64,000 nt of DNA, taken from Armatimonadota bacterium. Lineage in GTDB: Bacteria > Armatimonadota > Fimbriimonadia > Fimbriimonadales > Fimbriimonadaceae. The translations under genes were made by a program, and so were the position numbers. The notes under the pieces are model-generated. The model was not told where the DNA came from. It saw only the letters and a list, made by a program, of their open reading frames with translations, and searched no databases. Of the stretch, positions 1-64,000 are shown one piece after another. The stretch lies in NCBI GenBank assembly GCA_016789105.1, contig JAEURN010000002.1, forward strand, positions 124,001-188,000, read 5' to 3'. The stretch's first letter is position 1, and the number at the start of each line of letters is the position of its first letter.

Positions 1-2
1 TG

Positions 3-1073
3 GGATTCCATTGCCTCAGCCTCGATCCCGGCCGGGTGACCCCCGCAAGCCAAGTCGCCCCATCGCTCGAGGGCGCCCTGGACGACCCCGAGAAGGTAGC
101 CCACTTCATTCACCAGTGCCAATTCGTCACGCTCGAAAACGAGTTCATCCCCGCCCAAGCCATCCGCCAGGCCCTCATCATTGCCGACCGGGAGCCCGGT
201 TGCCTCACCCCGGGGCTCGGCACCTTGGCGACCATTCAAGACAAACTCCTCCAACGCCAGGCGTATCTGACCCATGGGGCACCGAGCCCGCTGGCCGTGG
301 CTTTAGAAGGTGATTTTTCGACCGCCTTTGAACAAATCGGGTTCCCGATGGTGCTCAAGGCCCGGTTTGGCGGATACGACGGCAAAGGCACCCGATACGC
401 CCGCAACCCGGAGGAGTTTGCAACCCACCGGGAACTCGTCGCCGGGGGCAACTGGATGGCTGAACAGTTCGTGCCGTTCACCCGCGAACTCGCCGTCATG
501 GTCTACCGCTCCAAAACCCAGACCGGGTGCTTCCCCACCATGGAGACCATCCAGGTCAACCACGTGTGCGACCAAGTGTTTCCGAGCGGAACCGATGCCT
601 CCGCCGCCGCCATTGCCGCTGTCGAAGCCGTCCAGGGTTACGGCCTGTTCGGAGTGGAGCTGTTCGAAACCGGGTCTGGCGAATTCTTGGTCAACGAAAT
701 CGCGCCCCGGCCCCACAACACCGGCCACTACACCCTGGATTGGGGTGGAGTCAGCCAGTTTGAACAACACGTGCGCCTTGCCACCGGGCTCACCTGTGCC
801 CAACCGATTGGGCAAGAAGCCTGCATGGCCAACGTATTGGGCCCGAGCGCGATGGGTTCCACGGGCGAAACCGGCACCGACTGGCTCACCCGGGCCCGCG
901 CCGCACTCTATGCCGCGGAACCTGCCGCCCACCTCCATTGGTACGGCAAGGAAGAATCCCGGCCCGGCCGGAAAATGGCCCACATCAACGCCGTCGGCCC
1001 CGATTGCCGCGCCCGCGCGCTCCGGGCCCGAGAAGCGTTTCTTGCGACTTGGACCCAAAACTCTCCGAGCTAG
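3..1073 (+). CDS. purK: N5-carboxyaminoimidazole ribonucleotide synthase PurK (5' partial)
   Basis: PurK uses ATP and bicarbonate to carboxylate 5-aminoimidazole ribonucleotide in purine synthesis (ATP-grasp fold, cytosol). The reading frame is already open at base 3, reading GFHCLSLDPGR. That fits the dinucleotide-fold strand of a PurK N-terminus, so the GTG at 36 is internal and the true start lies before the window. Visible family motifs are VTLENEFIP, the ATP-binding loop ARFGGYDGKGT, and the near-diagnostic NEIAPRPHNTGHYT (usually NEIAPRPHNSGHYT). The C-terminal domain ends normally at the TAG at 1071-1073. A purE partner would be expected upstream, outside the window. Confidence in the family is high; only about the first 15-20 residues are missing. 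Confidence 0.95.
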   Translation, partial: GFHCLSLDPGRVTPASQVAPSLEGALDDPEKVAHFIHQCQFVTLENEFIPAQAIRQALIIADREPGCLTPGLGTLATIQDKLLQRQAYLTHGAPSPLAVALEGDFSTAFEQIGFPMVLKARFGGYDGKGTRYARNPEEFATHRELVAGGNWMAEQFVPFTRELAVMVYRSKTQTGCFPTMETIQVNHVCDQVFPSGTDASAAAIAAVEAVQGYGLFGVELFETGSGEFLVNEIAPRPHNTGHYTLDWGGVSQFEQHVRLATGLTCAQPIGQEACMANVLGPSAMGSTGETGTDWLTRARAALYAAEPAAHLHWYGKEESRPGRKMAHINAVGPDCRARALRAREAFLATWTQNSPS

Positions 1074-1181
1074 CCTGCTTGGCCGAACCGGGACCCCAAC
1101 CGGTAAGAGGGCCGCACCGGGTATCTTTTAGCGCTTGCGAATCCTGGGTTCGAGTGAACCTGGTTCGGGACGGTTTTCCAC

Positions 1182-1817
1182 ATGGCTACGTTGCAACTCA
1201 CCACCCGCGAAGACGCCTCATCGGCCGGCACCCGCCGATTGCGCCGAGACGGTGTCCTCCCCATGGCGCTCATCGCCAAAGGCGGCGAGACCAAAAAGGT
1301 CCAGGCCGACCGCATGGACACCAAACACCTGTTCCACGACATCACCGGCGTCGCCATCTTCGATGTCGCCATCGACGGCGGTTCGCCAACACGGGTCATC
1401 ATGAAGGACGTGCAACGCGACCCCGTCAGCCGCCGGGTCAGCCACCTCACCGTCATGGAAATTGCCGAAGACGACATCGTGAAGGTCTTCATCCCTGTCG
1501 TGGTGGAAGGCACCCCCAACGCGGTCGCCAAACGCGCCGCCACCCTCATGGTGCCCATGAACCAAATCGAAATCAAAGCCCGCGTCAAAGACCTGCCGGA
1601 ACAGATCCTGGTCGACGCCAGCAAAATGAAGCAAAACGACAAAATTGTCGTCGGCGACCTGAGTCTCGGGGAAGGCGTCGAATTCCTGGCCTCTGACCAA
1701 ACTGTCCTCGCCTCCACCAAACAACTCCGCGGGATGGCCGCCCTGGAAGAAGGCGGCGAAGAATCCCCGGCTGAAGAAGGCGGGGAAGCCGCTGCCGAAG
1801 AAGCATCAGCCGAGTAG
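1182..1817 (+). CDS. rplY: 50S ribosomal protein bL25 (Ctc/TL5 type)
   Basis: A 211-residue long-form bL25, which binds the 5S rRNA region of the large subunit. The N-terminal part (about 1-95) is the L25 beta-barrel, with RRLRRDGVLPMALI corresponding to the usual R-x-x-G-x-x-P-a-v-i-Y-G start. The middle part (about 100-185) is the TL5 C-terminal domain, with VPVV/IPVVVEGTP-like and VMPMNQIEIKAR-like segments. The last 30 or so residues are a low-complexity acidic tail rich in Glu, Ala and Gly, common in Ctc proteins. The gene stands alone between purK and a strong terminator. A TATCTT hexamer at 1122-1127 could be its -10 element, giving a leader of about 50 bases. No pth gene, its usual neighbour, is present. 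Confidence 0.93.
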   Translation: MATLQLTTREDASSAGTRRLRRDGVLPMALIAKGGETKKVQADRMDTKHLFHDITGVAIFDVAIDGGSPTRVIMKDVQRDPVSRRVSHLTVMEIAEDDIVKVFIPVVVEGTPNAVAKRAATLMVPMNQIEIKARVKDLPEQILVDASKMKQNDKIVVGDLSLGEGVEFLASDQTVLASTKQLRGMAALEEGGEESPAEEGGEAAAEEASAE

Positions 1818-1836
1818 CCTGTCCCTGGATCGGCCC

Positions 1837-1871
1837 AACCTCCCCTGGCCCAAAGCCGGGGGAGGTTTTTT
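1837..1871 (+). terminator. Rho-independent terminator after rplY
   Basis: AACCTCCCC at 1837-1845 pairs with GGGGAGGTT at 1859-1867, extended inward by TGG/CCG, with a seven-base loop. The final T residues run into TTTTTT at 1866-1871. It lies 20 bases after the rplY stop. Confidence 0.9.
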
Positions 1872-1939
1872 GTTCCCGTACCCCCTCCCAATTCCCACTT
1901 TTTGGAAACCGGTTTAGGCTCCGCTGACTCCGGGATAGG

Positions 1940-3094
1940 TCATTCCATCCGCCTCACCCACAGGCACTTTAAATACAGGCTTTGCGGGAACTCGGCCACG
2001 GCGGGATGATCCCGATCCTGAAGGGTTACCGCCTCCAATGCCACTTTGACCCCGCAATCCCCCGCCGCCAACTGGACGACATCCCAGCAATCCTCAATCC
2101 CCATCTGCCAGGTGCAAGCGCAAACCACAACCCGCCCGCCGGGATTCAAATGCGGCAAGGCATCATGGACTAACTTCCATATTCCCCATTTCAGCGAATC
2201 CCGCTTATCCCGGGTTTTGGCGATGGCCGGCGGATCCAAGATGATCCAGTTGTAACCCCCCTCGGCAGACTCCGCAAGGTAATCGAACGCATTGGCCTGC
2301 ACAAACTCCACTGTGAGGCCGTTCAACTGGGCGTTCGCCTGCCCGCACAACACGGGCAGTTGCTTGATATCCACACCCAGGCAATCCGCCCCCGCCGATG
2401 CCGCCGCCAAGCTGAACCCCCCGGTGTAACAAAAAAGGTCTAAAACCCGGTCGCCTTGCCGGACTTGCTTGGCCAGGTGGGCGCGTGAGTTCCGCTGATC
2501 CAAAAAGTGGCCCGTCTTTAAACCGTCTTTGGCCGGGACCAGATACCGCAGGCCACGCTCGCGGATTTCAATCCGCTCTGGAGTCTCTCCCGCCAATTGG
2601 CCCGAAAACTCTTCCATGCCCTCCTCCTTCCGGCCTTGCATGTCCGAGCGTTCAAAAACGCTTTCGCATCGCTCGGCCAGGATGGGCAGCCAAACAGGCT
2701 TGAGCTTTTCCATTCCCAGGTTCCGGACTTGCACCACGGCATGGCCGGCAAAAAAATCGACAATCAAGCCAGGGAGGCCATCTGCCTCACCATGCGCCCA
2801 TCGAAAGGCATCGGATTCAAGATCTATGGTCTGACGATAATCCCAGGCGCGGTCGAGACGGTCGCGGAAAAACGCCCCGTCCACCCCGCCATCGCCTAAG
2901 CGCAAGATCTTCACGGGATAGCGCGCGCCCGGGTTTACCAGCCCCATGCCGAGCCGAGTGCCGTCGGCCCCGCACAGTTCGGCCAAAGACCCCGGCGCCA
3001 CGTCCGATTCCCACCGGACATCGCTCCGCTGGAGCCACGGGTAGCCCCGTTGGAGTTTGCGGATAGCGCTGCCTTTGACCGTGACGACCGACAT
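1940..3094 (-). CDS. Class I SAM-dependent rRNA methyltransferase (RlmI-like)
   Basis: A 384-residue protein with the architecture of RlmI/RlmO 23S rRNA (cytosine-C5) methyltransferases: an N-terminal PUA domain (about 1-75, starting VVTVKGSAIRKLQRGYPW), a linker, then a Rossmann methyltransferase domain. The SAM-binding motif I is DLFCYTGGFSLAAA at about residue 218. The acidic residue after strand 2 is in GVDIKQ, and motif IV is WIILDPPAIAK. A later VVCACTW segment corresponds to the CSCS-like cysteine motif of the family. The substrate base cannot be proved from sequence. It is transcribed toward rplY. Upstream on the minus strand, TAGACT lies 11 bases before the ATG, implying a very short leader. 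Confidence 0.88.
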   Translation of the reverse strand: MSVVTVKGSAIRKLQRGYPWLQRSDVRWESDVAPGSLAELCGADGTRLGMGLVNPGARYPVKILRLGDGGVDGAFFRDRLDRAWDYRQTIDLESDAFRWAHGEADGLPGLIVDFFAGHAVVQVRNLGMEKLKPVWLPILAERCESVFERSDMQGRKEEGMEEFSGQLAGETPERIEIRERGLRYLVPAKDGLKTGHFLDQRNSRAHLAKQVRQGDRVLDLFCYTGGFSLAAASAGADCLGVDIKQLPVLCGQANAQLNGLTVEFVQANAFDYLAESAEGGYNWIILDPPAIAKTRDKRDSLKWGIWKLVHDALPHLNPGGRVVVCACTWQMGIEDCWDVVQLAAGDCGVKVALEAVTLQDRDHPAVAEFPQSLYLKCLWVRRME

Positions 3095-3150
3095 AATTCA
3101 AGCACAGTCTATCCGCCCGTGAACGGATGGCCCCCCTCAACCGATCATGG

Positions 3151-3156
3151 TAATAT
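3151..3156 (+). promoter_or_regulatory. Possible -10 element for tRNA-Ser
   Basis: TAATAT lies 11 bases before the first base of the mature tRNA. No convincing -35 hexamer is visible 17 bases upstream. Confidence 0.4.
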
Positions 3157-3167
3157 ATGCGGATTCC

Positions 3168-3257
3168 GGACAGGTGGCTGAGTGGACGAAAGCGCCCGCC
3201 TGCTAAGTGGGTAGGGGAGCAATCCTCTCTCGGGTTCGAATCCCGACCTGTCCGCCA
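3168..3257 (+). tRNA. tRNA-Ser (anticodon GCT)
   Basis: The acceptor stem GGACAGG (3168-3174) pairs with CCTGTCC (3247-3253), followed by discriminator G and an encoded CCA (3255-3257). The anticodon stem CCCGC/GTGGG (one G-U pair) encloses the loop CTGCTAA with anticodon GCT at 3202-3204, reading AGC/AGU. A long variable arm (GGGGAGCAATCCTCTC region) and a T arm with GGTTCGAATCC are present, as expected for a class II serine tRNA. The 90-base length including CCA is normal. Confidence 0.97.
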
Positions 3258-3279
3258 GTTTTCTTACCGAGGGCCAACC

Positions 3280-4335
3280 ATGTTCAAGCTCCTCCCAGCC
3301 GCGATCCTCGCCACCGCCCTGTTCGGCGTGGCCCATGCGCAAGGGTTCGACCAATACATGGCCCTCCGCAAGCAATACGGGATCACCCAGGCCTCCACAC
3401 CCGCTGCCCTCACCTCGTTTGTCGGGGAAAAAACTCTGGAAGTGCGCGGCGTCGTCCGAGGCATCATCGGATCGGCCAAGGGCCAGTTGCTCGTCCTGGA
3501 AAACCCCGATTCCAACCGCGAGATCTACATCAACGCCACCGATGCCCCGGCTTGGCTCAAAACGTCCAACACCACTGCAAGGCTCATCATCAAAGCCAAA
3601 CGCGATTCTGAAAGCGCTGCGCTGGAAACGATGCTCCTCGCCGCCAGCGCCGAAGGGCCCGTCGCCGAATTCGAAGCCAGGGAAATCGAAAAGGCCCGCA
3701 AAAAGGCTGAAGAAGAAGCCAAGCGGCAAGCTGACCGGAACAGCCGCAATGCAACGGCTCCTTCCGATCGGGGAGGGCGGCCGCCCAAAATGCCGGGCAA
3801 CCTGCCAGACCTCAAAACCAATCCCCTGCAGGACGGTCCGCAACTCTCGGCCGACTTCTTGGCCCTCGTTGCCCCGTACACGGATTTCATCCTCAAGCAA
3901 AACCGCAAACTCTCGCCCGCCCAGGCCCAACACATCGCGGAGACCATCCTCGCCTACAGTGCTCATTACGGGGTTGACCCCCGGCTGGTCATGGCACTTG
4001 TTTTGTGCGAGTCGAATTTCGACCCCAACTCCACCAGCGGGGCAGGAGCCCAAGGGCTCGGCCAACTCATGCCCGGCACCGCCCGGGGGCTCGGCGTCGG
4101 CAACAGCTACGACACCGAAGAAAACCTCTACGGCACCGTCAAGCTCCTTCGCGGCAACCTGGACAAATACACCGCCAAAACCGGCGACTCGTTCGAAGGT
4201 TTGGTCCTGGCTTTGGCCGCGTATAACGCCGGCCCGGGGGCCGTATCCAAGCATGGCGGCGTTCCGCCCTACCGCGAAACGCAGAACTACGTCCGCAAGG
4301 TCATTGCGACATACAAAAAGCTCTGCGGAGAGTGA
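3280..4335 (+). CDS. Secreted lytic transglycosylase, SLT domain
   Basis: A 351-residue exported peptidoglycan hydrolase. The ATG at 3280 is chosen because an open frame further upstream runs through the tRNA, while GAGGG at 3270-3274 is a fair ribosome site and the start gives a clean signal peptide (MFKLLPAAILATALFGVAHA). After a domain of about 110 residues resembling an OB-like fold and a Lys/Glu/Ala-rich linker (about 125-165), the C-terminal 130 residues are an SLT domain. Its catalytic Glu is in LCESNFDPNS, followed by GLGQLMPGTARGLGV and AYNAGPGAVSKHGGVPPY. It probably cleaves MurNAc-GlcNAc bonds with 1,6-anhydro product formation. The stop codon abuts the stop of the converging gene. 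Confidence 0.9.
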   Translation: MFKLLPAAILATALFGVAHAQGFDQYMALRKQYGITQASTPAALTSFVGEKTLEVRGVVRGIIGSAKGQLLVLENPDSNREIYINATDAPAWLKTSNTTARLIIKAKRDSESAALETMLLAASAEGPVAEFEAREIEKARKKAEEEAKRQADRNSRNATAPSDRGGRPPKMPGNLPDLKTNPLQDGPQLSADFLALVAPYTDFILKQNRKLSPAQAQHIAETILAYSAHYGVDPRLVMALVLCESNFDPNSTSGAGAQGLGQLMPGTARGLGVGNSYDTEENLYGTVKLLRGNLDKYTAKTGDSFEGLVLALAAYNAGPGAVSKHGGVPPYRETQNYVRKVIATYKKLCGE

Positions 4336-4944
4336 TCAGCCGCCCGATTGGCGCCCTTCGATCGAGGCCAGCAGGCACGCCCCAGCCAACACCATGCGCC
4401 GATCCAACTGGTCTGGCGGCTGGAAGCAATCGATCGCCAGGTGGTAGGTGAACGGGTTGAAGTTCTGCTTCAAATCCGCAACCCTCATTTCCCCCACCAA
4501 CATGTCGTAATTCTGGGGGATCAAATTTGTGAGCAGGCGCCGCACCAACGCCATCCACAACTGGTCTTCGATCAGAACCGCTACCGGCTGATCCATGGCG
4601 TTCATCACCGTCCATTCGTCGCGCGCCAACGAAGCCCAGCCCTTCCGCTGGAACGCACCGATCTTCTGCCCAGTTCGCGCATCCATCACGTCATAGGCGG
4701 CCGAAAAATCGATGATCTGACGGGCGAAAATCCCGACCAACTCGGTTTGAAAACCCGGCCCGCCAAATATCCGGATGTCTTCTTTGAGCTTGAATCCCTT
4801 TTTTTGCGCCTGCAACACCTGTTGCCCGCCGGAATCATAAATATCGAACGTCGCGCCGATCATCTTCAGCAACTGGCGCTTGAGATAATAGTGGCTCCCC
4901 GCAAACGGGTCGATTTCAGAAGGCACAAGCGGCGGCATCGACAT
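4336..4944 (-). CDS. Tubby/LURP-one/scramblase-like protein of unknown function
   Basis: A 202-residue protein without signal peptide. The pattern SHYYLKRQLLKMIGATFDIYD, then GFKLKEDIRIFGG and later FQRKGWASLARDEWTV, resembles the 12-stranded beta-barrel of the Tubby C-terminal/LURP-one/phospholipid scramblase superfamily, in which short beta strands carry 'x-Lys-x-Phe-x-Leu-x-Glu' patterns. A C-terminal Ala-Gly-rich hydrophobic helix (about 180-195) would match the buried helix of that fold. Function is not known. Its own -10 (TAGAAT) is only nine bases before the ATG. The convergence with the transglycosylase leaves no spacer, because the two stop codons form the palindrome TGATCA. Confidence 0.6.
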   Translation of the reverse strand: MSMPPLVPSEIDPFAGSHYYLKRQLLKMIGATFDIYDSGGQQVLQAQKKGFKLKEDIRIFGGPGFQTELVGIFARQIIDFSAAYDVMDARTGQKIGAFQRKGWASLARDEWTVMNAMDQPVAVLIEDQLWMALVRRLLTNLIPQNYDMLVGEMRVADLKQNFNPFTYHLAIDCFQPPDQLDRRMVLAGACLLASIEGRQSGG

Positions 4945-4953
4945 AACCGCCGG

Positions 4954-4959
4954 ATTCTA
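4954..4959 (-). promoter_or_regulatory. -10 element (TAGAAT) close to start codon
   Basis: TAGAAT on the minus strand lies nine bases before the ATG at 4944, leaving a leader of only a few bases and no room for a Shine-Dalgarno site. Confidence 0.5.
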
Positions 4960-4992
4960 ACCCGGAAACCCAATCAATTACAATCGAAAATT

Positions 4993-5350
4993 TGGTGGAG
5001 GCGCCGGGAATTGAACCCGGTTCCAAAACTGTCGTCCCTAAAGCGTCCACGAGCGTCCCCTTCTTTTTGTGTCTCGGCGCGGGCCAATCCCGAAGGTTAG
5101 GCTGGCTTCGCACCCAGTCCGGTTGATCTAGCCTTTGGGGTACGGACAGAACCCTTCCAGGCGATCCCTTATTTGCGACGTCTAACTAGGCGGGAAGGGA
5201 ACCCTACTAGCCGACGAGCTGCGTCAATTAGGCAGCGTAAGCGAAGTTGTTATCTTCGGCAGTTGTTTTTTTGCCGTTTGTTTACGAGGCCAACGGCACC
5301 TCGGCTCGCAACCTTAAAGCGATCCAGCTCTGTCGAAGCCTGACGCCCCC
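4993..5350 (-). ncRNA. ssrA: Transfer-messenger RNA (tmRNA)
   Basis: The minus strand starts GGGGGCGTCAGGCTTCGACAG at 5350, the typical tmRNA 5' end. It finishes with the T arm GGTTCAATTCC, CGCCTCC, A and CCA at 4993. GGGGGCG pairs with CGCCTCC (two G-U pairs) to close the tRNA-like domain. Within it lies the resume codon GCC and the tag frame encoding AEDNNFAYAA followed by TAA (5260 down to 5228). tmRNA with SmpB rescues stalled ribosomes and tags nascent chains for proteolysis. Length of 358 bases is normal for a one-piece tmRNA. Confidence 0.97.
5228..5260 (-). other. tmRNA proteolysis-tag reading frame (AEDNNFAYAA)
   Basis: Eleven codons GCC GAA GAT AAC AAC TTC GCT TAC GCT GCC TAA. The Ala-Ala end is the canonical ClpXP degron. 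It is preceded by an A-rich stretch, as in most tmRNAs. Confidence 0.93.
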
Positions 5351-5362
5351 AGTTGTCTATCC

Positions 5363-5368
5363 ATTATA
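5363..5368 (-). promoter_or_regulatory. -10 element of ssrA
   Basis: A perfect TATAAT on the minus strand ends 12 bases before the mature 5' end of tmRNA. That places transcription start about five bases before the RNase P-type cleavage point. No clear -35 is seen. Confidence 0.6.
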
Positions 5369-5471
5369 ACGTCGGGAGCTCCGCCGCGTTCCATAGCCCT
5401 AGCCGAGTTGATCAGAACTCAAGGTGGAGAAAACATTCTAGTTTCTCAAACAAACCTTAATATTTGTTTCG

Positions 5472-5477
5472 TAAACT
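5472..5477 (+). promoter_or_regulatory. -10-like element (TAAACT) upstream of SRPBCC gene
   Basis: TAAACT ends three bases before the ATG at 5481 and nine before the in-frame ATG at 5487. If used, transcription would begin at about 5484 and favour a leaderless start at 5487. Confidence 0.4.
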
Positions 5478-5480
5478 CGA

Positions 5481-6020
5481 ATGGCTATGCCGACTAAAGT
5501 GTACGAAACCCGCATCCGGGCCTCCGTGCAAAGCGTCTGGGACTTCCTGGCTTCCCCCCTTTCGCTGAGGCTCCTCACACCCCCCGACCAAGAAATGGAG
5601 ATCGTCTCCAAAGACAACCAACTCCGAGAAGGGGTAGTGCAAGAATTCAAAACCAAGCAACTCGGCATTTGGGTCACTTGGAAAATCAGGGTCACCAAAG
5701 TCTCAGCCCCCCGCGCCTACACCTATTCCGGCATCAAGACCCCGTTCAAGGAATTCACCCACCACGTCGACCTCATCGACGATTGCGGCGAATCCATCGT
5801 GAGGGAAACCGTTCATTACGAACTCAAGGGCGGGGCAATCGGGAACCTGGTCAACGCGGTCAGTTCCGATGAGCGGCTTGACAAATACTTCAAATTTCGG
5901 CAACGGACCCTGCGCAACCACATGGAAACCAGCAAAGCCGCCATCAACGCCGAACTTTTTGAAAAAGAAACGGAATATGTCAGCGACTTCGCCCTAGACG
6001 AGCAGAAACCCGTCGGCTAA
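5481..6020 (+). CDS. SRPBCC (START-like) family protein
   Basis: A 179-residue cytosolic protein with the SRPBCC/polyketide-cyclase-like fold. It begins with a strand carrying 'Tyr-Glu-Thr-Arg-Ile-x-Ala-Ser', then VQSVWDFLASPLSLRLLTPP (the helix that caps the ligand cavity), alternating strands, EFTHHVDL, and a long C-terminal helix (DKYFKFRQRTLRNH) as in the family. The ligand is unknown. The tail of about 25 residues after the fold is extra. The start is uncertain between ATG 5481 and ATG 5487; there is no Shine-Dalgarno site for either. It ends with a four-base overlap with the converging dapB gene. Confidence 0.75.
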   Translation: MAMPTKVYETRIRASVQSVWDFLASPLSLRLLTPPDQEMEIVSKDNQLREGVVQEFKTKQLGIWVTWKIRVTKVSAPRAYTYSGIKTPFKEFTHHVDLIDDCGESIVRETVHYELKGGAIGNLVNAVSSDERLDKYFKFRQRTLRNHMETSKAAINAELFEKETEYVSDFALDEQKPVG

Positions 6021-6811
6021 TCCATCAGCGATTCCAGGCCGGTCAAAAACCCGTTCCGCCCTTGGATTTTGCGGATGGCCAGCAAGACCCCGGGCATGAA
6101 ACCGGCCCGGTCGACCGAATCGTGCCGCACCGAAAGCCGCTCGCCAGGGCCGCCGAACAGCACTTCTTGGCTGGCCACGTAGCCGGGCAACCTCACGGAA
6201 TGCACACGCACCCCTTTGACATCCCCGCCACGGGCCCCATCTGCCTTTTGGACTTCCCCTTGTAGGCGGCGCGGCGCATTCTCCCCCCGGGCGGTAGCAA
6301 TCCGTTCTGCCGTGTGCCATGCGGTTCCGCTCGGTGCATCCAGCTTTTGCTCGTGGTGCAACTCAATCACCTCGACTTGAGGGAAAAAGGCCGCGGCCCT
6401 CTCGGCAAACTGCATCATCAACACCGCACCGATTGCAAAATTGGGCACCAGGATCGCCGGGGTCCCGGAATCTTCGACCGCCATTTGGATCGAACGGAGG
6501 TCTTGGGAACCCAAGCCGCTAGTGCCAATCACCACCGCACAATTGCGTTTCAAAGCGCTTATGGCATGGTCGGCCGCACCCGCCAAATGGGTGAACTCGA
6601 CCAACACGTCGGGGTGGCATCCGTCCAGCATTGCTCCGAGTTTTTGGCTGATCGGGACATCTGGCAAATCGGGGCCCAACGCCGCTGTCGAGGCGAAGTC
6701 GCTTGTCCGGTCATAGGCTCCGACGAGTTCCATATCCGGGGCACCGGAGACGGCTTTAACCACTTCCCGGCCCATGCGCCCGCAGGCCCCCGCCACCGCA
6801 ACGCGCGTCAC
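6017..6811 (-). CDS. dapB: 4-hydroxy-tetrahydrodipicolinate reductase
   Basis: DapB reduces 4-hydroxy-tetrahydrodipicolinate with NAD(P)H in the diaminopimelate/lysine pathway. The 264-residue length is typical. The N-terminal nucleotide-binding loop is VAGACGRMGREVV. VVIGTSGL and VPNFAIGAVLMMQFA follow, then the substrate signature ELHHEQKLDAPSGTA (about residue 150), with the HH pair and Lys used in catalysis, and VHSVRLPGYVASQEVLFGG. It is last in a chain of four minus-strand genes in which every junction is an ATGA overlap, so it is probably translated by coupling with the secreted protein upstream. No other dap gene is in the window. Confidence 0.95.
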   Translation of the reverse strand: MTRVAVAGACGRMGREVVKAVSGAPDMELVGAYDRTSDFASTAALGPDLPDVPISQKLGAMLDGCHPDVLVEFTHLAGAADHAISALKRNCAVVIGTSGLGSQDLRSIQMAVEDSGTPAILVPNFAIGAVLMMQFAERAAAFFPQVEVIELHHEQKLDAPSGTAWHTAERIATARGENAPRRLQGEVQKADGARGGDVKGVRVHSVRLPGYVASQEVLFGGPGERLSVRHDSVDRAGFMPGVLLAIRKIQGRNGFLTGLESLMD

Positions 6812-7446
6812 TTTGCCCTCCGGGTCATTTTCCCATTCGGGGTTTCCACCACATAGGGGTCACCGGATTCGTCCAAGTAAGCCTTGGCATCGCCCATGGT
6901 CACATAATGCGCTTTCACCGTTTTGCCCGCCCAAGTCACTTCCCGGGTTCCCAGATACGTGCAATTGATCTCCTTCCACGTCTGGCTGCCGATATCGAAA
7001 CGGGAATAATTTCGCTGGCCACCTGAGGCCACCTGATCCCGGATGAACCAAAACTCGGGCAGGGCGGCAATCGATTTTCCGCTCGGATAGGCAACCAGGT
7101 CGTTGACCGTTTTGCCTCCTTGGTCGACCTTGACATTCGCACCCGATTCATCGAATGTCACCACAATCGATTGCGTGGCAGAATTCCCCTTGAGCGAAGT
7201 CCGCTGCAACATCCTCACAGGTTTCCCCTCCTTGTCGTAGGTCGATTCTTGCAAAACGCTGACCTCACGGCCAGCCGATTCCTTGAGCAACATCCCCAGG
7301 CGAACGTATTTCGATCCGTCCGGCAAAACTTTGTTGACCAATGTCGCCGACCCCTTGAGGTTCCCGGCGACAACGTCCATCACAACTTCCCCCGCTTGGG
7401 CTGCCGTCGCTGATCCGATTGCCAAAACACAGGCGATTACTTTCAT
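6808..7446 (-). CDS. Secreted protein of unknown function
   Basis: A 212-residue protein with signal peptide MKVIACVLAIGSATAAQA. The mature part is beta-rich, with segments such as GSKYVRLGMLLKESAGRE, SIVVTFDESGANVKV and WAGKTVKAHYVTMGDAKAYLD. Its layout resembles small periplasmic beta proteins in which a property is set by DGSK-like turns, but I recognise no family. It overlaps dapB and the renalase-like gene by four bases each, so it belongs to their operon. Its position between two redox enzymes and DapB does not suggest a function. Confidence 0.7.
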   Translation of the reverse strand: MKVIACVLAIGSATAAQAGEVVMDVVAGNLKGSATLVNKVLPDGSKYVRLGMLLKESAGREVSVLQESTYDKEGKPVRMLQRTSLKGNSATQSIVVTFDESGANVKVDQGGKTVNDLVAYPSGKSIAALPEFWFIRDQVASGGQRNYSRFDIGSQTWKEINCTYLGTREVTWAGKTVKAHYVTMGDAKAYLDESGDPYVVETPNGKMTRRAK

Positions 7447-8426
7447 ACCGTTTCCATGATCTGTTTCGCCGCGCGGACCCCGGCCGAATAAGCTTGGTGG
7501 ATCCGGGCTCCGCTCAAACCGTCACCCGCAACCAAAATCTTAGCCCCTTCTGGGTTTGCCGATTCAAACCCCACCGTGTTCGCCGCATGGCTGTACCGCC
7601 ACCGCTTCACCTGAGCTTCAATGAAATCGGGCCGGGAAATGTGCAGCACGCGCCGGACATCCACCCATGTCTCAGCCAAGATGTCCTCGTCCGGTCGCTC
7701 AAAGCTGTAACGGCTGTACCGCGCGCTCATCTGGGCCAAGACAGCCGATTTCCCCTTTGGGGCCCGGAACCCGCCCGGAACCTTCACATGCTCTAAGCTG
7801 AGCCACGTCAACGGCTGCGACTGGTCCGGGTCGATCAAGGCATGATACGGGCGGTCCAATTCTTCATCGACGCAAAACATCACGCTCAAACATTGCCGGT
7901 ATTGGGAACCGGCAAAGGTGCGCCGGTCGTTCGCCGATGCCAACAGGGCTTCGGCCTGGGGCAAAGGGGGGGTCAATACGACGTGGCTGAAGGCCTCCCC
8001 CCCGATCCGGTAATGGTGGTCCGATTTTTCGAGCGATTGGACTTGGGTCTCCAACCGGACGTCCAATCCATCCGCCAACAGCTTCGCCAAGGTGTTGTTG
8101 CCTTGCCGGTAGGAAAACCTCCTCAGCTTGCCCCCTTCCGGATCGACCGGGGTCACCCGGTCGCCCGAAGCCATATGGATCGGGCGGTCGATTTCCACCA
8201 GTTCCTCCCGGGGAAGGCTGTCCAAAATCACCTGTTCCAGCTCCGTCCCCCGCGGTGAGATAATGGTCGCGCCATGGTCAAACACGTATGGCCCGATCCG
8301 GCGGGTGGCAACGCGCCCACCTAGCCCCCGGGATTTTTCAAAAACCACCGTGGCAATCCCCGCCGCATGGAGGGTTCTGGCCGCCCCGAGCCCGGCCATG
8401 CCGGCCCCAACGACCGCAACCCTCAC
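7443..8426 (-). CDS. Renalase-like NAD(P)/FAD-dependent oxidoreductase
   Basis: A 327-residue flavoprotein of the renalase/amine-oxidase type. The N-terminal FAD-binding loop is VVGAGMAGLGAARTL, then VVFEKSRGLGGRVATRR, where renalases carry 'KSRGxGGRxATRR', and FDHGATIISPRG. The C-terminal FAD motif is LVAGDGLSGARIHQAYSAG. Bacterial renalases oxidise mis-reduced dihydronicotinamide (2- or 6-DHNAD(P)). That role is plausible here but unproved. It overlaps its neighbours by ATGA on both sides, directly after another FAD oxidoreductase. Confidence 0.82.
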   Translation of the reverse strand: MRVAVVGAGMAGLGAARTLHAAGIATVVFEKSRGLGGRVATRRIGPYVFDHGATIISPRGTELEQVILDSLPREELVEIDRPIHMASGDRVTPVDPEGGKLRRFSYRQGNNTLAKLLADGLDVRLETQVQSLEKSDHHYRIGGEAFSHVVLTPPLPQAEALLASANDRRTFAGSQYRQCLSVMFCVDEELDRPYHALIDPDQSQPLTWLSLEHVKVPGGFRAPKGKSAVLAQMSARYSRYSFERPDEDILAETWVDVRRVLHISRPDFIEAQVKRWRYSHAANTVGFESANPEGAKILVAGDGLSGARIHQAYSAGVRAAKQIMETV

Positions 8427-9682
8427 GCCCCGACCGGCTCCCGGTCCGGACTCAGCACATGGGCGGCGGCCTGCTGGCCGCTCAGAACCGCCCCATCAAG
8501 CCCGGCATAGGTCGTGTGTTCGCCGGCAACCACCAAGCCCGGTTCTGGGGTTTGGGGCGTCAGGAACCGTTCAAACCCTGCTGGTTGCGGCATTTGGGCG
8601 CGGGGGATCCGATCCACACGCAAGGGCCGCCAGGAGTCCACCTTCTGGTCTTTAAACCACCCGCTCAGTTCATATTGGACTGATTTCGCCAGGTTCAAAT
8701 CAGTGCCCCGTGGGCGACCCAGCACCGTCGCCGCCACCAAGTGCTGACCAGCCGGGGCAAGCTCCCGGCTCGCATTCGTGAGGCAGGCGACATGGTTGAC
8801 CAAGCCGGTATCTGTACCGTTCAGCATCAGAATCGACTCGTGCCAAGGGCGCTCGGCCGCCGCAAAGTGCACGGTCGCGCAAGATTTGAATGTCCACGGA
8901 GTACCGATCCCACTCAAGCGGCAGCTCTCGGGCTGATCCACTGCCAAAACGACCGATTCCGCCGCCAACGTTTCGCCAGAATCCAAAACGACACCCGCCA
9001 CCCGCCCCGCATCGCGGTGCAACGCAACCGCCCGCGCGCCCATACGCAGCGAACCAGGGTCGACCCCCTCCAAAATCTGCTCGGGGATGGCCTGCATACC
9101 CAGGGCCGGGATCGTCGCCGGAGAACGGTCGAGCATCTGCCAATAAAACGCAAATGGACGGCAACTCACGTCAAGTGACCGATCCAAAAAGACCCCACCG
9201 AAGAACGGGCGCACAAACCGATCGATCGCTGATGCGCTGACCTTGCGGGCAGCCAAGAATTGCCCGAGCGGCACATCCTCCATCGCCCAAATGTCCGATT
9301 CCGACATCTTGTCCAGATCGGCCCCTAACTGGTAGAACCGCATCAGGTCGTTCACCGAGACCCAACCGCCGAACGCCGACTGCAGGATGTGCTCACGGTG
9401 CACCTCGCGCATTTTGCGGCCGTCAAAAACCAGGCAGCCCGGTTCAAAGTCTTTCAGCCGCAAACGCCCGAGGTCGAGTTCCAGGCGGGCATTGGGATAA
9501 GCCTCGAAGTAAACCTGGAAGCCCCGGTCCAGCAAAAAACCGTCCACGCGGTCTGTGCGCACGCGGCCCCCCGGCGCATCCGCACCATCAATGACCACGA
9601 CATCCAGACCCGCCTGCTGCAACCGCCGGGCGCAGACCAACCCCGCCAGACCGGCGCCCACCACAACCACAGGTTTTTGCAT
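8423..9682 (-). CDS. FAD-dependent oxidoreductase (amine oxidase/phytoene desaturase-like)
   Basis: A 419-residue protein starting with the FAD loop VVVGAGLAGLVCARRLQ, then VVIDGADAPGGRVRTD, which is the GG-x-x-R motif of the flavin amine oxidase superfamily, and FLLDRGFQVYFEAYP. The C-terminus has VVAGEHTTYAGLDGAVLSGQQAA, the second FAD contact (GD/E-x-x-x...GA-x-x-SG). The FLLDRGFQ motif is frequent in NAD(P)-binding phytoene-desaturase-like proteins of unknown substrate. First gene of the four-gene chain to dapB. A TAAATT element eight bases before the ATG suggests leaderless transcription of this operon. Confidence 0.82.
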   Translation of the reverse strand: MQKPVVVVGAGLAGLVCARRLQQAGLDVVVIDGADAPGGRVRTDRVDGFLLDRGFQVYFEAYPNARLELDLGRLRLKDFEPGCLVFDGRKMREVHREHILQSAFGGWVSVNDLMRFYQLGADLDKMSESDIWAMEDVPLGQFLAARKVSASAIDRFVRPFFGGVFLDRSLDVSCRPFAFYWQMLDRSPATIPALGMQAIPEQILEGVDPGSLRMGARAVALHRDAGRVAGVVLDSGETLAAESVVLAVDQPESCRLSGIGTPWTFKSCATVHFAAAERPWHESILMLNGTDTGLVNHVACLTNASRELAPAGQHLVAATVLGRPRGTDLNLAKSVQYELSGWFKDQKVDSWRPLRVDRIPRAQMPQPAGFERFLTPQTPEPGLVVAGEHTTYAGLDGAVLSGQQAAAHVLSPDREPVGA

Positions 9683-9690
9683 TCAAACCA

Positions 9691-9696
9691 AATTTA
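9691..9696 (-). promoter_or_regulatory. -10 element (TAAATT) of the FAD oxidoreductase-dapB operon
   Basis: TAAATT lies eight bases before the ATG at 9682 on the minus strand, with no Shine-Dalgarno sequence between, so the mRNA probably starts at or next to the start codon. Confidence 0.55.
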
Positions 9697-9788
9697 CCTG
9701 GTTCGGTTTTTTCGTCCGTGGAGGATTCCTTCAACCAAGAGGCCCCCGGCCCTAGTAAACTTGCCGGACCAACCGAGGAGTGAACACG

Positions 9789-10877
9789 ATGAACCGCCCC
9801 CTTGCCATCCTTGCCGCCGCTGCAATCGCCGCCACAGGTTCTGCCGACTGGGTCTTCGGTTCTGGCCGCTACAACGGTATGGGCCGTGCCGGATTGGCCC
9901 TTCCTGGCGATTACATCTATTCCGGGCGCCTCAACCCCGCCATGTACGGGTTAGCCCCGTCCAGCTTCCGATTCCAGGTTCCCCGGTTCTCGTTTCGGCT
10001 CGATGGAGTTGGGTTCAATGATGTCCAAGACTTTTTTGGCGATGTCAACGGCGGGGGGCTAGATAACGACAAATTGGCCGAAGCCGCCCGCCGGCTCGGA
10101 GATGGGGATTTCCAATTCGGGGCGGGGACCGGGCTCGGATTTTTGTTCAACGGGTTCGCCTTGGATTTTGAAGGGGACGCCGTTGTTGCCGGCCTCCCCA
10201 ACGCGGCCCTCCAAACTTGGGTCGGTTCAGGCGCCCAGGGCAATGTTCCGCTCGCGTCGCGCCTCGACGCCTATGGGCTCGGGGGATACCAGATTGGGGT
10301 CGGATACGGCCGGAGGCTCAACACCCCCGGCGACATGGATCTTTCCATTGGGGCAAGGGCCAAATTCGTCCGCAGCTATTTCACCCACCGCTTTGCCGAT
10401 GCCAACAGCATCCAAAACAACACCGCCGGGGCCCTCAGCCCAGAAATGGGGGGCAAGGACGTCCTCGATGAAAGTGGGTTCGGTTTGGATCTCGGGCTGG
10501 TGGCAAGCACCTCTAAAGATCGGGGTTACTTTGCCGGCTTGACGGTTGAAAATCTGATCGTTCCCAAAACCACGTTCGACGCCCTCGCCCCCAACCTCTC
10601 TACCAACACCGTCCGGCCCTACTCGCGCACCGTCAACACCGGGTTTGGCTACCTGGCACCCGGCAAGTTTGTCTTCGCAGCGGATTTCGTCGATGTGTTC
10701 AACGGTGCGGCCCAACAGGAACTCCGGGTCGGATCCGAACTCACGCTCGGCCGTTTCGCCCTCCGGGGAGGATATGAATCTCGCTCGGGGTTCACCGCCG
10801 GGGCGGGTTTCGGGGGTTTTAACATCGCCTTTGGCGGGAATTCCAGCGCGGCCCTTTCTTATGCGCTCCGGTTCTGA
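9789..10877 (+). CDS. Outer-membrane beta-barrel protein (TraF_2/PorV-like)
   Basis: A 362-residue exported protein. The ATG at 9789 is preferred over the GTG at 9780, because GAGGAG (9775-9780) would overlap the GTG but sits eight bases before the ATG. Signal peptide MNRPLAILAAAAIAATGSA. The mature protein begins with DWVFGSGRYNGMGRAGLA, typical of TraF_2/FadL-like barrels ('x-GxR-x-MGGAG-A'), has many alternating amphipathic strands (LDLGLVASTS, RGYFAGLTVENL, FALRGGYESRSGF), and ends in a C-terminal phenylalanine (SYALRF), the usual BAM recognition signal. It therefore supports an outer membrane. Ligand or partner unknown. Confidence 0.78.
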   Translation: MNRPLAILAAAAIAATGSADWVFGSGRYNGMGRAGLALPGDYIYSGRLNPAMYGLAPSSFRFQVPRFSFRLDGVGFNDVQDFFGDVNGGGLDNDKLAEAARRLGDGDFQFGAGTGLGFLFNGFALDFEGDAVVAGLPNAALQTWVGSGAQGNVPLASRLDAYGLGGYQIGVGYGRRLNTPGDMDLSIGARAKFVRSYFTHRFADANSIQNNTAGALSPEMGGKDVLDESGFGLDLGLVASTSKDRGYFAGLTVENLIVPKTTFDALAPNLSTNTVRPYSRTVNTGFGYLAPGKFVFAADFVDVFNGAAQQELRVGSELTLGRFALRGGYESRSGFTAGAGFGGFNIAFGGNSSAALSYALRF

Positions 10878-11096
10878 ACCCAAAATCCGGCAATAGTCCC
10901 TCCAGGGAACGGAACGGGGCACCAGCCTGTTATTGTCACCGGGCAGGACGGTCTTTTCGCTCGGGCACCCTGGTTCCCAACCTATGGGTCCTACGGATGC
11001 ATCCTGGGTAACGAGTCGCCCGTCCCTAACATTTGTGGGGGTGTCTGCCAAAAATGCAGGTGTCCCAGCAAAACCACACTGGAGACAAAAAGAACA
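10878..11096 (+). other. 219-base intergenic region with potential RNA structure
   Basis: No coding frame is convincing here. The sequence can form several short stems: GGGAA (10905-10909) with TTCCC (10974-10978), CCAG (10922-10925) with CTGG (10970-10973), and a GGATGCATCC palindrome near 11000. I cannot match it to a known riboswitch or small RNA. It could simply be the leader of the following lipoprotein gene. Confidence 0.3.
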
Positions 11097-11444
11097 ATGA
11101 AAACATCGAAACTCTTCCTGATGGCCATCGTTGCCCTCATGGTCGGCGCTTTCGCACTCGTCGGTTGCGAACAACCCGCTGCCGATGCCGGTAAGACCGA
11201 AGACGCCGCGACCACCGGCTCCACCGATACCGCAGGCAAGCCCGAAGCCCCCGCTACCACTCCCGATGGCGGCGCAACAACCACGCCGGACGAGCACAGC
11301 ATGGGCGGCGAAACCGCTAAGCCCGAAGGCGAAGCCAAGCCGGAAGGCGAAGCTAAACCCGAAGGCGAAGCCAAACCGGAAGGCGAAGCCAAACCCGAAG
11401 GCGGAGCCAAGCCCGAAGGTGAAACCAAAACCGAAGGCCACTAA
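11097..11444 (+). CDS. Lipoprotein with KPEGEA tandem repeats
   Basis: A 115-residue lipoprotein. The signal is MKTSKLFLMAIVALMVGAFALVGC, with lipobox LVGC. The mature chain is entirely low-complexity: a Thr/Asp/Ala/Pro-rich segment (about 25-70), then six perfect or near-perfect six-residue KPEGEA units and a partial one, ending KTEGH. The sequence is charged, Pro-rich and certainly disordered. Such chains often act as spacers or cell-wall-spanning tethers in the periplasm, but no function can be assigned. It is followed by a very strong terminator, so it is monocistronic. Confidence 0.75.
   Translation: MKTSKLFLMAIVALMVGAFALVGCEQPAADAGKTEDAATTGSTDTAGKPEAPATTPDGGATTTPDEHSMGGETAKPEGEAKPEGEAKPEGEAKPEGEAKPEGGAKPEGETKTEGH
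11319..11426 (+). repeat. Six tandem 18-bp repeats encoding KPEG(E/G)(A/T)
   Basis: Six in-frame copies of an 18-bp unit starting AAG/AAA CC(C/G) GAA GG(C/T). Copies differ mainly at third codon positions, so the repeat is kept at the protein level and is not a very recent expansion. Confidence 0.9.
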
Positions 11445-11462
11445 ACCCTCAGGTCATTAAAC

Positions 11463-11506
11463 AAAAGGTGTGCCCCCCGTGCCGTGCATGGGGGGCACAC
11501 CTTTTT
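11463..11506 (+). terminator. Rho-independent terminator, probably bidirectional
   Basis: AAAAGGTGTGCCCCCC (11463-11478) pairs fully with GGGGGGCACACCTTTT (11490-11505), an uninterrupted 16-bp arm with an 11-base loop, ending in TTTTT. The A-run on the left gives a U-run in the opposite direction. Confidence 0.95.
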
Positions 11507-11527
11507 ACCCAAATCCGCCAACCAGAC

Positions 11528-11533
11528 CATAAT
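11528..11533 (+). promoter_or_regulatory. -10 element (CATAAT) next to start codon
   Basis: CATAAT ends five bases before the ATG at 11539, just after a terminator. The GGAG in between is too close to the ATG to be a useful ribosome site. Confidence 0.5.
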
Positions 11534-11538
11534 GGAGC

Positions 11539-12276
11539 ATGCGGGTTTTTTCTTCCGTGGCCGTTGCGGCCTTCCTCATCGTCGCGGGGTGTTCGCCAAG
11601 CGCACCACCCAAACCAAAGTCGAAGCCGATCAAAGTCGGGGCCGGGGATGCGTTCCTCAAAGACCTCGTCGACTCGGCATGCGGGGCCAATTGCGTCTTT
11701 GTCCAATCTGATGGGGCCGAATTCAAAGTCACTTGGGAAAGCAACCGGGGGCCAAAACCGGACGAGAACACGCTAACCGTCGCCACCGGGTTTAGCGGCG
11801 GGCGCAGCGGCGGGGCAAACGGGTGGCAAAACTTGGAAACATGGTCGCAAGCGGTCGCCAAACTTGGGCCGATGCTTGCCAAACTCCGGCCAGAAGTCGC
11901 AAAGGAGGTCGAAGAGCGGGCCGCCAAAGCCGCCGCCGATATGATGGAAACGGAAACCCAATTCAAAGCCGCCTTGGCCGGTTGCAAAGGGCCGCTCATC
12001 ACCGGCAACGCCAAACTCGGGCCATTTGCCGAACACTATGGGCTCACGGCAAACGTCAAAGCGGCCGAGTTCAAAGGAGATAAGCCGCCCAAGGCTCTGT
12101 TCATCGAAGGAGGCGAGGACCCCAGCCCTGTCAAAGCTCTGCAAAAGCAGCTCAATGCCAAAGGTGCCGATATCAAAATTGCTGGCGAGCTCTTTTCAGA
12201 CCGGCTGGCCCCAGGGCAAACCGTCACAGAAACGCTCCGCCACAACGTGGAAGCCGTTGCCGCCGGCCTCAAATAA
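11539..12276 (+). CDS. ZnuA/TroA-like substrate-binding lipoprotein, metal ligands apparently lost
   Basis: A 245-residue lipoprotein (MRVFSSVAVAAFLIVAGC, lipobox VAGC). The C-terminal half follows the cluster A-I metal-binding protein fold: FKAALAGCKGPLITGNAKLGPFAEHYGL matches the family's 'VTSHDAFGYFARAYGL' segment, and SDRLAPGQTVTETLRHNVEAVAAGL matches the usual 'LGPAGSYLEMMRHNVETI' end. In the first segment the ligand His of 'SHDAF' is replaced (GNAKL, about residue 155). The N-terminal half is shorter than in ZnuA and has no His at the expected first ligand. So the protein may bind something other than Zn/Mn, or serve another role. No ABC permease or ATPase gene is nearby. Confidence 0.65.
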   Translation: MRVFSSVAVAAFLIVAGCSPSAPPKPKSKPIKVGAGDAFLKDLVDSACGANCVFVQSDGAEFKVTWESNRGPKPDENTLTVATGFSGGRSGGANGWQNLETWSQAVAKLGPMLAKLRPEVAKEVEERAAKAAADMMETETQFKAALAGCKGPLITGNAKLGPFAEHYGLTANVKAAEFKGDKPPKALFIEGGEDPSPVKALQKQLNAKGADIKIAGELFSDRLAPGQTVTETLRHNVEAVAAGLK

Positions 12277-12296
12277 CCTCCGAGCAGGCCATGATG

Positions 12297-12302
12297 TAGA
12301 AT
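12297..12302 (+). promoter_or_regulatory. -10 element (TAGAAT) of coaD
   Basis: TAGAAT ends seven bases before the coaD ATG, with no Shine-Dalgarno site, fitting a leaderless transcript. Confidence 0.55.
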
Positions 12303-12309
12303 CGCCCGC

Positions 12310-12804
12310 ATGACCCGGCGGGCGATTTATCCCGGCTCGTTCGACCCTCCGACCATCGGACACATCGATATCGTCGAACGAGGGGCCGCCATGTTCGACG
12401 AGCTTGTCGTCGCCATCGGGAACAACACCGAAAAATCCCCCTACCTCCCCCTAGACCAAAGACTGGGCGCCCTCAGGGAATCCACGGCCCACATCCCCAA
12501 CGTCAAAGTCGCCTCGTTCGACGGATTGCTAGTGGATTACGCCAAACAGGAAAGGGCCCGCATCATCCTCCGGGGGCTCCGGGCCATCAGCGACTACGAT
12601 TACGAACTCAGGATTGGGCTCGCCAACCGCAAACTGAACCCGGAAGTCGAAACCGTCTTCCTCATCGCGCGAGAGGAATTCAGCTTCCTCGCCAGCTCCG
12701 TCGTGCGCGAAGTCGCGCGGCTCGGAGGGGATTATCGGCAATTCGTCCCCCCTTCCGTTGTCCCACTCATCGAACGTAGACTCGCAGAAACACGTGGGCC
12801 GTGA
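12310..12804 (+). CDS. coaD: Pantetheine-phosphate adenylyltransferase
   Basis: CoaD transfers AMP from ATP to 4'-phosphopantetheine, the penultimate step of coenzyme A synthesis. The 164-residue length is standard. The start AIYPGSFDPPTIGHIDIVERG contains the nucleotidyltransferase (H/T)-x-G-H motif (TIGH), and FDGLLVDYA, LRGLRAISDYDYELR and FSFLASSVVREVARLGGD carry the SS-x-x-(K/R)E-type motif. First of three plus-strand genes followed closely by a coiled-coil protein and crcB. Confidence 0.96.
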   Translation: MTRRAIYPGSFDPPTIGHIDIVERGAAMFDELVVAIGNNTEKSPYLPLDQRLGALRESTAHIPNVKVASFDGLLVDYAKQERARIILRGLRAISDYDYELRIGLANRKLNPEVETVFLIAREEFSFLASSVVREVARLGGDYRQFVPPSVVPLIERRLAETRGP

Positions 12805-12856
12805 ACCGATCACCATCCCCCATCCGTGTTAAAATGTAACCCCGCCAAGGCGGAAC

Positions 12857-13453
12857 ATGACCATGTCGATCCGAAAAGACTATTCCATTGACGTCATTAG
12901 GCTCCTTGAGAACCTCAAACGGGACATCGACAGCAAACGCGCAATCGGGCGGATCGTCTTTGGACTCGATAAAGTCGATCTCGGCTTCCAGGTCGAGCAA
13001 ATCAAAGCCCTCATGCCCAGGGATCTCAAAGACGCCGCTTCCCTGAGCCGGGAAACCGAAAGGATGCTGGCCAGTGCTGAAGAAGAATCGGCCGCAACCT
13101 TGGAATCAGCCCGGGCCCAAGCGCAAAAAATGGTCGAAGAGGCCGAAAATCACGCCGCCCTCATCATCCAACAGGCCGAACTCAAAGCCCAACAGCTTGT
13201 CGCTGAAGACGAAATCTCCAGGATTGCCAAAGCCCAAGCCGACGAAGTGCGGCGATCGGCCGAAAAGGACGCCCGCGAAATGAAACGTGGGGCCGACCAC
13301 TACGCCGCCGATGTGCTTACCAACCTCGAAAACGTCGTCGGAAGAGTGCTCAGCACGGTGGAAAAAGGCAAGCGCGAGCTAGAACAGCAAATCGCACCCC
13401 TTGAATCCAGCCACGCGGTCGTCGAGGTCGAGCGAGAACGCGCCAAAGTCTGA
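12857..13453 (+). CDS. Coiled-coil protein, DivIVA/ATPase-stalk-like
   Basis: A 198-residue soluble protein. Residues 1-60 (SIDVIRLLENLKRDID and GRIVFGLDKVDLGFQVEQI) look globular. Residues about 65-185 form a long, Ala/Glu/Gln-rich coiled coil (ERMLASAEEESAATLESA, KAQADEVRRSAEKDAREM). This resembles DivIVA-like or F-type b-subunit-like stalk proteins, and a gene of this kind downstream of coaD is common in several phyla, where it stays uncharacterised. An AAGGCGG sequence five bases before the ATG may serve as ribosome site; TAAAAT at 12830-12835 could be its own -10. A second ATG lies two codons later. Confidence 0.65.
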   Translation: MTMSIRKDYSIDVIRLLENLKRDIDSKRAIGRIVFGLDKVDLGFQVEQIKALMPRDLKDAASLSRETERMLASAEEESAATLESARAQAQKMVEEAENHAALIIQQAELKAQQLVAEDEISRIAKAQADEVRRSAEKDAREMKRGADHYAADVLTNLENVVGRVLSTVEKGKRELEQQIAPLESSHAVVEVERERAKV

Positions 13454-13456
13454 CCC

Positions 13457-13843
13457 GTGGACAACCTGAGCCCCGCTGCCGCCTATCTGACTGTCGGGAT
13501 CGGGGGGGCGGCTGGGAGCATGGCCCGCTTTGCCGTCGCCCAAGCATTTCTCAAATTCAAGCCAGATAACCCGTTTTTGGCCGTGGCGGTCGTTAACCTC
13601 GTCGGCTCGCTCCTCATCGGATTGGTTGCCGGCCATTATGCGCAGAAAAATGCGGTGGAATACCTGCTCCTGGTCGTCGGGTTCCTCGGGGGGTTCACGA
13701 CGTTCAGCAGCTTCTCACTTGATCTTTTCGCAATGATCCAACGGCACCTCTATGCGCAAGCCGCCCTCTTTGCCGCCAGCCAGGTTGTGCTGGGGATCGG
13801 CGGCGCCGCCCTCGGGTTCGCTGTCACTTCACGGCCGGGTTAG
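13457..13843 (+). CDS. crcB: Fluoride exporter CrcB/Fluc
   Basis: A 128-residue four-helix membrane protein that forms dual-topology dimeric fluoride channels. Seen: GIGGAAGSMARFAVA (helix 1, GG-x-x-G-x-x-x-R), VAVVNLVGSLLIGLVAG with the conserved Asn, and the central break GFLGGFTTFSSFSLD in helix 3, with the FTTFS residues that bind Na+ and fluoride. The start is GTG, three bases after the coiled-coil gene's stop. Only one copy is present, so it is predicted to be a homodimer. No fluoride riboswitch precedes it. Confidence 0.93.
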   Translation: MDNLSPAAAYLTVGIGGAAGSMARFAVAQAFLKFKPDNPFLAVAVVNLVGSLLIGLVAGHYAQKNAVEYLLLVVGFLGGFTTFSSFSLDLFAMIQRHLYAQAALFAASQVVLGIGGAALGFAVTSRPG

Positions 13844-14340
13844 ACCTGTTCGGGGCTGGCCGAATCTTTCTTTTCCCGTTTCCGCTTTCGGCGCTTCCAC
13901 TTCTCAAACTCCTGCACGTTGTCGCTGGATTCCCCCGCAACAAAGGAAAAAAGGTGGATGGCAATGGCGATTCCCCATCCCATCAATGGCCAGTAAGCCC
14001 AATTCAAACCGTCCCCGTTCATCAAGTCGATTGCCACCAAAAAGGCGTTGACCGCCAAATAGGAACCCACGTGAGAAATGAGGTCGCCCCGCTGGCTGCG
14101 GCGGAACTGCTTCCACAATTGGCGTTCGTTTTCTTCCCGCTCGGCCAAGGTGCGCTCCCCCTTGACTTTCTGCCGATAGGCCTCCTCGGCCGCCGCTACT
14201 TGCTCCGGGGTCAAACCGATCTCTTCGGCCGTTGTCATCAGGCGGGTTCGTAGGCTTTCGGATTCTGTCCCGGTCTGCTGCACCGCCAGCCGCAAAATCG
14301 CCTCGATGTCTTCGTCTGTTTTCAGATGCTCGTCGGCCAT
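13840..14340 (-). CDS. 2TM-domain protein, copy A
   Basis: A 166-residue protein with an N-terminal acidic helical domain (EHLKTDEDIEAILRLAV, RLMTTAEEIGLTPEQVAAAEEAY), a charged helix, then two hydrophobic segments (about 98-116 and 120-140; VGSYLAVNAFLVAIDLM and WPLMGWGIAIAIHLFSF) as in the bacterial 2TM domain family, and a Lys/Arg-rich tail. It is a paralogue of the gene just upstream, sharing the opening EHL-x-(T/S)DED(I/V)E-x-IL-x-LA and the same layout. Function unknown. It converges on crcB with a four-base overlap. Confidence 0.7.
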   Translation of the reverse strand: MADEHLKTDEDIEAILRLAVQQTGTESESLRTRLMTTAEEIGLTPEQVAAAEEAYRQKVKGERTLAEREENERQLWKQFRRSQRGDLISHVGSYLAVNAFLVAIDLMNGDGLNWAYWPLMGWGIAIAIHLFSFVAGESSDNVQEFEKWKRRKRKREKKDSASPEQV

Positions 14341-14352
14341 TTTCTGTCGAGG

Positions 14353-14811
14353 TTACCGGCCCCATCCGCCAAATGGGTTGCCATCCGGACCGTTCATCGT
14401 CCCGGTCTCGCGGAACCGCCGGCCCTTGCGCACCGCCTTCACCGCGAACACCATCGGAACCCACATGAACCAGCCAAAGTTGAACCCGCTGCTCCCGCTG
14501 GCAACCACGATGAACCCGATGGCCAAGGCGGCAAACAATCCTTGGGTTGCCATGGATCGCCAAAAACGCGCCCGGGACTCCTTTTGTTCGCGCTGCCTTG
14601 CGGCTTCTTCGGCCTCTTGAGCTGCCAAGGCTTCCCTTTTGGCCCGATATTCTTCTTCCGCCTCTTGCAACTGCTCTTCGCTGATCCCCAACTCACGGGC
14701 GGTGCTGGTCAATCGCTGACGCAGCAGATCACCATCGACAGATGATTTTTCCATCGCGAGCTTGAGGATCTCTTCGACATCCTCGTCTGAGCGCAGGTGC
14801 TCTCCGGGCAT
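14353..14811 (-). CDS. 2TM-domain protein, copy B
   Basis: A 152-residue paralogue of the downstream gene: EHLRSDEDVEEILKLAM, LTSTARELGISEEQLQEAEEEY, a charged coiled-coil stretch, two membrane segments (about 84-101 and 108-122) and a short Gly/Asn-rich tail. The ATG at 14811 is chosen over the longer frame starting at 14874, because the longer version would begin inside the pilQ terminator and because 14811 aligns with the start of copy A. TAAACT lies exactly seven bases before it. The two copies are 12 bases apart and likely co-transcribed. Confidence 0.72.
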   Translation of the reverse strand: MPGEHLRSDEDVEEILKLAMEKSSVDGDLLRQRLTSTARELGISEEQLQEAEEEYRAKREALAAQEAEEAARQREQKESRARFWRSMATQGLFAALAIGFIVVASGSSGFNFGWFMWVPMVFAVKAVRKGRRFRETGTMNGPDGNPFGGWGR

Positions 14812-14818
14812 TGCAACA

Positions 14819-14824
14819 AGTTTA
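14819..14824 (-). promoter_or_regulatory. -10 element (TAAACT) of the 2TM gene pair
   Basis: TAAACT ends seven bases before the ATG at 14811 on the minus strand, downstream of the pilQ terminator. No Shine-Dalgarno site is present. Confidence 0.55.
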
Positions 14825-14846
14825 CGCTTTATGCATGGGCCGGGTT

Positions 14847-14889
14847 CAAAAATAAGGGCCGGGCCGATCTTCATTCAGACCGGCCCGGC
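14847..14889 (-). terminator. Rho-independent terminator of the pilus operon
   Basis: On the minus strand GCCGGGCCG (from 14889) pairs with CGGCCCGGC (to 14858), followed by CCTTATTTTTG. It lies 25 bases after the pilQ stop. Confidence 0.85.
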
Positions 14890-14913
14890 GCTATCGAGGG
14901 CACGCCGCCCAGC

Positions 14914-17595
14914 TTATCGCAGGGCTTTTTCGCCCTTGCCGCCGCCCTTGGGTGCGCGGGAGCGTTGATAGTCGCCCAGCGGGTCGGGGTTCGACTTGCT
15001 GGAGGCAGCCGGGCTCGCCGCATTGCCGCGGTTCGAGGCATTGACCTCATGGGCTGTCAGGATGAACACGATCTCAGTCTTGTCCTTGCTGTTGTCGGTG
15101 CGCTGGAACAGAGCCCCCACGATCGGCAAGTCTTTCAAGAGCGGGATGCCGCTGACGCGTTTCCGGTCTTGCTCCAAGATCAATCCACCCACGGCGAGTG
15201 TTTCGCCGGAGTGCATGTTCACAACCATGCTCGTCAGGCGGTCGCTCGTTTGCGGCAATTGGCCGCCACCCGGAACCGGCGTGAAACCGGTGAGGATGTT
15301 GAAGTTTTGATCCAGGTTCAACGTGATCTGGCCGTCGCCGCCGATGCGGGCGCCGATCTTGAACGTCACGCCGACCTGCACTTCATCCGTCTCGACCGTC
15401 GTCCCGGTTTGGGTCGCCTGGATCGTCTTGATGTAGCGGACCGTGTCGCCGACGAACAAGTTCGCCGTCCGGCCATCGCTGACCAAGGCGTTCGGCCGGG
15501 CGATCAGGTTGCGGCCGCCATTGAGCTTGTCGATCGATGCCAAGAAGGTCGCGCTATCGTTGGCATTGAACTGAATGCCGCCCGAAACCGTGCCCGGGCT
15601 GGCCGCGGTGTCGCCGGCACCCTGGTTGCTGCGGAACGGGTTGAGCCGCCCACCGGTGATCAGGTTCCAGTCGATCCCAAGCCGCAGGGCTTCGTTTTGG
15701 GTCAATTCCAGGACCCGCAGTTCCAAAGCGATCTGCTTCGGAGCGACATCCACCATCGCCAGGTAGGCCTTGGCTTCATCGATCTGCGAGCGGGTGCCCC
15801 GGAGGACGATCTTCATCGGCTCGATGCCGGTGATGGTCTTTTCACTCGAAGAGGTCGAGGATTGGCTTTCGCTACCGCCGTTGGCTTGGCCAGCCGCACC
15901 GGCTGCACCAGAGCCCTGGCCCGTGCTGTTTTTGCTCGTTTCAGAACTCGTGCTCTTGCCGGACATGCCCGGGGTGACCGGGTTCGGCATCAAGCTCACC
16001 TGCAGACCCTTGAACCGGGACTTCAGATCGAGTTCGGCCAACGTCGGTTCGATGTACATCAGTTCGACGACTTCCCACTGCTTTTCCAAACCGGCAAGGT
16101 CTTCTTCGTAGGATTTGCCCATAACCGAGCACAGTTCTTTGTCCAAGGCCTTGGCAAAGTTTTCAAGCTTGGCCACATCTTCTTTAGGCCCAATCATCAG
16201 CAAGGTCATCGTCGAAGCCTCGCCCTTGGTCGTGCCTTCCAAAATGCTTTCTTGGATGCTGAACTCGGCGGCGCGCGGATGCTCGCTCACCAAGCGGTCA
16301 ATCATCATCTTGATCCGGCCCGTCTCGCCGCTCTGCACCGGCACGACGACGGTCGCCATGTCGGCCTTGCGGTTGAAAGAACTGGAATCGGCGATCCGCT
16401 GGTCAAGCTCGCGGATGTAGTTATCCACTTCGGTGACCCGCTCCGGATCGCCGACGACCATCAGGTAGTAAACGCGGCCCGTCGAGGTCGGCTTAGCCGG
16501 TTGAGTTTTCCCATCCGCATCTTTGGTGCCGCCGTTGTCCAAAGCGACGCCCGGAAGGTCGTTCGCCGTCGGAACAATCACCTCATAGAAGCCCTTGGGG
16601 CCAGCCGGGGAAAGGGCTTTTTCTACTGCTTCCTTGATCTTTTGCGCTTGGCCGCTGATCAGGTTGACGACGCGGGTTTCATACCGGCCGCCCATCCGTT
16701 CCATGACCTGGCGCATCGCGGCACTGAAGTTCTCGGCCGGAGTCACGATGTAGGTGTTGCCTACCTTGGCATAACGCAAGTTGGCGATGGCGGTGACATA
16801 AGTCAAGGCTTCGTCAAGCGAAACCCGGTTCAACGAAATCGTCACGCGGACCGGCTTGTCGTTCGGGCTCACTTCGGGCGAGCTCACGATGTTCACTCCC
16901 GATTGGATCGAAAGCGCTTTCAAAATTTGGATGATGTCCGTGCTGACAAAGTCCAGGCTCACCATCTGTGCGGCGGGGATCCCGGCTGTCACTGCCGCCG
17001 ATTGGTTAGCAGAGGTTGTCTCCGTCCGGGTTTGATAAGAAGCCTGCGCCGTTTGGCTTTGGGCCAACGGGCTTCCCGGAACCGGGGTCGGGGCACCGGC
17101 TTCGCCGGGCATTGGCAGGGCGTCGCCGGTCGGCAATTTGGGAACCGCAGGCGTCTTGTCCGCAACGGGTTGGCTCACCGGCGCAACCGGTTTGGAAACT
17201 TTCGGCGCAACCGCCGGGGTTCCAAACTGGATTGCCCAACCACCCTTGGCCGCAACGACCGTGGGAGTGAACGCACCGTTTGTGCGGAAGGCCACGCGGA
17301 CTTTGGGCGGATTGGCCGAATACCAACCGTAAGTGACGGTGGCCACTCCGGCGGAATCGACCGCAAAAGAGCCCTTGGCCGTGCGGAGGTTGGCCGCAAA
17401 TTCGACGATCGTCGTCTTGCGGGCGGGAATGGCGATGACCGTCGGCTTCGCCAGATCTGTACCCTTCACCAAAACGGTGTGGGTGCCGTCGGAGCCCTTG
17501 TGAAAGGTCACCGACTGGATATCGGACCGTGCCTGGGCCAGGCTCGCCGTAGCGGCAAGGCCGAGGGCCACAATCCATGTGAGTGTCTTAGTCAT
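14914..17595 (-). CDS. pilQ: Type IV pilus secretin PilQ
   Basis: An 893-residue outer-membrane secretin, the channel through which the pilus leaves the cell. The ATG at 17595 is used: GAGGA lies eight bases before it and a signal peptide (MTKTLTWIVALGLAATASLAQA) follows at once. Domain order: an AMIN domain (about 25-130, binds peptidoglycan), a Pro/Ala linker, an STN domain with LDFVSTDIIQILKAL and the following NVDLD-like strand (about 205-285), N-domains with a Gly/Ser-rich insert near residue 560, then the secretin barrel (about 640-850) with LRVLELTQNEALRLGIDW and the signature VSGIPLLKDLPIVGALF. Overlaps the pilP-like gene by eight bases. Last gene of the operon. Confidence 0.93.
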   Translation of the reverse strand: MTKTLTWIVALGLAATASLAQARSDIQSVTFHKGSDGTHTVLVKGTDLAKPTVIAIPARKTTIVEFAANLRTAKGSFAVDSAGVATVTYGWYSANPPKVRVAFRTNGAFTPTVVAAKGGWAIQFGTPAVAPKVSKPVAPVSQPVADKTPAVPKLPTGDALPMPGEAGAPTPVPGSPLAQSQTAQASYQTRTETTSANQSAAVTAGIPAAQMVSLDFVSTDIIQILKALSIQSGVNIVSSPEVSPNDKPVRVTISLNRVSLDEALTYVTAIANLRYAKVGNTYIVTPAENFSAAMRQVMERMGGRYETRVVNLISGQAQKIKEAVEKALSPAGPKGFYEVIVPTANDLPGVALDNGGTKDADGKTQPAKPTSTGRVYYLMVVGDPERVTEVDNYIRELDQRIADSSSFNRKADMATVVVPVQSGETGRIKMMIDRLVSEHPRAAEFSIQESILEGTTKGEASTMTLLMIGPKEDVAKLENFAKALDKELCSVMGKSYEEDLAGLEKQWEVVELMYIEPTLAELDLKSRFKGLQVSLMPNPVTPGMSGKSTSSETSKNSTGQGSGAAGAAGQANGGSESQSSTSSSEKTITGIEPMKIVLRGTRSQIDEAKAYLAMVDVAPKQIALELRVLELTQNEALRLGIDWNLITGGRLNPFRSNQGAGDTAASPGTVSGGIQFNANDSATFLASIDKLNGGRNLIARPNALVSDGRTANLFVGDTVRYIKTIQATQTGTTVETDEVQVGVTFKIGARIGGDGQITLNLDQNFNILTGFTPVPGGGQLPQTSDRLTSMVVNMHSGETLAVGGLILEQDRKRVSGIPLLKDLPIVGALFQRTDNSKDKTEIVFILTAHEVNASNRGNAASPAASSKSNPDPLGDYQRSRAPKGGGKGEKALR

Positions 17596-18358
17596 TGCGT
17601 GCTTCCTCGTCAATCGTGAGCGTGTGCTCTTTTCCTTTGTGGGAGACCCGGACTTTGCCCTTTTCAATGGCAACGACCTTGGTGTCCCCGTCGATCGAAC
17701 CGCCCAGCGGCACCAGTTTCTGGTTCCCCGAGCCATCTTCGAAAACTGCCATGGGCTTGGCGCCCAACAAAATCCCTTTCACCCGGTACATCGGTGTGGC
17801 AACCATCGGCGCACCCGCCGGGCCGGATTGGCCCGGGGCCGGCAGAGAACCCCTCATCGGATCCATCGGCTGATAGCCAGAGTTCGTGCCCGGGCGGACC
17901 GGTGCCTCAACCTTGGGGTTTTTCGGCGGTGTCGGTTGCGCCGGCGGCGGGGCCGGAACGTTCATTGCATAGGTGCTGGGAACCAAGAACGGATCCCGCG
18001 GCACAAACGGGGTTGCCGAGAGCGCCCCCGGATTCTCTGGGGTTGCACCCGTGGCGGTATCGGCCGTCGCCGCACCTTGGTCGCCGGTTGCCGGAACAGG
18101 GTTTGTGCCAGTTCCTTCCGGAGTGCCGCCCGTTGCCGGCAGAGACTTGCCGGTTTGCCCGGCCTCGGAGCCAGAATCGGTCGCTGCCCCAGCTTCGGCT
18201 GAACCAGTGGACCCGCCTTTGGGGGCCCTGTCGGTATGGGTCGATGCCACGACGCTGCCGCCGCCAGAACCGCCACCCATAAAACTAAACGCCCCGACGG
18301 CCACAAGGACCAAGCCTAGCGCCCCCAGGATGAGGATCTTCTTTTTGTCGTTGTTCAT
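17588..18358 (-). CDS. PilP-like pilus assembly protein
   Basis: A 256-residue inner-membrane protein: one N-terminal helix (KKILILGALGLVLVAVGAFSF), then about 95 residues of Gly/Ala/Thr/Ser linker, a VPRDPFLVP motif (the 'RDPF' motif typical of PilP/GspC-type proteins), a Pro-rich stretch, and a small C-terminal beta domain (YRVKGILLGAKPMAVFEDG, KVRVSHKGKEHTLTI) that matches the PilP HR-type domain. In type IV pili PilP links the PilN-PilO complex to the secretin. Identification rests on motif plus its place between pilO and pilQ, since the sequence is otherwise poorly conserved. Confidence 0.75.
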   Translation of the reverse strand: MNNDKKKILILGALGLVLVAVGAFSFMGGGSGGGSVVASTHTDRAPKGGSTGSAEAGAATDSGSEAGQTGKSLPATGGTPEGTGTNPVPATGDQGAATADTATGATPENPGALSATPFVPRDPFLVPSTYAMNVPAPPPAQPTPPKNPKVEAPVRPGTNSGYQPMDPMRGSLPAPGQSGPAGAPMVATPMYRVKGILLGAKPMAVFEDGSGNQKLVPLGGSIDGDTKVVAIEKGKVRVSHKGKEHTLTIDEEARND

Positions 18359-19173
18359 AGGGCACCTTCCTTTGAGGGTGTGTTCGTATGCAAGTCGGAG
18401 CTTTTCGCGCCGGGAGCCGGTGCCGCATGCGTGCCGGAACCGTTGCCGGTGCCCGGAGCCTGCGTGCCGGTGCCGTTTGGCGAGGTGCCGCTCGAGGTGG
18501 TGTCGTTCGGGGTGGTCGGCTGTTCCGATCCCGCCGCGCCATTGGCCGCACCCGGTTGCGCCGGAGTGTCCGAGACCTGGGCCGGGTCAACCGGCAGGCC
18601 GTTCTCATCCAGCTGCTGCTTGAAAACATAAGCCCGCAACCGGATCGTCGCATCCAGCAAACCGGTACCAGTTGCCTTCGCATCTTGCCGGGGTTGCATG
18701 GAAATTGTGCTCACCGCCAAAATCTTGGGGAATCCCTTCAAAGCCGAAATGAACTCCAACAGGGCGCGATAAGTCCCCTGGCCCGTGATGTCGATCTCAA
18801 CGCTTTCGTAAGCTTCTTCGCCCTTCTTGGCCTTGGGGTCAACAGAGGCCTGCACGATAGGGCGGATTCCGGCGATCTTGACGTTCTTAGAAGCCCCGAG
18901 GGACTCCAGTTCCTTCAGCAAGGTCGGGATATAGGCCGTTTCCGGCAAAGATTTCTCCAGGTGATCCAACTCCATGCGGGCCGCTTGGAGATCCTGCTGG
19001 CTTTTGGCCAAATCGGCGTTCACTTGGTCGGCATCCGGCAACTTCGACCTCAAGTCGCTCAGCCGGGCTTCCGCCTCGGATCGCGCGCCGAACTGCCAGT
19101 AGGTCAATCCGCCACCGATCAAGATGACGACCAACGCCAACAAGATCACAGTCTTCAAAGAATCGTTTTTCAT
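18355..19173 (-). CDS. pilO: Type IV pilus inner-membrane protein PilO
   Basis: A 272-residue protein with a single N-terminal membrane helix (TVILLALVVILIGGGLTYW), a coiled coil (about 30-80), and a ferredoxin-like domain (about 90-195: LLKELESLGASKNVKIAGI, YESVEIDITGQGTYRALLEFISAL), the classic PilO pattern. The C-terminal 75 residues are a Gly/Ser/Thr/Asn-rich disordered tail not usual in PilO. It pairs with PilN to form the periplasmic alignment subcomplex. Overlaps pilN and the pilP-like gene by ATGA. Confidence 0.87.
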   Translation of the reverse strand: MKNDSLKTVILLALVVILIGGGLTYWQFGARSEAEARLSDLRSKLPDADQVNADLAKSQQDLQAARMELDHLEKSLPETAYIPTLLKELESLGASKNVKIAGIRPIVQASVDPKAKKGEEAYESVEIDITGQGTYRALLEFISALKGFPKILAVSTISMQPRQDAKATGTGLLDATIRLRAYVFKQQLDENGLPVDPAQVSDTPAQPGAANGAAGSEQPTTPNDTTSSGTSPNGTGTQAPGTGNGSGTHAAPAPGAKSSDLHTNTPSKEGAL

Positions 19174-19763
19174 TTCTGCTTCACCTCTTTGGCATCGTCT
19201 TCTTGTTTGGTGCCCTTCATATCGGCGGTGACCTCGAATTCGACCAATTGGCCCTTTTCAGTCACCCGGGGCTGCGTGTATTTCAGTGTCGGGTGCTCCA
19301 ATTCGCTGCAAAGGCCCAACCGGTATTGGAAGTCCCCGACGAACTCTTGCTTGGTGCTGACCCCATTAAACGTCACGACCATCGGGGTGGCGATATCCTG
19401 TTTGAAAGCCTTCACACTTGTCAGCCAGGTGTCGCCCGGGGTGTTGGTCGTCAAGTACGCCAAAACGTTTTCCCACTTGGTGGAATCCTTGCGGGCCGCG
19501 TTCAGGGTCTCGATTCGGGGCTGGTAAGCCTCCAACGCCTCCTGGTTCTTGTCCAACTCCTCAAGGGTCGGTTTCAGCTCGTCGGCCTTTTGTTGCAAGG
19601 CGACGGCCTCAAGGTTGAGCCGCGTCGTGTCCAAAAACAGCGTGACGGCGGCCAAAAAGAGCAAGGCGCCGAGGCCGCCCGTGCCCAAAATCGCAAACTG
19701 CACCTGCTTTTGCTGCGCCCGCGCAACCAGGCGCTGTTCTTGGATGAGGTTGATCGATGGCAT
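19170..19763 (-). CDS. pilN: Type IV pilus assembly protein PilN
   Basis: A 197-residue protein that begins with the short cytoplasmic peptide MPSINLIQEQR (PilN 'INLLP'-type motif that docks in PilM), followed by a membrane helix (FAILGTGGLGALLFLAAVTLFL), a coiled coil (about 48-90) and a ferredoxin-like periplasmic domain. The conserved WLTSVKAF and a late TEKGQLVEFEVTADM strand fit Fimbrial assembly family PilN. Starts 12 bases after pilM. Confidence 0.88.
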   Translation of the reverse strand: MPSINLIQEQRLVARAQQKQVQFAILGTGGLGALLFLAAVTLFLDTTRLNLEAVALQQKADELKPTLEELDKNQEALEAYQPRIETLNAARKDSTKWENVLAYLTTNTPGDTWLTSVKAFKQDIATPMVVTFNGVSTKQEFVGDFQYRLGLCSELEHPTLKYTQPRVTEKGQLVEFEVTADMKGTKQEDDAKEVKQK

Positions 19764-19775
19764 GGTTCTAACTCC

Positions 19776-20861
19776 TTAAGCCGCCTTCATGAAGGCGCGC
19801 ATGGCAAGTCCGGTGGCAACCGACCACTCCAGGCCTTTGCCTGGCGGCAAGTCGCCGATGGGGATGAATTTCGGGTTGTCGTAGATCCCGGTCGTGATCA
19901 CTTCGGCGCCGAGCTTGCTCGACATGTATTCGCCAAGGCCGCGGAGCTTGGCGCCCCCGCCTGTCAGCAAAATGTGGGTCACGGGGTTCGATTTCGCCCC
20001 TTCCGCCTGTTGGGTCTGGAAGTAGCCGATCGACCGGCGGATCTCACGGGCCAAGTCGTCGACATGGCCTTGGACCACCTTCAGCGGCGGGTTGTCCGTC
20101 AGCGGGTTCGCCGCCAACGGCGTGAAATCAAGCTGCGATTTTCCGATCTCAGCCTGCTCATCATTCAGTTGGAAATAGCTCTTCAGGGCATCCGTCATCG
20201 CCTGGCCGGCGGCAACGATGGTCCGCGTCATCATGAACTTCCCGTCGCTGACCACGCTCACCGTGGTCGCGGCAGCCCCGACGTCCACAATCGCCACCGT
20301 CATGTTGTGCAAAACCGAATTCTCGTCGGCTTCAATCAAGCTCCGGTAGATCGCAAACGCCTCGATATCCACAATGTCGACTTCAAGGTCGGCACGCTCT
20401 ACCGCGCGCTTCTTGCTTTCAACCACTTCCCGCGGGGCGGCGACGATCATCACGTCCAATTGGCCGTCTTCCGTCTCGCCCAGGATTTCAAATTCGATAT
20501 AGCTGTCCTCAATCGAGGAAGGGACATAGTGGCCCGCTTCGTAGCGGATCGACTTTCGCAGCATTTGCGGTGTCATCTTTGCCGTCTTGATCATCCGCAC
20601 AATCACCGATGCCCCAGAAACGGCGACAACGGCCGAAGAGGCCGAAATCTTGAACTCCCGCAAGGCACCTTTAATCGCAATGCCCACAACGTCCGGGTCG
20701 ATCACCACGCCGTCTTTCACCGAATCGCTCGGCGTGGGGATCATCCCCTGGCGCGACACTTTCCAACCGTGGCCAACCTTTTCGAGTTGAACCAGGTTGA
20801 TGGTCTTGTGGCCGATATCAATGCCCACGTAGCTGCGTTTTTTGAAGGGGTTAAGCGACAT
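19776..20861 (-). CDS. pilM: Type IV pilus assembly ATPase-like protein PilM
   Basis: A 361-residue actin-like cytosolic protein. The start at 20861 (ATG, with GAGGAG eight bases upstream) gives MSLNPFKKRSYVGIDIGHKTINLVQLEK, the phosphate-1 motif of FtsA/PilM proteins. Other actin-fold motifs: VVAVSGASVIVRMIK, VAIVDVGAAATTVSVVSDG (phosphate-2) and ILLTGGGAKLRGLGEYM (adenosine motif). PilM polymerises or caps the PilN tail under the inner membrane. It overlaps the HTH gene by 11 bases. Confidence 0.93.
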   Translation of the reverse strand: MSLNPFKKRSYVGIDIGHKTINLVQLEKVGHGWKVSRQGMIPTPSDSVKDGVVIDPDVVGIAIKGALREFKISASSAVVAVSGASVIVRMIKTAKMTPQMLRKSIRYEAGHYVPSSIEDSYIEFEILGETEDGQLDVMIVAAPREVVESKKRAVERADLEVDIVDIEAFAIYRSLIEADENSVLHNMTVAIVDVGAAATTVSVVSDGKFMMTRTIVAAGQAMTDALKSYFQLNDEQAEIGKSQLDFTPLAANPLTDNPPLKVVQGHVDDLAREIRRSIGYFQTQQAEGAKSNPVTHILLTGGGAKLRGLGEYMSSKLGAEVITTGIYDNPKFIPIGDLPPGKGLEWSVATGLAMRAFMKAA

Positions 20862-21273
20862 CGTCGATCTCCTCTTGGCCATGCTGGTTCAGCATCAGCC
20901 AGTCGTCCAAGTTCGGCTTGGGGAACCGCCACCGGCCATCGATCAAGATGCCGGGGATCTCGCCTTCTTCGGCGAGCTTCATCAAAGTGTCTTTGCCAAT
21001 CCGGAGATAGGCGGCCGCCTCGCGGGCCGTCATCACCGTGTGCTGGCCAGCCATGATCGCCCGGAACATCCCGGACATCTGCTCTGCACTCAAAAAGAGC
21101 TCAAGCCGCACCACGTTGCCAGCAAGCACCGAAGCCGATGCCGGCGCCGGCAGGCCATCGGCACAGAACCCCAACTGAGGCACGCCGGAATTCGGCTGAA
21201 GGTCATAAGCGTCCGGTTGGACCGCGGCTTGCGGTTCCCCGTGGACTTTGCGGATCGCATCGGCAAAATTCAT
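20851..21273 (-). CDS. Excisionase-type helix-turn-helix protein in pilus operon
   Basis: A 140-residue protein. The C-terminal 50 residues (TAREAAAYLRIGKDTLMKLAEEGEIPGILIDGRWRFPK, then LDDWL) are a MerR/excisionase-like winged HTH of the kind found in small DNA-binding proteins. The N-terminal 85 residues are less ordered apart from an EQMSGMFRAIMAG helix. It sits between the ATPase gene and pilM with overlapping ends, so it is co-expressed with the pilus. It might autoregulate the operon, or use the HTH fold for protein contacts. Function inferred from the fold only. Confidence 0.7.
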   Translation of the reverse strand: MNFADAIRKVHGEPQAAVQPDAYDLQPNSGVPQLGFCADGLPAPASASVLAGNVVRLELFLSAEQMSGMFRAIMAGQHTVMTAREAAAYLRIGKDTLMKLAEEGEIPGILIDGRWRFPKPNLDDWLMLNQHGQEEIDDVA

Positions 21274-22082
21274 GCGGCGGCTCCAAAGTCGTTGGCAATC
21301 TCGTTGATCAAGAATCCATCGACAAACTTTTCTTTGCGGGCCATCGCCATCAACATCGCGTTGTCGGCCAGTTGGATCGCAACCCGGGGCGCCCCGTTGC
21401 TCAGCCGATGGATCTCATGGATCGCCTCCGGCGTGAACGGGCTCCGGTCACCAGAAAATCCGGCGACGCGCAGGCGGAACAGAATCAGTTCGCCGGTGTC
21501 CAAAATGTCCAGCGGTTTAATCAGGTGCTTCACCGCCAACCGCTGCTCCAGTGCCGGAACCTTTTTCAATTTCGGCAGCAACTCCTTTTGGCCCAGCAGA
21601 ACCAGGCTCAACAGGAACTGGTCGTTCATCTGACAATTCAGCAGCAGGCGCAACTCTTCAAAACTGTTGCTCGAGCGAATCAAGTGCGCCTCGTCGATCA
21701 TCAGAACAACGCGGCGACCCCGATCGTAATTCTCGATCAAGGTCAGGTGGAGCTGCTGAACAAGCACTTGGCGGTTGCGCGAAGTCGTCTCCACATCCAA
21801 CTGGGAGAGGATCTCTTGCAGCATCTGGGTCGGGGTCAGGATCGGGTTGACAATGAGCACGATCCGGTATTGCACCGGGTCGAGCATCTCAAGCAGCTTC
21901 CGGCTGATCGTCGTCTTCCCAAGCCCGATCTCGCCGCAGAGCATCGCCGCCCCTTTGTTGCGGGCAATGGCGTAATGCAGCATCATCAACGCATCTTCGT
22001 GAGAGCGGCTCATATAGAGGAACCGCGGATCTGGCGTCAATGTGAATGGTGCTTCGTTAAGTCCCCAGTACTGCTCGTACAT
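21270..22082 (-). CDS. ExeA/MshM-like AAA ATPase
   Basis: A 270-residue ATPase of the GspA/ExeA/MshM type. The opening YWGLNEAPFTLTPDPRFLYMS is the family hallmark. Walker A is GEIGLGKTT, Walker B VVLMIDEAHL, followed by sensor-type NDQFLLSLVLLGQ and an arginine finger region (ALEQRLAVKH), then a C-terminal helical lid (LSNGAPRVAIQLAD). ExeA-type proteins help assemble secretins across peptidoglycan or drive pilus biogenesis. This one lacks the C-terminal membrane and peptidoglycan-binding parts. First gene of the operon; GGAGAAGG eight bases before the ATG is a good ribosome site. Confidence 0.88.
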   Translation of the reverse strand: MYEQYWGLNEAPFTLTPDPRFLYMSRSHEDALMMLHYAIARNKGAAMLCGEIGLGKTTISRKLLEMLDPVQYRIVLIVNPILTPTQMLQEILSQLDVETTSRNRQVLVQQLHLTLIENYDRGRRVVLMIDEAHLIRSSNSFEELRLLLNCQMNDQFLLSLVLLGQKELLPKLKKVPALEQRLAVKHLIKPLDILDTGELILFRLRVAGFSGDRSPFTPEAIHEIHRLSNGAPRVAIQLADNAMLMAMARKEKFVDGFLINEIANDFGAAA

Positions 22083-22255
22083 TCCGATAACCTTCTCCGG
22101 TCGATCTGACCCAGGTATTTCTATCGGCCCGACTCAATCGGATTCTTAGGGGGATGGATGAGGTTTGAGCCGCAACAACCTAGAAAATTCCTCGAATGCA
22201 CCGTTGCGGCCCCGGCACGGATGCCGGATTCAATGGAAAGAAGGGGGCATTGAGT

Positions 22256-24418
22256 TCAGCGGTGGGCCGGTGGCGGCGAGCCCCGGATTCCTTTGTACTC
22301 GTTGCGGTACTTCTCAAGAAGCTCGTAATACTTCTTCCGTTGCGCTTCTGGCAACGAATCGATCGGGCCGGATTTGCCCGAAGGCTGCGTCAACATTGTG
22401 AACGTGCCGCCGGGAACCTCATAGACCCCAAAGTGGACCGTCAGCTCCACAGTCAGCTGCTGGGTGGCCGCCACGCCGTTCATTACCGGAGGCGTGTAGC
22501 CGCTATCCGGCGGGAACGCTTCCATCGATGCCTGCTGCATCGCCAAATCATCCAGCGATTGGAACTGGGTGAACGTAAAGGTTTGACCGCCAGAACTGTA
22601 CGTGCGCTCCACCACATAACCTTCCCTCACACGGGCCCGCAAGTGGAAACTTGGAGGTTGGGCCTGCCCAAAGGTCAAAAACACCGAGGGCTCATGGTTC
22701 CACGCCACATCGGGGATCCCGCCCGGCAACGGCTCCAAGGCCTGCCTGTCCGGCCGGGGCCTCGGCTCGTTCGCCATCTGGGCATCAGAGTTCGCCACCG
22801 TGTCGGCAAACAACTTGCGGATTGCGGGCGGGGCCGTGAGCACGTCCACCGTCAGTCCTTCTGGAGAAAACACCTGCTTGCGCTGCTGGGGGCCCAACGC
22901 GGCATAGCTAAAGAGCAAGAAATCGCTCCACTCGTAAGGCTGGATGTAGCTGCTTTGGTCATATTGGCCGGTCAGCGAGAGCGCGGCCGGCACAAAGAGC
23001 ATCGCCTGAACCCGCTGGCTCAGCGAACCCACGCCGTCCGCCAAGTCATCAAACGTGAGCCGGCCATTGGCCATGGCGCGCCGGGCCACCTGCGCAATGG
23101 CCGGGCGCGAGACCAGGAACTGATAGATCCAAGATGGCATCGGCTTGGAGATAACCAAACTGTTCCGTGACGGCTCCATCGCCCCAAAAGGAGATTGCAT
23201 CAGCAGGGCCGCAAAGGCCTGGCCCGCGGTCACCTTTTCCAGGCCCGTCAGGGCCTGCGTCGGCATCAGCACCTCGCAAATCACCTCGTTGCCCGTTTGA
23301 TCCGCCCCGAAATCGAAAATCCGGCTGACGACGCCAGAGAACGGCTCGTGCTCGTCCACATGGGCGAGCCATTCGATATCTTTCGCGACGGCTTCCGATG
23401 CAGCCCGATTCCCGCCAAACATGGCGTTGATCCGCCGGATCTCGTCCCGTTCATCCCCCGAGAGTTTCATCTCCTGGGTCAAATCTTTCGTCGCTTCCGC
23501 CACCCTTTCCTGCATGGAGGCAAACCCTTCCATGTCAAGACCCGTGAGTTGGGTTTGATAGGCCGCGATCCCTCCCCCATCTTTGTCATACATGCTGAAG
23601 GTAACCATGTACATATAAGGCATCCGGCGAATGGAAAGCGTCATGGCGGCCACCGGCCGCGCCAACCCGCCGGCTACGGCCTGCAACTGGCTCATCGGAA
23701 GCCGGTTGCTGTCCATCACCATCCCAAAGCTTTCCATGTTCTCCGTCGCTTCAACGACCTCGTTCCGGATCTGCATCGCGGCATTCAAACTTTGGAGCTC
23801 GGCGGCAGGCTTGCCTGGCCACGGGCGTTGCATCCGCGTTGGTTGGGTCGAGTACACCACCCGTTCAAAATCTCGGATCCCCAACAAGTTCTGCACCCCT
23901 ACCCCTCGCAGTGCGACCGCTGCCGCAACCGCCGCCGGATCGAGGTTTGCGAAATCCGTCCACTTCTTGAAGTCCGGGCTCGAAGCGGAAAACGTTCCCG
24001 ATTGCATCGCCTTTTGGATCCGCGCCAGTTCCGGGATTGCCTCTTCGATGTCAGCCCGGGTCGGCATTTTTGTCGGCTTGGAATCCAGCTCCTTTTGCAA
24101 CCCCGGGCCATTCACCAACCCGACGGGTTGCACCGTTGGCGAAACCATCAGGGTCAGCGCCCCGTTTTTGTCCGAGACTTTGACCCCGGCCGCCTGTTCC
24201 AATAAATCGTAAAGCTCAGCGAATGTCCGGTTCTTCAAGTGAATGTAGACCATCCGGTCACGGACTTCCGGCACCACGAACACAGGTTTGCCAACCTCTT
24301 CGTGAAGCCAATCCGCCAACTGGTGCACCGGCATCACAGGGAACATAAAATCCCGCCGGACTTCCTGCACCGGGTGGAAGAGGAGTGTCGCAAGGATCGT
24401 TGTCAGCATCGATTTCAC
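22256..24418 (-). CDS. Large secreted protein with STN-like N-terminus
   Basis: A 720-residue exported protein of unknown function. A short signal peptide (GTG start; KSMLTTILATLLFHPVQE) is followed by a segment with the pattern of a secretin/TonB short N-terminal (STN) domain (about 25-95: FMFPVMPVHQLADWLHEEVG, VYIHLKNRTFAELYDLLEQ and the following Gly-Val strand). The rest is mixed alpha/beta with many Ala/Leu helices and gives no recognisable motif. It lies 173 bases upstream of the ExeA-like gene, in the same direction. A structural or regulatory link with the pilus system is possible but unproven. Confidence 0.55.
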   Translation of the reverse strand: MKSMLTTILATLLFHPVQEVRRDFMFPVMPVHQLADWLHEEVGKPVFVVPEVRDRMVYIHLKNRTFAELYDLLEQAAGVKVSDKNGALTLMVSPTVQPVGLVNGPGLQKELDSKPTKMPTRADIEEAIPELARIQKAMQSGTFSASSPDFKKWTDFANLDPAAVAAAVALRGVGVQNLLGIRDFERVVYSTQPTRMQRPWPGKPAAELQSLNAAMQIRNEVVEATENMESFGMVMDSNRLPMSQLQAVAGGLARPVAAMTLSIRRMPYMYMVTFSMYDKDGGGIAAYQTQLTGLDMEGFASMQERVAEATKDLTQEMKLSGDERDEIRRINAMFGGNRAASEAVAKDIEWLAHVDEHEPFSGVVSRIFDFGADQTGNEVICEVLMPTQALTGLEKVTAGQAFAALLMQSPFGAMEPSRNSLVISKPMPSWIYQFLVSRPAIAQVARRAMANGRLTFDDLADGVGSLSQRVQAMLFVPAALSLTGQYDQSSYIQPYEWSDFLLFSYAALGPQQRKQVFSPEGLTVDVLTAPPAIRKLFADTVANSDAQMANEPRPRPDRQALEPLPGGIPDVAWNHEPSVFLTFGQAQPPSFHLRARVREGYVVERTYSSGGQTFTFTQFQSLDDLAMQQASMEAFPPDSGYTPPVMNGVAATQQLTVELTVHFGVYEVPGGTFTMLTQPSGKSGPIDSLPEAQRKKYYELLEKYRNEYKGIRGSPPPAHR

Positions 24419-24477
24419 CCAGTGCCGGCCAGCCGCCGAGCCTATTGACTTATTACCGCGCGAACCCTCTCAGAGGT

Positions 24478-26232
24478 TCAGTTTTTTTCGACTTTCAGGG
24501 AGCTGAACTGGTCTCCTGTCAATCGGTAAACCGGTTGGATCAACAGCCGCGAATCGTAGAACGGACTCCGCTGGAAGAACCAGTCCAGCCGTGCCGACGG
24601 GTTTGCCGCAAATTGGGGATCCTTCAGAGCCTCTTCAAACGCCGCCTTTACCGCGGGGTCTTCGAGCATCTTTTTCGCGACCGGCTCCATGGCGTAAGCC
24701 TCCGCATATTCTTTCTGCTCAAAAAAGTTGTTGAAGAAGCCCCAGTTGGCGAAGCTCTCGCCCGACTGCGGTTCCAAAAGCTGGGCCGCCAACCTGACCA
24801 AAGGTTGCCCGACCGGGACGATCACGCTCCCCTCGGGGACGTCGACGGTGCGGCGGACTTCCACAACCTTGTAGCGGGGCATGGTGCGGCCCTCGAAAGT
24901 CTCCGTGCCCAGGGCGACATTTTCGAACCGGTAGGCGGTGAGTTCGACCCTGCCCGGCCGCGCGGGAACCATCACAATCTTGTGGAGAGCCAACCGCTCG
25001 ATGACATCGGTCATCGGAGCCGGCACCAGCCAGCCTGCCGGCGCTTTGACCGTCAGCCCCGGTTCATATTGGTCGCGGATCACCGTCGGTGTATCCACCT
25101 TCTCCTTGGTCCAATGCGGGATCTCGCCCCCGCTCACCTCACTCTGATAAGGCGCAAACTTGAATCCCCGGAAGGTGAACGGCCGGGTCTTGCCGGAATT
25201 GCGCGCGGTCAACACAATGTCATCGCCTTCTTCCACTGCCTGCCCCAGCATGTCGGCCATCCGGCCCGCCTCCATCAGCGCCTGGCCATGCTTGCCAACC
25301 CATTCCAACGTCAGCCGGTTCGCTTCCAACGTAGCCATTACCCGGTCCCGGTAAGGCTTCAAAACATGGGTCTCAACCAACATCGAAGGCCGGTTACGGG
25401 CCGCCCAATATCCCGTCGAATACCGGATCCCAAACGTGCCCACGGTCAGCCCCCGCTCGGGGTGACGCTCGTCGAAGCCGCCGAAGTAAGGAGCGGTCAA
25501 GAACCCTGCCTTGTCCAACTTGGGCATCACGTCGTCGACGAAATTCTGCGAAACGGCGACCACCCGATCATCCATCGTCGGGTTCCTCGGCACGTCGTAT
25601 TGGACCGTGTATTGCCAATCCCCGCCGTCGGTTGTGTGATTGTCCACATAAAAATCGGGGGCCAGGTCGTTGACAAAGTCGACCAGATTGCGCATTTCTA
25701 GGGCGTCCAATTTGCCCCAATCCCGGTTCAGGTTGATGTTTTGCCCCGTCACTCGCCACCCCATTTCCCGAGGGCCGTTCTGGTTGGCTCGGTTAAAGGG
25801 CGACATGCGCTCGTGGGCATCCACGCTCAAAACAGGGATGAACGCAAAGCTGGCCTTGTCCAACAAATCGCCCCAAAAAGGTTCATCCGGCGCGCCATCG
25901 GGGTGGAGCAACCGGCGCGCCAAAATCAAGTCGGCATCCTTTCCTTCGATCTCTCCGCTGTGGATGCCGTTGTTGATGAAAAGCAGCGGCTTTTTCCGTT
26001 CTTTGGGCAGCAAAACATTGCTATCTGTGCTGACCACCACCACCAACATCTCCCGGCCTTCCGGCGATTTGCCGATCGGGAAGACATGGGTGTTGGGCTG
26101 CAGGCGCAACTGGTCGCAAAATGCCAGGGCCTCGGCATAGCGACCCGTCTCGGCGTATTCCGTCCGCTCGCATGTCAAGGTCCAATCGAAGTCTGCCCGC
26201 ACCATCCCCAGAGCCAAGGCCGCCGTCACCAT
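24478..26232 (-). CDS. M14-family zinc carboxypeptidase
   Basis: A 584-residue exported peptidase. The ATG at 26232 is chosen because it yields a hydrophobic leader (MVTAALALGMVRA) and has a GATAAT element six bases upstream; the frame is open further back but lacks features. The zinc site H-x-x-E is in NNGIHSGEIEGKD (about residues 91-94). The third ligand is likely the His in DFYVDNHTTDGG, and NLNRDWGKLD corresponds to the substrate-binding NxxR. The last 200 residues are a beta-rich domain. Probably removes C-terminal residues from peptides in the periplasm or outside. Confidence 0.8.
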   Translation of the reverse strand: MVTAALALGMVRADFDWTLTCERTEYAETGRYAEALAFCDQLRLQPNTHVFPIGKSPEGREMLVVVVSTDSNVLLPKERKKPLLFINNGIHSGEIEGKDADLILARRLLHPDGAPDEPFWGDLLDKASFAFIPVLSVDAHERMSPFNRANQNGPREMGWRVTGQNINLNRDWGKLDALEMRNLVDFVNDLAPDFYVDNHTTDGGDWQYTVQYDVPRNPTMDDRVVAVSQNFVDDVMPKLDKAGFLTAPYFGGFDERHPERGLTVGTFGIRYSTGYWAARNRPSMLVETHVLKPYRDRVMATLEANRLTLEWVGKHGQALMEAGRMADMLGQAVEEGDDIVLTARNSGKTRPFTFRGFKFAPYQSEVSGGEIPHWTKEKVDTPTVIRDQYEPGLTVKAPAGWLVPAPMTDVIERLALHKIVMVPARPGRVELTAYRFENVALGTETFEGRTMPRYKVVEVRRTVDVPEGSVIVPVGQPLVRLAAQLLEPQSGESFANWGFFNNFFEQKEYAEAYAMEPVAKKMLEDPAVKAAFEEALKDPQFAANPSARLDWFFQRSPFYDSRLLIQPVYRLTGDQFSSLKVEKN

Positions 26233-26238
26233 CCTTCC

Positions 26239-26244
26239 ATTATC
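26239..26244 (-). promoter_or_regulatory. -10 element (GATAAT) of the M14 peptidase
   Basis: GATAAT ends six bases before the ATG at 26232 on the minus strand; only GGAAGG separates them, too close for a ribosome site. Confidence 0.5.
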
Positions 26245-26294
26245 CCCCCAATCGGCCGGCCCCGGATCAGGCGAGCCGTTTGCAAAACCCCAAG

Positions 26295-26300
26295 TAAACT
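26295..26300 (+). promoter_or_regulatory. -10 element (TAAACT) of prolyl oligopeptidase
   Basis: TAAACT ends six bases before the ATG at 26307 (spacer CCGGAC), with no Shine-Dalgarno sequence. Confidence 0.55.
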
Positions 26301-26306
26301 CCGGAC

Positions 26307-28403
26307 ATGACTCCCACCGTTCTGGCGGCAGCAATGATCACCCAAGCCTGGCCCTATCCCCCAACCAAAACCGTTGACCAAAAGGACACCTACCACGGAA
26401 TCACCGTCGCTGACCCCTACCGCTGGCTGGAACAACCCATCTCCACGCCCGAAGTCAAAGCATGGGCCTATGCAGAATCCGAACTGACCAACCGCTACCT
26501 TGCCCAAATCCCCAACCGGCAAACGCTGCTTGGCGAACTCATGCGCCGTGTCAACTATGAACGGTACGGCGTGCCCACTACCAAAGGTCAACGCACGTTC
26601 TACACCTACAACACCGGGTTGCAACCCCAAGATGTGATCTATGTCGTGGACAAACCGGGTGCCGAACCCAGGATCCTCCTTGACCCCAACAATCTCAGCA
26701 AAGACGGCACCGTCGCCCTCACCGCAACCGATTACGACAACTCAGGAAACCGGATGCTCTATGCCGTGGCGGCTTCCGGGTCGGACTGGTTGGAATGGCA
26801 CATGTTGGATGTGGCCACCGGCAAGGAAATCGGTGACCCCGTCAAATGGGGCAAATTCGGAGTCGGCACCATCAACGCGGACGGCACCGGCTTCTATTAC
26901 CTGCGGTTCCCCGAACCAAAGGGCGACACCGCTTTCACGGCTGCCAACGAAAACGCCGCCATCTATTTCCACAGCACGGGAACCCCGCAATCTCAAGACC
27001 AACTGATCTATAAAGATCCGGATAACCCGCAACGGTTCTTCTCGCCGGTCTTTGACGATGCCAAAAAAGAGCTCTTCCTTTATGTGGAAGATCCCGGTTC
27101 CACCAACAACCGCATCTGGTGGGTTCACCACCAAGGGGCCTCGGTCAAGATCGACAAGATCCTCGACGCCAACGACGCCAACTATTCGCCACTCGGCGTT
27201 CGCGGATCTGATCTCTATGTCCAGACCAACAAGGGGGCCCCGACCGGCAAAATCGCAACCATGCCGCTCTCGGGCGGCACACTCCGCGATGTCGTACCGG
27301 CGCGCAAAGAAGCCATCGAGGGCGCATCCCTCAGCCTCAGTCGGATCACCGTCCAATACATGAGGGATGCCCACGCCCTCGTTTCGACCTTTGACCTGCA
27401 AGGGAAGCCGGCCGGTGACGTCCCGCTCCCGGGGCTGGGGGCCGTTGCCGGATTTGCCGGCGACCCGGAAAACGATGACACCTATTACAGCTATGCAGAC
27501 TTCACCACGCCCGTCGTGATCTACAAGTACAATTCCAAGACCAATCAGTCAACAATTTACAAAAAGCCCGAACTCCCGCTCGACCCCGAAAAGTACACGG
27601 CCAAGCAAGTTTTTGTCACCAGTAACGACGGAACCAAAGTGCCGATGACTATCGTCCACCGCAAGGATTTGAAACTGACTGGTCAAAATCCGACTCTCAT
27701 GTATGCCTATGGCGGTTTTGGCCTAAGCCAGACCCCCTGGTTCAGCACCTCCCGCACGGTTTGGATGGACATGGGCGGAATTTGGTGCCTGGCCAACATC
27801 CGCGGCGGGGCTGAATATGGCAAGGAATGGCACGAAGCGGCCACCAAAGTCCGGCGACAAAACGCTTACGATGACTTCATCGCATGCGGCGAATACCTGG
27901 TTGCTAACGGTTACACCACCAACAAGCACCTGGCCATCCAGGGCGGATCCAACGGCGGGCTGCTCGTCGGGGCCACCATGGCCCAAAGGCCCGACCTTTG
28001 CGGGGTCGCCATCCCAGAAGTCGGGGTCATGGACATGCTCCGGTTCAACAAGTTCACCATCGGTTCGGCATGGGAGGGCGATTATGGGTCGCCGGAAAAC
28101 CAAGACGAGTTCTTTGCCCTCTACCGGATCAGCCCCTACCACAACCTCAAGCCCAACACCAACTACCCGGCAACGCTGGTGACAACTGCCGACACGGATG
28201 ACCGTGTCGTTCCCGCCCACTCATTCAAATTTGCCGCCCGGTTGCAGGCCTGCCAAGCCGGCCCGGCCCCCTGCCTCATCCGGATCGAATCCTCGGCCGG
28301 CCACGGCGGCGGCAAACCAATTCAAAAGGCGCTGGAAGAAGTCGCGGATATCTACGCGTTCATCCTCCACAACATGGATACCGCCATACCGGCCAAGTTC
28401 TAA
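26307..28403 (+). CDS. Prolyl oligopeptidase, S9A
   Basis: A 698-residue serine peptidase that cleaves after proline in short peptides. The N-terminus YHGITVADPYRWLEQP is the S9A start motif, a seven-bladed propeller follows (about 60-420), and the C-terminal alpha/beta hydrolase domain holds the nucleophile in QGGSNGGLLVGA (about residue 548), Asp in TADTDDRVVPAHSFKF and His in SSAGHGGGKP. The first 14 residues are hydrophobic and might be a weak signal peptide, otherwise it is cytosolic. It is transcribed divergently from the M14 peptidase; both promoters lie within the 74-base gap. Confidence 0.94.
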   Translation: MTPTVLAAAMITQAWPYPPTKTVDQKDTYHGITVADPYRWLEQPISTPEVKAWAYAESELTNRYLAQIPNRQTLLGELMRRVNYERYGVPTTKGQRTFYTYNTGLQPQDVIYVVDKPGAEPRILLDPNNLSKDGTVALTATDYDNSGNRMLYAVAASGSDWLEWHMLDVATGKEIGDPVKWGKFGVGTINADGTGFYYLRFPEPKGDTAFTAANENAAIYFHSTGTPQSQDQLIYKDPDNPQRFFSPVFDDAKKELFLYVEDPGSTNNRIWWVHHQGASVKIDKILDANDANYSPLGVRGSDLYVQTNKGAPTGKIATMPLSGGTLRDVVPARKEAIEGASLSLSRITVQYMRDAHALVSTFDLQGKPAGDVPLPGLGAVAGFAGDPENDDTYYSYADFTTPVVIYKYNSKTNQSTIYKKPELPLDPEKYTAKQVFVTSNDGTKVPMTIVHRKDLKLTGQNPTLMYAYGGFGLSQTPWFSTSRTVWMDMGGIWCLANIRGGAEYGKEWHEAATKVRRQNAYDDFIACGEYLVANGYTTNKHLAIQGGSNGGLLVGATMAQRPDLCGVAIPEVGVMDMLRFNKFTIGSAWEGDYGSPENQDEFFALYRISPYHNLKPNTNYPATLVTTADTDDRVVPAHSFKFAARLQACQAGPAPCLIRIESSAGHGGGKPIQKALEEVADIYAFILHNMDTAIPAKF

Positions 28404-28441
28404 AAAAATCTGGAGGGGTGGAATCTCTCCACCCCTCCAGA
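28402..28441 (-). terminator. Terminator of the PEP-CTERM gene (shared by the converging peptidase gene)
   Basis: TCTGGAGGGGTGGA (28409-28422) pairs with TCCACCCCTCCAGA (28428-28441), a 14-bp arm with five-base loop. On the minus strand it is followed by TTTTTTT. It lies directly behind the S9A stop codon, so it can end both transcripts, although the plus side has no U-run. Confidence 0.88.
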
Positions 28442-28463
28442 CTAACCGAATCAGTGAGAGCGG

Positions 28464-29201
28464 TTAGCTCTTCTTGCGTCGGCGGGCAGCGATGCCAGCG
28501 GCGGCAACGGCGAGCAGGCTCATCGTCGCCGGTTCGGGAACCGCTTGGCCCCGAATTTGGAAGACCGCGTCGCCACCGAGCGGGCCAGCGCCGCCATCGA
28601 CGAAAGCCGGGGCAAAGGCGCCACCAGCCAGCGACTGTTGGGCGTTTTGACCGTTGACGGCTTGGCCGGTCGGGATTGCCGGGGCCCACGGGCCGCTGTT
28701 GGCCGTGCTGCCAACAAAGTTGAACTTAAGGAAGTAGGTTCCCGCGCTCAGGTTGATGTTCAAGCCACTGACTTCAACCAACTGCAAGCGGCGGTTTGCA
28801 TCGCTGGTTACACCTGTGGCCACCCGGTAGGTGTTGGTGAGAGTCGTGGTGACGGTTGCCGCCGGATTGACCGTGACCGAAGTCAGGTCGGAATCGATGG
28901 CAAAGTTGACACCGGTGATCGTCGCCGTCGTAGCGCCGGTTTGGTAAGACCAGAACCGCAGCCCCGTGATGTTCCAACCACCCGCGCCGACGGTGAAGTC
29001 ATCGGCCATCACGTTGGTGTTGGCCGCTTGCGCGCCCCAACCAAACAGCGTTTCGGTTCCGGAGAGTTGGCTCAGGTCGGCACCAGCAATGGCACCGGTT
29101 CCGCCGCCAGCAACGTTGACGACATTGCTTTGATCCCAAAGGACTTGTGCGAAGGAGACAGGGCCGAGGGCGGCCATTGCAAGCAGGGTTATTCCTTTCA
29201 T
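28464..29201 (-). CDS. PEP-CTERM sorting-domain protein
   Basis: A 245-residue secreted protein. Signal peptide MKGITLLAMAALGPVSFAQ; a beta-rich mature domain of about 190 residues (DDFTVGAGGWNITGLRFWSY is typical of PEP-CTERM extracellular proteins with 'adequately dressed' beta sandwich folds); and a C-terminal sorting signal VPEPATMSLLAVAAAGIAA followed by RRRKKS. Such tails are cut by an exosortase (EpsH/XrtA type) in exopolysaccharide-producing Gram-negative bacteria. No exosortase gene is in the window. A GAGGA six bases before the ATG supports the start. Confidence 0.87.
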   Translation of the reverse strand: MKGITLLAMAALGPVSFAQVLWDQSNVVNVAGGGTGAIAGADLSQLSGTETLFGWGAQAANTNVMADDFTVGAGGWNITGLRFWSYQTGATTATITGVNFAIDSDLTSVTVNPAATVTTTLTNTYRVATGVTSDANRRLQLVEVSGLNINLSAGTYFLKFNFVGSTANSGPWAPAIPTGQAVNGQNAQQSLAGGAFAPAFVDGGAGPLGGDAVFQIRGQAVPEPATMSLLAVAAAGIAARRRKKS

Positions 29202-29373
29202 TTTTTCCTCTTCTGTTCAAGCGCGACCGAAAGTGCCGCGGAACTTCAACACCACTATAGCTAAACTGAGCATGGAATTTCTTAATATTGCGAAAGCAAG
29301 TACTATTACTGGCCGTAATACCGTTCTCACTATTGGCATTGCAGTCACGTTGCAGACATTTGGCCCATCAATA

Positions 29374-29407
29374 GGCAACCGGCATTCCTTGAGTGGTGCC
29401 GGTTGCC
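29374..29407 (-). terminator. Stem-loop after carboxypeptidase Taq gene
   Basis: GGCAACCGGCA (29374-29384) and TGCCGGTTGCC (29397-29407) form an 11-bp perfect stem with a 12-base loop, 22 bases past the stop codon of the minus-strand gene. No U-run follows on either strand, so it is a weak or RNA-stabilising hairpin. Confidence 0.5.
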
Positions 29408-29428
29408 CGTTTGACATTTGCCTAAGAC

Positions 29429-30925
29429 TTATTCCAGACCATAGATTCCGGCATATTTTGCCCGGATCCGCCGCAAGTAGGGCTCGGCATCCAGCCCGCC
29501 GCCCGTGACCCGCTGCAAAAGCTCCTGGGGCGGATATTTGGAGCCCATCCGGTAAACCTTCTCCCGGAGCCAACCCAAAATCGGGGCAAAATCGCCCTTC
29601 TCCATCAGCGCATCCGTATCGCCCAAGTCAGATTCCAAGAGTTCCCATAGTTGGTAGCTCAAAATGTTCCCCATTGAATAGGTGGGGAAGTAACCGAGCA
29701 TCCCCCCGCTCCAATGGACATCTTGCAGGCATCCCTTGGCGTCCGAATCCGGGACGATGCCCAAATAGGTTTTGTACCGGTCGTTCCATTCCGTTGGGAT
29801 GTCGGCAACCTTGATCGAGCCATCCATCATCCCTTTTTCCAGCTCGTACCTGACCATGATGTGCAGGTTGTAAGTGACCTCGTCGGCCTCTACCCGGATC
29901 AGCGTGGGCCGGCTCCGGTTAACCGCCCGGTAGAACGTTTCTAGATCAACCGATCCCAATTGCGGGAACGCCGCCTGCAAGTCCGCGTAATAGTGCTTCC
30001 AAAACGGCAGGCTTCGTCCCACGATGTTTTCCCATGTCCGCGACTGGCTCTCGTGCCAGCCCAAACTGACCCCGCCGGCAAGCGGCGTCCGATCCCACTC
30101 GTCTGGACTCCCTTGCTCGTAATGGCCATGCCCCGCCTCGTGCAAACTCCCGAAAATGGCGCTCGGAAGGTAATCCAAAAACCGGGTGGTCAAACGGACA
30201 TCGCCAATCGCGAAGTTTGTGCAGAACGGGTGCGGGGCCGTATCCAAACGGCCGCGGTCCATGCGGAAACCAATCCCTTCGATCAATTTGAGACTGAACG
30301 ATCTCTGTGCGGACTCGTCCCAATCCCCGTAAAGGAACGAATCATCGGGCTGGCTGGGGCTGTTCTTGATTTCAGACACCAGATCCGTCAACGGCTGGCG
30401 GATCGAATCGAACATCGCATCCCAAAACTTCCGGGTCGCCCCTTGCTCGAACTGGTCGGTCACTGCGTCATAGGGGTGGTCTTCATATCCCAGGCACTCG
30501 GCAATCTTCCGACTGATATCGACCGTTTGTTCCAAAATAGGCTGGAACGATTTGTAATCGTTGTTCTTGCGGGCCTTGACCCAAACCTCGTGCCCGACCG
30601 CCGCCAGCTTGGCCTGCTCGGCCACCAGGTCTCCCGGGATCTTGGTCTTGATGTCCATCTGCCGACGCACAACCCGCACCATTGCAGAATCGTCGTCGTC
30701 GCCGCCGCTCACTTCTGATTCGGCCGATTCCAACGCCCGTTGAGTTTCTTCGGCAACAAACAGGCTATGGGCCATCTCGCTCAGCAAGCCCACGTGCTCG
30801 CTCCGCGCACCGGCCCCGCCTTCCGGCATCAAGCACTGTTGATCCCACTCCATCAGGGCGGTGGCCGCGCCCAAGGCGTTCACTTGGGCCATTCGGGCCT
30901 TCAAAGATTCCAAACCTGAACTCAT
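29429..30925 (-). CDS. Carboxypeptidase Taq (M32) metallopeptidase
   Basis: A 498-residue, mostly helical cytosolic carboxypeptidase. The zinc motif is HEAGH in GSLHEAGHGHYEQG (about residue 262), with the conserved third-ligand Glu in SLGWHESQSRTWEN and the family's HPFCTNFAIGDVRLTTR and RVEADEVTYNLHI segments. It trims C-terminal residues, with poor activity on proline. Normal length. TAATCT lies six bases before the ATG. Divergent from the CsaA-like gene. Confidence 0.95.
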   Translation of the reverse strand: MSSGLESLKARMAQVNALGAATALMEWDQQCLMPEGGAGARSEHVGLLSEMAHSLFVAEETQRALESAESEVSGGDDDDSAMVRVVRRQMDIKTKIPGDLVAEQAKLAAVGHEVWVKARKNNDYKSFQPILEQTVDISRKIAECLGYEDHPYDAVTDQFEQGATRKFWDAMFDSIRQPLTDLVSEIKNSPSQPDDSFLYGDWDESAQRSFSLKLIEGIGFRMDRGRLDTAPHPFCTNFAIGDVRLTTRFLDYLPSAIFGSLHEAGHGHYEQGSPDEWDRTPLAGGVSLGWHESQSRTWENIVGRSLPFWKHYYADLQAAFPQLGSVDLETFYRAVNRSRPTLIRVEADEVTYNLHIMVRYELEKGMMDGSIKVADIPTEWNDRYKTYLGIVPDSDAKGCLQDVHWSGGMLGYFPTYSMGNILSYQLWELLESDLGDTDALMEKGDFAPILGWLREKVYRMGSKYPPQELLQRVTGGGLDAEPYLRRIRAKYAGIYGLE

Positions 30926-30931
30926 GGCGGC

Positions 30932-30937
30932 AGATTA
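30932..30937 (-). promoter_or_regulatory. -10 element (TAATCT) of the M32 peptidase
   Basis: TAATCT ends six bases before the ATG at 30925 on the minus strand; GCCGCC separates them. Confidence 0.55.
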
Positions 30938-30982
30938 CTCGGGACCCGCGAACTTTGCATGAAACCATGTCCCGACATCCAT

Positions 30983-30988
30983 CAGACT
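30983..30988 (+). promoter_or_regulatory. -10-like element (CAGACT) of csaA-like gene
   Basis: CAGACT ends six bases before the ATG at 30995. It keeps the A at position 2 and T at position 6, but is weaker than the other examples. Confidence 0.35.
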
Positions 30989-30994
30989 TGGCGT

Positions 30995-31333
30995 ATGGTG
31001 CCCATTTCTTTCGGCGATTTCGAGCGGGTCGAACTCCGGGTCGGAACGATCCTGGCCGCCGAACCCTTCCCGCAGGCCCGCAAGCCCGCCTACAAACTCA
31101 CCATCGACTTCGGCCCCGAATTCGGCACCAGGCGCAGCTCCGCCCAAATCACCCGCCACTACACGCCGCAAGACCTGGTGGGCACCCAAGTCGTGGCCGT
31201 CTTGAACTTCCCGCCCAAGCAGATCGGGCCGTTCGTGTCGGAGTGTTTGGTCACCGGGTTCGCCGATGCAGAAGGCGCCGTTATCCTGGCCCGGCCAGAG
31301 CGGCCCGTCCCCAACGGAACCAAGCTGTTCTGA
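30995..31333 (+). CDS. CsaA-like tRNA-binding domain protein
   Basis: A 112-residue, single-domain OB-fold protein of the EMAP-II/tRNA-binding family. ISFGDFERVELRVGTILAAEPFPQARKPAYKLTIDFG is the family start, with the ARKPAY motif typical of CsaA, and the end VILARPERPVPNGTKLF is also conserved in CsaA ('PVPNG-x-KL'). CsaA acts as a dimeric export-related chaperone in some bacteria; the same domain binds tRNA elsewhere. The ATG at 30995 is chosen because the domain starts exactly there. Confidence 0.9.
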   Translation: MVPISFGDFERVELRVGTILAAEPFPQARKPAYKLTIDFGPEFGTRRSSAQITRHYTPQDLVGTQVVAVLNFPPKQIGPFVSECLVTGFADAEGAVILARPERPVPNGTKLF

Positions 31334-31346
31334 CTAGGGCCGCCCC

Positions 31347-31703
31347 TCAGCCGATCCGGCGAGGCGTGAAACTCGTGCCGCAACCGCAAGAGCGTTCCGC
31401 ATTCGGATTCTCAAAACGGAAGCCGCCACCCATCAGATTTCCCGTGTAAACCAAGGCTGCGCCCTCCAAGAACTTTGCCGACTTGGCATCAAGGCGGACG
31501 GCAAAACCTTCCCCTTCAAAGACAAAATCGCCGTCGCGGGGAACAGTGTCCAGCATGAAGAGATATTCCAGACCCGAGCAACCGCCACCTTTGACTCCGA
31601 TGCGCAAAAACGAACCCTCCGTCCCCTTTCGGGCCAAGAGCCGCACAATTTGCGCAGCCGCTTCCGGCGCAATGACAACCGGGAAATCCGGCACCGGCGT
31701 CAC
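31347..31703 (-). CDS. IscA/SufA-type Fe-S carrier
   Basis: A 118-residue A-type carrier that passes Fe-S clusters to target proteins. The GTG at 31703 is chosen because it forms a GTGA overlap with the upstream regulator; the longer open frame would run through that gene. Three conserved cysteines are present: GVKGGGCSGLEYLF, and CGC in ERSCGCGTSF near the C-terminus. FPVVIAPEAAAQIVRLL is the usual start. Last gene of the suf operon. Confidence 0.92.
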   Translation of the reverse strand: MTPVPDFPVVIAPEAAAQIVRLLARKGTEGSFLRIGVKGGGCSGLEYLFMLDTVPRDGDFVFEGEGFAVRLDAKSAKFLEGAALVYTGNLMGGGFRFENPNAERSCGCGTSFTPRRIG

Positions 31704-32170
31704 GCCCCCTCGCGGCTGGGCCGCGAAACCGAGAGGTGGATAGCCGGGGCTTCCACCGATCCATCCAAAAGATCCTGAACCGTATACCGCCCCAAGACCC
31801 CGTCTACCGCCTGTTGGACACCCGTCCAAAGCGGCCTTAAAGCGCAGTCGGTTTCATGGACGCAGGCCGCTTGGATCCCGGTATGGCGCGCACAAAATTC
31901 CTCGCCAAAAAGTCGCCCGCCCAACGGGGAGAGCACATCGCGCAAAACCATTTCTCTGGGCTTCATTGCCAGCTGGTAGCCGCCCTGCTGACCCCGCGTG
32001 CTGGTGACAAAGCCGGACCGGCGCAGGATTCCCAAGATTTTTGCCACGTGGCTCGCCGTCAGGCCTTCCACTTCGCTGATCTCGGGGATCGTCATCGATG
32101 CCCCGGGGCCGCGCCGGGCCAACGAGACCAGGCAACGCAGGCCGTACTCTTCTTGTGCACTGAACTTCAT
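31700..32170 (-). CDS. Rrf2-family Fe-S-dependent regulator (IscR/SufR-like)
   Basis: A 156-residue transcription factor. The N-terminal winged helix (FSAQEEYGLRCLVSLARRG, TIPEISEVEGLTASHVAKILGILRRSGFV and the wing TRGQQGGYQLA) matches Rrf2 proteins. Residues about 93-110 hold three cysteines (FCARHTGIQAACVHETDCALRPLW), the cluster-binding site of IscR-type sensors; here the first gap is nine residues, not five. It probably senses the Fe-S status and controls its own suf operon. Sits between sufT and the IscA-type gene. Confidence 0.9.
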   Translation of the reverse strand: MKFSAQEEYGLRCLVSLARRGPGASMTIPEISEVEGLTASHVAKILGILRRSGFVTSTRGQQGGYQLAMKPREMVLRDVLSPLGGRLFGEEFCARHTGIQAACVHETDCALRPLWTGVQQAVDGVLGRYTVQDLLDGSVEAPAIHLSVSRPSREGA

Positions 32171-32180
32171 CGCTTAAGCC

Positions 32181-32543
32181 TCAAAACAACCCCAATTCCA
32201 GCCGGATGTGCTCCGGCATGCGGTCGATCGTATAGGGGGGATCCCACACCAACTCCACCGTGGCATCCGTGACCCCCGGCGTGTTGCGCGCGGCATCTTC
32301 TGCCTGGCCCGGCAAAATCCCGGCAACCGGGCAAGCCGGGCTTGTGAGGGTCATCGTGATCGCCACCTCACCGAATTGGTCGACGTGGATGCCGTAAATC
32401 AAGCCCAAGTCATAGATGTTCACGGGCAGCTCGGGGTCATAGACCTGGCGGAGGGATTCGATCACCTCCCCTTCCAACATGGCGCGTTCAATCGAATTCA
32501 AAGCCTTCCGGCCGGTTTCGGGAGGGGGGATCGGTTCAGGCAC
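32181..32543 (-). CDS. sufT: SufT-like MIP18 (DUF59) protein
   Basis: A 120-residue protein whose MIP18 domain, ESLRQVYDPELPVNIYDLGLIYGI to WDPPYTIDRMPEHIRLELGL, is characteristic of SufT, including the LTSPACPVAG segment with the single conserved cysteine. SufT assists Fe-S maturation under high demand. The start is uncertain: GTG 32543 gives an eight-base overlap with sufU and has GGAG six bases upstream, whereas ATG 32579 would overlap sufU by 44 bases. Confidence 0.9.
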   Translation of the reverse strand: MPEPIPPPETGRKALNSIERAMLEGEVIESLRQVYDPELPVNIYDLGLIYGIHVDQFGEVAITMTLTSPACPVAGILPGQAEDAARNTPGVTDATVELVWDPPYTIDRMPEHIRLELGLF

Positions 32544-32964
32544 CGGCTTCTCCTGCACCCAAGGCATCTTTGACCGCATGCCACGCCAGGGTTGCGCATT
32601 TGACCCGGTTCGGGTAGTTTTTCACGCCGGTCAGGGCTTCCAATTCGCCAAGCCCTCCGCTCGGGGCACCTTCCACTGTCACGGCCTGTTGGAATTGGGT
32701 GAACAGATCCCGGACTTCAGCAACCGACTTCCCACGGATCATTTGCGTCATCAGGCTGGCGCTCGCCATGCAGATCGCGCAGCCCGACCCCTTGAAACGG
32801 ATCTCTTCCACCCGGTCGCCGCGCACGGCCAAACTCACCAAAACCCGGTCGCCGCAAAGCGTGTTGAATCCTTCCGCCACATGGGTCGGATCTTGGAGGT
32901 CGCCAAAGTTCCGGGGTTTCCGGCCGTGATCCAAAATCACGTCTTGGTACAGGTCGTTCAGCAT
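32536..32964 (-). CDS. sufU: Fe-S scaffold/sulfur-relay protein SufU
   Basis: A 142-residue NifU/IscU-fold protein. LNDLYQDVILDHGRKPRN is the SufU start, and three metal-binding cysteines are in NTLCGDR, GSGCAICMAS and NRVKCATLAW, with the SufU-specific insertion (about 20 residues) between the second and third. In Gram-positives SufU is a zinc-dependent sulfurtransferase that accepts sulfur from SufS. The ATG at 32964 shares one base with the sufS stop (TGATG). Confidence 0.94.
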   Translation of the reverse strand: MLNDLYQDVILDHGRKPRNFGDLQDPTHVAEGFNTLCGDRVLVSLAVRGDRVEEIRFKGSGCAICMASASLMTQMIRGKSVAEVRDLFTQFQQAVTVEGAPSGGLGELEALTGVKNYPNRVKCATLAWHAVKDALGAGEAGA

Positions 32965-34178
32965 CAAGCGAATATCCCCCGCGTAGCGAGAACCCCTTCA
33001 ATCAGGACTTTTAAGTCCACATCAGTATTATACGCCGCGAAGCTCGCCCGGACCGTCCCCGGGATGCCAAGCCGGTCCATCAGCGGCATGCAACAGTGGT
33101 GGCCCGTCCGCACGGCCACCCCATGGCGATCCAAAACGGTTCCCACATCATGGGGATGCGCGAATTCCGTCACGAAACTCACAACCGCTGCCTTTTCTCC
33201 CCCTTCCGCCACCAAACGCACTCCGGGGATCTCGCGCAATGCCTTGCGGCACGCTTCCGCCAATTCATTTTCGTGGCAGGCAATGGCTTCAACCCCATTT
33301 TCGACCATCCAGTCCAAAGCCCGGCTAAACCCGATCGCCCCATCGACGTGCGGGGTTCCCGGTTCAAACCGGTTCGGAATGGTGTTGAACGTCGTCCCGT
33401 CAAAACTCACCGATCGAATCATATCCCCGCCGCCCTGGAACGGGGGCATCGAGTCAAGCAGTTCCCGCCGGCCGTAGAGTGCCCCCATCCCCATCGGCCC
33501 ATAGACCTTGTGCGAGCTCATGGCGTAAAAGTCGGCGCCGAGGGCTTGCACGTCGACCTGCACATGGGCTAGAGCCTGGGCACCGTCAACGACTGCGACC
33601 GCCCCAACATCATGCGCCATCCGGGCGATTTCGGCGACCGGGTTGACCCGGCCCGTCGCATTGCAGACATGTTTGACCCCGACCACCTTGACCGGTCCGG
33701 AAAGCATCCGCTGAAGGGCCCCCAGGTCGATCTGGCAATCGTCATCGATGGGGATTGGTTTGACCTGCGCGCCAACCCGGTTGGCGGCCAACTGCCACGG
33801 CACGATGTTGGCGTGGTGCTCCATCGTGCTCAACAAGATCTCGTCCCCTGGCCCGAGATTGGCCGCTCCCCAAGAGTGGGCGACGAGGTTTAGGCTCTCC
33901 GTGCATCCTTTGGTCCAGATGATTTCTGCCGACTCTTTGGCATTGACAAACGTCCGCACGCGGTCGCGGGCCGATTCAAAGGCATCGGTCGCCTCCTGGC
34001 TCAATGTGTGCACCCCGCGGTGCACGTTTGCGTTGCAACTGCGCGAAAAAGCGTCCATCGCCGCCAGCACACAATCTGGCCGCTGCATCGTCGCCGCATT
34101 ATCTAAATAGGCAAGCGCCCGGCCATGAACCTGCCTTTCCAAAATCGGGAATTGGGGATGCAGATCTTTTCCGACCAC
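32964..34178 (-). CDS. sufS: Cysteine desulfurase SufS
   Basis: A 404-residue PLP enzyme of class V aminotransferase fold that takes sulfur from cysteine. Seen: LAYLDNAATMQRP at the N-terminus, TKGCTESLNLVAHSW, the PLP-binding pattern LLSTMEHHANIVPWQ, the Schiff-base lysine in MSSHKVYGPMGMGALYG (about residue 230), and the active cysteine in VRTGHHCCMPLMDR (about residue 365). Start is GTG at 34178. First gene of sufS-sufU-sufT-rrf2-iscA. SufB lies 5.5 kb away and sufC/sufD are not in the window. Confidence 0.95.
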   Translation of the reverse strand: MVGKDLHPQFPILERQVHGRALAYLDNAATMQRPDCVLAAMDAFSRSCNANVHRGVHTLSQEATDAFESARDRVRTFVNAKESAEIIWTKGCTESLNLVAHSWGAANLGPGDEILLSTMEHHANIVPWQLAANRVGAQVKPIPIDDDCQIDLGALQRMLSGPVKVVGVKHVCNATGRVNPVAEIARMAHDVGAVAVVDGAQALAHVQVDVQALGADFYAMSSHKVYGPMGMGALYGRRELLDSMPPFQGGGDMIRSVSFDGTTFNTIPNRFEPGTPHVDGAIGFSRALDWMVENGVEAIACHENELAEACRKALREIPGVRLVAEGGEKAAVVSFVTEFAHPHDVGTVLDRHGVAVRTGHHCCMPLMDRLGIPGTVRASFAAYNTDVDLKVLIEGVLATRGIFA

Positions 34179-34229
34179 ATTCCGTTTCTACCGGTTTTGA
34201 ACCCCGTGGACGCTTCAGGTCCCGGCAGG

Positions 34230-34260
34230 GGGCAAATTGCAACTGACATTTGCCCTTTTT
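34230..34260 (+). terminator. Orphan plus-strand terminator upstream of the EAL gene
   Basis: GGGCAAAT (34230-34237) and ATTTGCCC (34248-34255) form a stem with ten-base loop followed by TTTTT. No plus-strand gene lies upstream; sufS is on the other strand. Confidence 0.6.
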
Positions 34261-34301
34261 CAACACATTTTTCCACATATGGGGAAAACTCCGGCCAACA
34301 C

Positions 34302-34310
34302 TGGTATTAT
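34302..34310 (+). promoter_or_regulatory. Extended -10 promoter (TGGTATTAT) of the EAL gene
   Basis: TGG directly before TATTAT fits an extended -10 element, giving a leader of about 58 bases before the TTG at 34375. No clear -35. Confidence 0.5.
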
Positions 34311-34374
34311 TCCCGCTGGCATTAGTTCGGGCATCGAATGGTGAGAACCCGAATTGATCCAAAGAGGATTCATC

Positions 34375-35439
34375 TTGCCATTGCGCGCGTTCATTTTCAG
34401 CGCCCAAGGCCGGCAAAAAAATGAATACCGGGGCTCCGGGGTCGCCGTCTTCAGCGACGACCGGGATGTGGCCGCAAAGGGTCGGGGATTGGGACAACCC
34501 GATTTGGTCAACGGCTCGGTGTTCCATTTCGCAGGCCACGGGTGGGAAGAAGCCCTGGAAGGCTTTGCGCAATCCCTGTCACACGGTGAGATATCCACAT
34601 GTGCCGCCGTGCGCTACTGCTCCGATGAACCTGTGGAGCCATGGCGGGCCCTGTCTCTCGGCGACCTGCTCACCCAGATTTCCGGCAAATGGTTTGAAGA
34701 CCTATTGGACGACAACCGGCTCATTGCCCACTTCCAGCCGATCTACAGCCTTAAATCTTGCCGGACCATCGGCTTTGAAGCCCTGGCGCGCGGAGTCGAG
34801 CACGACGGGCTCCGATCCGGGTTCGAACTCTCATCCACCGCCAACCGGTTGGGAATGGGAAAGATCTTTGACCAACGCGCCCGGCTTGCCGCCTGCGACG
34901 GTTTGAACGGACTCGTCCATCCGGATGAGTCGATCTTCCTCAACTTGGCGCCCGCCGAATACGGCACCGGTTGCGATGAAATCCATATGACGGTCTTTGC
35001 GTTGCGGAACGCTGGCGTCGCCCCCGCGCAAGTCGTTTTCGAATTCATTGAATCCGAAGGGTTCCCAGGCGAATCCGCCCTCCTCAACTTGGTGGCTTGC
35101 ATTCGGGAATCCGGGGCCCGCATCGCCCTCGACGATTTTGGATCTGGGCACAGCACCATCGCCACCGCAGAAATCGTCCGGCCTGACATCGTCAAATTCG
35201 ACCGGTCACTGATCCAATCCGCCGATTGCGAAGCCAAGGAAGCCGTTTGCACGTCGCTCGTGGCCTTTTGCCGGGCTCTGGGATCCCAAACCGTTGCCGA
35301 AGGGATCGAAACCCTCCCGCAGCTAGCCTTTGCGGAACGGTGCGGGTTCGATTGCGTCCAAGGGTGGCTGATCGGGCGACCCGCCGCTGTCCCCTTCCGG
35401 CCGAACCTCGAACTCCAACAGAGCCTGATCGACTACTGA
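34375..35439 (+). CDS. EAL-domain c-di-GMP phosphodiesterase with novel N-terminus
   Basis: A 354-residue protein. Start TTG 34375 has GAGGA six bases before it. The first 105 or so residues match no domain I know and contain several cysteines. The EAL domain (about 105-350) looks catalytically complete: GFEALARG (EAL), LNLAP (Asn), VFEFIES (Glu), IALDDFGSGHS (DDFG-x-G), PDIVKFDRSLI (Lys-x-x-Asp), VAEGIET (Glu) and QGWLIGRP (Gln). It should hydrolyse c-di-GMP to pGpG and so affect pili or attachment. No signal peptide or membrane helix, so cytosolic. Ends with a seven-base overlap with the converging lipid kinase. Confidence 0.92.
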   Translation: MPLRAFIFSAQGRQKNEYRGSGVAVFSDDRDVAAKGRGLGQPDLVNGSVFHFAGHGWEEALEGFAQSLSHGEISTCAAVRYCSDEPVEPWRALSLGDLLTQISGKWFEDLLDDNRLIAHFQPIYSLKSCRTIGFEALARGVEHDGLRSGFELSSTANRLGMGKIFDQRARLAACDGLNGLVHPDESIFLNLAPAEYGTGCDEIHMTVFALRNAGVAPAQVVFEFIESEGFPGESALLNLVACIRESGARIALDDFGSGHSTIATAEIVRPDIVKFDRSLIQSADCEAKEAVCTSLVAFCRALGSQTVAEGIETLPQLAFAERCGFDCVQGWLIGRPAAVPFRPNLELQQSLIDY

Positions 35440-36350
35440 GCCCAAGACCAATCGTCGAGACGGTTCTGGGGTACCCGGAGCCCCGGGCCGACCAATGTCC
35501 GGAGCACGCCTGGCCGCATCGAAAACTCCAACACGTCGAACCATGATTCCTCGCCGTCGATGACCACCGGCAATTGGGGATTGGTCTGCAACACCAAACG
35601 GTCTGTCTTCATCCAATCGACCTCCTCGGTTTCGGTGTGCTTGCCGGCCAACGCCAAAACCGACGCCCCGATCATATGGCCCACATCGATCGGCTTCACC
35701 GCGTAAACGTCGAATTGGCCGTCGGTCACCGTTGCATCCGGACTGGCCAAAAACGGGCCCGCATGCGTGCGGCCATTGCACACCACCACCTGGATCATCT
35801 CGCCGCTGATCGTTTCGCGTTCCCCCACGATCTCCACCTCGAACGGTTTTGCCTTGCGGATGGCGGAAACGACTGCCGGGCCGTAACTGGCCTTGCCCAA
35901 AATCCCCTTTCCCTGCAGCCCCCGGGCGATGTCGGTGGTCAGACCCACGGTCGCCACGGTCAAAAACGGGCGACCGCTGCAAACCCCCATGTCTAGCCGG
36001 GCGACCCGGCCCTGGGCCAAGGTTTGCGCCGCGCCCGCCAAGTCCTGCGGGATGCCAGACTCCCGAGCGAATTGATTGCCCGTCCCCAATGGCATCACTC
36101 CAAACACGGTTTTGGATCCGGCGAAAAGCCCGGCTACACTGCCCAGCGTTCCGTCTCCGCCCCCGACGATGACGGCTTTGGCCCCGCCTGCGACCCGTGA
36201 TTCCACCAAGGCCCGCATTTCTTCGAAGCTGGAACAGAGGCGCGACTCGGCCAATTCCAGGCCCGCCGCCAACAAGGCGCCTTCGGCCGACGGGAACTCC
36301 GATTGGGACCGCCGTGACCCTTCATTGGCATAAAAGAACACCCCGCCCAT
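35433..36350 (-). CDS. Diacylglycerol/lipid kinase (YegS/DgkB type)
   Basis: A 305-residue soluble lipid kinase. Two family motifs are clear: VIVGGGDGTLGSVAG (about residue 62, ATP-binding GGDGT) and VMPLGTGNQFARE (about residue 85, PLGTGN). A C-terminal beta sandwich includes VVVCNGRTHAGPF and VVIDGEESWFDVLEF, the latter being the usual 'DGE' strand. It phosphorylates diacylglycerol or a related lipid. GATAAT lies seven bases before the ATG. Confidence 0.9.
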   Translation of the reverse strand: MGGVFFYANEGSRRSQSEFPSAEGALLAAGLELAESRLCSSFEEMRALVESRVAGGAKAVIVGGGDGTLGSVAGLFAGSKTVFGVMPLGTGNQFARESGIPQDLAGAAQTLAQGRVARLDMGVCSGRPFLTVATVGLTTDIARGLQGKGILGKASYGPAVVSAIRKAKPFEVEIVGERETISGEMIQVVVCNGRTHAGPFLASPDATVTDGQFDVYAVKPIDVGHMIGASVLALAGKHTETEEVDWMKTDRLVLQTNPQLPVVIDGEESWFDVLEFSMRPGVLRTLVGPGLRVPQNRLDDWSWAQ

Positions 36351-36357
36351 AAGCCAG

Positions 36358-36363
36358 ATTATC
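36358..36363 (-). promoter_or_regulatory. -10 element (GATAAT) of the lipid kinase
   Basis: GATAAT ends seven bases before the ATG at 36350 on the minus strand. No Shine-Dalgarno site lies between. Confidence 0.5.
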
Positions 36364-36415
36364 CATACGCCGCCAAACTGCGAACATTTCCGGCGTCCAA
36401 AACATTAGGACGGAC

Positions 36416-36952
36416 ATGAAGGCACTCCTCATCGCTTCCCTTGCCGCACTCGCCGGGTTCGGCCTTTACGCCACCCAAAACCGGGCCCAATCCAATGGGG
36501 AACCCGAAAAGATCGGCGGAATCCCTGTGACCAACAAGTCGCCCCAACGCAAGGACAAAGTTGTTAAGACCGATGCCCAATGGAAAGCCCAACTCACCGA
36601 TCAGCAATACCGGATTTTGCGCGCCAAGGGCACCGAGGCTGCCTTTTGTGGCGGTCACCTAAACAACCACGAAGAAGGCGTCTTCTCGTGCGTCGGTTGC
36701 GGGCTTCCTTTGTTCAAATCGGATGCCAAATTTGAATCCGGCACCGGATGGCCCAGCTTTTTCCAACCCTATAACCAAGAAAACATCTGGCTCAAAGCCG
36801 ACGACAGTTACGGCATGCACCGGATCGAAGTCCTTTGCGCCCGGTGCGATGGACACCTCGGACACGTTTTCGATGACGGACCGAGCGACAAAACGGGGCT
36901 CCGGTATTGCATCAACGGAGACATCCTGACGTTCAAAAAATCCGGAAACTGA
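36416..36952 (+). CDS. msrB: Exported methionine-R-sulfoxide reductase B
   Basis: A 178-residue MsrB with an N-terminal signal or anchor (MKALLIASLAALAGFGLYATQNRA), so it repairs oxidised methionine outside the cytoplasm. Zinc cysteines are CVGC and CARC; GTGWPSFFQP and HRIEVLCARCDGHLGHVFDDGP are the family motifs; the catalytic cysteine is in LRYCINGDILTF near the C-terminus. The usual resolving cysteine position is filled by Ala-Phe-Cys at 'AAFCGG', so recycling is probably by thioredoxin-like proteins. AGGA is the only weak ribosome site. Confidence 0.94.
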   Translation: MKALLIASLAALAGFGLYATQNRAQSNGEPEKIGGIPVTNKSPQRKDKVVKTDAQWKAQLTDQQYRILRAKGTEAAFCGGHLNNHEEGVFSCVGCGLPLFKSDAKFESGTGWPSFFQPYNQENIWLKADDSYGMHRIEVLCARCDGHLGHVFDDGPSDKTGLRYCINGDILTFKKSGN

Positions 36953-36972
36953 TTTTTGGCCGCTTCGTCGGG

Positions 36973-36978
36973 CACAAT
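36973..36978 (+). promoter_or_regulatory. -10-like element (CACAAT) of the CocE-type hydrolase
   Basis: CACAAT ends six bases before the ATG at 36985. Weaker than the consensus at position 1 but with A and T at positions 2 and 6. Confidence 0.35.
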
Positions 36979-36984
36979 GCAAAA

Positions 36985-38832
36985 ATGTTGCGTGCCCGAA
37001 TTTTCGTGGCGTTGGCGGCCCTCGCCGCCTTGGCAGTCCCCGTTGCCGCCCAAAACCCCCAGGATCAGTACCAAAAGTACGAGTACATGATCCCAATGCG
37101 GGACGGGGCAAAGCTCTACACCGCCGTCTATGTGCCCAAAAGCCTGACCGGCCAATCGCCGATCCTGCTGGAAAGGACGCCCTATTCCGCCGGGCCATAC
37201 GGGCCCACCGCCTACCGGGGCGGCCACCGGGGATCGCAAAAGTTCAAAGATGCCCAATACATCTTTGCCTATCAGGACGTGCGGGGGCACTACATGTCCG
37301 AGGGCACCTTCGTTGATGTCCGGCCCCAGCTCAGCCAGACCTTCCAGCACAACGGGATCGAACCCAACCCCCACGACATCGATGAAAGCACCGACACCTA
37401 CGATACTGTAGACTACTTGATCCAAAATGTGCCGCACACCAACGGCCGGGTCGGAATCTGGGGAATCAGCTATCCCGGGGGCTATGCCGCACTTGGCGCC
37501 CTGTGCGGGCATCCGGCCCTGGTGGCCGCCAGCCCCCAAGCCCCAACGGCCGATTGGTTCCTCGGTGACGACTTCCACCACAACGGCGCATTCATGCTCC
37601 AGGATTTCATTTCCTTTTACAGCGGTTTCGGCGTCGTGCAAGATAAACCCGGCCCCACTCGGCCGCCGGGCATCCCGATCAACATCAATGGGGACGCCTA
37701 CAAATACTTCCTGGATCTCGGCGGCCTTGCCAATGTCGAGACCAAGCTCTACAAGGGTCAAATCCCGTTTTGGCAAGACGGCATCCGCAACGACACCTAC
37801 AACGACTTTTGGCAGGCCCGTTCCATCCATTCGCACCTCATTAACGTCAAACCCGCGTGCCTTTGGGTGGGCGGGTTCTATGACGCCGAAGACTGCTATG
37901 GTCCGATGGCCTGCTACAAAGCGATGGAACTCACCGGCCGCCAACCCAACAACTGGCTGGTGATGGGCCCCTGGTACCACGGCATGTGGGCCAGCGGCGC
38001 CGGACAAAAATTCCATGTGCACGACTGGGGCTCAAACACCAGCACCTATTTCCAGGACGAAATCGAGTTCCCGTTCTTCGATGCCTTCCTGCGGGGAGAC
38101 CGCAAGTATTCGCGTCCCAAAGCCACCGTTTTCGATAGCGGGGCAAAGGTTTGGAAAACGTTTGACACATGGCCGCCAACGCAGTCCAAACTGGCCAACC
38201 ACTACCTGGATCCAGCCGGAAAGTTGACCGAGACCAAACGGTCTCAAATTGGCAAGTTGAGTTATGTCAGCGACCCCGCCAACCCGGTTCCTTACCAAGG
38301 GGGCACCCTGACCAGGCGCACCCGGGAATACATGCTCGATGACCAAAAGTTCGCCATCGGCCGGCCCGACGTCCTCACATTCACCACCGATGCGCTCACC
38401 GCCGACTACGCCGTGGCGGGCAACGTCCAGGCCGAGATTTTCACCCAGATCTCCGGTACCGACTGCGATTTCGTCGTCAAGGTCATCGACGTGTTCCCTG
38501 CCAACGACCCGGTCAACCCCAACTTCCACATGCTCGTCCGGGGTGAAGTCATGCGTTCCAAATTCCGCAATAGCTTCAGCAACCCCCAACCCATGGATCC
38601 AGACCGGATCGAAAGGGTGCCCTTTAGCCTGCCCGACATCTGCCACACCTTCAAAAAAGGCCACCGCATCGAAGTCCAGGTGCAGTCCAGCTGGTTCCCG
38701 CTGGTCGACCGGAATCCCGGGAAGTTTATGAACATCTTCACGGCGACGGACGCCGACTTCCAAAAGTGCAACATCGCCGTGTTCATGGGAGGGGATTCGC
38801 CCAGTCGGATCCGGCTCGGCAAAACCGATTGA
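36985..38832 (+). CDS. Secreted CocE/NonD-family hydrolase (S15-like)
   Basis: A 615-residue exported alpha/beta hydrolase. Signal peptide MLRARIFVALAALAALAVPVAA. The start MIPMRDGAKLYTAVYVPK is typical of CocE/NonD (X-Pro dipeptidyl-peptidase-like) enzymes. The nucleophile is Ser in GIWGISYPGGYAA (about residue 160); Asp is in GGFYDAEDCYG and His in MGPWYHGMWASG. The C-terminal 230 residues form the jelly-roll domain of the family, ending in HRIEVQVQSSWFPLVDRNPG. Substrate may be alpha-amino acid esters or N-terminal peptides. Weak upstream signal, with msrB 32 bases before. Confidence 0.88.
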   Translation: MLRARIFVALAALAALAVPVAAQNPQDQYQKYEYMIPMRDGAKLYTAVYVPKSLTGQSPILLERTPYSAGPYGPTAYRGGHRGSQKFKDAQYIFAYQDVRGHYMSEGTFVDVRPQLSQTFQHNGIEPNPHDIDESTDTYDTVDYLIQNVPHTNGRVGIWGISYPGGYAALGALCGHPALVAASPQAPTADWFLGDDFHHNGAFMLQDFISFYSGFGVVQDKPGPTRPPGIPININGDAYKYFLDLGGLANVETKLYKGQIPFWQDGIRNDTYNDFWQARSIHSHLINVKPACLWVGGFYDAEDCYGPMACYKAMELTGRQPNNWLVMGPWYHGMWASGAGQKFHVHDWGSNTSTYFQDEIEFPFFDAFLRGDRKYSRPKATVFDSGAKVWKTFDTWPPTQSKLANHYLDPAGKLTETKRSQIGKLSYVSDPANPVPYQGGTLTRRTREYMLDDQKFAIGRPDVLTFTTDALTADYAVAGNVQAEIFTQISGTDCDFVVKVIDVFPANDPVNPNFHMLVRGEVMRSKFRNSFSNPQPMDPDRIERVPFSLPDICHTFKKGHRIEVQVQSSWFPLVDRNPGKFMNIFTATDADFQKCNIAVFMGGDSPSRIRLGKTD

Positions 38833-38838
38833 CGGCCA

Positions 38839-39300
38839 TCAGGCCCGGGCGGCGGCGCGCGCTTCTTTGCTCACCCGGCTGAACAGCGTGTGGATCTGCC
38901 GGGCCTCTTCGTCCGTCACAACTTTTTCCCAGCATTCCAAAAGGGCGGTCTGTACGATTTCGCACGCCTTGTGCCGGGCGGCAATGCCTTCCGGAGTTAC
39001 CACGGCGAACCATCCGCGGCGGTCATCGGGAAACGGCTCACGGCGCACCAACCCCTGTTCTTCCAAACGGTCAACCATCCGGGTCAGGCCACTCCGGCTG
39101 AACATCACCGTGTCGGCCAACTCGCTCATCCGAAGCCGATGGCCATCCGCTTCTTCCAAGGTCGAAAGCACATCATAGACTTCCAGCGGCACTTCGTGCG
39201 CTTGTCTCAGGCGCCTATCCAACTCTTTCGTAATCGAAGATTGCGCTTCCAGTAATGTTCGCCATGCTAGGCGGTGATTTTCCGAAATGATGTGAGGCAT
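38839..39300 (-). CDS. MarR-family transcriptional regulator
   Basis: A 153-residue winged-helix regulator with the layout of MarR proteins: helix LLEAQSSITKELDRRLRQ, LEVYDVLSTLEEADGHRLRMSELAD, recognition helix FSRSGLTRMVDRLEEQGLVRRE, and wing DDRRGWFAVVTPEGI. The DRRG-x-x-x-x-x-T motif is the MarR wing signature. Binds DNA as a dimer; ligand unknown. The 340-base region upstream holds three copies of a TGTTCCA half-site (one reversed) that may be its operators. Converges on the CocE hydrolase. Confidence 0.92.
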   Translation of the reverse strand: MPHIISENHRLAWRTLLEAQSSITKELDRRLRQAHEVPLEVYDVLSTLEEADGHRLRMSELADTVMFSRSGLTRMVDRLEEQGLVRREPFPDDRRGWFAVVTPEGIAARHKACEIVQTALLECWEKVVTDEEARQIHTLFSRVSKEARAAARA

Positions 39301-39335
39301 TTTTCTCTCAGGACCGTTTGAGTAGGCAAAACCCG

Positions 39336-39346
39336 CAATTGTTCCA
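39336..39346 (+). repeat. MarR-site candidate CAATTGTTCCA, copy 1
   Basis: Identical to 39487-39497; it lies 36 bases before the MarR start codon, a place where repressor binding would block transcription. Confidence 0.5.
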
Positions 39347-39486
39347 TGCCTGGTATCAGTTACGGGCCAAATTCTCTATCCGACGCAGCCACTGGCTCAA
39401 CATTCCATTTGCAACTAATTTTCACCGCAGTTTTCAGACTCAGCGAAGTCATTGAATCGGAAACATGAACAAATATTTATGAAGAT

Positions 39487-39497
39487 CAATTGTTCCA
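39487..39497 (+). repeat. MarR-site candidate CAATTGTTCCA, copy 2
   Basis: Second perfect copy, about 150 bases from copy 1, with an inverted TGGAACA half-site 21 bases further along at 39519-39525. Confidence 0.5.
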
Positions 39498-39641
39498 AAA
39501 ACAACCACCTTGACCAGCTGGAACATCATGCCGGGCACCCATCCTGACGGGCTGGGGCCAGCGGCGTTGCAATGCGGTCAAAGATTACAAAACCAGCGCG
39601 CTGGCGCCATCTCGCCGCTGCCCCGCAACCGCCAAGGGCAT

Positions 39642-41120
39642 TTAACCCACGGAGTGTTCCAGAGAAACCGCCAAAAGCTTTTGGGCCTCCACGGCAAACT
39701 CCATGGGCAGCTCGCGGAACACATCTTTGCAGAACCCGCTGACGATCATGTTCACGGCGTCTTCCTCGCTGATCCCGCGCTGGGCCAAGTAAAACAGCTG
39801 ATCCTCGCCGATTTTGGATGTTGTCGCTTCGTGCTCCATCATCGCCGTGTTGTTCTTGACTTCAATATAGGGGAACGTGTGCGCGCCGCACCGGTCGCCC
39901 ATCAGCATCGAATCGCAAACGGAATAGTTCCGGGCGCCCGCCGCGCCGGGATTGATCTTGACCAGGCCGCGATAGGTGTTCTGCCCGTTGCCTGCGCTGA
40001 TCCCTTTGCTCACGATCGTCGAGCGCGTGTTCTTGCCAATGTGCACCATCTTGGTTCCGGTGTCGGCTTGCTGCTTGCCTGCCGTCAACGCGACCGAATA
40101 AAACTCGCCGACGCTGGAATCCCCTTTCAGGATCACGCTTGGGTACTTCCAAGTGATGCTGGAACCGGTTTCCACCTGAGTCCAAGTCACCTTGGAGCGG
40201 TCGCCTTCGGCCCGGGCCCGTTTGGTGACGAAATTGAAAATTCCGCCCTTGCCCTCTTTGTCGCCGGGATACCAGTTTTGGACTGTTGAGTATTTAATCT
40301 CCGCATCCGCGTCGGCCCAAAGCTCAACCACGGCCGCATGCAGTTGGTTTTCGTCCCGCTTTGGAGCCGTGCACCCTTCCAAATAACTTACCTTGGCCCC
40401 TTCTTCACACACGATCAATGTCCGTTCGAACTGGCCAGTGTTCTGCTCATTGATGCGGAAGTACGTGCTCAGCTCCATGGGGCAGGTCACCCCTTTCGGC
40501 ACAAAGACAAACGAACCATCCGTGAACACCGCCGAATTCAGGGTCGCATAGAAGTTGTCCGTATAGGGGACAACCTGCCCCAGGTACTTCTTCACGAGCT
40601 CAGAGTGCTCCTTGACCGCCTCGCTGATCGGCATAAAGATCACGCCCGCCTCTTTCAACTTCTCCTTGAATGTGGTGGCCACGCTGACACTGTCGAAAAC
40701 CGCATCGACCGCGACATTGGCCAGCATCATCTGCTCTTGCAGGGGAATGCCCAATTTGTTGAAGGTCGCGATCAGCTCGGGATCAGCTTCATCGAGCGAA
40801 TTCAACTTCGGCATCTTTTTTGGCGCGCTGAAATAGCTGATTGATTGCAGATCCGGCTGTTGGTAGCCCACGTTCGGCCACTGCGGGTATTCCATCGTCT
40901 GCAGGTGGCGGTACGCCTTGAGCCGGAAATCCAAGAGCCATTCAGGTTCGCCCTTTTTGGCGCTGATGAACCGGATCACATCCTCATTGAGCCCCGGCGG
41001 AAGCGTGTCGCTTTCGACATTGCTAACGAATCCCCATTTGTACTCGCGCTCCGCGTAATGCTCCAAAAGGGCGTCGTCGTTCTCGAATTCAATGGCGGTG
41101 GCTTCCGGGTTTTCCAACAT
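39642..41120 (-). CDS. sufB: Fe-S cluster assembly scaffold SufB
   Basis: A 492-residue SufB, the scaffold subunit of SufBCD on which clusters are built. Strong family segments: [62 protein letters not shown], and near the end [23 protein letters not shown] with the conserved Cys and His, then [21 protein letters not shown]. Length normal. It is alone here: sufC and sufD are not adjacent, and the sufS-sufU operon lies 5.5 kb away. Its own promoter is probably near 41180, just beside a large hairpin. Confidence 0.95.
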
Positions 41121-41184
41121 CGGACAAATGCATCCTGTGGGAGGGGAGATCCCCGTCCCACGACCAAAGTGTACTTTATGGTCC

Positions 41185-41218
41185 GGATTGGGCCGGGGCA
41201 GACGCCCCGGCCCAATCC
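41185..41218 (-). terminator. 15-bp hairpin after the beta-propeller gene
   Basis: GGATTGGGCCGGGGC (41185-41199) pairs perfectly with GCCCCGGCCCAATCC (41204-41218), four-base loop. It starts four bases past the stop of the minus-strand gene. No U-run follows, so it acts as an RNA-stabilising or U-less terminator. Confidence 0.6.
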
Positions 41219-41221
41219 CGC

Positions 41222-44200
41222 TTAGGGCAGGACCCGGAACCGCACCCGGTCGACCCGGGTTGTGAACTGGGTGGCCGGCGGGCCGCTGACGACCAGGATC
41301 ACTTGAAGCTGGCCACTGGGCCCGACATAGATCGAGGGGTTGTTGAGGTCGATCTGGATCACGCCGTCGGTAGCCCCGAGAGTCCCGGTTCCCAGCAGAT
41401 TAGTTTTGGACGTCGTGACGCCCGGCACGTAGACCGCATAGGAAACCCCAGACAAGCTGGACGACCCTTCGATTTCGATCCTGACCTTGGAGGGGTTGAC
41501 AACCCCAATCACCGTCTCATAGACCGCCTTGGAGGCTTGGCGGTCGATCCGGTCGATTTGCCAGGTCTGCCGGATGTCATCCGAGTTCAGGATCTCCGGC
41601 AAACCGCCCGAGATGTTTGTCGCATTCAGCAAGTTGAATGCGGTCGCGGCAAAGTCCGTCGTGGCCTTGATGGTGACAGTCGCCGAAGCCGAAGCCCCCA
41701 TGGAAGCCGTGACCAAGGCGTTTTCGTCCACAGCCACCTCATCGGTGGTGTAGGCCACCTGCGCCGAACTTTGCCCAGCCGGAATGAACACCGTTGCCGG
41801 CACGTGGAGTTTCGGCGAACCCGAAGCCAGCGGCACAGTCACGCCGCCTGCCGGGGCCGGTCGGTCGATCGTCACCGTGACAGAACCGCCATCGCCGCCC
41901 ATGACCGAAGTCGGGCTAACGGAAACACCGGTGACAACCGCAGGAACCAACTTGATCCGCCACATGCCCCGGCCAAACGTCGCCGCCGTCAGGTATCCGG
42001 TCGCCGCGTTGGCCTTGAGCCGGCTCACTTGGGTGTTGGGCAGCCCAAGCGGGCGGGTCATGTCGGTATAAGACCCGCCCGAGTTCGCCGTTGTGAAAAC
42101 CCCGACGTCGGTCGCGATGTACCAGCGCGTTTCAGGTTGCCACGGATCCCGCGCGATGGAGTTCGCCGCCAGGTTGGGCAGGCCCGTCGCCCCGCTGCCG
42201 CTGACGTCGGTCAACGTCGGGGTGGGGGTGTCCGTGCCGGTGATCCGGTACAGGTGGGGGCCGGAACCGCCAACCGCAACCAAGATGTCGTTTTTGTTGT
42301 TCGGGTTCACCGAGATGTCCAAAATGGAGCGGTTAGTGAATCCGATCAGGTTGTCCAACCTCGTCCAAGACGCCCCGAAGTTGCGGCTCATGTAGAGGTC
42401 GCCGTCGCTGGCACCCGTGTAGATGATGTTCGAATCCCCGGGGGCGATGCCGACCGCGCGGATCTGGCCAGAAGTCGAAAGGGCGGTGCCGCCCAACCGG
42501 GCCGACCAAGTCCCCGTGCCTTCTTTGTAACGCCACAGGTAGTTGGTGTTGATGTAGACGTTGGTTTGGTCGTTGGGATCCAGCCACAGGTCGCCGATGA
42601 ACGGGACACTATCGCTGCCAAAACTCGGCGCAAAGCTGGAAGAGCTCGCCCAGGCGTTGGTCGTGCGCTCCAACCCGTGGAATTGGCTGGAATGGTATTG
42701 GATGTTCGGGTTCGTCTGGTTGATCCCGCAACCGGCCCCGTCACCCGCCCCGGGGTTGCCCCATTGCAGGAGGTTGCCAAATGAGTGGGGCGATGAGTTG
42801 TCTTGAGTCCCGCCCATGGCGTAGTCGCCGTTGGTCGGGTGGGTGGCCAAGGTGTAGAACTGGGTGATCCCCAAGTTCTTGTTCAGCCGGATCCACGAAT
42901 ACGTGTCGCTAGCCGGGTTATAGACAAAATCAAACGCCCCCCCGTCCGTTGTGATCACCGCATGGTTCGGATTGGTCGGGTCGACCGCGCAGTTGTGGTT
43001 GTCTTGGTGGACAATCGCCGTGTTGGTGTAAGCCGCCGTGTAGTTGCTGCCGCCGATGTTGCGCCAAGTCGAACCGCCGTTGACCGAAAGCACCACGTCG
43101 ATCAGCCCGACAAAGACCATGTCTTGGCCGTTCACGGAAGACGTTTTGATGTAGTAGTCGTACCAACCTTGGCTCCAGTTATAGGTGGATGTTCCACCGG
43201 TGCCGTTGGGGAATCCGGCCGTCACATCGGTCCAGGTTGCCCCCGCATCAATCGTTTTGTAGATCTTCCGGTTGGTGGTCGAAAGCAGATAGGCGGTATC
43301 CGGGTTGATCTTGGAAGCCGCAATGTGCAGCGGATTGACGCTGCCCGAAACCGGCGAGGTGACGCTTGTCCAAGTCGCTCCGTGGTCGTTGGACTTAACA
43401 ATCGTCGCCGTACCCCCGGCAACGGCCCAAACCGTACGGGTTCCGTCGCCCCGCAACGCGCCGAAATCGACATAGCTCCAATCCTGATCGGTCGTGACGA
43501 CCTCAGTCCAGTTTTGGCCAGAATCCGTTGAGCGGTAGACGCCGCGCGTTGCACCGCCCGTGCGCCCGGCCACCGCCAAAACCACGTTTGGCGTGTCGGG
43601 GTCAAAGGCCAAGCCCGGGATGTAGGATGAACCCATGTTCAAACCCGTCCGGACCCACGTCGCTCCGGCATCCGTGCTGCGCATCACACCGATCCCCGTC
43701 ACATCTCCGCCATAAAAGTCGCCCGTCCCGGCAAGCACGATGTCTGGGTTGTTCGGATGCACCGCCAAGGAACTGACACCCATCAGGGGCCAGCCATCCG
43801 ATGTTGTCGACCAATTTACGCCGCCATCGGTGGTTTTCCAAACCCCGCCATTGGAGCCGCCGATGTAAAACGTTTGCGGGTCGAGCGGATTGAAGGCCAC
43901 CGCGTTCGCCCGACCGTTGACCGGGCTCAACCCAAAGTAGATCCGGTAAGGGGCCGCCAGGTCGCGCGGGCCCATGAACTCCCACATCCCCGCATAATCT
44001 TCAGTTGGGCCGCCGCCCGAATTCTTGCCCGAAAGGCCAAAGCTCGGGTTGAAGTTCCATGCCTCTTTGACCCGTGTGCCCTGAGGCTCCCGGGTCAAGG
44101 CCGAGGAATAGGTTCGACGGTCGGCGATTTCCGTGTAGCCCGAATAGTCGATTTCATCGTTGGGATAAGCGCGGTCGTGCTTCCATTGGAGATAGGCTTC

Positions 44201-44650
44201 CAGGTAGTCGAGCCCGGGGACTTCGAACATGCCTTCCCCTTCTTCGCTTTCGAGCTCCTGGCCCGTGGCTTCGGCCCATTCAATATACGCCTCGCGGTAC
44301 TCCTCAACGATTTGCTTTGCTTCGCCGAGGGGGCGGTGCAAGATGCCTTCCCCCGGGAGGCGGGGGGCCAGCGGTTCGGCCTTGGCCACGCTTTTGCGAG
44401 CAGAAATCGCCTCAAGCTGACCCTCCAAATGATCCGGCGAATCCAGCCGCAGAACAAAGCCGTTGCCAGAAACGGAGACGACTTTCCCCCGCCCCGCCGC
44501 AAGGGCAGTAGCCGACGACACGACGTCCGTGCCCGGTTTTAACTGAACACGGACATCGACAGAAACGAATTGAGCCCGGGAGAAGCCGAGTGCGGCCAAA
44601 GCAAGAACCGACAACACCGAAGGCAACCGACGCAGAGTGCAACCAACCAT
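41222..44650 (-). CDS. Large secreted Asp-box beta-propeller protein (sortilin/VPS10-like)
   Basis: A 1,142-residue exported protein (signal with [17 protein letters not shown]). The ATG at 44650 has GGAGG eight bases upstream; a GTG one codon earlier is possible. After an N-terminal domain with an acidic helix (about 110-150), residues about 230-900 form a propeller with seven visible Asp-box repeats ([48 protein letters not shown] and SRNFGASW), as in VPS10/sortilin or GH74-like proteins. Two Ig-like domains follow ([34 protein letters not shown]). Conserved catalytic acids of GH74 are not obvious, so binding rather than hydrolysis seems likely. Confidence 0.82.
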
Positions 44651-44855
44651 CACAAAATCCTCCCCTCCCCAAATTAGGGATGGGATCGACTTCTATATTA
44701 ACTGGGGAACCGCCCCGTTGCAAAGGGGGACGAGAAAGGTTAATCAAATCCGGTAATTCCCCCACGGCATCCCCCTCTGGGGAGTCCGAACCCCCAAACC
44801 AGACAAATTAGGGTACACACGCCGCCAAGGGCGAAAACCCCGAGCACAGTCCGCC

Positions 44856-46991
44856 ATGGCCACCGTCGCACAAGAAAACCTCGTCACCGTCACCATCAAC
44901 GATGTCGAAATCCAGGTGCCGAACGGAGAACTCATCGTCGAAAGCGTCAAACGCCTCGGCCTCGAAGTCCCCATTTTCTGCTACCACCCCCGGATGAAGC
45001 CCGTCGGGATGTGCCGGATGTGCCTGGTGGAAGTCGGATTCAAGCAGGCCGACGGGTCTGTGCGGAAAATGCCCAAGCCGCAGGCCGCCTGCACCTTGCC
45101 CGCCAGCGACAACATGGTGGTCTACACCGACACCGCCCAAGTCCACAAAGACCGCAAAGGCGTCCTTGAATTCCTGCTCGTCAACCACCCGCTGGATTGC
45201 CCGATCTGCGACCGGGGCGGGGAATGCCCCCTCCAAAACAACACGATCGCCTATGGGCCATCGACATCGCGGTTCCTTGAAATCAAGCGGCACGCCCCAA
45301 AGGCGTTCCCCCTCAGCCAATACGTCACCCTAGATCTTGAACGCTGCATCCAGTGCGGCCGGTGCGTGCGGTTCACTGAAGAGATCAGCGGCGACGCCCA
45401 GCTCGCATTCCGGTTCCGTGGGGCGGAAATGCAACCCTCCACGTTCCAACTCACCGATTTTGAATCCAAATTTAGCGGGAACGTCATCGAAATCTGTCCC
45501 GTCGGCGCACTCACCAGTTCCCACTACCGGTTTCGGGCACGACCCTGGGATTTGGAAACCGCACCGGGAATCTGCACGGTTACGCCCTGCGGCACAAACG
45601 TCTGGTTCGACCACCGGGCAGGCAAATTCGTCCGGATCAACGGGCGCACCAACGAGGAGGTCAACGAGGAGTGGACGGCCGACCGGTGCAAATTCGGCCA
45701 TGATTTCTACAATAACCCGACTCGGGTCATGGCCCCGAACATGCGCGATGGCGATGGGTTCCGGTTGGCAACGTGGGGGGAAATCAACCAATCGGTCGCC
45801 TCGCTCTTGGAGGGGGCCGGCAATTCGGCCGCCCTGCTGGCAAGCCAAAAAGTCTCGAACGAAGGCCTCTTTGCCGCCAAAAAGCTGTTCGACCTCATCG
45901 GGTCGACCAATGTGGATTCACGGTCCACCGGCGATTACATGGATGCATCAGCCCGGCCGGCCAACCGGTTCGGGGCTCCCGCACCCGCTCCCATCGCGGA
46001 ATTGGAACGCCAGGACTCCGTCTTGGTGTTCGGCACATCTCCCGCCGATGAGCAGCCCATGTCGTTCCTGCGTATCCGCAAAGGCTGGTTCCAGCGCGGC
46101 ATGAAAGTCGTCGTGGCTCACCACGGCCCCACAGATGCCGACTCGTTCGCCCATGTTGTGCTGCGCTACAACCCCGGCACCGAAAACTACGCCGCCGCCG
46201 CCTTGGCCTCGGCGATGGGTGTCGAAGCCGCAAAGGATGTCGATTTTGCTAAGTCGTGCACCAAATCTGGTTTGAATGAATCCGACGTCCGGGCCGCCGC
46301 CGAAGCCCTGAAAGGCAAAGTGACGATCCTGACAACCCACACCTTGCCGACTACCAATCCTGGCGTGGAGGCGCTCACCATTTTAACGGGGACGGCAGGT
46401 TCCCTTGGCCATAGCTTCAATTACATGGGTCTTGAGTGCAACTCCGAAGGGGCAGCCCGCCTCGGCCTCGTCCCGGCATCCGACGACCACAACACCAAGT
46501 CGATCCTGGAGAACTGCGCTCAAGGCAAAATCAAAACGCTCGTGCTCCTCGATTTCGACCCCATCGACGATTGCCCGTTCCCCGAACTCGCCGTCAAAGC
46601 GCTGGAAGCAGTCGAGAACCTCATTCTCATCTGCGCCGTTCCCGGCTCAAGCGCCGCCTATGCCACCCACATCCTCCCGATGGCTCTGCCCGCCGAACAG
46701 GATGGGACCTACACCTCCGCTGAATCGCGGATCCAAAGGATGAAACAGGCCATCGCCGCACCTGGCGAAACCAAAGCCCCGTGGCGGATTTTCACAGAAC
46801 TTTCCCTCAGGATCCAGCCAGGCACCCCACCCTTCAACCCCGCCGAGATCATGGGCCAGATCGCCATCGGGCATCCAGAATTCGCCGGGGCCGAATACGG
46901 CAGACTCCCGGCAACCGGGTTCTTGCTCCCACCTGCGGCCAAGCCGTTCGACGCCAAGGCATTCGCCGGGAGCTTCCCCAAACCCGCTTAG
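44856..46991 (+). CDS. nuoG: NADH-quinone oxidoreductase subunit G
   Basis: A 711-residue NuoG, the largest hydrophilic subunit of complex I. Clusters seen: 2Fe-2S ligands in CYHPRMKPVGMCRMC and CTLPA; the His-plus-three-Cys site in HPLDCPICDRGGECPLQ; the 4Fe-4S site CIQCGRC and EICPVGALTS. A molybdopterin-like domain follows from about residue 240. There the N7-like motif reads GICTVTPCGTN, in which the middle cysteine of C-x-x-C-x-x-x-C is missing, so N7 may be absent. Start ATG 44856 follows the divergent propeller gene; TAGGGT at 44809-44814 may be the -10. First gene of the nuoGHJKLMN operon. Confidence 0.94.
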   Translation: MATVAQENLVTVTINDVEIQVPNGELIVESVKRLGLEVPIFCYHPRMKPVGMCRMCLVEVGFKQADGSVRKMPKPQAACTLPASDNMVVYTDTAQVHKDRKGVLEFLLVNHPLDCPICDRGGECPLQNNTIAYGPSTSRFLEIKRHAPKAFPLSQYVTLDLERCIQCGRCVRFTEEISGDAQLAFRFRGAEMQPSTFQLTDFESKFSGNVIEICPVGALTSSHYRFRARPWDLETAPGICTVTPCGTNVWFDHRAGKFVRINGRTNEEVNEEWTADRCKFGHDFYNNPTRVMAPNMRDGDGFRLATWGEINQSVASLLEGAGNSAALLASQKVSNEGLFAAKKLFDLIGSTNVDSRSTGDYMDASARPANRFGAPAPAPIAELERQDSVLVFGTSPADEQPMSFLRIRKGWFQRGMKVVVAHHGPTDADSFAHVVLRYNPGTENYAAAALASAMGVEAAKDVDFAKSCTKSGLNESDVRAAAEALKGKVTILTTHTLPTTNPGVEALTILTGTAGSLGHSFNYMGLECNSEGAARLGLVPASDDHNTKSILENCAQGKIKTLVLLDFDPIDDCPFPELAVKALEAVENLILICAVPGSSAAYATHILPMALPAEQDGTYTSAESRIQRMKQAIAAPGETKAPWRIFTELSLRIQPGTPPFNPAEIMGQIAIGHPEFAGAEYGRLPATGFLLPPAAKPFDAKAFAGSFPKPA

Positions 46992-47016
46992 CCGGGAGGG
47001 GTAAAGTGAGGCTCAC

Positions 47017-48384
47017 GTGGTCGCCGAGTGGTTCTATTGGCTGAATGAGAACAACCCCCTGCTATTGGGGCTGATCCGCGTCCTTTTCGTTATCGTTGCC
47101 ATCCTTGGCCTCGTCCCTCCGTTGATCTGGTGGGAGCGGCGACTCTTGAGCTGGATGCAGGATCGCATTGGGCCCAACCGGTCGGGCACGATCACCTTTA
47201 GAGACAATTTCCCCATCAAGGGTCTTGCCGGAAAGCAGGTTCGGACGTTTGGGCTCATCCAACCGCTGTTGGACGGCGTGAAGCTGTTTTTCAAAGAAGA
47301 CATCACCCCCACCGCCATCGACCGGAAAATCTATTTCATTGCCCCGGCACTGGCGCTGTTCCCCGCCTTCACGATTGCGGCAACCTTGCCCTGGGGGCCC
47401 AGCCACGGGCTCTACGGCCTGCTGACCCCTATCGCCGATGTCGAAATCGGCGTGCTGTACGTCTTGGCGATCTCGTCGCTCGGCGCCTACGGGATCGTCT
47501 TGGCCGGATACGCCAGCAACAACAAGTATTCGCTCATGGGGGGGCTCCGCGCATCGGCCCAACTCATCAGCTACGAACTGGCCATGGCCATGGCCGTCGC
47601 GGGGATCGTCTTGGCAACCGGCAGCATGAAGCTCACCGAAGTCGTCAAGGCGCAAGAACAAGAACTGTGGGGCGCGGTCCCCTGGCTCCAAAACTGGTAC
47701 ATCTTCACGCCCTTTGGGTTCATCGCTGCCGTCATCTTTATGATCGCCATCATTGCGGAAACCAACCGCGCCCCCTTTGACCTGCCCGAAGCGGAAAACG
47801 AACTCATCGCCGGTTACCACACGGAATACAGCTCCATGAAGTTCGCGGTCTTCTTTATGGGGGAATATGCCGCGATGTTTGTGTTCGGCGGGGTGTTCAG
47901 CGCCCTGTTCCTTGGGGGCTACAACATTGCCCCCATTAACTGGGGGTACCTGGCCACCAATAACGTGTTTGGCATGGCCGGGTTATGGAACGCAATGGCC
48001 GGGGCCAACTATTGGCTCGCGCCAACGGTGTTCCTGGCCAAGTGCTTTGGCGGCATCACCTTCTTCATCTGGTTGCGCGCCACCTTGCCAAGGCTCCGAT
48101 ATGACCAGCTCATGAGCCTGGGATGGAAAACCCTTTTACCGCTGGGGGTCGCCAATTTCATCGTCGTCGGCCTCTGGATCATCGGCACCGAGATGTACGG
48201 AACCGCCGGGGGGTGGGCGGCCGCCATCGCCGCGATCGTCCTAGGCTACATCCTCTACCTCAACCTCATCGGCACCAAAAAAGCCCAGGCGGCCTTGCCC
48301 AAGCGCACGGTCACCCTGGTCAAGGCCCAACCGGCCCGCGCGGCCGCTATGGCCCCCGAACCCAACCCTGCGGAGGCGCCCTAG
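47017..48384 (+). CDS. nuoH: NADH-quinone oxidoreductase subunit H (extended)
   Basis: A 455-residue polytopic membrane subunit that forms part of the quinone chamber. WWERRLLSWMQDRIGPNRSG, GLIQPLLDGVKLFFKED, GYASNNKYSLMGGLRASAQ and AETNRAPFDLPEAENELIAGYHTEY are the classic NuoH motifs. At 455 residues it is longer than E. coli NuoH (325): it has an insertion near residue 210 (TEVVKAQEQELWGAVPWLQ) and about 45 extra C-terminal residues. Start GTG at 47017 with GTGAGG five bases upstream. No nuoI follows, although nuoI usually lies next. Confidence 0.95.
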   Translation: MVAEWFYWLNENNPLLLGLIRVLFVIVAILGLVPPLIWWERRLLSWMQDRIGPNRSGTITFRDNFPIKGLAGKQVRTFGLIQPLLDGVKLFFKEDITPTAIDRKIYFIAPALALFPAFTIAATLPWGPSHGLYGLLTPIADVEIGVLYVLAISSLGAYGIVLAGYASNNKYSLMGGLRASAQLISYELAMAMAVAGIVLATGSMKLTEVVKAQEQELWGAVPWLQNWYIFTPFGFIAAVIFMIAIIAETNRAPFDLPEAENELIAGYHTEYSSMKFAVFFMGEYAAMFVFGGVFSALFLGGYNIAPINWGYLATNNVFGMAGLWNAMAGANYWLAPTVFLAKCFGGITFFIWLRATLPRLRYDQLMSLGWKTLLPLGVANFIVVGLWIIGTEMYGTAGGWAAAIAAIVLGYILYLNLIGTKKAQAALPKRTVTLVKAQPARAAAMAPEPNPAEAP

Positions 48385-48474
48385 CCTCAAAGCCATCCCC
48401 GGCGGCTGGGAACGCGAAACGGGGAACGACATGATGGACAGACACAACGAGAACAATCGAGGAGGGGTGCAGGC

Positions 48475-48987
48475 GTGACGCTCAATCAGGCTGCATTCAT
48501 CGTGCTCGCCCTCACCGCGCTCCTGGGGGCCGCCGGAGTGGTGTTCCTCAAAAGCCCGGTGCGAGCCGCGCTTGCCCTCGTCGTCAATTTCTTCACTCTC
48601 GGGCTGGTCTATTTCATGCTCGGCAGCCAAATGCTCGGGATCACCCAGATCATGGTGTACGCCGGGGCCATCATGGTCCTGTTCCTCTTCGTGATCATGA
48701 TCCTTAAGTCGCAACCCGGCCAAGATGGCGAGGACGTCGTTTTGTGGCGCGACCCCCGGTTTGCTTTTGGCTTGATCGGCACCGCAACCACCGTCGCCCT
48801 CATCTACAACTTCGTCATCCGACCGACCCAGTCGCTTTACGGCCTCGATTTCGACCGCTCTTACGGAACGCCGCAAGCCATCGGCAATGCCTTCTTCACA
48901 ACCTATGTGTTCCCGTTCGAAGTCATCTCGATCCTCCTCTTGATCGGGGTGGTCGGGTCGATCTTGCTGGCCAAGAGGAAGTTCTAA
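48475..48987 (+). CDS. nuoJ: NADH-quinone oxidoreductase subunit J
   Basis: A 170-residue, five-helix membrane subunit. The third helix carries YAGAIMVLFLFVIMI, the conserved NuoJ helix with its pi-bulge involved in proton coupling. Start GTG 48475 with GAGGAGGGG seven bases upstream. Helix 1 starts FIVLALTALLGAAGVVFL and the C-terminus EVISILLLIGVVGSILLAKRKF is typical. It follows nuoH after 90 noncoding bases instead of nuoI. Confidence 0.95.
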   Translation: MTLNQAAFIVLALTALLGAAGVVFLKSPVRAALALVVNFFTLGLVYFMLGSQMLGITQIMVYAGAIMVLFLFVIMILKSQPGQDGEDVVLWRDPRFAFGLIGTATTVALIYNFVIRPTQSLYGLDFDRSYGTPQAIGNAFFTTYVFPFEVISILLLIGVVGSILLAKRKF

Positions 48988-48990
48988 TCT

Positions 48991-49362
48991 ATGGTGAATT
49001 ACCTCCCCCTGGCCGACGTCCACAGCGAAATCCCGCTCGGCGCATTCCTCGGGCTCAGCCTGGCCATGTTCGCCCTCGGAGCGCTCGGCGTACTCATCCG
49101 CAAGAACCCCGTCGTCGTTTTCATGTGCATCGAGCTCATGCTCAACGCCGTCAATCTCAGCTTCCTTGCCTTTGCCGCCTACCCCAACCCGGCAATCGCG
49201 GGTTTGGATCCCGCCAAAAGCGCGATGTCCGGACAAGCGATGGTCATGATCGTCATGGCCATCGCCGCAGCCGAAGTCGCCGTCGGGCTCGGCATCATCA
49301 TGGCCATCTTCCGCTATCGCAACCAAGTGGACGTCGACGAAATGAACTCAATGCGAGGTTAA
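48991..49362 (+). CDS. nuoK: NADH-quinone oxidoreductase subunit K
   Basis: A 123-residue, three-helix subunit. Key proton-path glutamates are in CIELMLNAVNL and AAAEVAVGLGI. Slightly longer than the usual 100-residue NuoK: there is an N-terminal extension of about 15 residues (MVNYLPLADVHSEIPLGA) and a loop of about ten residues between helices 2 and 3. Three bases after nuoJ. Confidence 0.96.
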   Translation: MVNYLPLADVHSEIPLGAFLGLSLAMFALGALGVLIRKNPVVVFMCIELMLNAVNLSFLAFAAYPNPAIAGLDPAKSAMSGQAMVMIVMAIAAAEVAVGLGIIMAIFRYRNQVDVDEMNSMRG

Positions 49363-49371
49363 CCGGAGAAA

Positions 49372-51582
49372 ATGGATCAAGAAGTCTATAAATCGGTCTG
49401 GTGGGTGCTCGCCCTGCCCGTCTTCGGGTTCCTCATCCAAGCCTTCACCGGCAAGATCATCATCGACAACCTCGGCCCCAAAATTGGGCGCAAAGTGATG
49501 GGCGCCATCGCCGTGTTGCCGATCGCCGCCGCCTTCGCCCTCGGTGCCCAGATCACGGCGGCCTTGGTCAAATCGCCAGAAGAATCGCGGGTTCACATCC
49601 TCACCCTCTTCCAATGGATCACCGTCGGCAACCTCAGCATCCCGTTCGAAGTCCGGGTTGACCCCCTGAGCATGACCATGGTGCTCATTATCACCGGCAT
49701 CGGGTCGCTTATTCACCTTTACGCCACTGGATACATGGCCGAAGAGCCAGACTTCCCCCGGTTTTTCACCTACCTCAACCTGTTTGTTGCCGCCATGCTC
49801 ATCCTGGTGCTTGGCAACAACCTGGCCCTGTTGTTTGTGGGTTGGGAAGGCGTCGGCGTCTGCTCTTACCTGCTGATCGGCTTTTGGTACAAGGATAAAG
49901 CCAACAGCTTTGCCAGCAACAAAGCGTTCATCGTCAACCGTGTTGGCGACTGGGGTCTGACCCTCGGGATGTTCACACTTGCCTTGATGGCCTCGCAAAC
50001 GCTGGGGCCGCTTGGCGGCGACCCGCGCTGGCTCAGTTACGACGTGCTTTTGCCGAATGCGCAGGCGTTGGCTTCCGGATTCGACCCCGCGTTCCTAACG
50101 GCCGCCTGCATCTTGCTTTTCATCGGTGCGATGGGCAAATCGGCGCAGTTCCCGCTCTACATCTGGTTGCCCGACGCCATGGCCGGCCCAACCCCGGTTT
50201 CGGCATTGATCCACGCCGCAACAATGGTCACCTCCGGGGTGTTCTTGCTCAACCGGATGAGCCCGTTCTTCGCCCTTTCCCCAACTGCAGGGGCCGTTGT
50301 GGCGATCACGGGGGCCATCACGGCGCTCCTCGGGGCGGTCATCGCCTTCGGCCAAACCGACATCAAAAAAGTCCTCGCCTATTCAACAGTTTCGCAGCTC
50401 GGCTATATGTTCATCGCCTGCGGAGTCGGCGCGTATTGGGTCGGCTTGTTCCATGTCGCGACCCATGCCTTTTTCAAAGCTCTGCTGTTCCTTGGTTCCG
50501 GGGCGGTAATCCACGCCATGGCCCACAACCAAGACATGCGAAACTACGGGAAACTACTCAAGTACCTGCCCATCACCGGGGCGACCATGCTCGTTGGGTG
50601 GCTTGCCATCGCCGGGCTCCCGTTCATGAGCGGGGCATTTTCCAAAGAAGAGATCCTCCTCAGCTCGTTCAACTCCCACCTGAACATGGGCGGGGTGCCC
50701 GTCGGGACGGTCGTTTTCGGGGTTGCCCTCTTCGTCGCCATCCTCACCGCCCTCTACATGTCGCGCATGACCTACATGACCTTTTTCAGCGGAAGCGAAC
50801 GGTGGAGGTTGATCCCCGCCCACGGCGGCCATGGTCACGACAGCCACCACGGGCATGACGGCCACCATCAAGATCACCACCAAGACCACCACCACGGGCC
50901 GGATGTCCATGACTTCTACTACGATGATGTGGAACTCGCCGCCATTGAAGCCGCAACCCCGCACGACCACCACCACGAACTCGACGAAAACCACGAGCCC
51001 CACGAGGTTCCGCCATCCATGTGGATCCCGCTGGCCGTGCTCGCTGTCCTCAGCATCGTCGGTGGCGGATGGCTCTTCTTCGGCGTGAACCTCGCCGAAT
51101 GGCTCCACAGTGGAGGGGTCGTCGTCGACCACCACGAACATATCGAGTCCATCGGTGCGTTCGTCACCGAAACCCTCCAGAGGCCGATCTTTTGGATGGC
51201 GACGGCCGCATTCGCCGTCGGCGTCGCCGGCGGATGGCTCATCTATGGCAAAAAACTCCCCGAAGACGACGGCATGGACACGGCCAAGTGGAAAGGCTGG
51301 CGCAAAGCCGCCGCCAAACATTTTGGAATCGACAACGCCCTCACCCAGGGTTCGATCCGCGGCGGCGACGCCCTGGCCAAAGCCACATGGGGCGTTGATC
51401 GCTACCTGGTCGACGGGATAGTCAATGCCACTGGCTACATCTCCTCTGGGATCGGCAGAATGGTCGGCCGCCTCCAAACCGGATATGTCCGGGGGTATGC
51501 CACCGTGATGACAGTGGGGGTTGCCGCCCTCATCGTCTACTTCGTCTACGCCATGGTCAACCTTAACGGGGGTGCCCGCTAA
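49372..51582 (+). CDS. nuoL: NADH-quinone oxidoreductase subunit L with His-rich loop
   Basis: A 736-residue antiporter-like subunit. Conserved elements: GWEGVGVCSYLLIGFWY (Glu of helix 5), NRVGDWGLTLGMF, LPDAMAGPTPVSALIHAATMVTSG (Lys/His pore) and DIKKVLAYSTVSQLGYM. Residues about 480-545 form an unusual loop with 20 histidines in about 63 positions (HGGHGHDSHHGHDGHH, QDHHQDHHH, DHHHELDENHEPHE). Beyond that come the last helices and the lateral-helix region. Its ATG lies nine bases after nuoK, and its stop overlaps the nuoM start by one base. Confidence 0.96.
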   Translation: MDQEVYKSVWWVLALPVFGFLIQAFTGKIIIDNLGPKIGRKVMGAIAVLPIAAAFALGAQITAALVKSPEESRVHILTLFQWITVGNLSIPFEVRVDPLSMTMVLIITGIGSLIHLYATGYMAEEPDFPRFFTYLNLFVAAMLILVLGNNLALLFVGWEGVGVCSYLLIGFWYKDKANSFASNKAFIVNRVGDWGLTLGMFTLALMASQTLGPLGGDPRWLSYDVLLPNAQALASGFDPAFLTAACILLFIGAMGKSAQFPLYIWLPDAMAGPTPVSALIHAATMVTSGVFLLNRMSPFFALSPTAGAVVAITGAITALLGAVIAFGQTDIKKVLAYSTVSQLGYMFIACGVGAYWVGLFHVATHAFFKALLFLGSGAVIHAMAHNQDMRNYGKLLKYLPITGATMLVGWLAIAGLPFMSGAFSKEEILLSSFNSHLNMGGVPVGTVVFGVALFVAILTALYMSRMTYMTFFSGSERWRLIPAHGGHGHDSHHGHDGHHQDHHQDHHHGPDVHDFYYDDVELAAIEAATPHDHHHELDENHEPHEVPPSMWIPLAVLAVLSIVGGGWLFFGVNLAEWLHSGGVVVDHHEHIESIGAFVTETLQRPIFWMATAAFAVGVAGGWLIYGKKLPEDDGMDTAKWKGWRKAAAKHFGIDNALTQGSIRGGDALAKATWGVDRYLVDGIVNATGYISSGIGRMVGRLQTGYVRGYATVMTVGVAALIVYFVYAMVNLNGGAR
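50818..51008 (+). other. His-rich insertion inside nuoL
   Basis: About 63 codons encode 20 His with Asp, Glu and Gly, lying in a soluble loop between membrane helices. It is absent from model NuoL proteins, to my knowledge. It is likely to bind metal or act as a proton-buffering segment. Confidence 0.85.
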
Positions 51583-53249
51583 TGGGCCCGATCACACTCA
51601 CCATCCTCATCCCGCTCATCGGGATGGTCTTGCTCCTCTTGGTGCCCGAGCGGTTCGACAAAGCCATCAAATGGCTTACCGTCTTGTTCACTGGCTCGGC
51701 ATTCCTCAGTTCCCTGGGCCTCCTCAACCTCTTCCACTCTGGGACGTTCCACTTCCAACTCGTGGAATCCGCACCCTGGATCCCGGCCTGGGGGATCCAA
51801 TACAAAGTCGGCATCGACGGCATCAGCATCTGGCTGTTCATGCTCACCACACTGCTGACCCTGTTGGCAACGGTTTTCAGCTTCTATATCGACAAACGGC
51901 CGCGCATCTACTTTGCGATGATGCTCCTGCTGGAGGCCGCCATGCTTGGCGTGTTCGTGAGCATGGACATGATCCTGTTCTATTCGTTCTTTGAACTCAC
52001 GCTCATCCCCATGGCCGTGATGATCTTCATCTGGGGCGGCAGCAACCGCAACTATGCGGCCATCAAGTTTTTCCTCTACACGTTTGCTGCGTCGATTTTC
52101 ATGCTCCTCGGCATGATCGCCTTGGCCAAACGCCACGAAGCCCTCACCGGCACCATGAGCTTCGATATCACGGCCATCCAGTCGTTGGTGGCCAGCGGGG
52201 AATTCTGGCAAGGCACCGGCAACCTCCAAATGATTCTTTTTTGGGCGATGACGGTGGCCCTGTTGGTCAAATGCCCGATGTTCCCGTTCCACACCTGGTT
52301 GCCCGATGCCCACACCGAAGCACCCACTGCCGGCTCTGTGATCTTGGCCGGGGTTCTGCTGAAAATGGGGACGTACGGACTTCTGCGGTTCTCGTTGCCG
52401 TTCTTCCCCGAAGCCGCCCAAGCCGCCGTGTGGCCGCTCATGGCCCTCAGCGTCATCGGCATCATCTATGGGGCTGCAGTGGCCGCTGTCCAACCTGATG
52501 TTAAAAAACTGGTTGCCTATAGCTCCGTGGCCCACATGGGGTTTGTCGTTTTCGGCATCTTCAGCCTCAACCAAGCGGGCATGATTGGCGGCGCCTACCA
52601 ACAACTCAACCACGGTATCAGCACCGGGGCCCTCTTCTTGCTTATCGGGCTCATTTACGAGCGGACGCACACCCGCGCTTTCAAAGACTACGGCGGGCTC
52701 AAAGCGCAAATGCCGGTATTCAGCGCGCTGTTCCTTATCGTCATGCTCTCCAGCGTCGGGCTTCCCGGCATGAACGGGTTCGTCGGAGAGTTCTTGGCCC
52801 TCTATGGCGGGTTCATGGCGGCTGTCCAGGGCCAATTCGGCCTGGGCATGGCGTTCCCGCTTTTGGCCGGGACGGGGGTCATCCTTGCCGCCGCCTACCT
52901 GCTGCACATGTTCCGGCAAGTGTTCTACGGCCCTCTCAACCCCAACCTAGCTCGTCTCAAAGACCTCAAACCGTGGGAAGTCGGGCTCGTTGGCATCTTC
53001 ATCATCTTCATCTTTTGGGGCGGCCTCTACCCCAACACCTTTTTGAAACCGATGGAGCGCAGCATCGGCGCCGTGCGGATGATGGCCCTCAACAAACCCG
53101 GGGAGCGGCCGGATTGGGCCGACCAAGCCCATGAAGTCGATGCTCAAGGAAATCTCGTCACCGTCAACGGGCGCACGCCCGATGGCGACATCGACGAAGC
53201 AAACGGATACCAGATCGTCGCGCCTGCCGACTTCTATTCACAAAAATGA
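51582..53249 (+). CDS. nuoM: NADH-quinone oxidoreductase subunit M
   Basis: A 555-residue antiporter-like membrane subunit. Conserved elements: VGIDGISIWLFML, YSFFELTLIPMAVMI (Glu of helix 5), KCPMFPFHTWLPDAHTEAPTAGSVILAG with the pore Lys and His, QPDVKKLVAYSSVAHMGFV, NHGISTGALFLLIGLIYERTHTR. The last 50 or so residues after the final helix are a hydrophilic tail (RPDWADQAHEVDAQGNLVTV) not usual in NuoM. It overlaps the next gene by four bases. Confidence 0.96.
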   Translation: MGPITLTILIPLIGMVLLLLVPERFDKAIKWLTVLFTGSAFLSSLGLLNLFHSGTFHFQLVESAPWIPAWGIQYKVGIDGISIWLFMLTTLLTLLATVFSFYIDKRPRIYFAMMLLLEAAMLGVFVSMDMILFYSFFELTLIPMAVMIFIWGGSNRNYAAIKFFLYTFAASIFMLLGMIALAKRHEALTGTMSFDITAIQSLVASGEFWQGTGNLQMILFWAMTVALLVKCPMFPFHTWLPDAHTEAPTAGSVILAGVLLKMGTYGLLRFSLPFFPEAAQAAVWPLMALSVIGIIYGAAVAAVQPDVKKLVAYSSVAHMGFVVFGIFSLNQAGMIGGAYQQLNHGISTGALFLLIGLIYERTHTRAFKDYGGLKAQMPVFSALFLIVMLSSVGLPGMNGFVGEFLALYGGFMAAVQGQFGLGMAFPLLAGTGVILAAAYLLHMFRQVFYGPLNPNLARLKDLKPWEVGLVGIFIIFIFWGGLYPNTFLKPMERSIGAVRMMALNKPGERPDWADQAHEVDAQGNLVTVNGRTPDGDIDEANGYQIVAPADFYSQK

Positions 53250-53881
53250 CCGCCCGCGACCGAACCCTGGCCGCCATCCAAGGCGGAGAACCCGACCGGA
53301 TTCCTGAAGTCGGCACAGACATTTTGGCCGTCCCCGTCGACCGGCTTGCGGACGCGCGCCGGAACAACCCCGATGCCGTCATCCTGGCAATCGTCCACTC
53401 CCCACTCACCCGGGCGCGGATCCGGAACCAACAGATCTTCGACCTGCTGGAATCAGATCCAGAATCTGGCAATACTGAGCTCGACGGACTCGTCATGGCA
53501 TCCCAAATCCAAATCAACGATGCCATCCACGGTGGGGCGGATGGGGTGTGTTACGTGATCGAAGGCGCCTACCCCTCCGCCAGCACCCCAATGCAATACG
53601 GCGGGTTCCTGCTGGAACGCGACCGGGCTCTCCTCTCTTCGGCCAACCCGGCCCCGGCCAACATGGTGCTCATCGCCGGGGAGGACGAACCGTACATCGA
53701 CTTTGTCAGCGACCTGCCGGCCGCAATCTTCGCATGGGATGCCCGTTCGAGCTGGACTCCAACCCAAGTGCGCGGACTGCGCTCGGGCGCCCTCGCCGCC
53801 AATAGCTCGGATGCCGACATCCTGCTCACCGACCGCGCGCTCCAAGATATCCTCGGCGCCCAAGGGGCCACCTGCCTATGA
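53246..53881 (+). CDS. Short URO-D-like protein inside the nuo operon
   Basis: A 211-residue protein that begins MTARDRTLAAIQGGEPDRIPEV, the typical start of the uroporphyrinogen decarboxylase superfamily (including MtaA/CmuA methyltransferases). Later IQINDAIHGGADGVCYVIEGAYPSASTP resembles the family's 'aGAD-x-i' barrel segment. At 211 residues it is shorter than the usual 340, so a half-barrel or diverged version. ATGA overlaps with nuoM and nuoN make it part of the operon. It has no membrane helices and no known role in complex I; a moonlighting or merely co-transcribed enzyme is possible. Confidence 0.6.
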   Translation: MTARDRTLAAIQGGEPDRIPEVGTDILAVPVDRLADARRNNPDAVILAIVHSPLTRARIRNQQIFDLLESDPESGNTELDGLVMASQIQINDAIHGGADGVCYVIEGAYPSASTPMQYGGFLLERDRALLSSANPAPANMVLIAGEDEPYIDFVSDLPAAIFAWDARSSWTPTQVRGLRSGALAANSSDADILLTDRALQDILGAQGATCL

Positions 53882-55365
53882 ACCAAGTCCCGCATATCGA
53901 TTGGCTCCTCGTTTTGCCCGTCCTCGTCGTGATCGGCACCGGGCTGGTTGCGCTCGGGATCGAAATGCTCCGGCCCAAGCAGAACAATAACGCCATCGTC
54001 GGCGTTTCGCTGCTGGGGTTGGCCGCGGCGTTCGCCGCCAGCCTGGGGCACCTCGGGGCAACGCCCAAGTCCACATTCACCGGCATGGTCTACCGCGACC
54101 AATTTGGGACCCTGCTGGAACTCGTCTTGATCGGGGCAGCTGCCCTTAGCTTCCTCTTTAGCGAAGGCTATCTCCGGCAGCGGCGCATCGCCTATGGCGA
54201 ATTCTATCCGCTGGCACTGTGGTCACTCTCCGGCGCCATGATGATGGTCACAACCCAAAACCTCTTGATGCTGTTTGTGGGTTTGGAAGTGCTCTCCATC
54301 TCGCTCTACGTCCTTTCCGGCATGGCCAGGGGGGATGACCGGTCCGAAGAAAGCGCCCTCAAATACTTCCTTCTCGGCGCGTTTGCCTCGGCATTCTTGC
54401 TATTCGGTATCGCTTTCATCTACGGGGCATCCGGCCGCATCGACCTGGAAGGGTTCCGCATCGCTTCTGGCACCGGGCAGACCATGGCCTTTTTCGGCCT
54501 CGGTCTCATCCTGGTCGGACTCGGGTTCAAAGCCGCCCTCGTCCCGTTCCATCAATGGACTCCCGACGTTTACCAAGGGGCCCCGACCAACGTCACGGCC
54601 TTTATGAGCGTGGTCAGCAAGGCGGCCGCATTCGGGGCGATCGTCCGCGTTCTACTCGCCGCCGAGGGTTTGCAACCGCTCTGGTTCCCGGCCGTTAGCG
54701 CCATCGCCATCCTCACCATGACCGTCGGCAACCTGGTCGCTCTCGTCCAAAAGGATGCCAAAAGGGCCCTCGGTTATTCCAGCGTGGCCCATGCCGGATA
54801 CATCCTGGTCGGCGTCCTCGCCCACGCCAAAAACCCCGATTCTGTCAGCCTTTCCAGTGTGGTTTTCTACCTGGTGGCTTATGCCGCCATGACCATTGGG
54901 GCATTCGCCATGGTCTCGTTGACGGCCCACCACGGCAAAGAAGGCACCCGAACCCAAGACCTCAACGGCATGTGGCGTAAATCGCCCTATGCTGCCGGGG
55001 TTCTCTTCATCTGCCTGATCTCGCTAGTCGGGGTTCCGCCGACGGCCGGATTCTTTGGCAAGTGGGCGATTTTCAATGCCGCCCTCAGCGCCGGGCTCGC
55101 CCCGCTGGCCATCGCCCTGGCCGTGAACAGTGCCATCAGTGCCTTCTACTACTGGCAGATTGCAAAGGCCGCGTTTGTGGACGACGAACCGGCCCTCCAA
55201 ACCGAATTCGCACCCCTTAATGGAGGCCTGAAACTAACGGGCGCGGTGTGCGCGCTCGCCTCGCTCCTCATGGCGTTTTTCGCTTCCCCGATCCTGGCCG
55301 CCGCCGATTCGGCAGGCAGGGATTCCCAATCTGCAATCCAAGACCCCGCAGGCACCATCCGATGA
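53878..55365 (+). CDS. nuoN: NADH-quinone oxidoreductase subunit N
   Basis: A 495-residue antiporter-like subunit. Conserved elements: GLEVLSISLYVLSG (Glu), SEESALKYFLLGAFASAFLL, GFKAALVPFHQWTPDVYQGAPTNVTAFMS with the pore Lys and His, KDAKRALGYSSVAHAGYILVG, and GFFGKWAIFNAALSAG. Start ATG overlaps the URO-D-like gene by four bases. Last complex I gene of this operon; it overlaps the isomerase gene that follows. Confidence 0.96.
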   Translation: MNQVPHIDWLLVLPVLVVIGTGLVALGIEMLRPKQNNNAIVGVSLLGLAAAFAASLGHLGATPKSTFTGMVYRDQFGTLLELVLIGAAALSFLFSEGYLRQRRIAYGEFYPLALWSLSGAMMMVTTQNLLMLFVGLEVLSISLYVLSGMARGDDRSEESALKYFLLGAFASAFLLFGIAFIYGASGRIDLEGFRIASGTGQTMAFFGLGLILVGLGFKAALVPFHQWTPDVYQGAPTNVTAFMSVVSKAAAFGAIVRVLLAAEGLQPLWFPAVSAIAILTMTVGNLVALVQKDAKRALGYSSVAHAGYILVGVLAHAKNPDSVSLSSVVFYLVAYAAMTIGAFAMVSLTAHHGKEGTRTQDLNGMWRKSPYAAGVLFICLISLVGVPPTAGFFGKWAIFNAALSAGLAPLAIALAVNSAISAFYYWQIAKAAFVDDEPALQTEFAPLNGGLKLTGAVCALASLLMAFFASPILAAADSAGRDSQSAIQDPAGTIR

Positions 55366-56222
55366 TGAAACTCGGCATTTCTATGTACAGCTACGTCGCG
55401 GCCGTCCGCGCCGGCAAGCTCAACCTCGAATCGTTCATCCACACGGCCGCCGACCTGGGAGCACCCGGGGTCGAGCTCCTGGACTTCTTCTACACGTCCG
55501 AAGATTGGGCCCCAGAACGCCAAACCGCCCTCAAATCACTCCGGTCAACCGGTCTCGTCTGTGGTGTGTTCAGCGTCGGCAACAACTTTGCCCAAGCTGA
55601 TCCAGCCGCCCGAGACAACGCACTGAAAATTATTGAACGCGGGGTGGACGAAGCCCTCCACTACGGGGCAGAGGTCGTCCGCGTCTTTGCCGGCGATGTC
55701 TACAACGACCCGTCCGTCAGCCTGGATCAGGCCTTCCTCTGGATTGTCGACGGGCTGTGTGCCGCGGCCGATTACGCCAATTCCCAAGGCATCAAACTGG
55801 CTCTGGAAAACCACGGCAAGCTCGCCGGGCGCGGGGATCAGATCAATGACATCATCGCGCAAGTCCGCACCCGCACGGGTCACAATGCCTTAGGGGCAAA
55901 CCCCGACACCGGCAACTTCTTGCTGGTCAACCAGCCAGGGCACGAAGGGGTTGCCGAAGTCGCGGCCAACGCCTATATGTGCCATTTCAAAGACTTTGTG
56001 GCCCAGCCCGGCGGGCATTACAAAGGCATCGACGGAGCGGAATACGCCGGAACCGTGATCGGCGAAGGCACGGTGGATCTTGCCGCCTCGCTCGCCGCCC
56101 TCAAAAACGTTGGATTCTCCGGCTGGGTCAACCTGGAATACGAAGGCGACACTGATCCCATGACCGGAGTCCCCGCCAGTTTTGCCAATGCCAAGCGATT
56201 TCTCGATAGCGTGAACGGCTAA
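55362..56222 (+). CDS. Sugar phosphate isomerase/epimerase (TIM barrel)
   Basis: A 286-residue xylose-isomerase-like TIM barrel. The ATG at 55362 overlaps the nuoN stop by ATGA; a longer frame would lie inside nuoN. Pattern: KLGISMYSYVAAVRAGKLNLESFIHTAADLGAPGVELLDFF (strand 1 and the catalytic Glu), VRVFAGDVYNDPS, IKLALENHGKL (a metal ligand Glu), HNALGANPDTGNFLL (Asp), and CHFKDFV with its His-Phe-Lys metal site, then GWVNLEYEGDTDP. Substrate unknown. Its place at the end of a nuo operon looks accidental or for growth-linked co-expression. Confidence 0.85.
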   Translation: MMKLGISMYSYVAAVRAGKLNLESFIHTAADLGAPGVELLDFFYTSEDWAPERQTALKSLRSTGLVCGVFSVGNNFAQADPAARDNALKIIERGVDEALHYGAEVVRVFAGDVYNDPSVSLDQAFLWIVDGLCAAADYANSQGIKLALENHGKLAGRGDQINDIIAQVRTRTGHNALGANPDTGNFLLVNQPGHEGVAEVAANAYMCHFKDFVAQPGGHYKGIDGAEYAGTVIGEGTVDLAASLAALKNVGFSGWVNLEYEGDTDPMTGVPASFANAKRFLDSVNG

Positions 56223-56728
56223 AGGCTCGCCACGATCCGGCGAACTTCATTAAGCTGCGCTTCCAAATCCATCACCTCTGGGCGCGGCACGTGCAAAAAT
56301 CCGATCCTCTTCTCCGGGAACCGCGACAAACCTCGGAAAAAAAGGTAGTTGCACAAGTATCCCCCGGCATCAACGGTCAAGACGGCACGATCCGATTCAA
56401 ATGATTTGTCGAACATCGTCCCGGCAAGCTGCGGGGGGTGCAAGGGGTCGATTCGGCCCGGCCCGGCAATCACCCCATGGACATCCTCGCCCGGCCCGCA
56501 CGAATTTTTAGCCACGGTTTCAAGGTGCATCCGCTGCGCTGCCCCGTGGACGCCGATCATGAGCCACGCATCAAACGTGTCCGGGTCGAGCCCATCCAAA
56601 AAGGCGTCCACATCCGCATAGCCCACCGCCAGAACGGTGCCCCCCATGCGCTCTGCCAGCCAGGCGCTCGGGTTTTCATCGATGTCTCGGAACGCCCCAA
56701 AACCCGTAACCAGCAATCCTGACGTCAT
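56219..56728 (-). CDS. pcp: Pyroglutamyl-peptidase I (C15)
   Basis: A 169-residue cysteine peptidase that removes N-terminal pyroglutamate. TGFGAFRDIDENPSAWL is the family start with the substrate pocket; the nucleophile is Cys in TVDAGGYLCNYLFFRGL (about residue 135) and the His is in GFLHVPRPEVM. It is shorter than the usual 200-215 residues, lacking part of the middle segment with the loop region after YADVDAFLDGL. ATG 56728 is chosen because TATCTT lies exactly seven bases upstream. Confidence 0.87.
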   Translation of the reverse strand: MTSGLLVTGFGAFRDIDENPSAWLAERMGGTVLAVGYADVDAFLDGLDPDTFDAWLMIGVHGAAQRMHLETVAKNSCGPGEDVHGVIAGPGRIDPLHPPQLAGTMFDKSFESDRAVLTVDAGGYLCNYLFFRGLSRFPEKRIGFLHVPRPEVMDLEAQLNEVRRIVASL

Positions 56729-56735
56729 GGCTGCC

Positions 56736-56741
56736 AAGATA
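56736..56741 (-). promoter_or_regulatory. -10 element (TATCTT) of pcp
   Basis: TATCTT ends seven bases before the ATG at 56728 on the minus strand, with no Shine-Dalgarno site. Confidence 0.5.
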
Positions 56742-56760
56742 CCGCCGAAAATAGACGGTG

Positions 56761-57477
56761 ATGGATCCTCTCGGCATCGTGGTCTTTGGCATCGTGGCGG
56801 CGCTTTTCCTGTTTGGCGCCGTGTTTGCCGTCCCTAAAGCCAAAGAGCGAATGGCTGAACTCGAAAAGCGCCAACTCGACATTGCCGGATTGGCCCGCGC
56901 CGCGGGATACCGGTTTGAAAAGAATGAGAAAGGCGACATCGATTGGGTCATGTCTAACGGAGATTGGCAGTTGGAATACGATTCCGACCGCTCTTCGGAA
57001 TCGAGCTCTCCGTGCCTCCGGTTCAAATCAACGCGCAAAGTGCCCAAAGACCGGCAATTTATCGTCCTCAGCGACTTCTCCCATAAATCGCTGACCAACC
57101 CAACCGCGCGCAAACTCCTCGGAGGATTTTGCAAAACCTTGGACAGGTACGGGATCAAGGGCTCGAACTTCCCCATCGACGATCTCTTGGCCCTCATCGA
57201 CCGGGGCAACATCCACCTGCTCACCCACACCAATCGCGAGGCTCTCAAAGTGGCCGCCTATTCGGCCAAAGCCGCTGCGGACATCAAGAATGGCGACGTC
57301 GTTGGACATGTCGCCGCCCTGTTCCGGCAAGAATCGACCACTGTCCAAGAGGCATTGCCCCGCATCTTGGCCCTCGAAACTGGGGTCGAAGTCAAATCCT
57401 ATGTCAGCCACCCAACCAGTGACCAAGTCAAAAACATCTTGGCCGCGGGCGAATCCATCCTCCGTTACGCCGCCTGA
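56761..57477 (+). CDS. Membrane-anchored protein of unknown function, paralogue A
   Basis: A 238-residue protein: N-terminal membrane helix (IVVFGIVAALFLFGAVFAV), a short charged linker (KERMAELEKRQLD), then a soluble domain with LARAAGYRFEKNEKGDIDW, WQLEYDSDRSSE, LRFKSTRKVPKDRQFIVLSDF and a C-terminal mixed alpha/beta part. Paralogue B at 58572 has the same plan and similar spacing of helix, 'L-x-x-(F)A-x-x-x-GY-x-F' and 'W-x-(L/I)-x-(Y/F)-x-(S/A)DS' segments. I recognise no known family. A GTG one codon earlier is also possible. Confidence 0.6.
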   Translation: MDPLGIVVFGIVAALFLFGAVFAVPKAKERMAELEKRQLDIAGLARAAGYRFEKNEKGDIDWVMSNGDWQLEYDSDRSSESSSPCLRFKSTRKVPKDRQFIVLSDFSHKSLTNPTARKLLGGFCKTLDRYGIKGSNFPIDDLLALIDRGNIHLLTHTNREALKVAAYSAKAAADIKNGDVVGHVAALFRQESTTVQEALPRILALETGVEVKSYVSHPTSDQVKNILAAGESILRYAA

Positions 57478-57494
57478 ACCTGGCCCCAAACGGC

Positions 57495-57500
57495 TAAGAT
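57495..57500 (+). promoter_or_regulatory. -10 element (TAAGAT) of the LD-carboxypeptidase gene
   Basis: TAAGAT ends six bases before the ATG at 57507 (spacer CACAGG), and no ribosome site lies in the right place. Confidence 0.5.
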
Positions 57501-57506
57501 CACAGG

Positions 57507-58544
57507 ATGGATCGCCGAGAATTCCTCGCGCTCACAACAATCGCCGCCGCCGGATCCGCCATGGCAAAAACCGACCGGGCCCCCGTGGCGGATCCGGGCC
57601 CCAAAAGACCGGAACCCCTCAACCCCGGGGACCGGGTTGCCGTTGTCGCACCCGCCTCCCCTGTCGAGTCGGCCGAGGACCTCGAAGGATTTTTCAAGCG
57701 TGTCCGCGACTTAGGTCTGGAACCCGTGCCAGCCCCCAACCTGGAAAAGAAGTATGGGTTCTTTGGGGGGACCGACCAAGAACGAGCCGACGACTTGAAC
57801 TGGGCTTTTGCCAATCCTGAAGTCAAGGGCATCTTGCCCGTGCGCGGGGGATACGGGTGTTCGCGGCTCCTCCACCTGCTGGATTACAAATTGATCAAGA
57901 AGAACCCCAAGGCCCTGTGCGGTTACAGCGACATCACGGCCCTCCACCTGGCTCTCAGCCAAAAGGCCGGCTTGGTCACCTACCACGGGCCGGTGCTGGC
58001 CAGTTCGGAATCTGCCTTCTCAGACGGATACCTCCGCCAGGCGCTGTTCGGGTCCGGGCCCGTGGAATTCAAGAACCCCGGTTGGGAATACCTCAACCCC
58101 GAACACCCCGAAGTCCCGCCGTCATACGAGATCCGCGCCCTCTCCCCTGGGCGAACTTCCGGCAGGTTGGCGGGAGGGAACCTGACCTTGCTCGCCGCCC
58201 TGTGCGGAACCCCATATCAACTTGAAGGCAAGAATAAGATCGTCTTTTTCGAGGACGTCAAAGAGGCGCCTTACCGCATCGACCGTATGCTGACGCAACT
58301 CATCCACAGCGGTTGCTTCAAGGGCGCACGCGGCATCGTCGCGGGGCAGTTCACCGATTGCGACCCGGAAGAACCAAAAGATGGGGAGTGGCTCGTTGCC
58401 GATGTCCTGAAAGACCGGCTTGCCCCTCTCGGCATCCCGGTCATGACGGGGGCCGCCATTGGGCACATCACCCACAAATGGACGGTTCCCGTGGGGGTGG
58501 TGGCCGAACTGGATGCCGATGAAGGAACCTTTAGAATTCCCTAG
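57507..58544 (+). CDS. LD-carboxypeptidase (S66, LdcA-like)
   Basis: A 345-residue peptidoglycan-recycling peptidase of family S66, which removes the terminal D-Ala from murein tetrapeptides. The start MDRREFLALTTIAAAGSAMA looks like a twin-arginine-like signal (RREFL), unusual for LdcA, which is cytosolic in E. coli. The nucleophilic Ser region is GVLPVRGGYGCSRLL (Tyr-Gly-Cys-Ser), with later KALCGYSDITALHLAL and GPVLASSE; the Glu is in IVFFEDVKEAPYRIDRML, and the His in GAAIGHITHKWTVPVGV. Between two paralogous membrane proteins. Confidence 0.88.
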   Translation: MDRREFLALTTIAAAGSAMAKTDRAPVADPGPKRPEPLNPGDRVAVVAPASPVESAEDLEGFFKRVRDLGLEPVPAPNLEKKYGFFGGTDQERADDLNWAFANPEVKGILPVRGGYGCSRLLHLLDYKLIKKNPKALCGYSDITALHLALSQKAGLVTYHGPVLASSESAFSDGYLRQALFGSGPVEFKNPGWEYLNPEHPEVPPSYEIRALSPGRTSGRLAGGNLTLLAALCGTPYQLEGKNKIVFFEDVKEAPYRIDRMLTQLIHSGCFKGARGIVAGQFTDCDPEEPKDGEWLVADVLKDRLAPLGIPVMTGAAIGHITHKWTVPVGVVAELDADEGTFRIP

Positions 58545-58571
58545 CCAAACACCGAGTGGAAAAAATCAGCC

Positions 58572-59282
58572 ATGACAAACCTGTCCATTTTTGTTGGCAT
58601 CGGTTCCCTCGTGCTTTTGATCGGGATTTGGGCCATTGCCCGTTCAATCAAAAGAAAAAACCAGCTGAATGCCCAAGTGGCCGACCTCAAAGACTTTGCC
58701 GACGAAAAGGGATATTTGTTTTCACTGAGCGATCTCGGCAGCACGACCTGGTCGATATCGAGTTCGAATTGGCGGATCTGGTTTGTTGCCGATTCCAACA
58801 ATAGCCCTCCCGACGCGCATCTCCACTTGACGGCAACCAACCTGCCCCCCGGATGCGATTTCGCCGTTCTTTGCAATCACGCCGACAAGGCGGCCCGGAG
58901 CCCGGCATCCCAGTTCATGCAAAACATGGCGGGATCCACGATCACTTATAGCTCAACAGAAAAAGGAGTGATCCCGGTGGAATTCACCCGTGAGATTGTT
59001 TCTGCGAGCCACTCAGGTCAGTTGGGCACTTCGGAAAAGCCATACCTCAAAGCCTTTGCAAGGAATGCCAATGAACTGAGCAAAATCGTCAGGGGCTCAT
59101 TGGGCGGACTAGTAGACGCCATCAACGCTAACGAACAGCGCGTTGAATTCACGCCCTATCCCCATATCGCCAAATGCGGATCGAACTTAGAAGTTGTCGC
59201 GTACCTGCGCGATCCGGGCCGCAATGAGGTCGAAGCCCTCATCCGCATCTATGATGCGGTCGCCGGACTCACCAAGGTCTGA
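58572..59282 (+). CDS. Membrane-anchored protein of unknown function, paralogue B
   Basis: A 236-residue protein with the same plan as the 56761 gene: a membrane helix (FVGIGSLVLLIGIWAIARSI), a basic linker (KRKNQLNAQVADL), then DFADEKGYLFSLSDLGSTTW, WRIWFVADSNNSPPDAHLHL, and AVLCNHADKAARSPASQF. The C-terminal part (HIAKCGSNLEVVAYLRD) is mixed alpha/beta. No known family. It follows the LD-carboxypeptidase gene by 27 bases and shares its direction. Confidence 0.6.
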   Translation: MTNLSIFVGIGSLVLLIGIWAIARSIKRKNQLNAQVADLKDFADEKGYLFSLSDLGSTTWSISSSNWRIWFVADSNNSPPDAHLHLTATNLPPGCDFAVLCNHADKAARSPASQFMQNMAGSTITYSSTEKGVIPVEFTREIVSASHSGQLGTSEKPYLKAFARNANELSKIVRGSLGGLVDAINANEQRVEFTPYPHIAKCGSNLEVVAYLRDPGRNEVEALIRIYDAVAGLTKV

Positions 59283-59291
59283 CCGGGGCCA

Positions 59292-60056
59292 TTAGGAGCC
59301 TTCGGTCGAATTGCCCAACCTTTTTTCCAAAGCGTCCAGTTGGGAATCCAGATCGTCCGTTTGCGTTGTTTGCACGTTTTGGATGGTCGGTGCGCCCAGT
59401 CCGAGCTTTTCTTCGAGCTTTTTGAGCTCTTCCTCAGCGGCGATGTCCATGGTGGCGTCCTCCATCTCTAACATCTTGCCGTGGATCGATCCCGCCATCA
59501 TTTCATTGCGGGCACCGGCTTCGGCTTGCTTGTCGCGGATCTTGTCCCGGGCCGAAGCAAAGGATCCTTCGTATTCATTTTCAAACGTCAACCCTTCCAG
59601 GGCCCGCCCGATGCTGTCTTGGATTTGGGCTTGCTTCCATTGGGCTTTAAGGGCCAAAGCCTCGGCCGTCTTCTTCCGGACTTCTTCTTCCTGCCGTTTG
59701 ATGGCGATTTTGACTTGGTCGACCGTCTCGGCCGCTTGCGCCAAAGTGGTTCTCAACGTTTCGATCGTGGCATCGTTGCTGGCCTTTTCCCGAAGGAACT
59801 GCTTGGCCAACTCGCGGTTGCCTTGCCGCAGGGCGGTCGCCGCCTGCTGCTCCAACTGGTTGGCCTTTTTGGTCGCCTCGTCCAGCATCTGCTGCAGGCG
59901 ATTGCGTTGCGTGATGGCCTGAACCGCCTTTTCGCGGTTAGCCGTCAGGGCGCCCTGCATATCGCGTTTGGCCTGATCCAGCATGATCTCTGGATCTTCC
60001 AATTTGTCCATCGTGCGGCCAAACAGCGCGCGCAGCCAAGCAAAAAACCGCTTCAT
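59292..60056 (-). CDS. pspA: Phage shock protein A (PspA/IM30)
   Basis: A 254-residue coiled-coil ESCRT-III-like protein that assembles on damaged inner membranes. The ATG at 60056 is chosen: MKRFFAWLRALFGRTMDKLEDPEIMLDQAKRDM is the amphipathic-helix start plus the family motif LEDPEKMLDQ. Long coiled coil from about 25 to 190; a Gln/Asp-rich C-terminus with the LEEKLGLGAP segment. Two palindromes at the promoter may be regulatory sites. It converges on paralogue B with only ten bases between. Confidence 0.92.
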   Translation of the reverse strand: MKRFFAWLRALFGRTMDKLEDPEIMLDQAKRDMQGALTANREKAVQAITQRNRLQQMLDEATKKANQLEQQAATALRQGNRELAKQFLREKASNDATIETLRTTLAQAAETVDQVKIAIKRQEEEVRKKTAEALALKAQWKQAQIQDSIGRALEGLTFENEYEGSFASARDKIRDKQAEAGARNEMMAGSIHGKMLEMEDATMDIAAEEELKKLEEKLGLGAPTIQNVQTTQTDDLDSQLDALEKRLGNSTEGS

Positions 60057-60068
60057 GAATGCCTGAAC

Positions 60069-60083
60069 CCCGCACCGTGCGGG
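60069..60083. repeat. Palindrome in the pspA leader (CCCGCACCGTGCGGG)
   Basis: Seven-base arms around one central base, just downstream of the predicted pspA transcription start. Confidence 0.55.
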
Positions 60084-60091
60084 TGATCGCA

Positions 60092-60097
60092 ATTATA
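60092..60097 (-). promoter_or_regulatory. -10 element (TATAAT) of pspA
   Basis: Perfect TATAAT on the minus strand, about 35 bases before the pspA ATG at 60056. A GGCAC (60101-60105) / GTGCC (60111-60115) inverted repeat lies immediately upstream of it. No -35 is evident. Confidence 0.6.
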
Positions 60098-60100
60098 CAC

Positions 60101-60115
60101 GGCACTTTTCGTGCC
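60101..60115. repeat. Inverted repeat upstream of pspA -10
   Basis: GGCAC-TTTTC-GTGCC, adjacent to the -10 element, in the position of an operator or activator site. It shares the GTGC/GCAC core with the leader palindrome. Confidence 0.45.
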
Positions 60116-60224
60116 GGGTTGCGCCAACCCGGACCTGCGCGAACCTGCAATGAGCCACAATCCCTGGTGAGGGAGAGATTCTCCCCTTAATATTGTTACA
60201 AAGTTGAAGAAGTTGGTACACACG

Positions 60225-60917
60225 ATGCCGGAACAACAGTGCCCGATCTGCCACCGGAGCTTGCATGAATCCGAATCTGTCCCAATGTCCGCATTGGGCA
60301 GCAGCCTGCGGAAGTCGATCCTCCGCCAAAATCCAGATGTCGCCGAAAGCGATCATCTTTGCCTCACCTGCTTTGAGGCAGCCCGGGCGGCATCGTTTGC
60401 CCACCAACTCAAGAAGAACCAGAGGGAGCTCAGCAACTTAGAACGCGAAGTGCTGAAGAAAATCACTGACCGCGAAATCGTCGCGGTTGACCCCACGCCC
60501 CCGGATTCCCCGCTGACAACCGGCCAACGGGTCGCCGACCGCGTGGCCGCCTTCGGCGGTTCTTGGACGTTCATCCTCACCTTTTTGGGGATCCTCGTGG
60601 TCTGGATCACCTTCAACGTCGTCGCCGCCACCCTCCGGTTCGACCCTTACCCCTTCATCCTGCTTAACCTTGTCCTCAGCTGTATTGCCGCGCTTCAAGC
60701 CCCCATCATCATGATGAGCCAGAACCGGCAGGAGGAAAAAGACCGCGAGCGAGCCCGCAACGACTATATGGTCAACCTCAAGGCCGAACTGGAAGTCAGG
60801 GCCCTGCACGACAAAATCGACCACCTCCTCCGATCCCAAATGCATACCCTGATGGAGTTTCAAGAGGCACAGCTGGAAATCCTGCAACGGCTCGCCCGTC
60901 AAAATGGCAAACCATAA
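60225..60917 (+). CDS. DUF1003 membrane protein
   Basis: A 230-residue protein with an N-terminal zinc-finger-like pair (CPICHRS and CLTCFEA), then the DUF1003 core: RVADRVAAFGGSWTFI, helix LTFLGILVVWITFNVVAA, DPYPFILLNLVLSCIAALQAPIIMMSQNRQEEKDR, a signature of the family. It ends in a coiled helix. Two membrane segments. DUF1003 is often found near magnesium or cyclopropane-related genes, but its role is unproven. ATG 60225 is preferred to a TTG seven codons upstream. Confidence 0.85.
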   Translation: MPEQQCPICHRSLHESESVPMSALGSSLRKSILRQNPDVAESDHLCLTCFEAARAASFAHQLKKNQRELSNLEREVLKKITDREIVAVDPTPPDSPLTTGQRVADRVAAFGGSWTFILTFLGILVVWITFNVVAATLRFDPYPFILLNLVLSCIAALQAPIIMMSQNRQEEKDRERARNDYMVNLKAELEVRALHDKIDHLLRSQMHTLMEFQEAQLEILQRLARQNGKP

Positions 60918-60920
60918 CCT

Positions 60921-61688
60921 ATGCTCTGTGCCTTCCTCCTCGCCCTGGCCAATGCCAGCATCAATGCCACACGGGTCTACCACGGCTCGGCATACAACGA
61001 TGCCACCCTGGAAAGCACCAACCCGTTCTGGGTCGCCGCCAGCACCCAAGTCGCAAAAATGGATATCGAAACCGGTGGCATCATGTTGCCGATCGGAAGC
61101 CCAGCCGTGTTGCGGCACGGTCCGGCCGACAAGAAGGAACTCGCCCTCACCTTCGACGATGGCCCGCACGGCCACTTCACCCCCAAACTTCTCGACCTGC
61201 TGGATCGCTACCGGGTTAAAGCGACATTCTTCGTGATCGGGAAAATGGCCTACAAAGACCCGGCGCTCCTGGCCGAAATTGCCCGCCGGGGGCACCTGGT
61301 TGCCAACCACACCTTCAGCCACGCCAACCTGAGGCGACAATCCCTTTCCGACATTGAGACCGAATACCTGGCGGCCAACAACTTGATTGCTGCGGTGACC
61401 GGACAAACCCCCCGGTTCTGCCGACCGCCCGGGGGAGACCGGGATGGACTCACGACCAGGGCCGCCCAATTGCTCGGAATGACGACCGTGCTCTGGACCG
61501 CCGACCCGCTCGATTATTCCAACCCAGGAGTCGATGTCCTCATGGCGCGGCTCCGCCCAAAAGTGGCCAACGGCGGCATCATCTTGCTCCACGACGGCCC
61601 CGTGCAAACATTGCCGCTCCTGGAAATCCTCATCCCCGAAATGCAGGCCAAGGGATACACCTTTGTTCGACTGGACAAGTGGATTTGA
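60921..61688 (+). CDS. Polysaccharide deacetylase (NodB family)
   Basis: A 255-residue exported deacetylase of the CE4 family with a short leader (MLCAFLLALANA). NodB motifs: ALTFDDGPHGHFTPKLLDLL (general base Asp and metal Asp), HTFSHANLRRQ (metal His pair H-x-x-x-H), RPPGGDRDGLTTRAA, LWTADPLDY, and GGIILLHDG (catalytic His). It should remove N-acetyl groups from peptidoglycan or chitin-like sugars. It starts four bases after the DUF1003 stop, so it is likely co-transcribed. Confidence 0.93.
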   Translation: MLCAFLLALANASINATRVYHGSAYNDATLESTNPFWVAASTQVAKMDIETGGIMLPIGSPAVLRHGPADKKELALTFDDGPHGHFTPKLLDLLDRYRVKATFFVIGKMAYKDPALLAEIARRGHLVANHTFSHANLRRQSLSDIETEYLAANNLIAAVTGQTPRFCRPPGGDRDGLTTRAAQLLGMTTVLWTADPLDYSNPGVDVLMARLRPKVANGGIILLHDGPVQTLPLLEILIPEMQAKGYTFVRLDKWI

Positions 61689-63290
<1,602 letters not shown>

Positions 63291-63293
63291 ACC

Positions 63294-63698
63294 TTGGCCA
63301 ACTTCACGCTCTCCGTGGTCGCACCTGACCGCACCGTTTTTGAAGGCGAAGTCAAAAATGCCGTCGTGCCCGCTGTTCTGGGGTACCTCGGCATTTGGGC
63401 TGGGCACGAACCCAGCCTCGTCGCCCTCAAAGCCGGGCTCATCCACTACACCGATTCCAATGGCCAAGACCACTGGATCAGCGTCGGGGGTGGGTTTCTG
63501 GAGACATCGGGGGCCGGTGTCATCGTCTTGGCCCAAGATGTCACTCTTAGCGGGGAAGTCGACCTTACCTCGGCAGAAGCCACCCTGGAAGAAGCCCGCC
63601 GCACCTTGCGGGGCGAATCGACCGGGATGACCCTGCAAGAAGCCATGGCTGAATATGAAAAGGCCCTGGCGAGGCGCGAACTGGCCGTCCGAAAATAA
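63294..63698 (+). CDS. atpC: ATP synthase F1 subunit epsilon
   Basis: A 134-residue epsilon subunit with the beta-sandwich start (FTLSVVAPDRTVFEGEVKNAVVPAVLGYLGIWAGHEPSLVAL) and a C-terminal helical hairpin (EATLEEARRTLRGE to AMAEYEKALARREL). Start TTG at 63294, three bases after atpD, with GGAGG eight bases before it. The epsilon subunit couples rotation and can inhibit hydrolysis. Confidence 0.95.
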   Translation: MANFTLSVVAPDRTVFEGEVKNAVVPAVLGYLGIWAGHEPSLVALKAGLIHYTDSNGQDHWISVGGGFLETSGAGVIVLAQDVTLSGEVDLTSAEATLEEARRTLRGESTGMTLQEAMAEYEKALARRELAVRK

Positions 63699-63751
63699 CC
63701 ACGGGAACCAACCGGACGCTCAGAACGTCGGGAACCGTACCGATCCATCCC

Positions 63752-64000
63752 ATGGCGCCCTCGATCCTGCTCGCGATCTCTATCGGACAGCTCCCAACCG
63801 AGCCGTGCGCCCACGCCTTTTCGCCACAGGAGGCCGACCGGATCGTCACCTTTTGGAACCAAGAAGGGCGACTCAAGTCGGAAGACCTCCACCCCACCGA
63901 ACCCTTCCAACCCGTTTACGCGCCCGCCGCATCCGTTTGGTTGCACGAGATGTACAAGAAACGGGATCCCGGCCGCCCCCTCATCCCGACCAAAATCCCC
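63752..64000 (+). CDS. Secreted protein of unknown function (3' partial)
   Basis: An open frame runs from ATG 63752 to the window edge: 83 codons without a stop. The start MAPSILLAISIGQLP is a short hydrophobic leader, followed by CAHAFSPQEADRIVTFWNQEG and ASVWLHEMYKKRDPGRPLIP. No recognisable family from the visible part. It may be co-transcribed with atpDC, 53 bases after atpC. Confidence 0.5.
   Translation, partial: MAPSILLAISIGQLPTEPCAHAFSPQEADRIVTFWNQEGRLKSEDLHPTEPFQPVYAPAASVWLHEMYKKRDPGRPLIPTKIP

Follow-up and report, generated by a model that had tools for sequence, protein, structure and literature searches.

There is continuing debate over how and where complex I takes up protons from the cytoplasm, above all over its module NuoL. 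A strongly His-rich and often lengthened NuoL loop, present across several phyla, is a simple candidate for an element that collects protons or responds to metal.

Two described systems bear on the locus reported here. NDH-1L of Thermosynechococcus is purified on nickel through a native His-rich area of its NdhF1 subunit (PMC6992706, PMC4131877). In Paracoccus the TMH14–15 loop of ND5 is seen in the structure to be periplasmic (PMC11522691). A full-text search of a literature collection with few subscription journals returned no paper on histidine-rich or His-rich NuoL.

The NuoL considered here is encoded in a stretch of 64,000 nucleotides, called the window, from a member of the Fimbriimonadaceae. 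Its TM13–TM14 loop is a large variant of a NuoL loop that is generally His-rich, a property mentioned in passing for cyanobacteria, and it is a strong outlier within its own genome. The size of the loop, its motifs conserved across the order, and the general rule that the TM13–14 loop is His-rich are new, and no description of this rule was found. Of these, the general rule is more worth reporting than the single case from the Fimbriimonadaceae.

The NuoL Gene and Its TM13–TM14 Loop

The features discussed below are the following, with coordinates in the window.

49372..51582, + strand: nuoL (736 aa), encoding the antiporter-like subunit of complex I that pumps protons; gene order nuoG-H-J-K-L-M-N
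50701..50787, + strand: TM13, residues 444–472 (AlphaFold2 helix)
50788..51009, + strand: TM13–TM14 loop, residues 473–546, 74 aa with 20 His, assigned to the cytoplasmic side from the model and published topology
50797..50805, + strand: N-terminal anchor E476-R477-W478, its W invariant in 50 distinct Fimbriimonadales loops
50818..50907, + strand: length-variable His/Asp/Gly tract, residues 483–512, 13 His, predicted to be disordered (AlphaFold2 and alignment)
50902..50955, + strand: conserved motif D511..HDFYYDDVEL (family consensus DxHGFFYTDEEM/L) with a short predicted helix, 519–528 (alignment and models)
50962..51006, + strand: second His cluster H531..E545, consensus HEHHHxLDxxHxP(H/K)EV (alignment of relatives)
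51013..51084, + strand: TM14, residues 548–571 (AlphaFold2)

The reading frame of NuoL is intact and full-length, scoring 665 bits against PRK06590.1 (NCBIfam; cut-off 556) and 659 bits against TIGR01974 (cut-off 407.5). It is flanked by NuoG, H, J and K upstream and by NuoM and N downstream. The AlphaFold2 model (mean pLDDT 84.8) has 16 TM helices and includes the long lateral helix that lies between TM15 and TM16, modelled as a helix at 650–702 followed by another at 705–731. The best Foldseek matches of the model in the PDB are NuoL, ND5 and NdhF chains of complex I, and a phmmer search of the PDB with the C-terminal part of the protein matched only complex I chains. Lys256, His365 and many further core residues are invariant across 45 aligned NuoL sequences, so that the antiporter core is intact on both sides of the loop. 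An earlier note on this DNA had judged the core motifs undamaged, and the alignment and the open frame bear this out. A damaged gene is ruled out by the full-length frame and the predicted NuoL fold.

Two features of the neighboring genes may be recorded. No nuoI lies between nuoH and nuoJ (47017–48984); a NuoI match above cut-off occurs on another contig (G000:C4:183287–183670). NuoH (47017–48384), at 455 aa, exceeds the matched NCBIfam NuoH models in length and carries an Ala/Pro-rich C-terminal tail.

The 20 His fall exactly within residues 483–545, encoded at 50818–51006 (AHGGHGHDSHHGHDGHHQDHHQDHHHGPDVHDFYYDDVELAAIEAATPHDHHHELDENHEPHE); the count of 20 in about 63 residues and the position given in the earlier note are exact. 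At an overall His content of 2.5%, the probability of at least 20 His in such a stretch is about 5e-17 per 63-residue segment. In a 318-kb sample of the genome comprising about 280 long ORFs, the runner-up 63-aa stretch has 11 His, and several of the runners-up are probably spurious ORFs. A genome-wide His bias is thus ruled out, as no other such stretch in the sample exceeds 11 His. When the whole genome was searched with three His-rich patterns, the NuoL loop was among the matches to the second and third; the sole match to the first lies outside any in-frame ORF of L226.

Within the loop, pLDDT falls below 50 at residues 484–510, and the tract is predicted to be disordered. The tract contains a 12-base tandem unit, CCACCACCAAGA, repeated 2.8 times. 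Helix 519–528 is weakly predicted in both AlphaFold2 models, with pLDDT of about 47–68 over the motif, and neither model gives the cluster H531..E545 a confident fold. The second model, from a run restricted to Fimbriimonadales sequences, is weaker (pLDDT 69) and leaves the loop unordered. The loop contains no Cys, and Cys is rare among relatives, occurring in one loop (L127). A smaller His cluster, DHHEH (residues 586–590, 51127–51141), is found in the next loop, TM14–15, which is periplasmic.

The earlier note had proposed a prediction of topology; here the side of the membrane on which the loop lies was assigned from the helix count of the AlphaFold2 model together with published topology. 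The TM13–14 loop precedes by one helix the TMH14–15 loop that is periplasmic in Paracoccus (PMC11522691), and should therefore be cytoplasmic, on the side from which NuoL takes up protons.

Conservation within the Fimbriimonadales

Fifty distinct loops were compared, drawn from the family of the window and one sister family of the same order. All 50 share one anatomy, an ERW anchor, a His/Asp tract, a FFYTDEE-type motif and a terminal His cluster, and the Trp of the anchor is present in every one. The tract spans 25–50 aa and averages 34% His and 23% Asp plus Glu, with less than 1% Lys plus Arg. In the motif D-x-x-G-F-F-Y-T-D-E-E-(M/L), the Asp is conserved in 96% of the loops, the first Phe in 100% and the Glu in 94%. 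His533–His535, Leu537, Pro543 and Glu545 are invariant in 17 relatives and His541 nearly so; the position of His544 is frequently occupied by Lys or Arg (PKEV, PREV). The loop is real and is kept across most of the order. The earlier note had asked whether relatives would expose it as an artefact; its occurrence in independently assembled genomes rules out an assembly error.

Conservation of the loop is not uniform. In the genus of the window the number of His stays at 19–21 while their positions and the length of the loop shift; the motif half aligns with congeners free of gaps. Several genera of the same family have loops shortened to 35–44 aa, the loops of two families that stand further off in the order (f3, f5) measure 13–25 aa, and the FFYTDEE segment is absent from several family members (L130, L131, L135, L136). 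Nonsynonymous differences in the tract lie well below synonymous differences in most congener pairs, a comparison that is supportive only, since it covers 25–31 codons and the synonymous sites are saturated.

Positions 3001–5160 of a record named Methanoregulaceae archaeon SJ84 (L046) encode a Fimbriimonadales NuoL that equals L032 (G130) both in its loop and in its identity to the protein of the window. The record is probably a mislabelled or contaminated bin.

Histidine Enrichment across Bacteria

The wider comparison used 189 NuoL sequences from Armatimonadota, Acidobacteriota, Myxococcota, Actinomycetota, Bacteroidota and other groups, chosen for their similarity to the protein of the window, and the frequencies carry that bias. 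In this set the TM13–14 loop averages 21% His and the other NuoL loops 1.5–8.7%, the second most His-rich being TM14–15 at 8.7%. The His fraction of the TM13–14 loop exceeds that of the rest of its own protein in 188 of the 189. Short loops of 10–20 aa are already 19% His. Of the 95 loops that are at least 30 aa long, 83 contain 15% His or more and only five are His-poor (<12%). His-richness is a general property of the TM13–14 loop in nearly all bacterial NuoL sampled.

The loop has also been lengthened repeatedly in other phyla. On a tree of NuoL sequences from which the loop was removed, the label "long His-rich" requires at least 20 changes, or at least 19 if it is defined as 8 or more His. 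Other Armatimonadota have long His loops of their own, and the loop of Actinomycetota relatives measures 23 aa. An Acidimicrobiales NuoL (L111) has a loop of 163 aa that is rich in Ala, Glu and Lys, resembles a coiled coil and contains 2 His; long TM13–14 loops thus need not be His-rich. Some Acidobacteriota genomes encode at least two NuoL-like genes (L160, L164 and L159 in G306, G363 and G351).

These data qualify two statements of the earlier note. Its description of an added loop holds relative to E. coli, but what was added is an elongation of a loop whose His-richness is nearly universal in the sample. Its statement that such a loop is missing from model NuoL proteins is correct only in part, given this enrichment, the His area of Thermosynechococcus elongatus NdhF1 and the long forms in Acidobacteriota and Myxococcota.

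Possible Functions of the Loop

The loop is a lineage-specific lengthening of the His-rich TM13–TM14 loop. Our first choice for its function, to which we assign a probability of about 0.4, is a cytoplasmic surface for collecting and buffering protons. Most of the loop would form a disordered brush of His and carboxylate side chains where the most distal pump subunit takes up protons. Because its side chains titrate close to neutral pH and Lys and Arg are almost lacking, it could collect and buffer protons near the cytoplasmic entry of NuoL, while the fixed FFYTDEE helix and the HHHxLDxxHxPxE end would keep it close to the membrane before TM14. The same chemistry would also bind metal reversibly, as a by-product, and slippage, to which the 12-base unit points, probably supplied the raw material; slippage alone leaves the steady His bias across phyla unexplained.

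The composition of the tract and its predicted cytoplasmic placement agree with what is expected of such an antenna. That members of the genus keep close to 20 His although the positions move is what would be expected if composition, not sequence, counts. A brush would account for a composition that is kept as sequence drifts, for the near absence of Lys and Arg, and for a property that is general to the loop. Three observations count against the brush. The long form is dispensable for pumping, since the genera of the same family with loops of 35–44 aa and the Actinomycetota relatives manage without it. NuoM of the window has no comparable His loop, although proton uptake should be needed there also, and the fixed HHH cluster and FFYTDEE motif go beyond what buffering alone explains. 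It is possible, if rather doubtful, that bacterial NuoL in general bears on TM13–14 a cytoplasmic His/carboxylate antenna or metal-responsive gate that has been enlarged repeatedly in different phyla, with the motif-pinned loops of the Fimbriimonadales among the largest.

Metal binding is our second choice, and somewhat unlikely. The tract may reversibly bind Zn, Ni or Cu, and thereby buffer metal at the membrane or place proton uptake by NuoL under metal control, with the invariant HHHx5HxxH-like cluster as a site of higher affinity. The His and carboxylate content of the tract, the constancy of His533–His535 with near-constancy of His541, and the nickel purification of Thermosynechococcus NDH-1L through a His area aligned to the same loop are all in keeping with this. 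Any His-rich stretch, though, would be expected to bind a nickel column, which does not imply a physiological role for metal; His544 is often replaced by Lys or Arg, Cys is lacking here and rare in relatives, and the cluster has no confidently predicted fold.

The FFYTDEE and HHH segments call for a docking or ligand role, and neither the proton-collecting nor the metal model accounts for them. A structural alternative, which we hold to be unlikely and less probable than metal binding, is that ERW, DxHGFFYTDEE and HHHxLDxxHxPxEV serve to dock onto NuoL or NuoM, or to bind a partner, the His tract acting only as a soluble linker. Fixed motifs do flank a length-variable tract in the 50 loops, the motif half is gap-free among congeners, and both models contain the short helix; yet the pLDDT of the motif is low to middling, the family members named above lack the FFYTDEE segment, and the His-richness of the linker in this and other phyla would be left unexplained. 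Improbable is a tolerated low-complexity expansion, in which CAC/GAC-type repeat slippage lengthened a surface loop with no function of its own: the tandem unit, the variable His positions and lengths among congeners and the short loops of some relatives suit it, but His enrichment extends to short loops and across phyla, so few long loops are His-poor although slippage could expand any codon, the flanking motifs are conserved, and nonsynonymous differences are the fewer in most congener pairs, if over few codons.

Comparison with Known Systems

The proton-collecting reading and its rivals can be set against four groups of known proteins. NdhF1 of T. elongatus (PDB 6hum, 6khi, 6l7o, chain F) has a His-rich stretch, EHHDHHSHH..PHES, that aligns to the same TM13–TM14 loop; by alignment, we infer that this stretch is the nickel-binding area used in purification (PMC6992706, PMC4131877). 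It is much shorter, its aligned part showing about 7 His against 20 here, and no FFYTDEE or HHHxLDxxHxPxEV motif is seen in that part. The long His-rich loop could likewise serve as a built-in tag in the affinity purification of native complex I from Fimbriimonas and many Acidobacteriota.

NuoL (Nqo12) of Thermus thermophilus (4hea) and that of Mycobacterium smegmatis (8e9g) share the fold and the position of the loop (Foldseek E values 3e-33 and 3e-37, respectively), and their loops end in HPHEAP before TM14; they differ in that the loop is only about a dozen residues long.

The long loops of Acidobacteriota and Myxococcota (L103, L163, L166–L169, L099, L195) lie at the same site and mostly contain 13–20 His in 55–84 aa, with 12 in 59 aa in L195. 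Beyond a terminal HE they have no motif in common with the Fimbriimonadales loop, and the two groups were probably lengthened independently. ND5 of Paracoccus denitrificans likewise has a lineage-specific disordered insertion, at TMH14–15; that insertion occupies the next loop, on the opposite, periplasmic side (PMC11522691).
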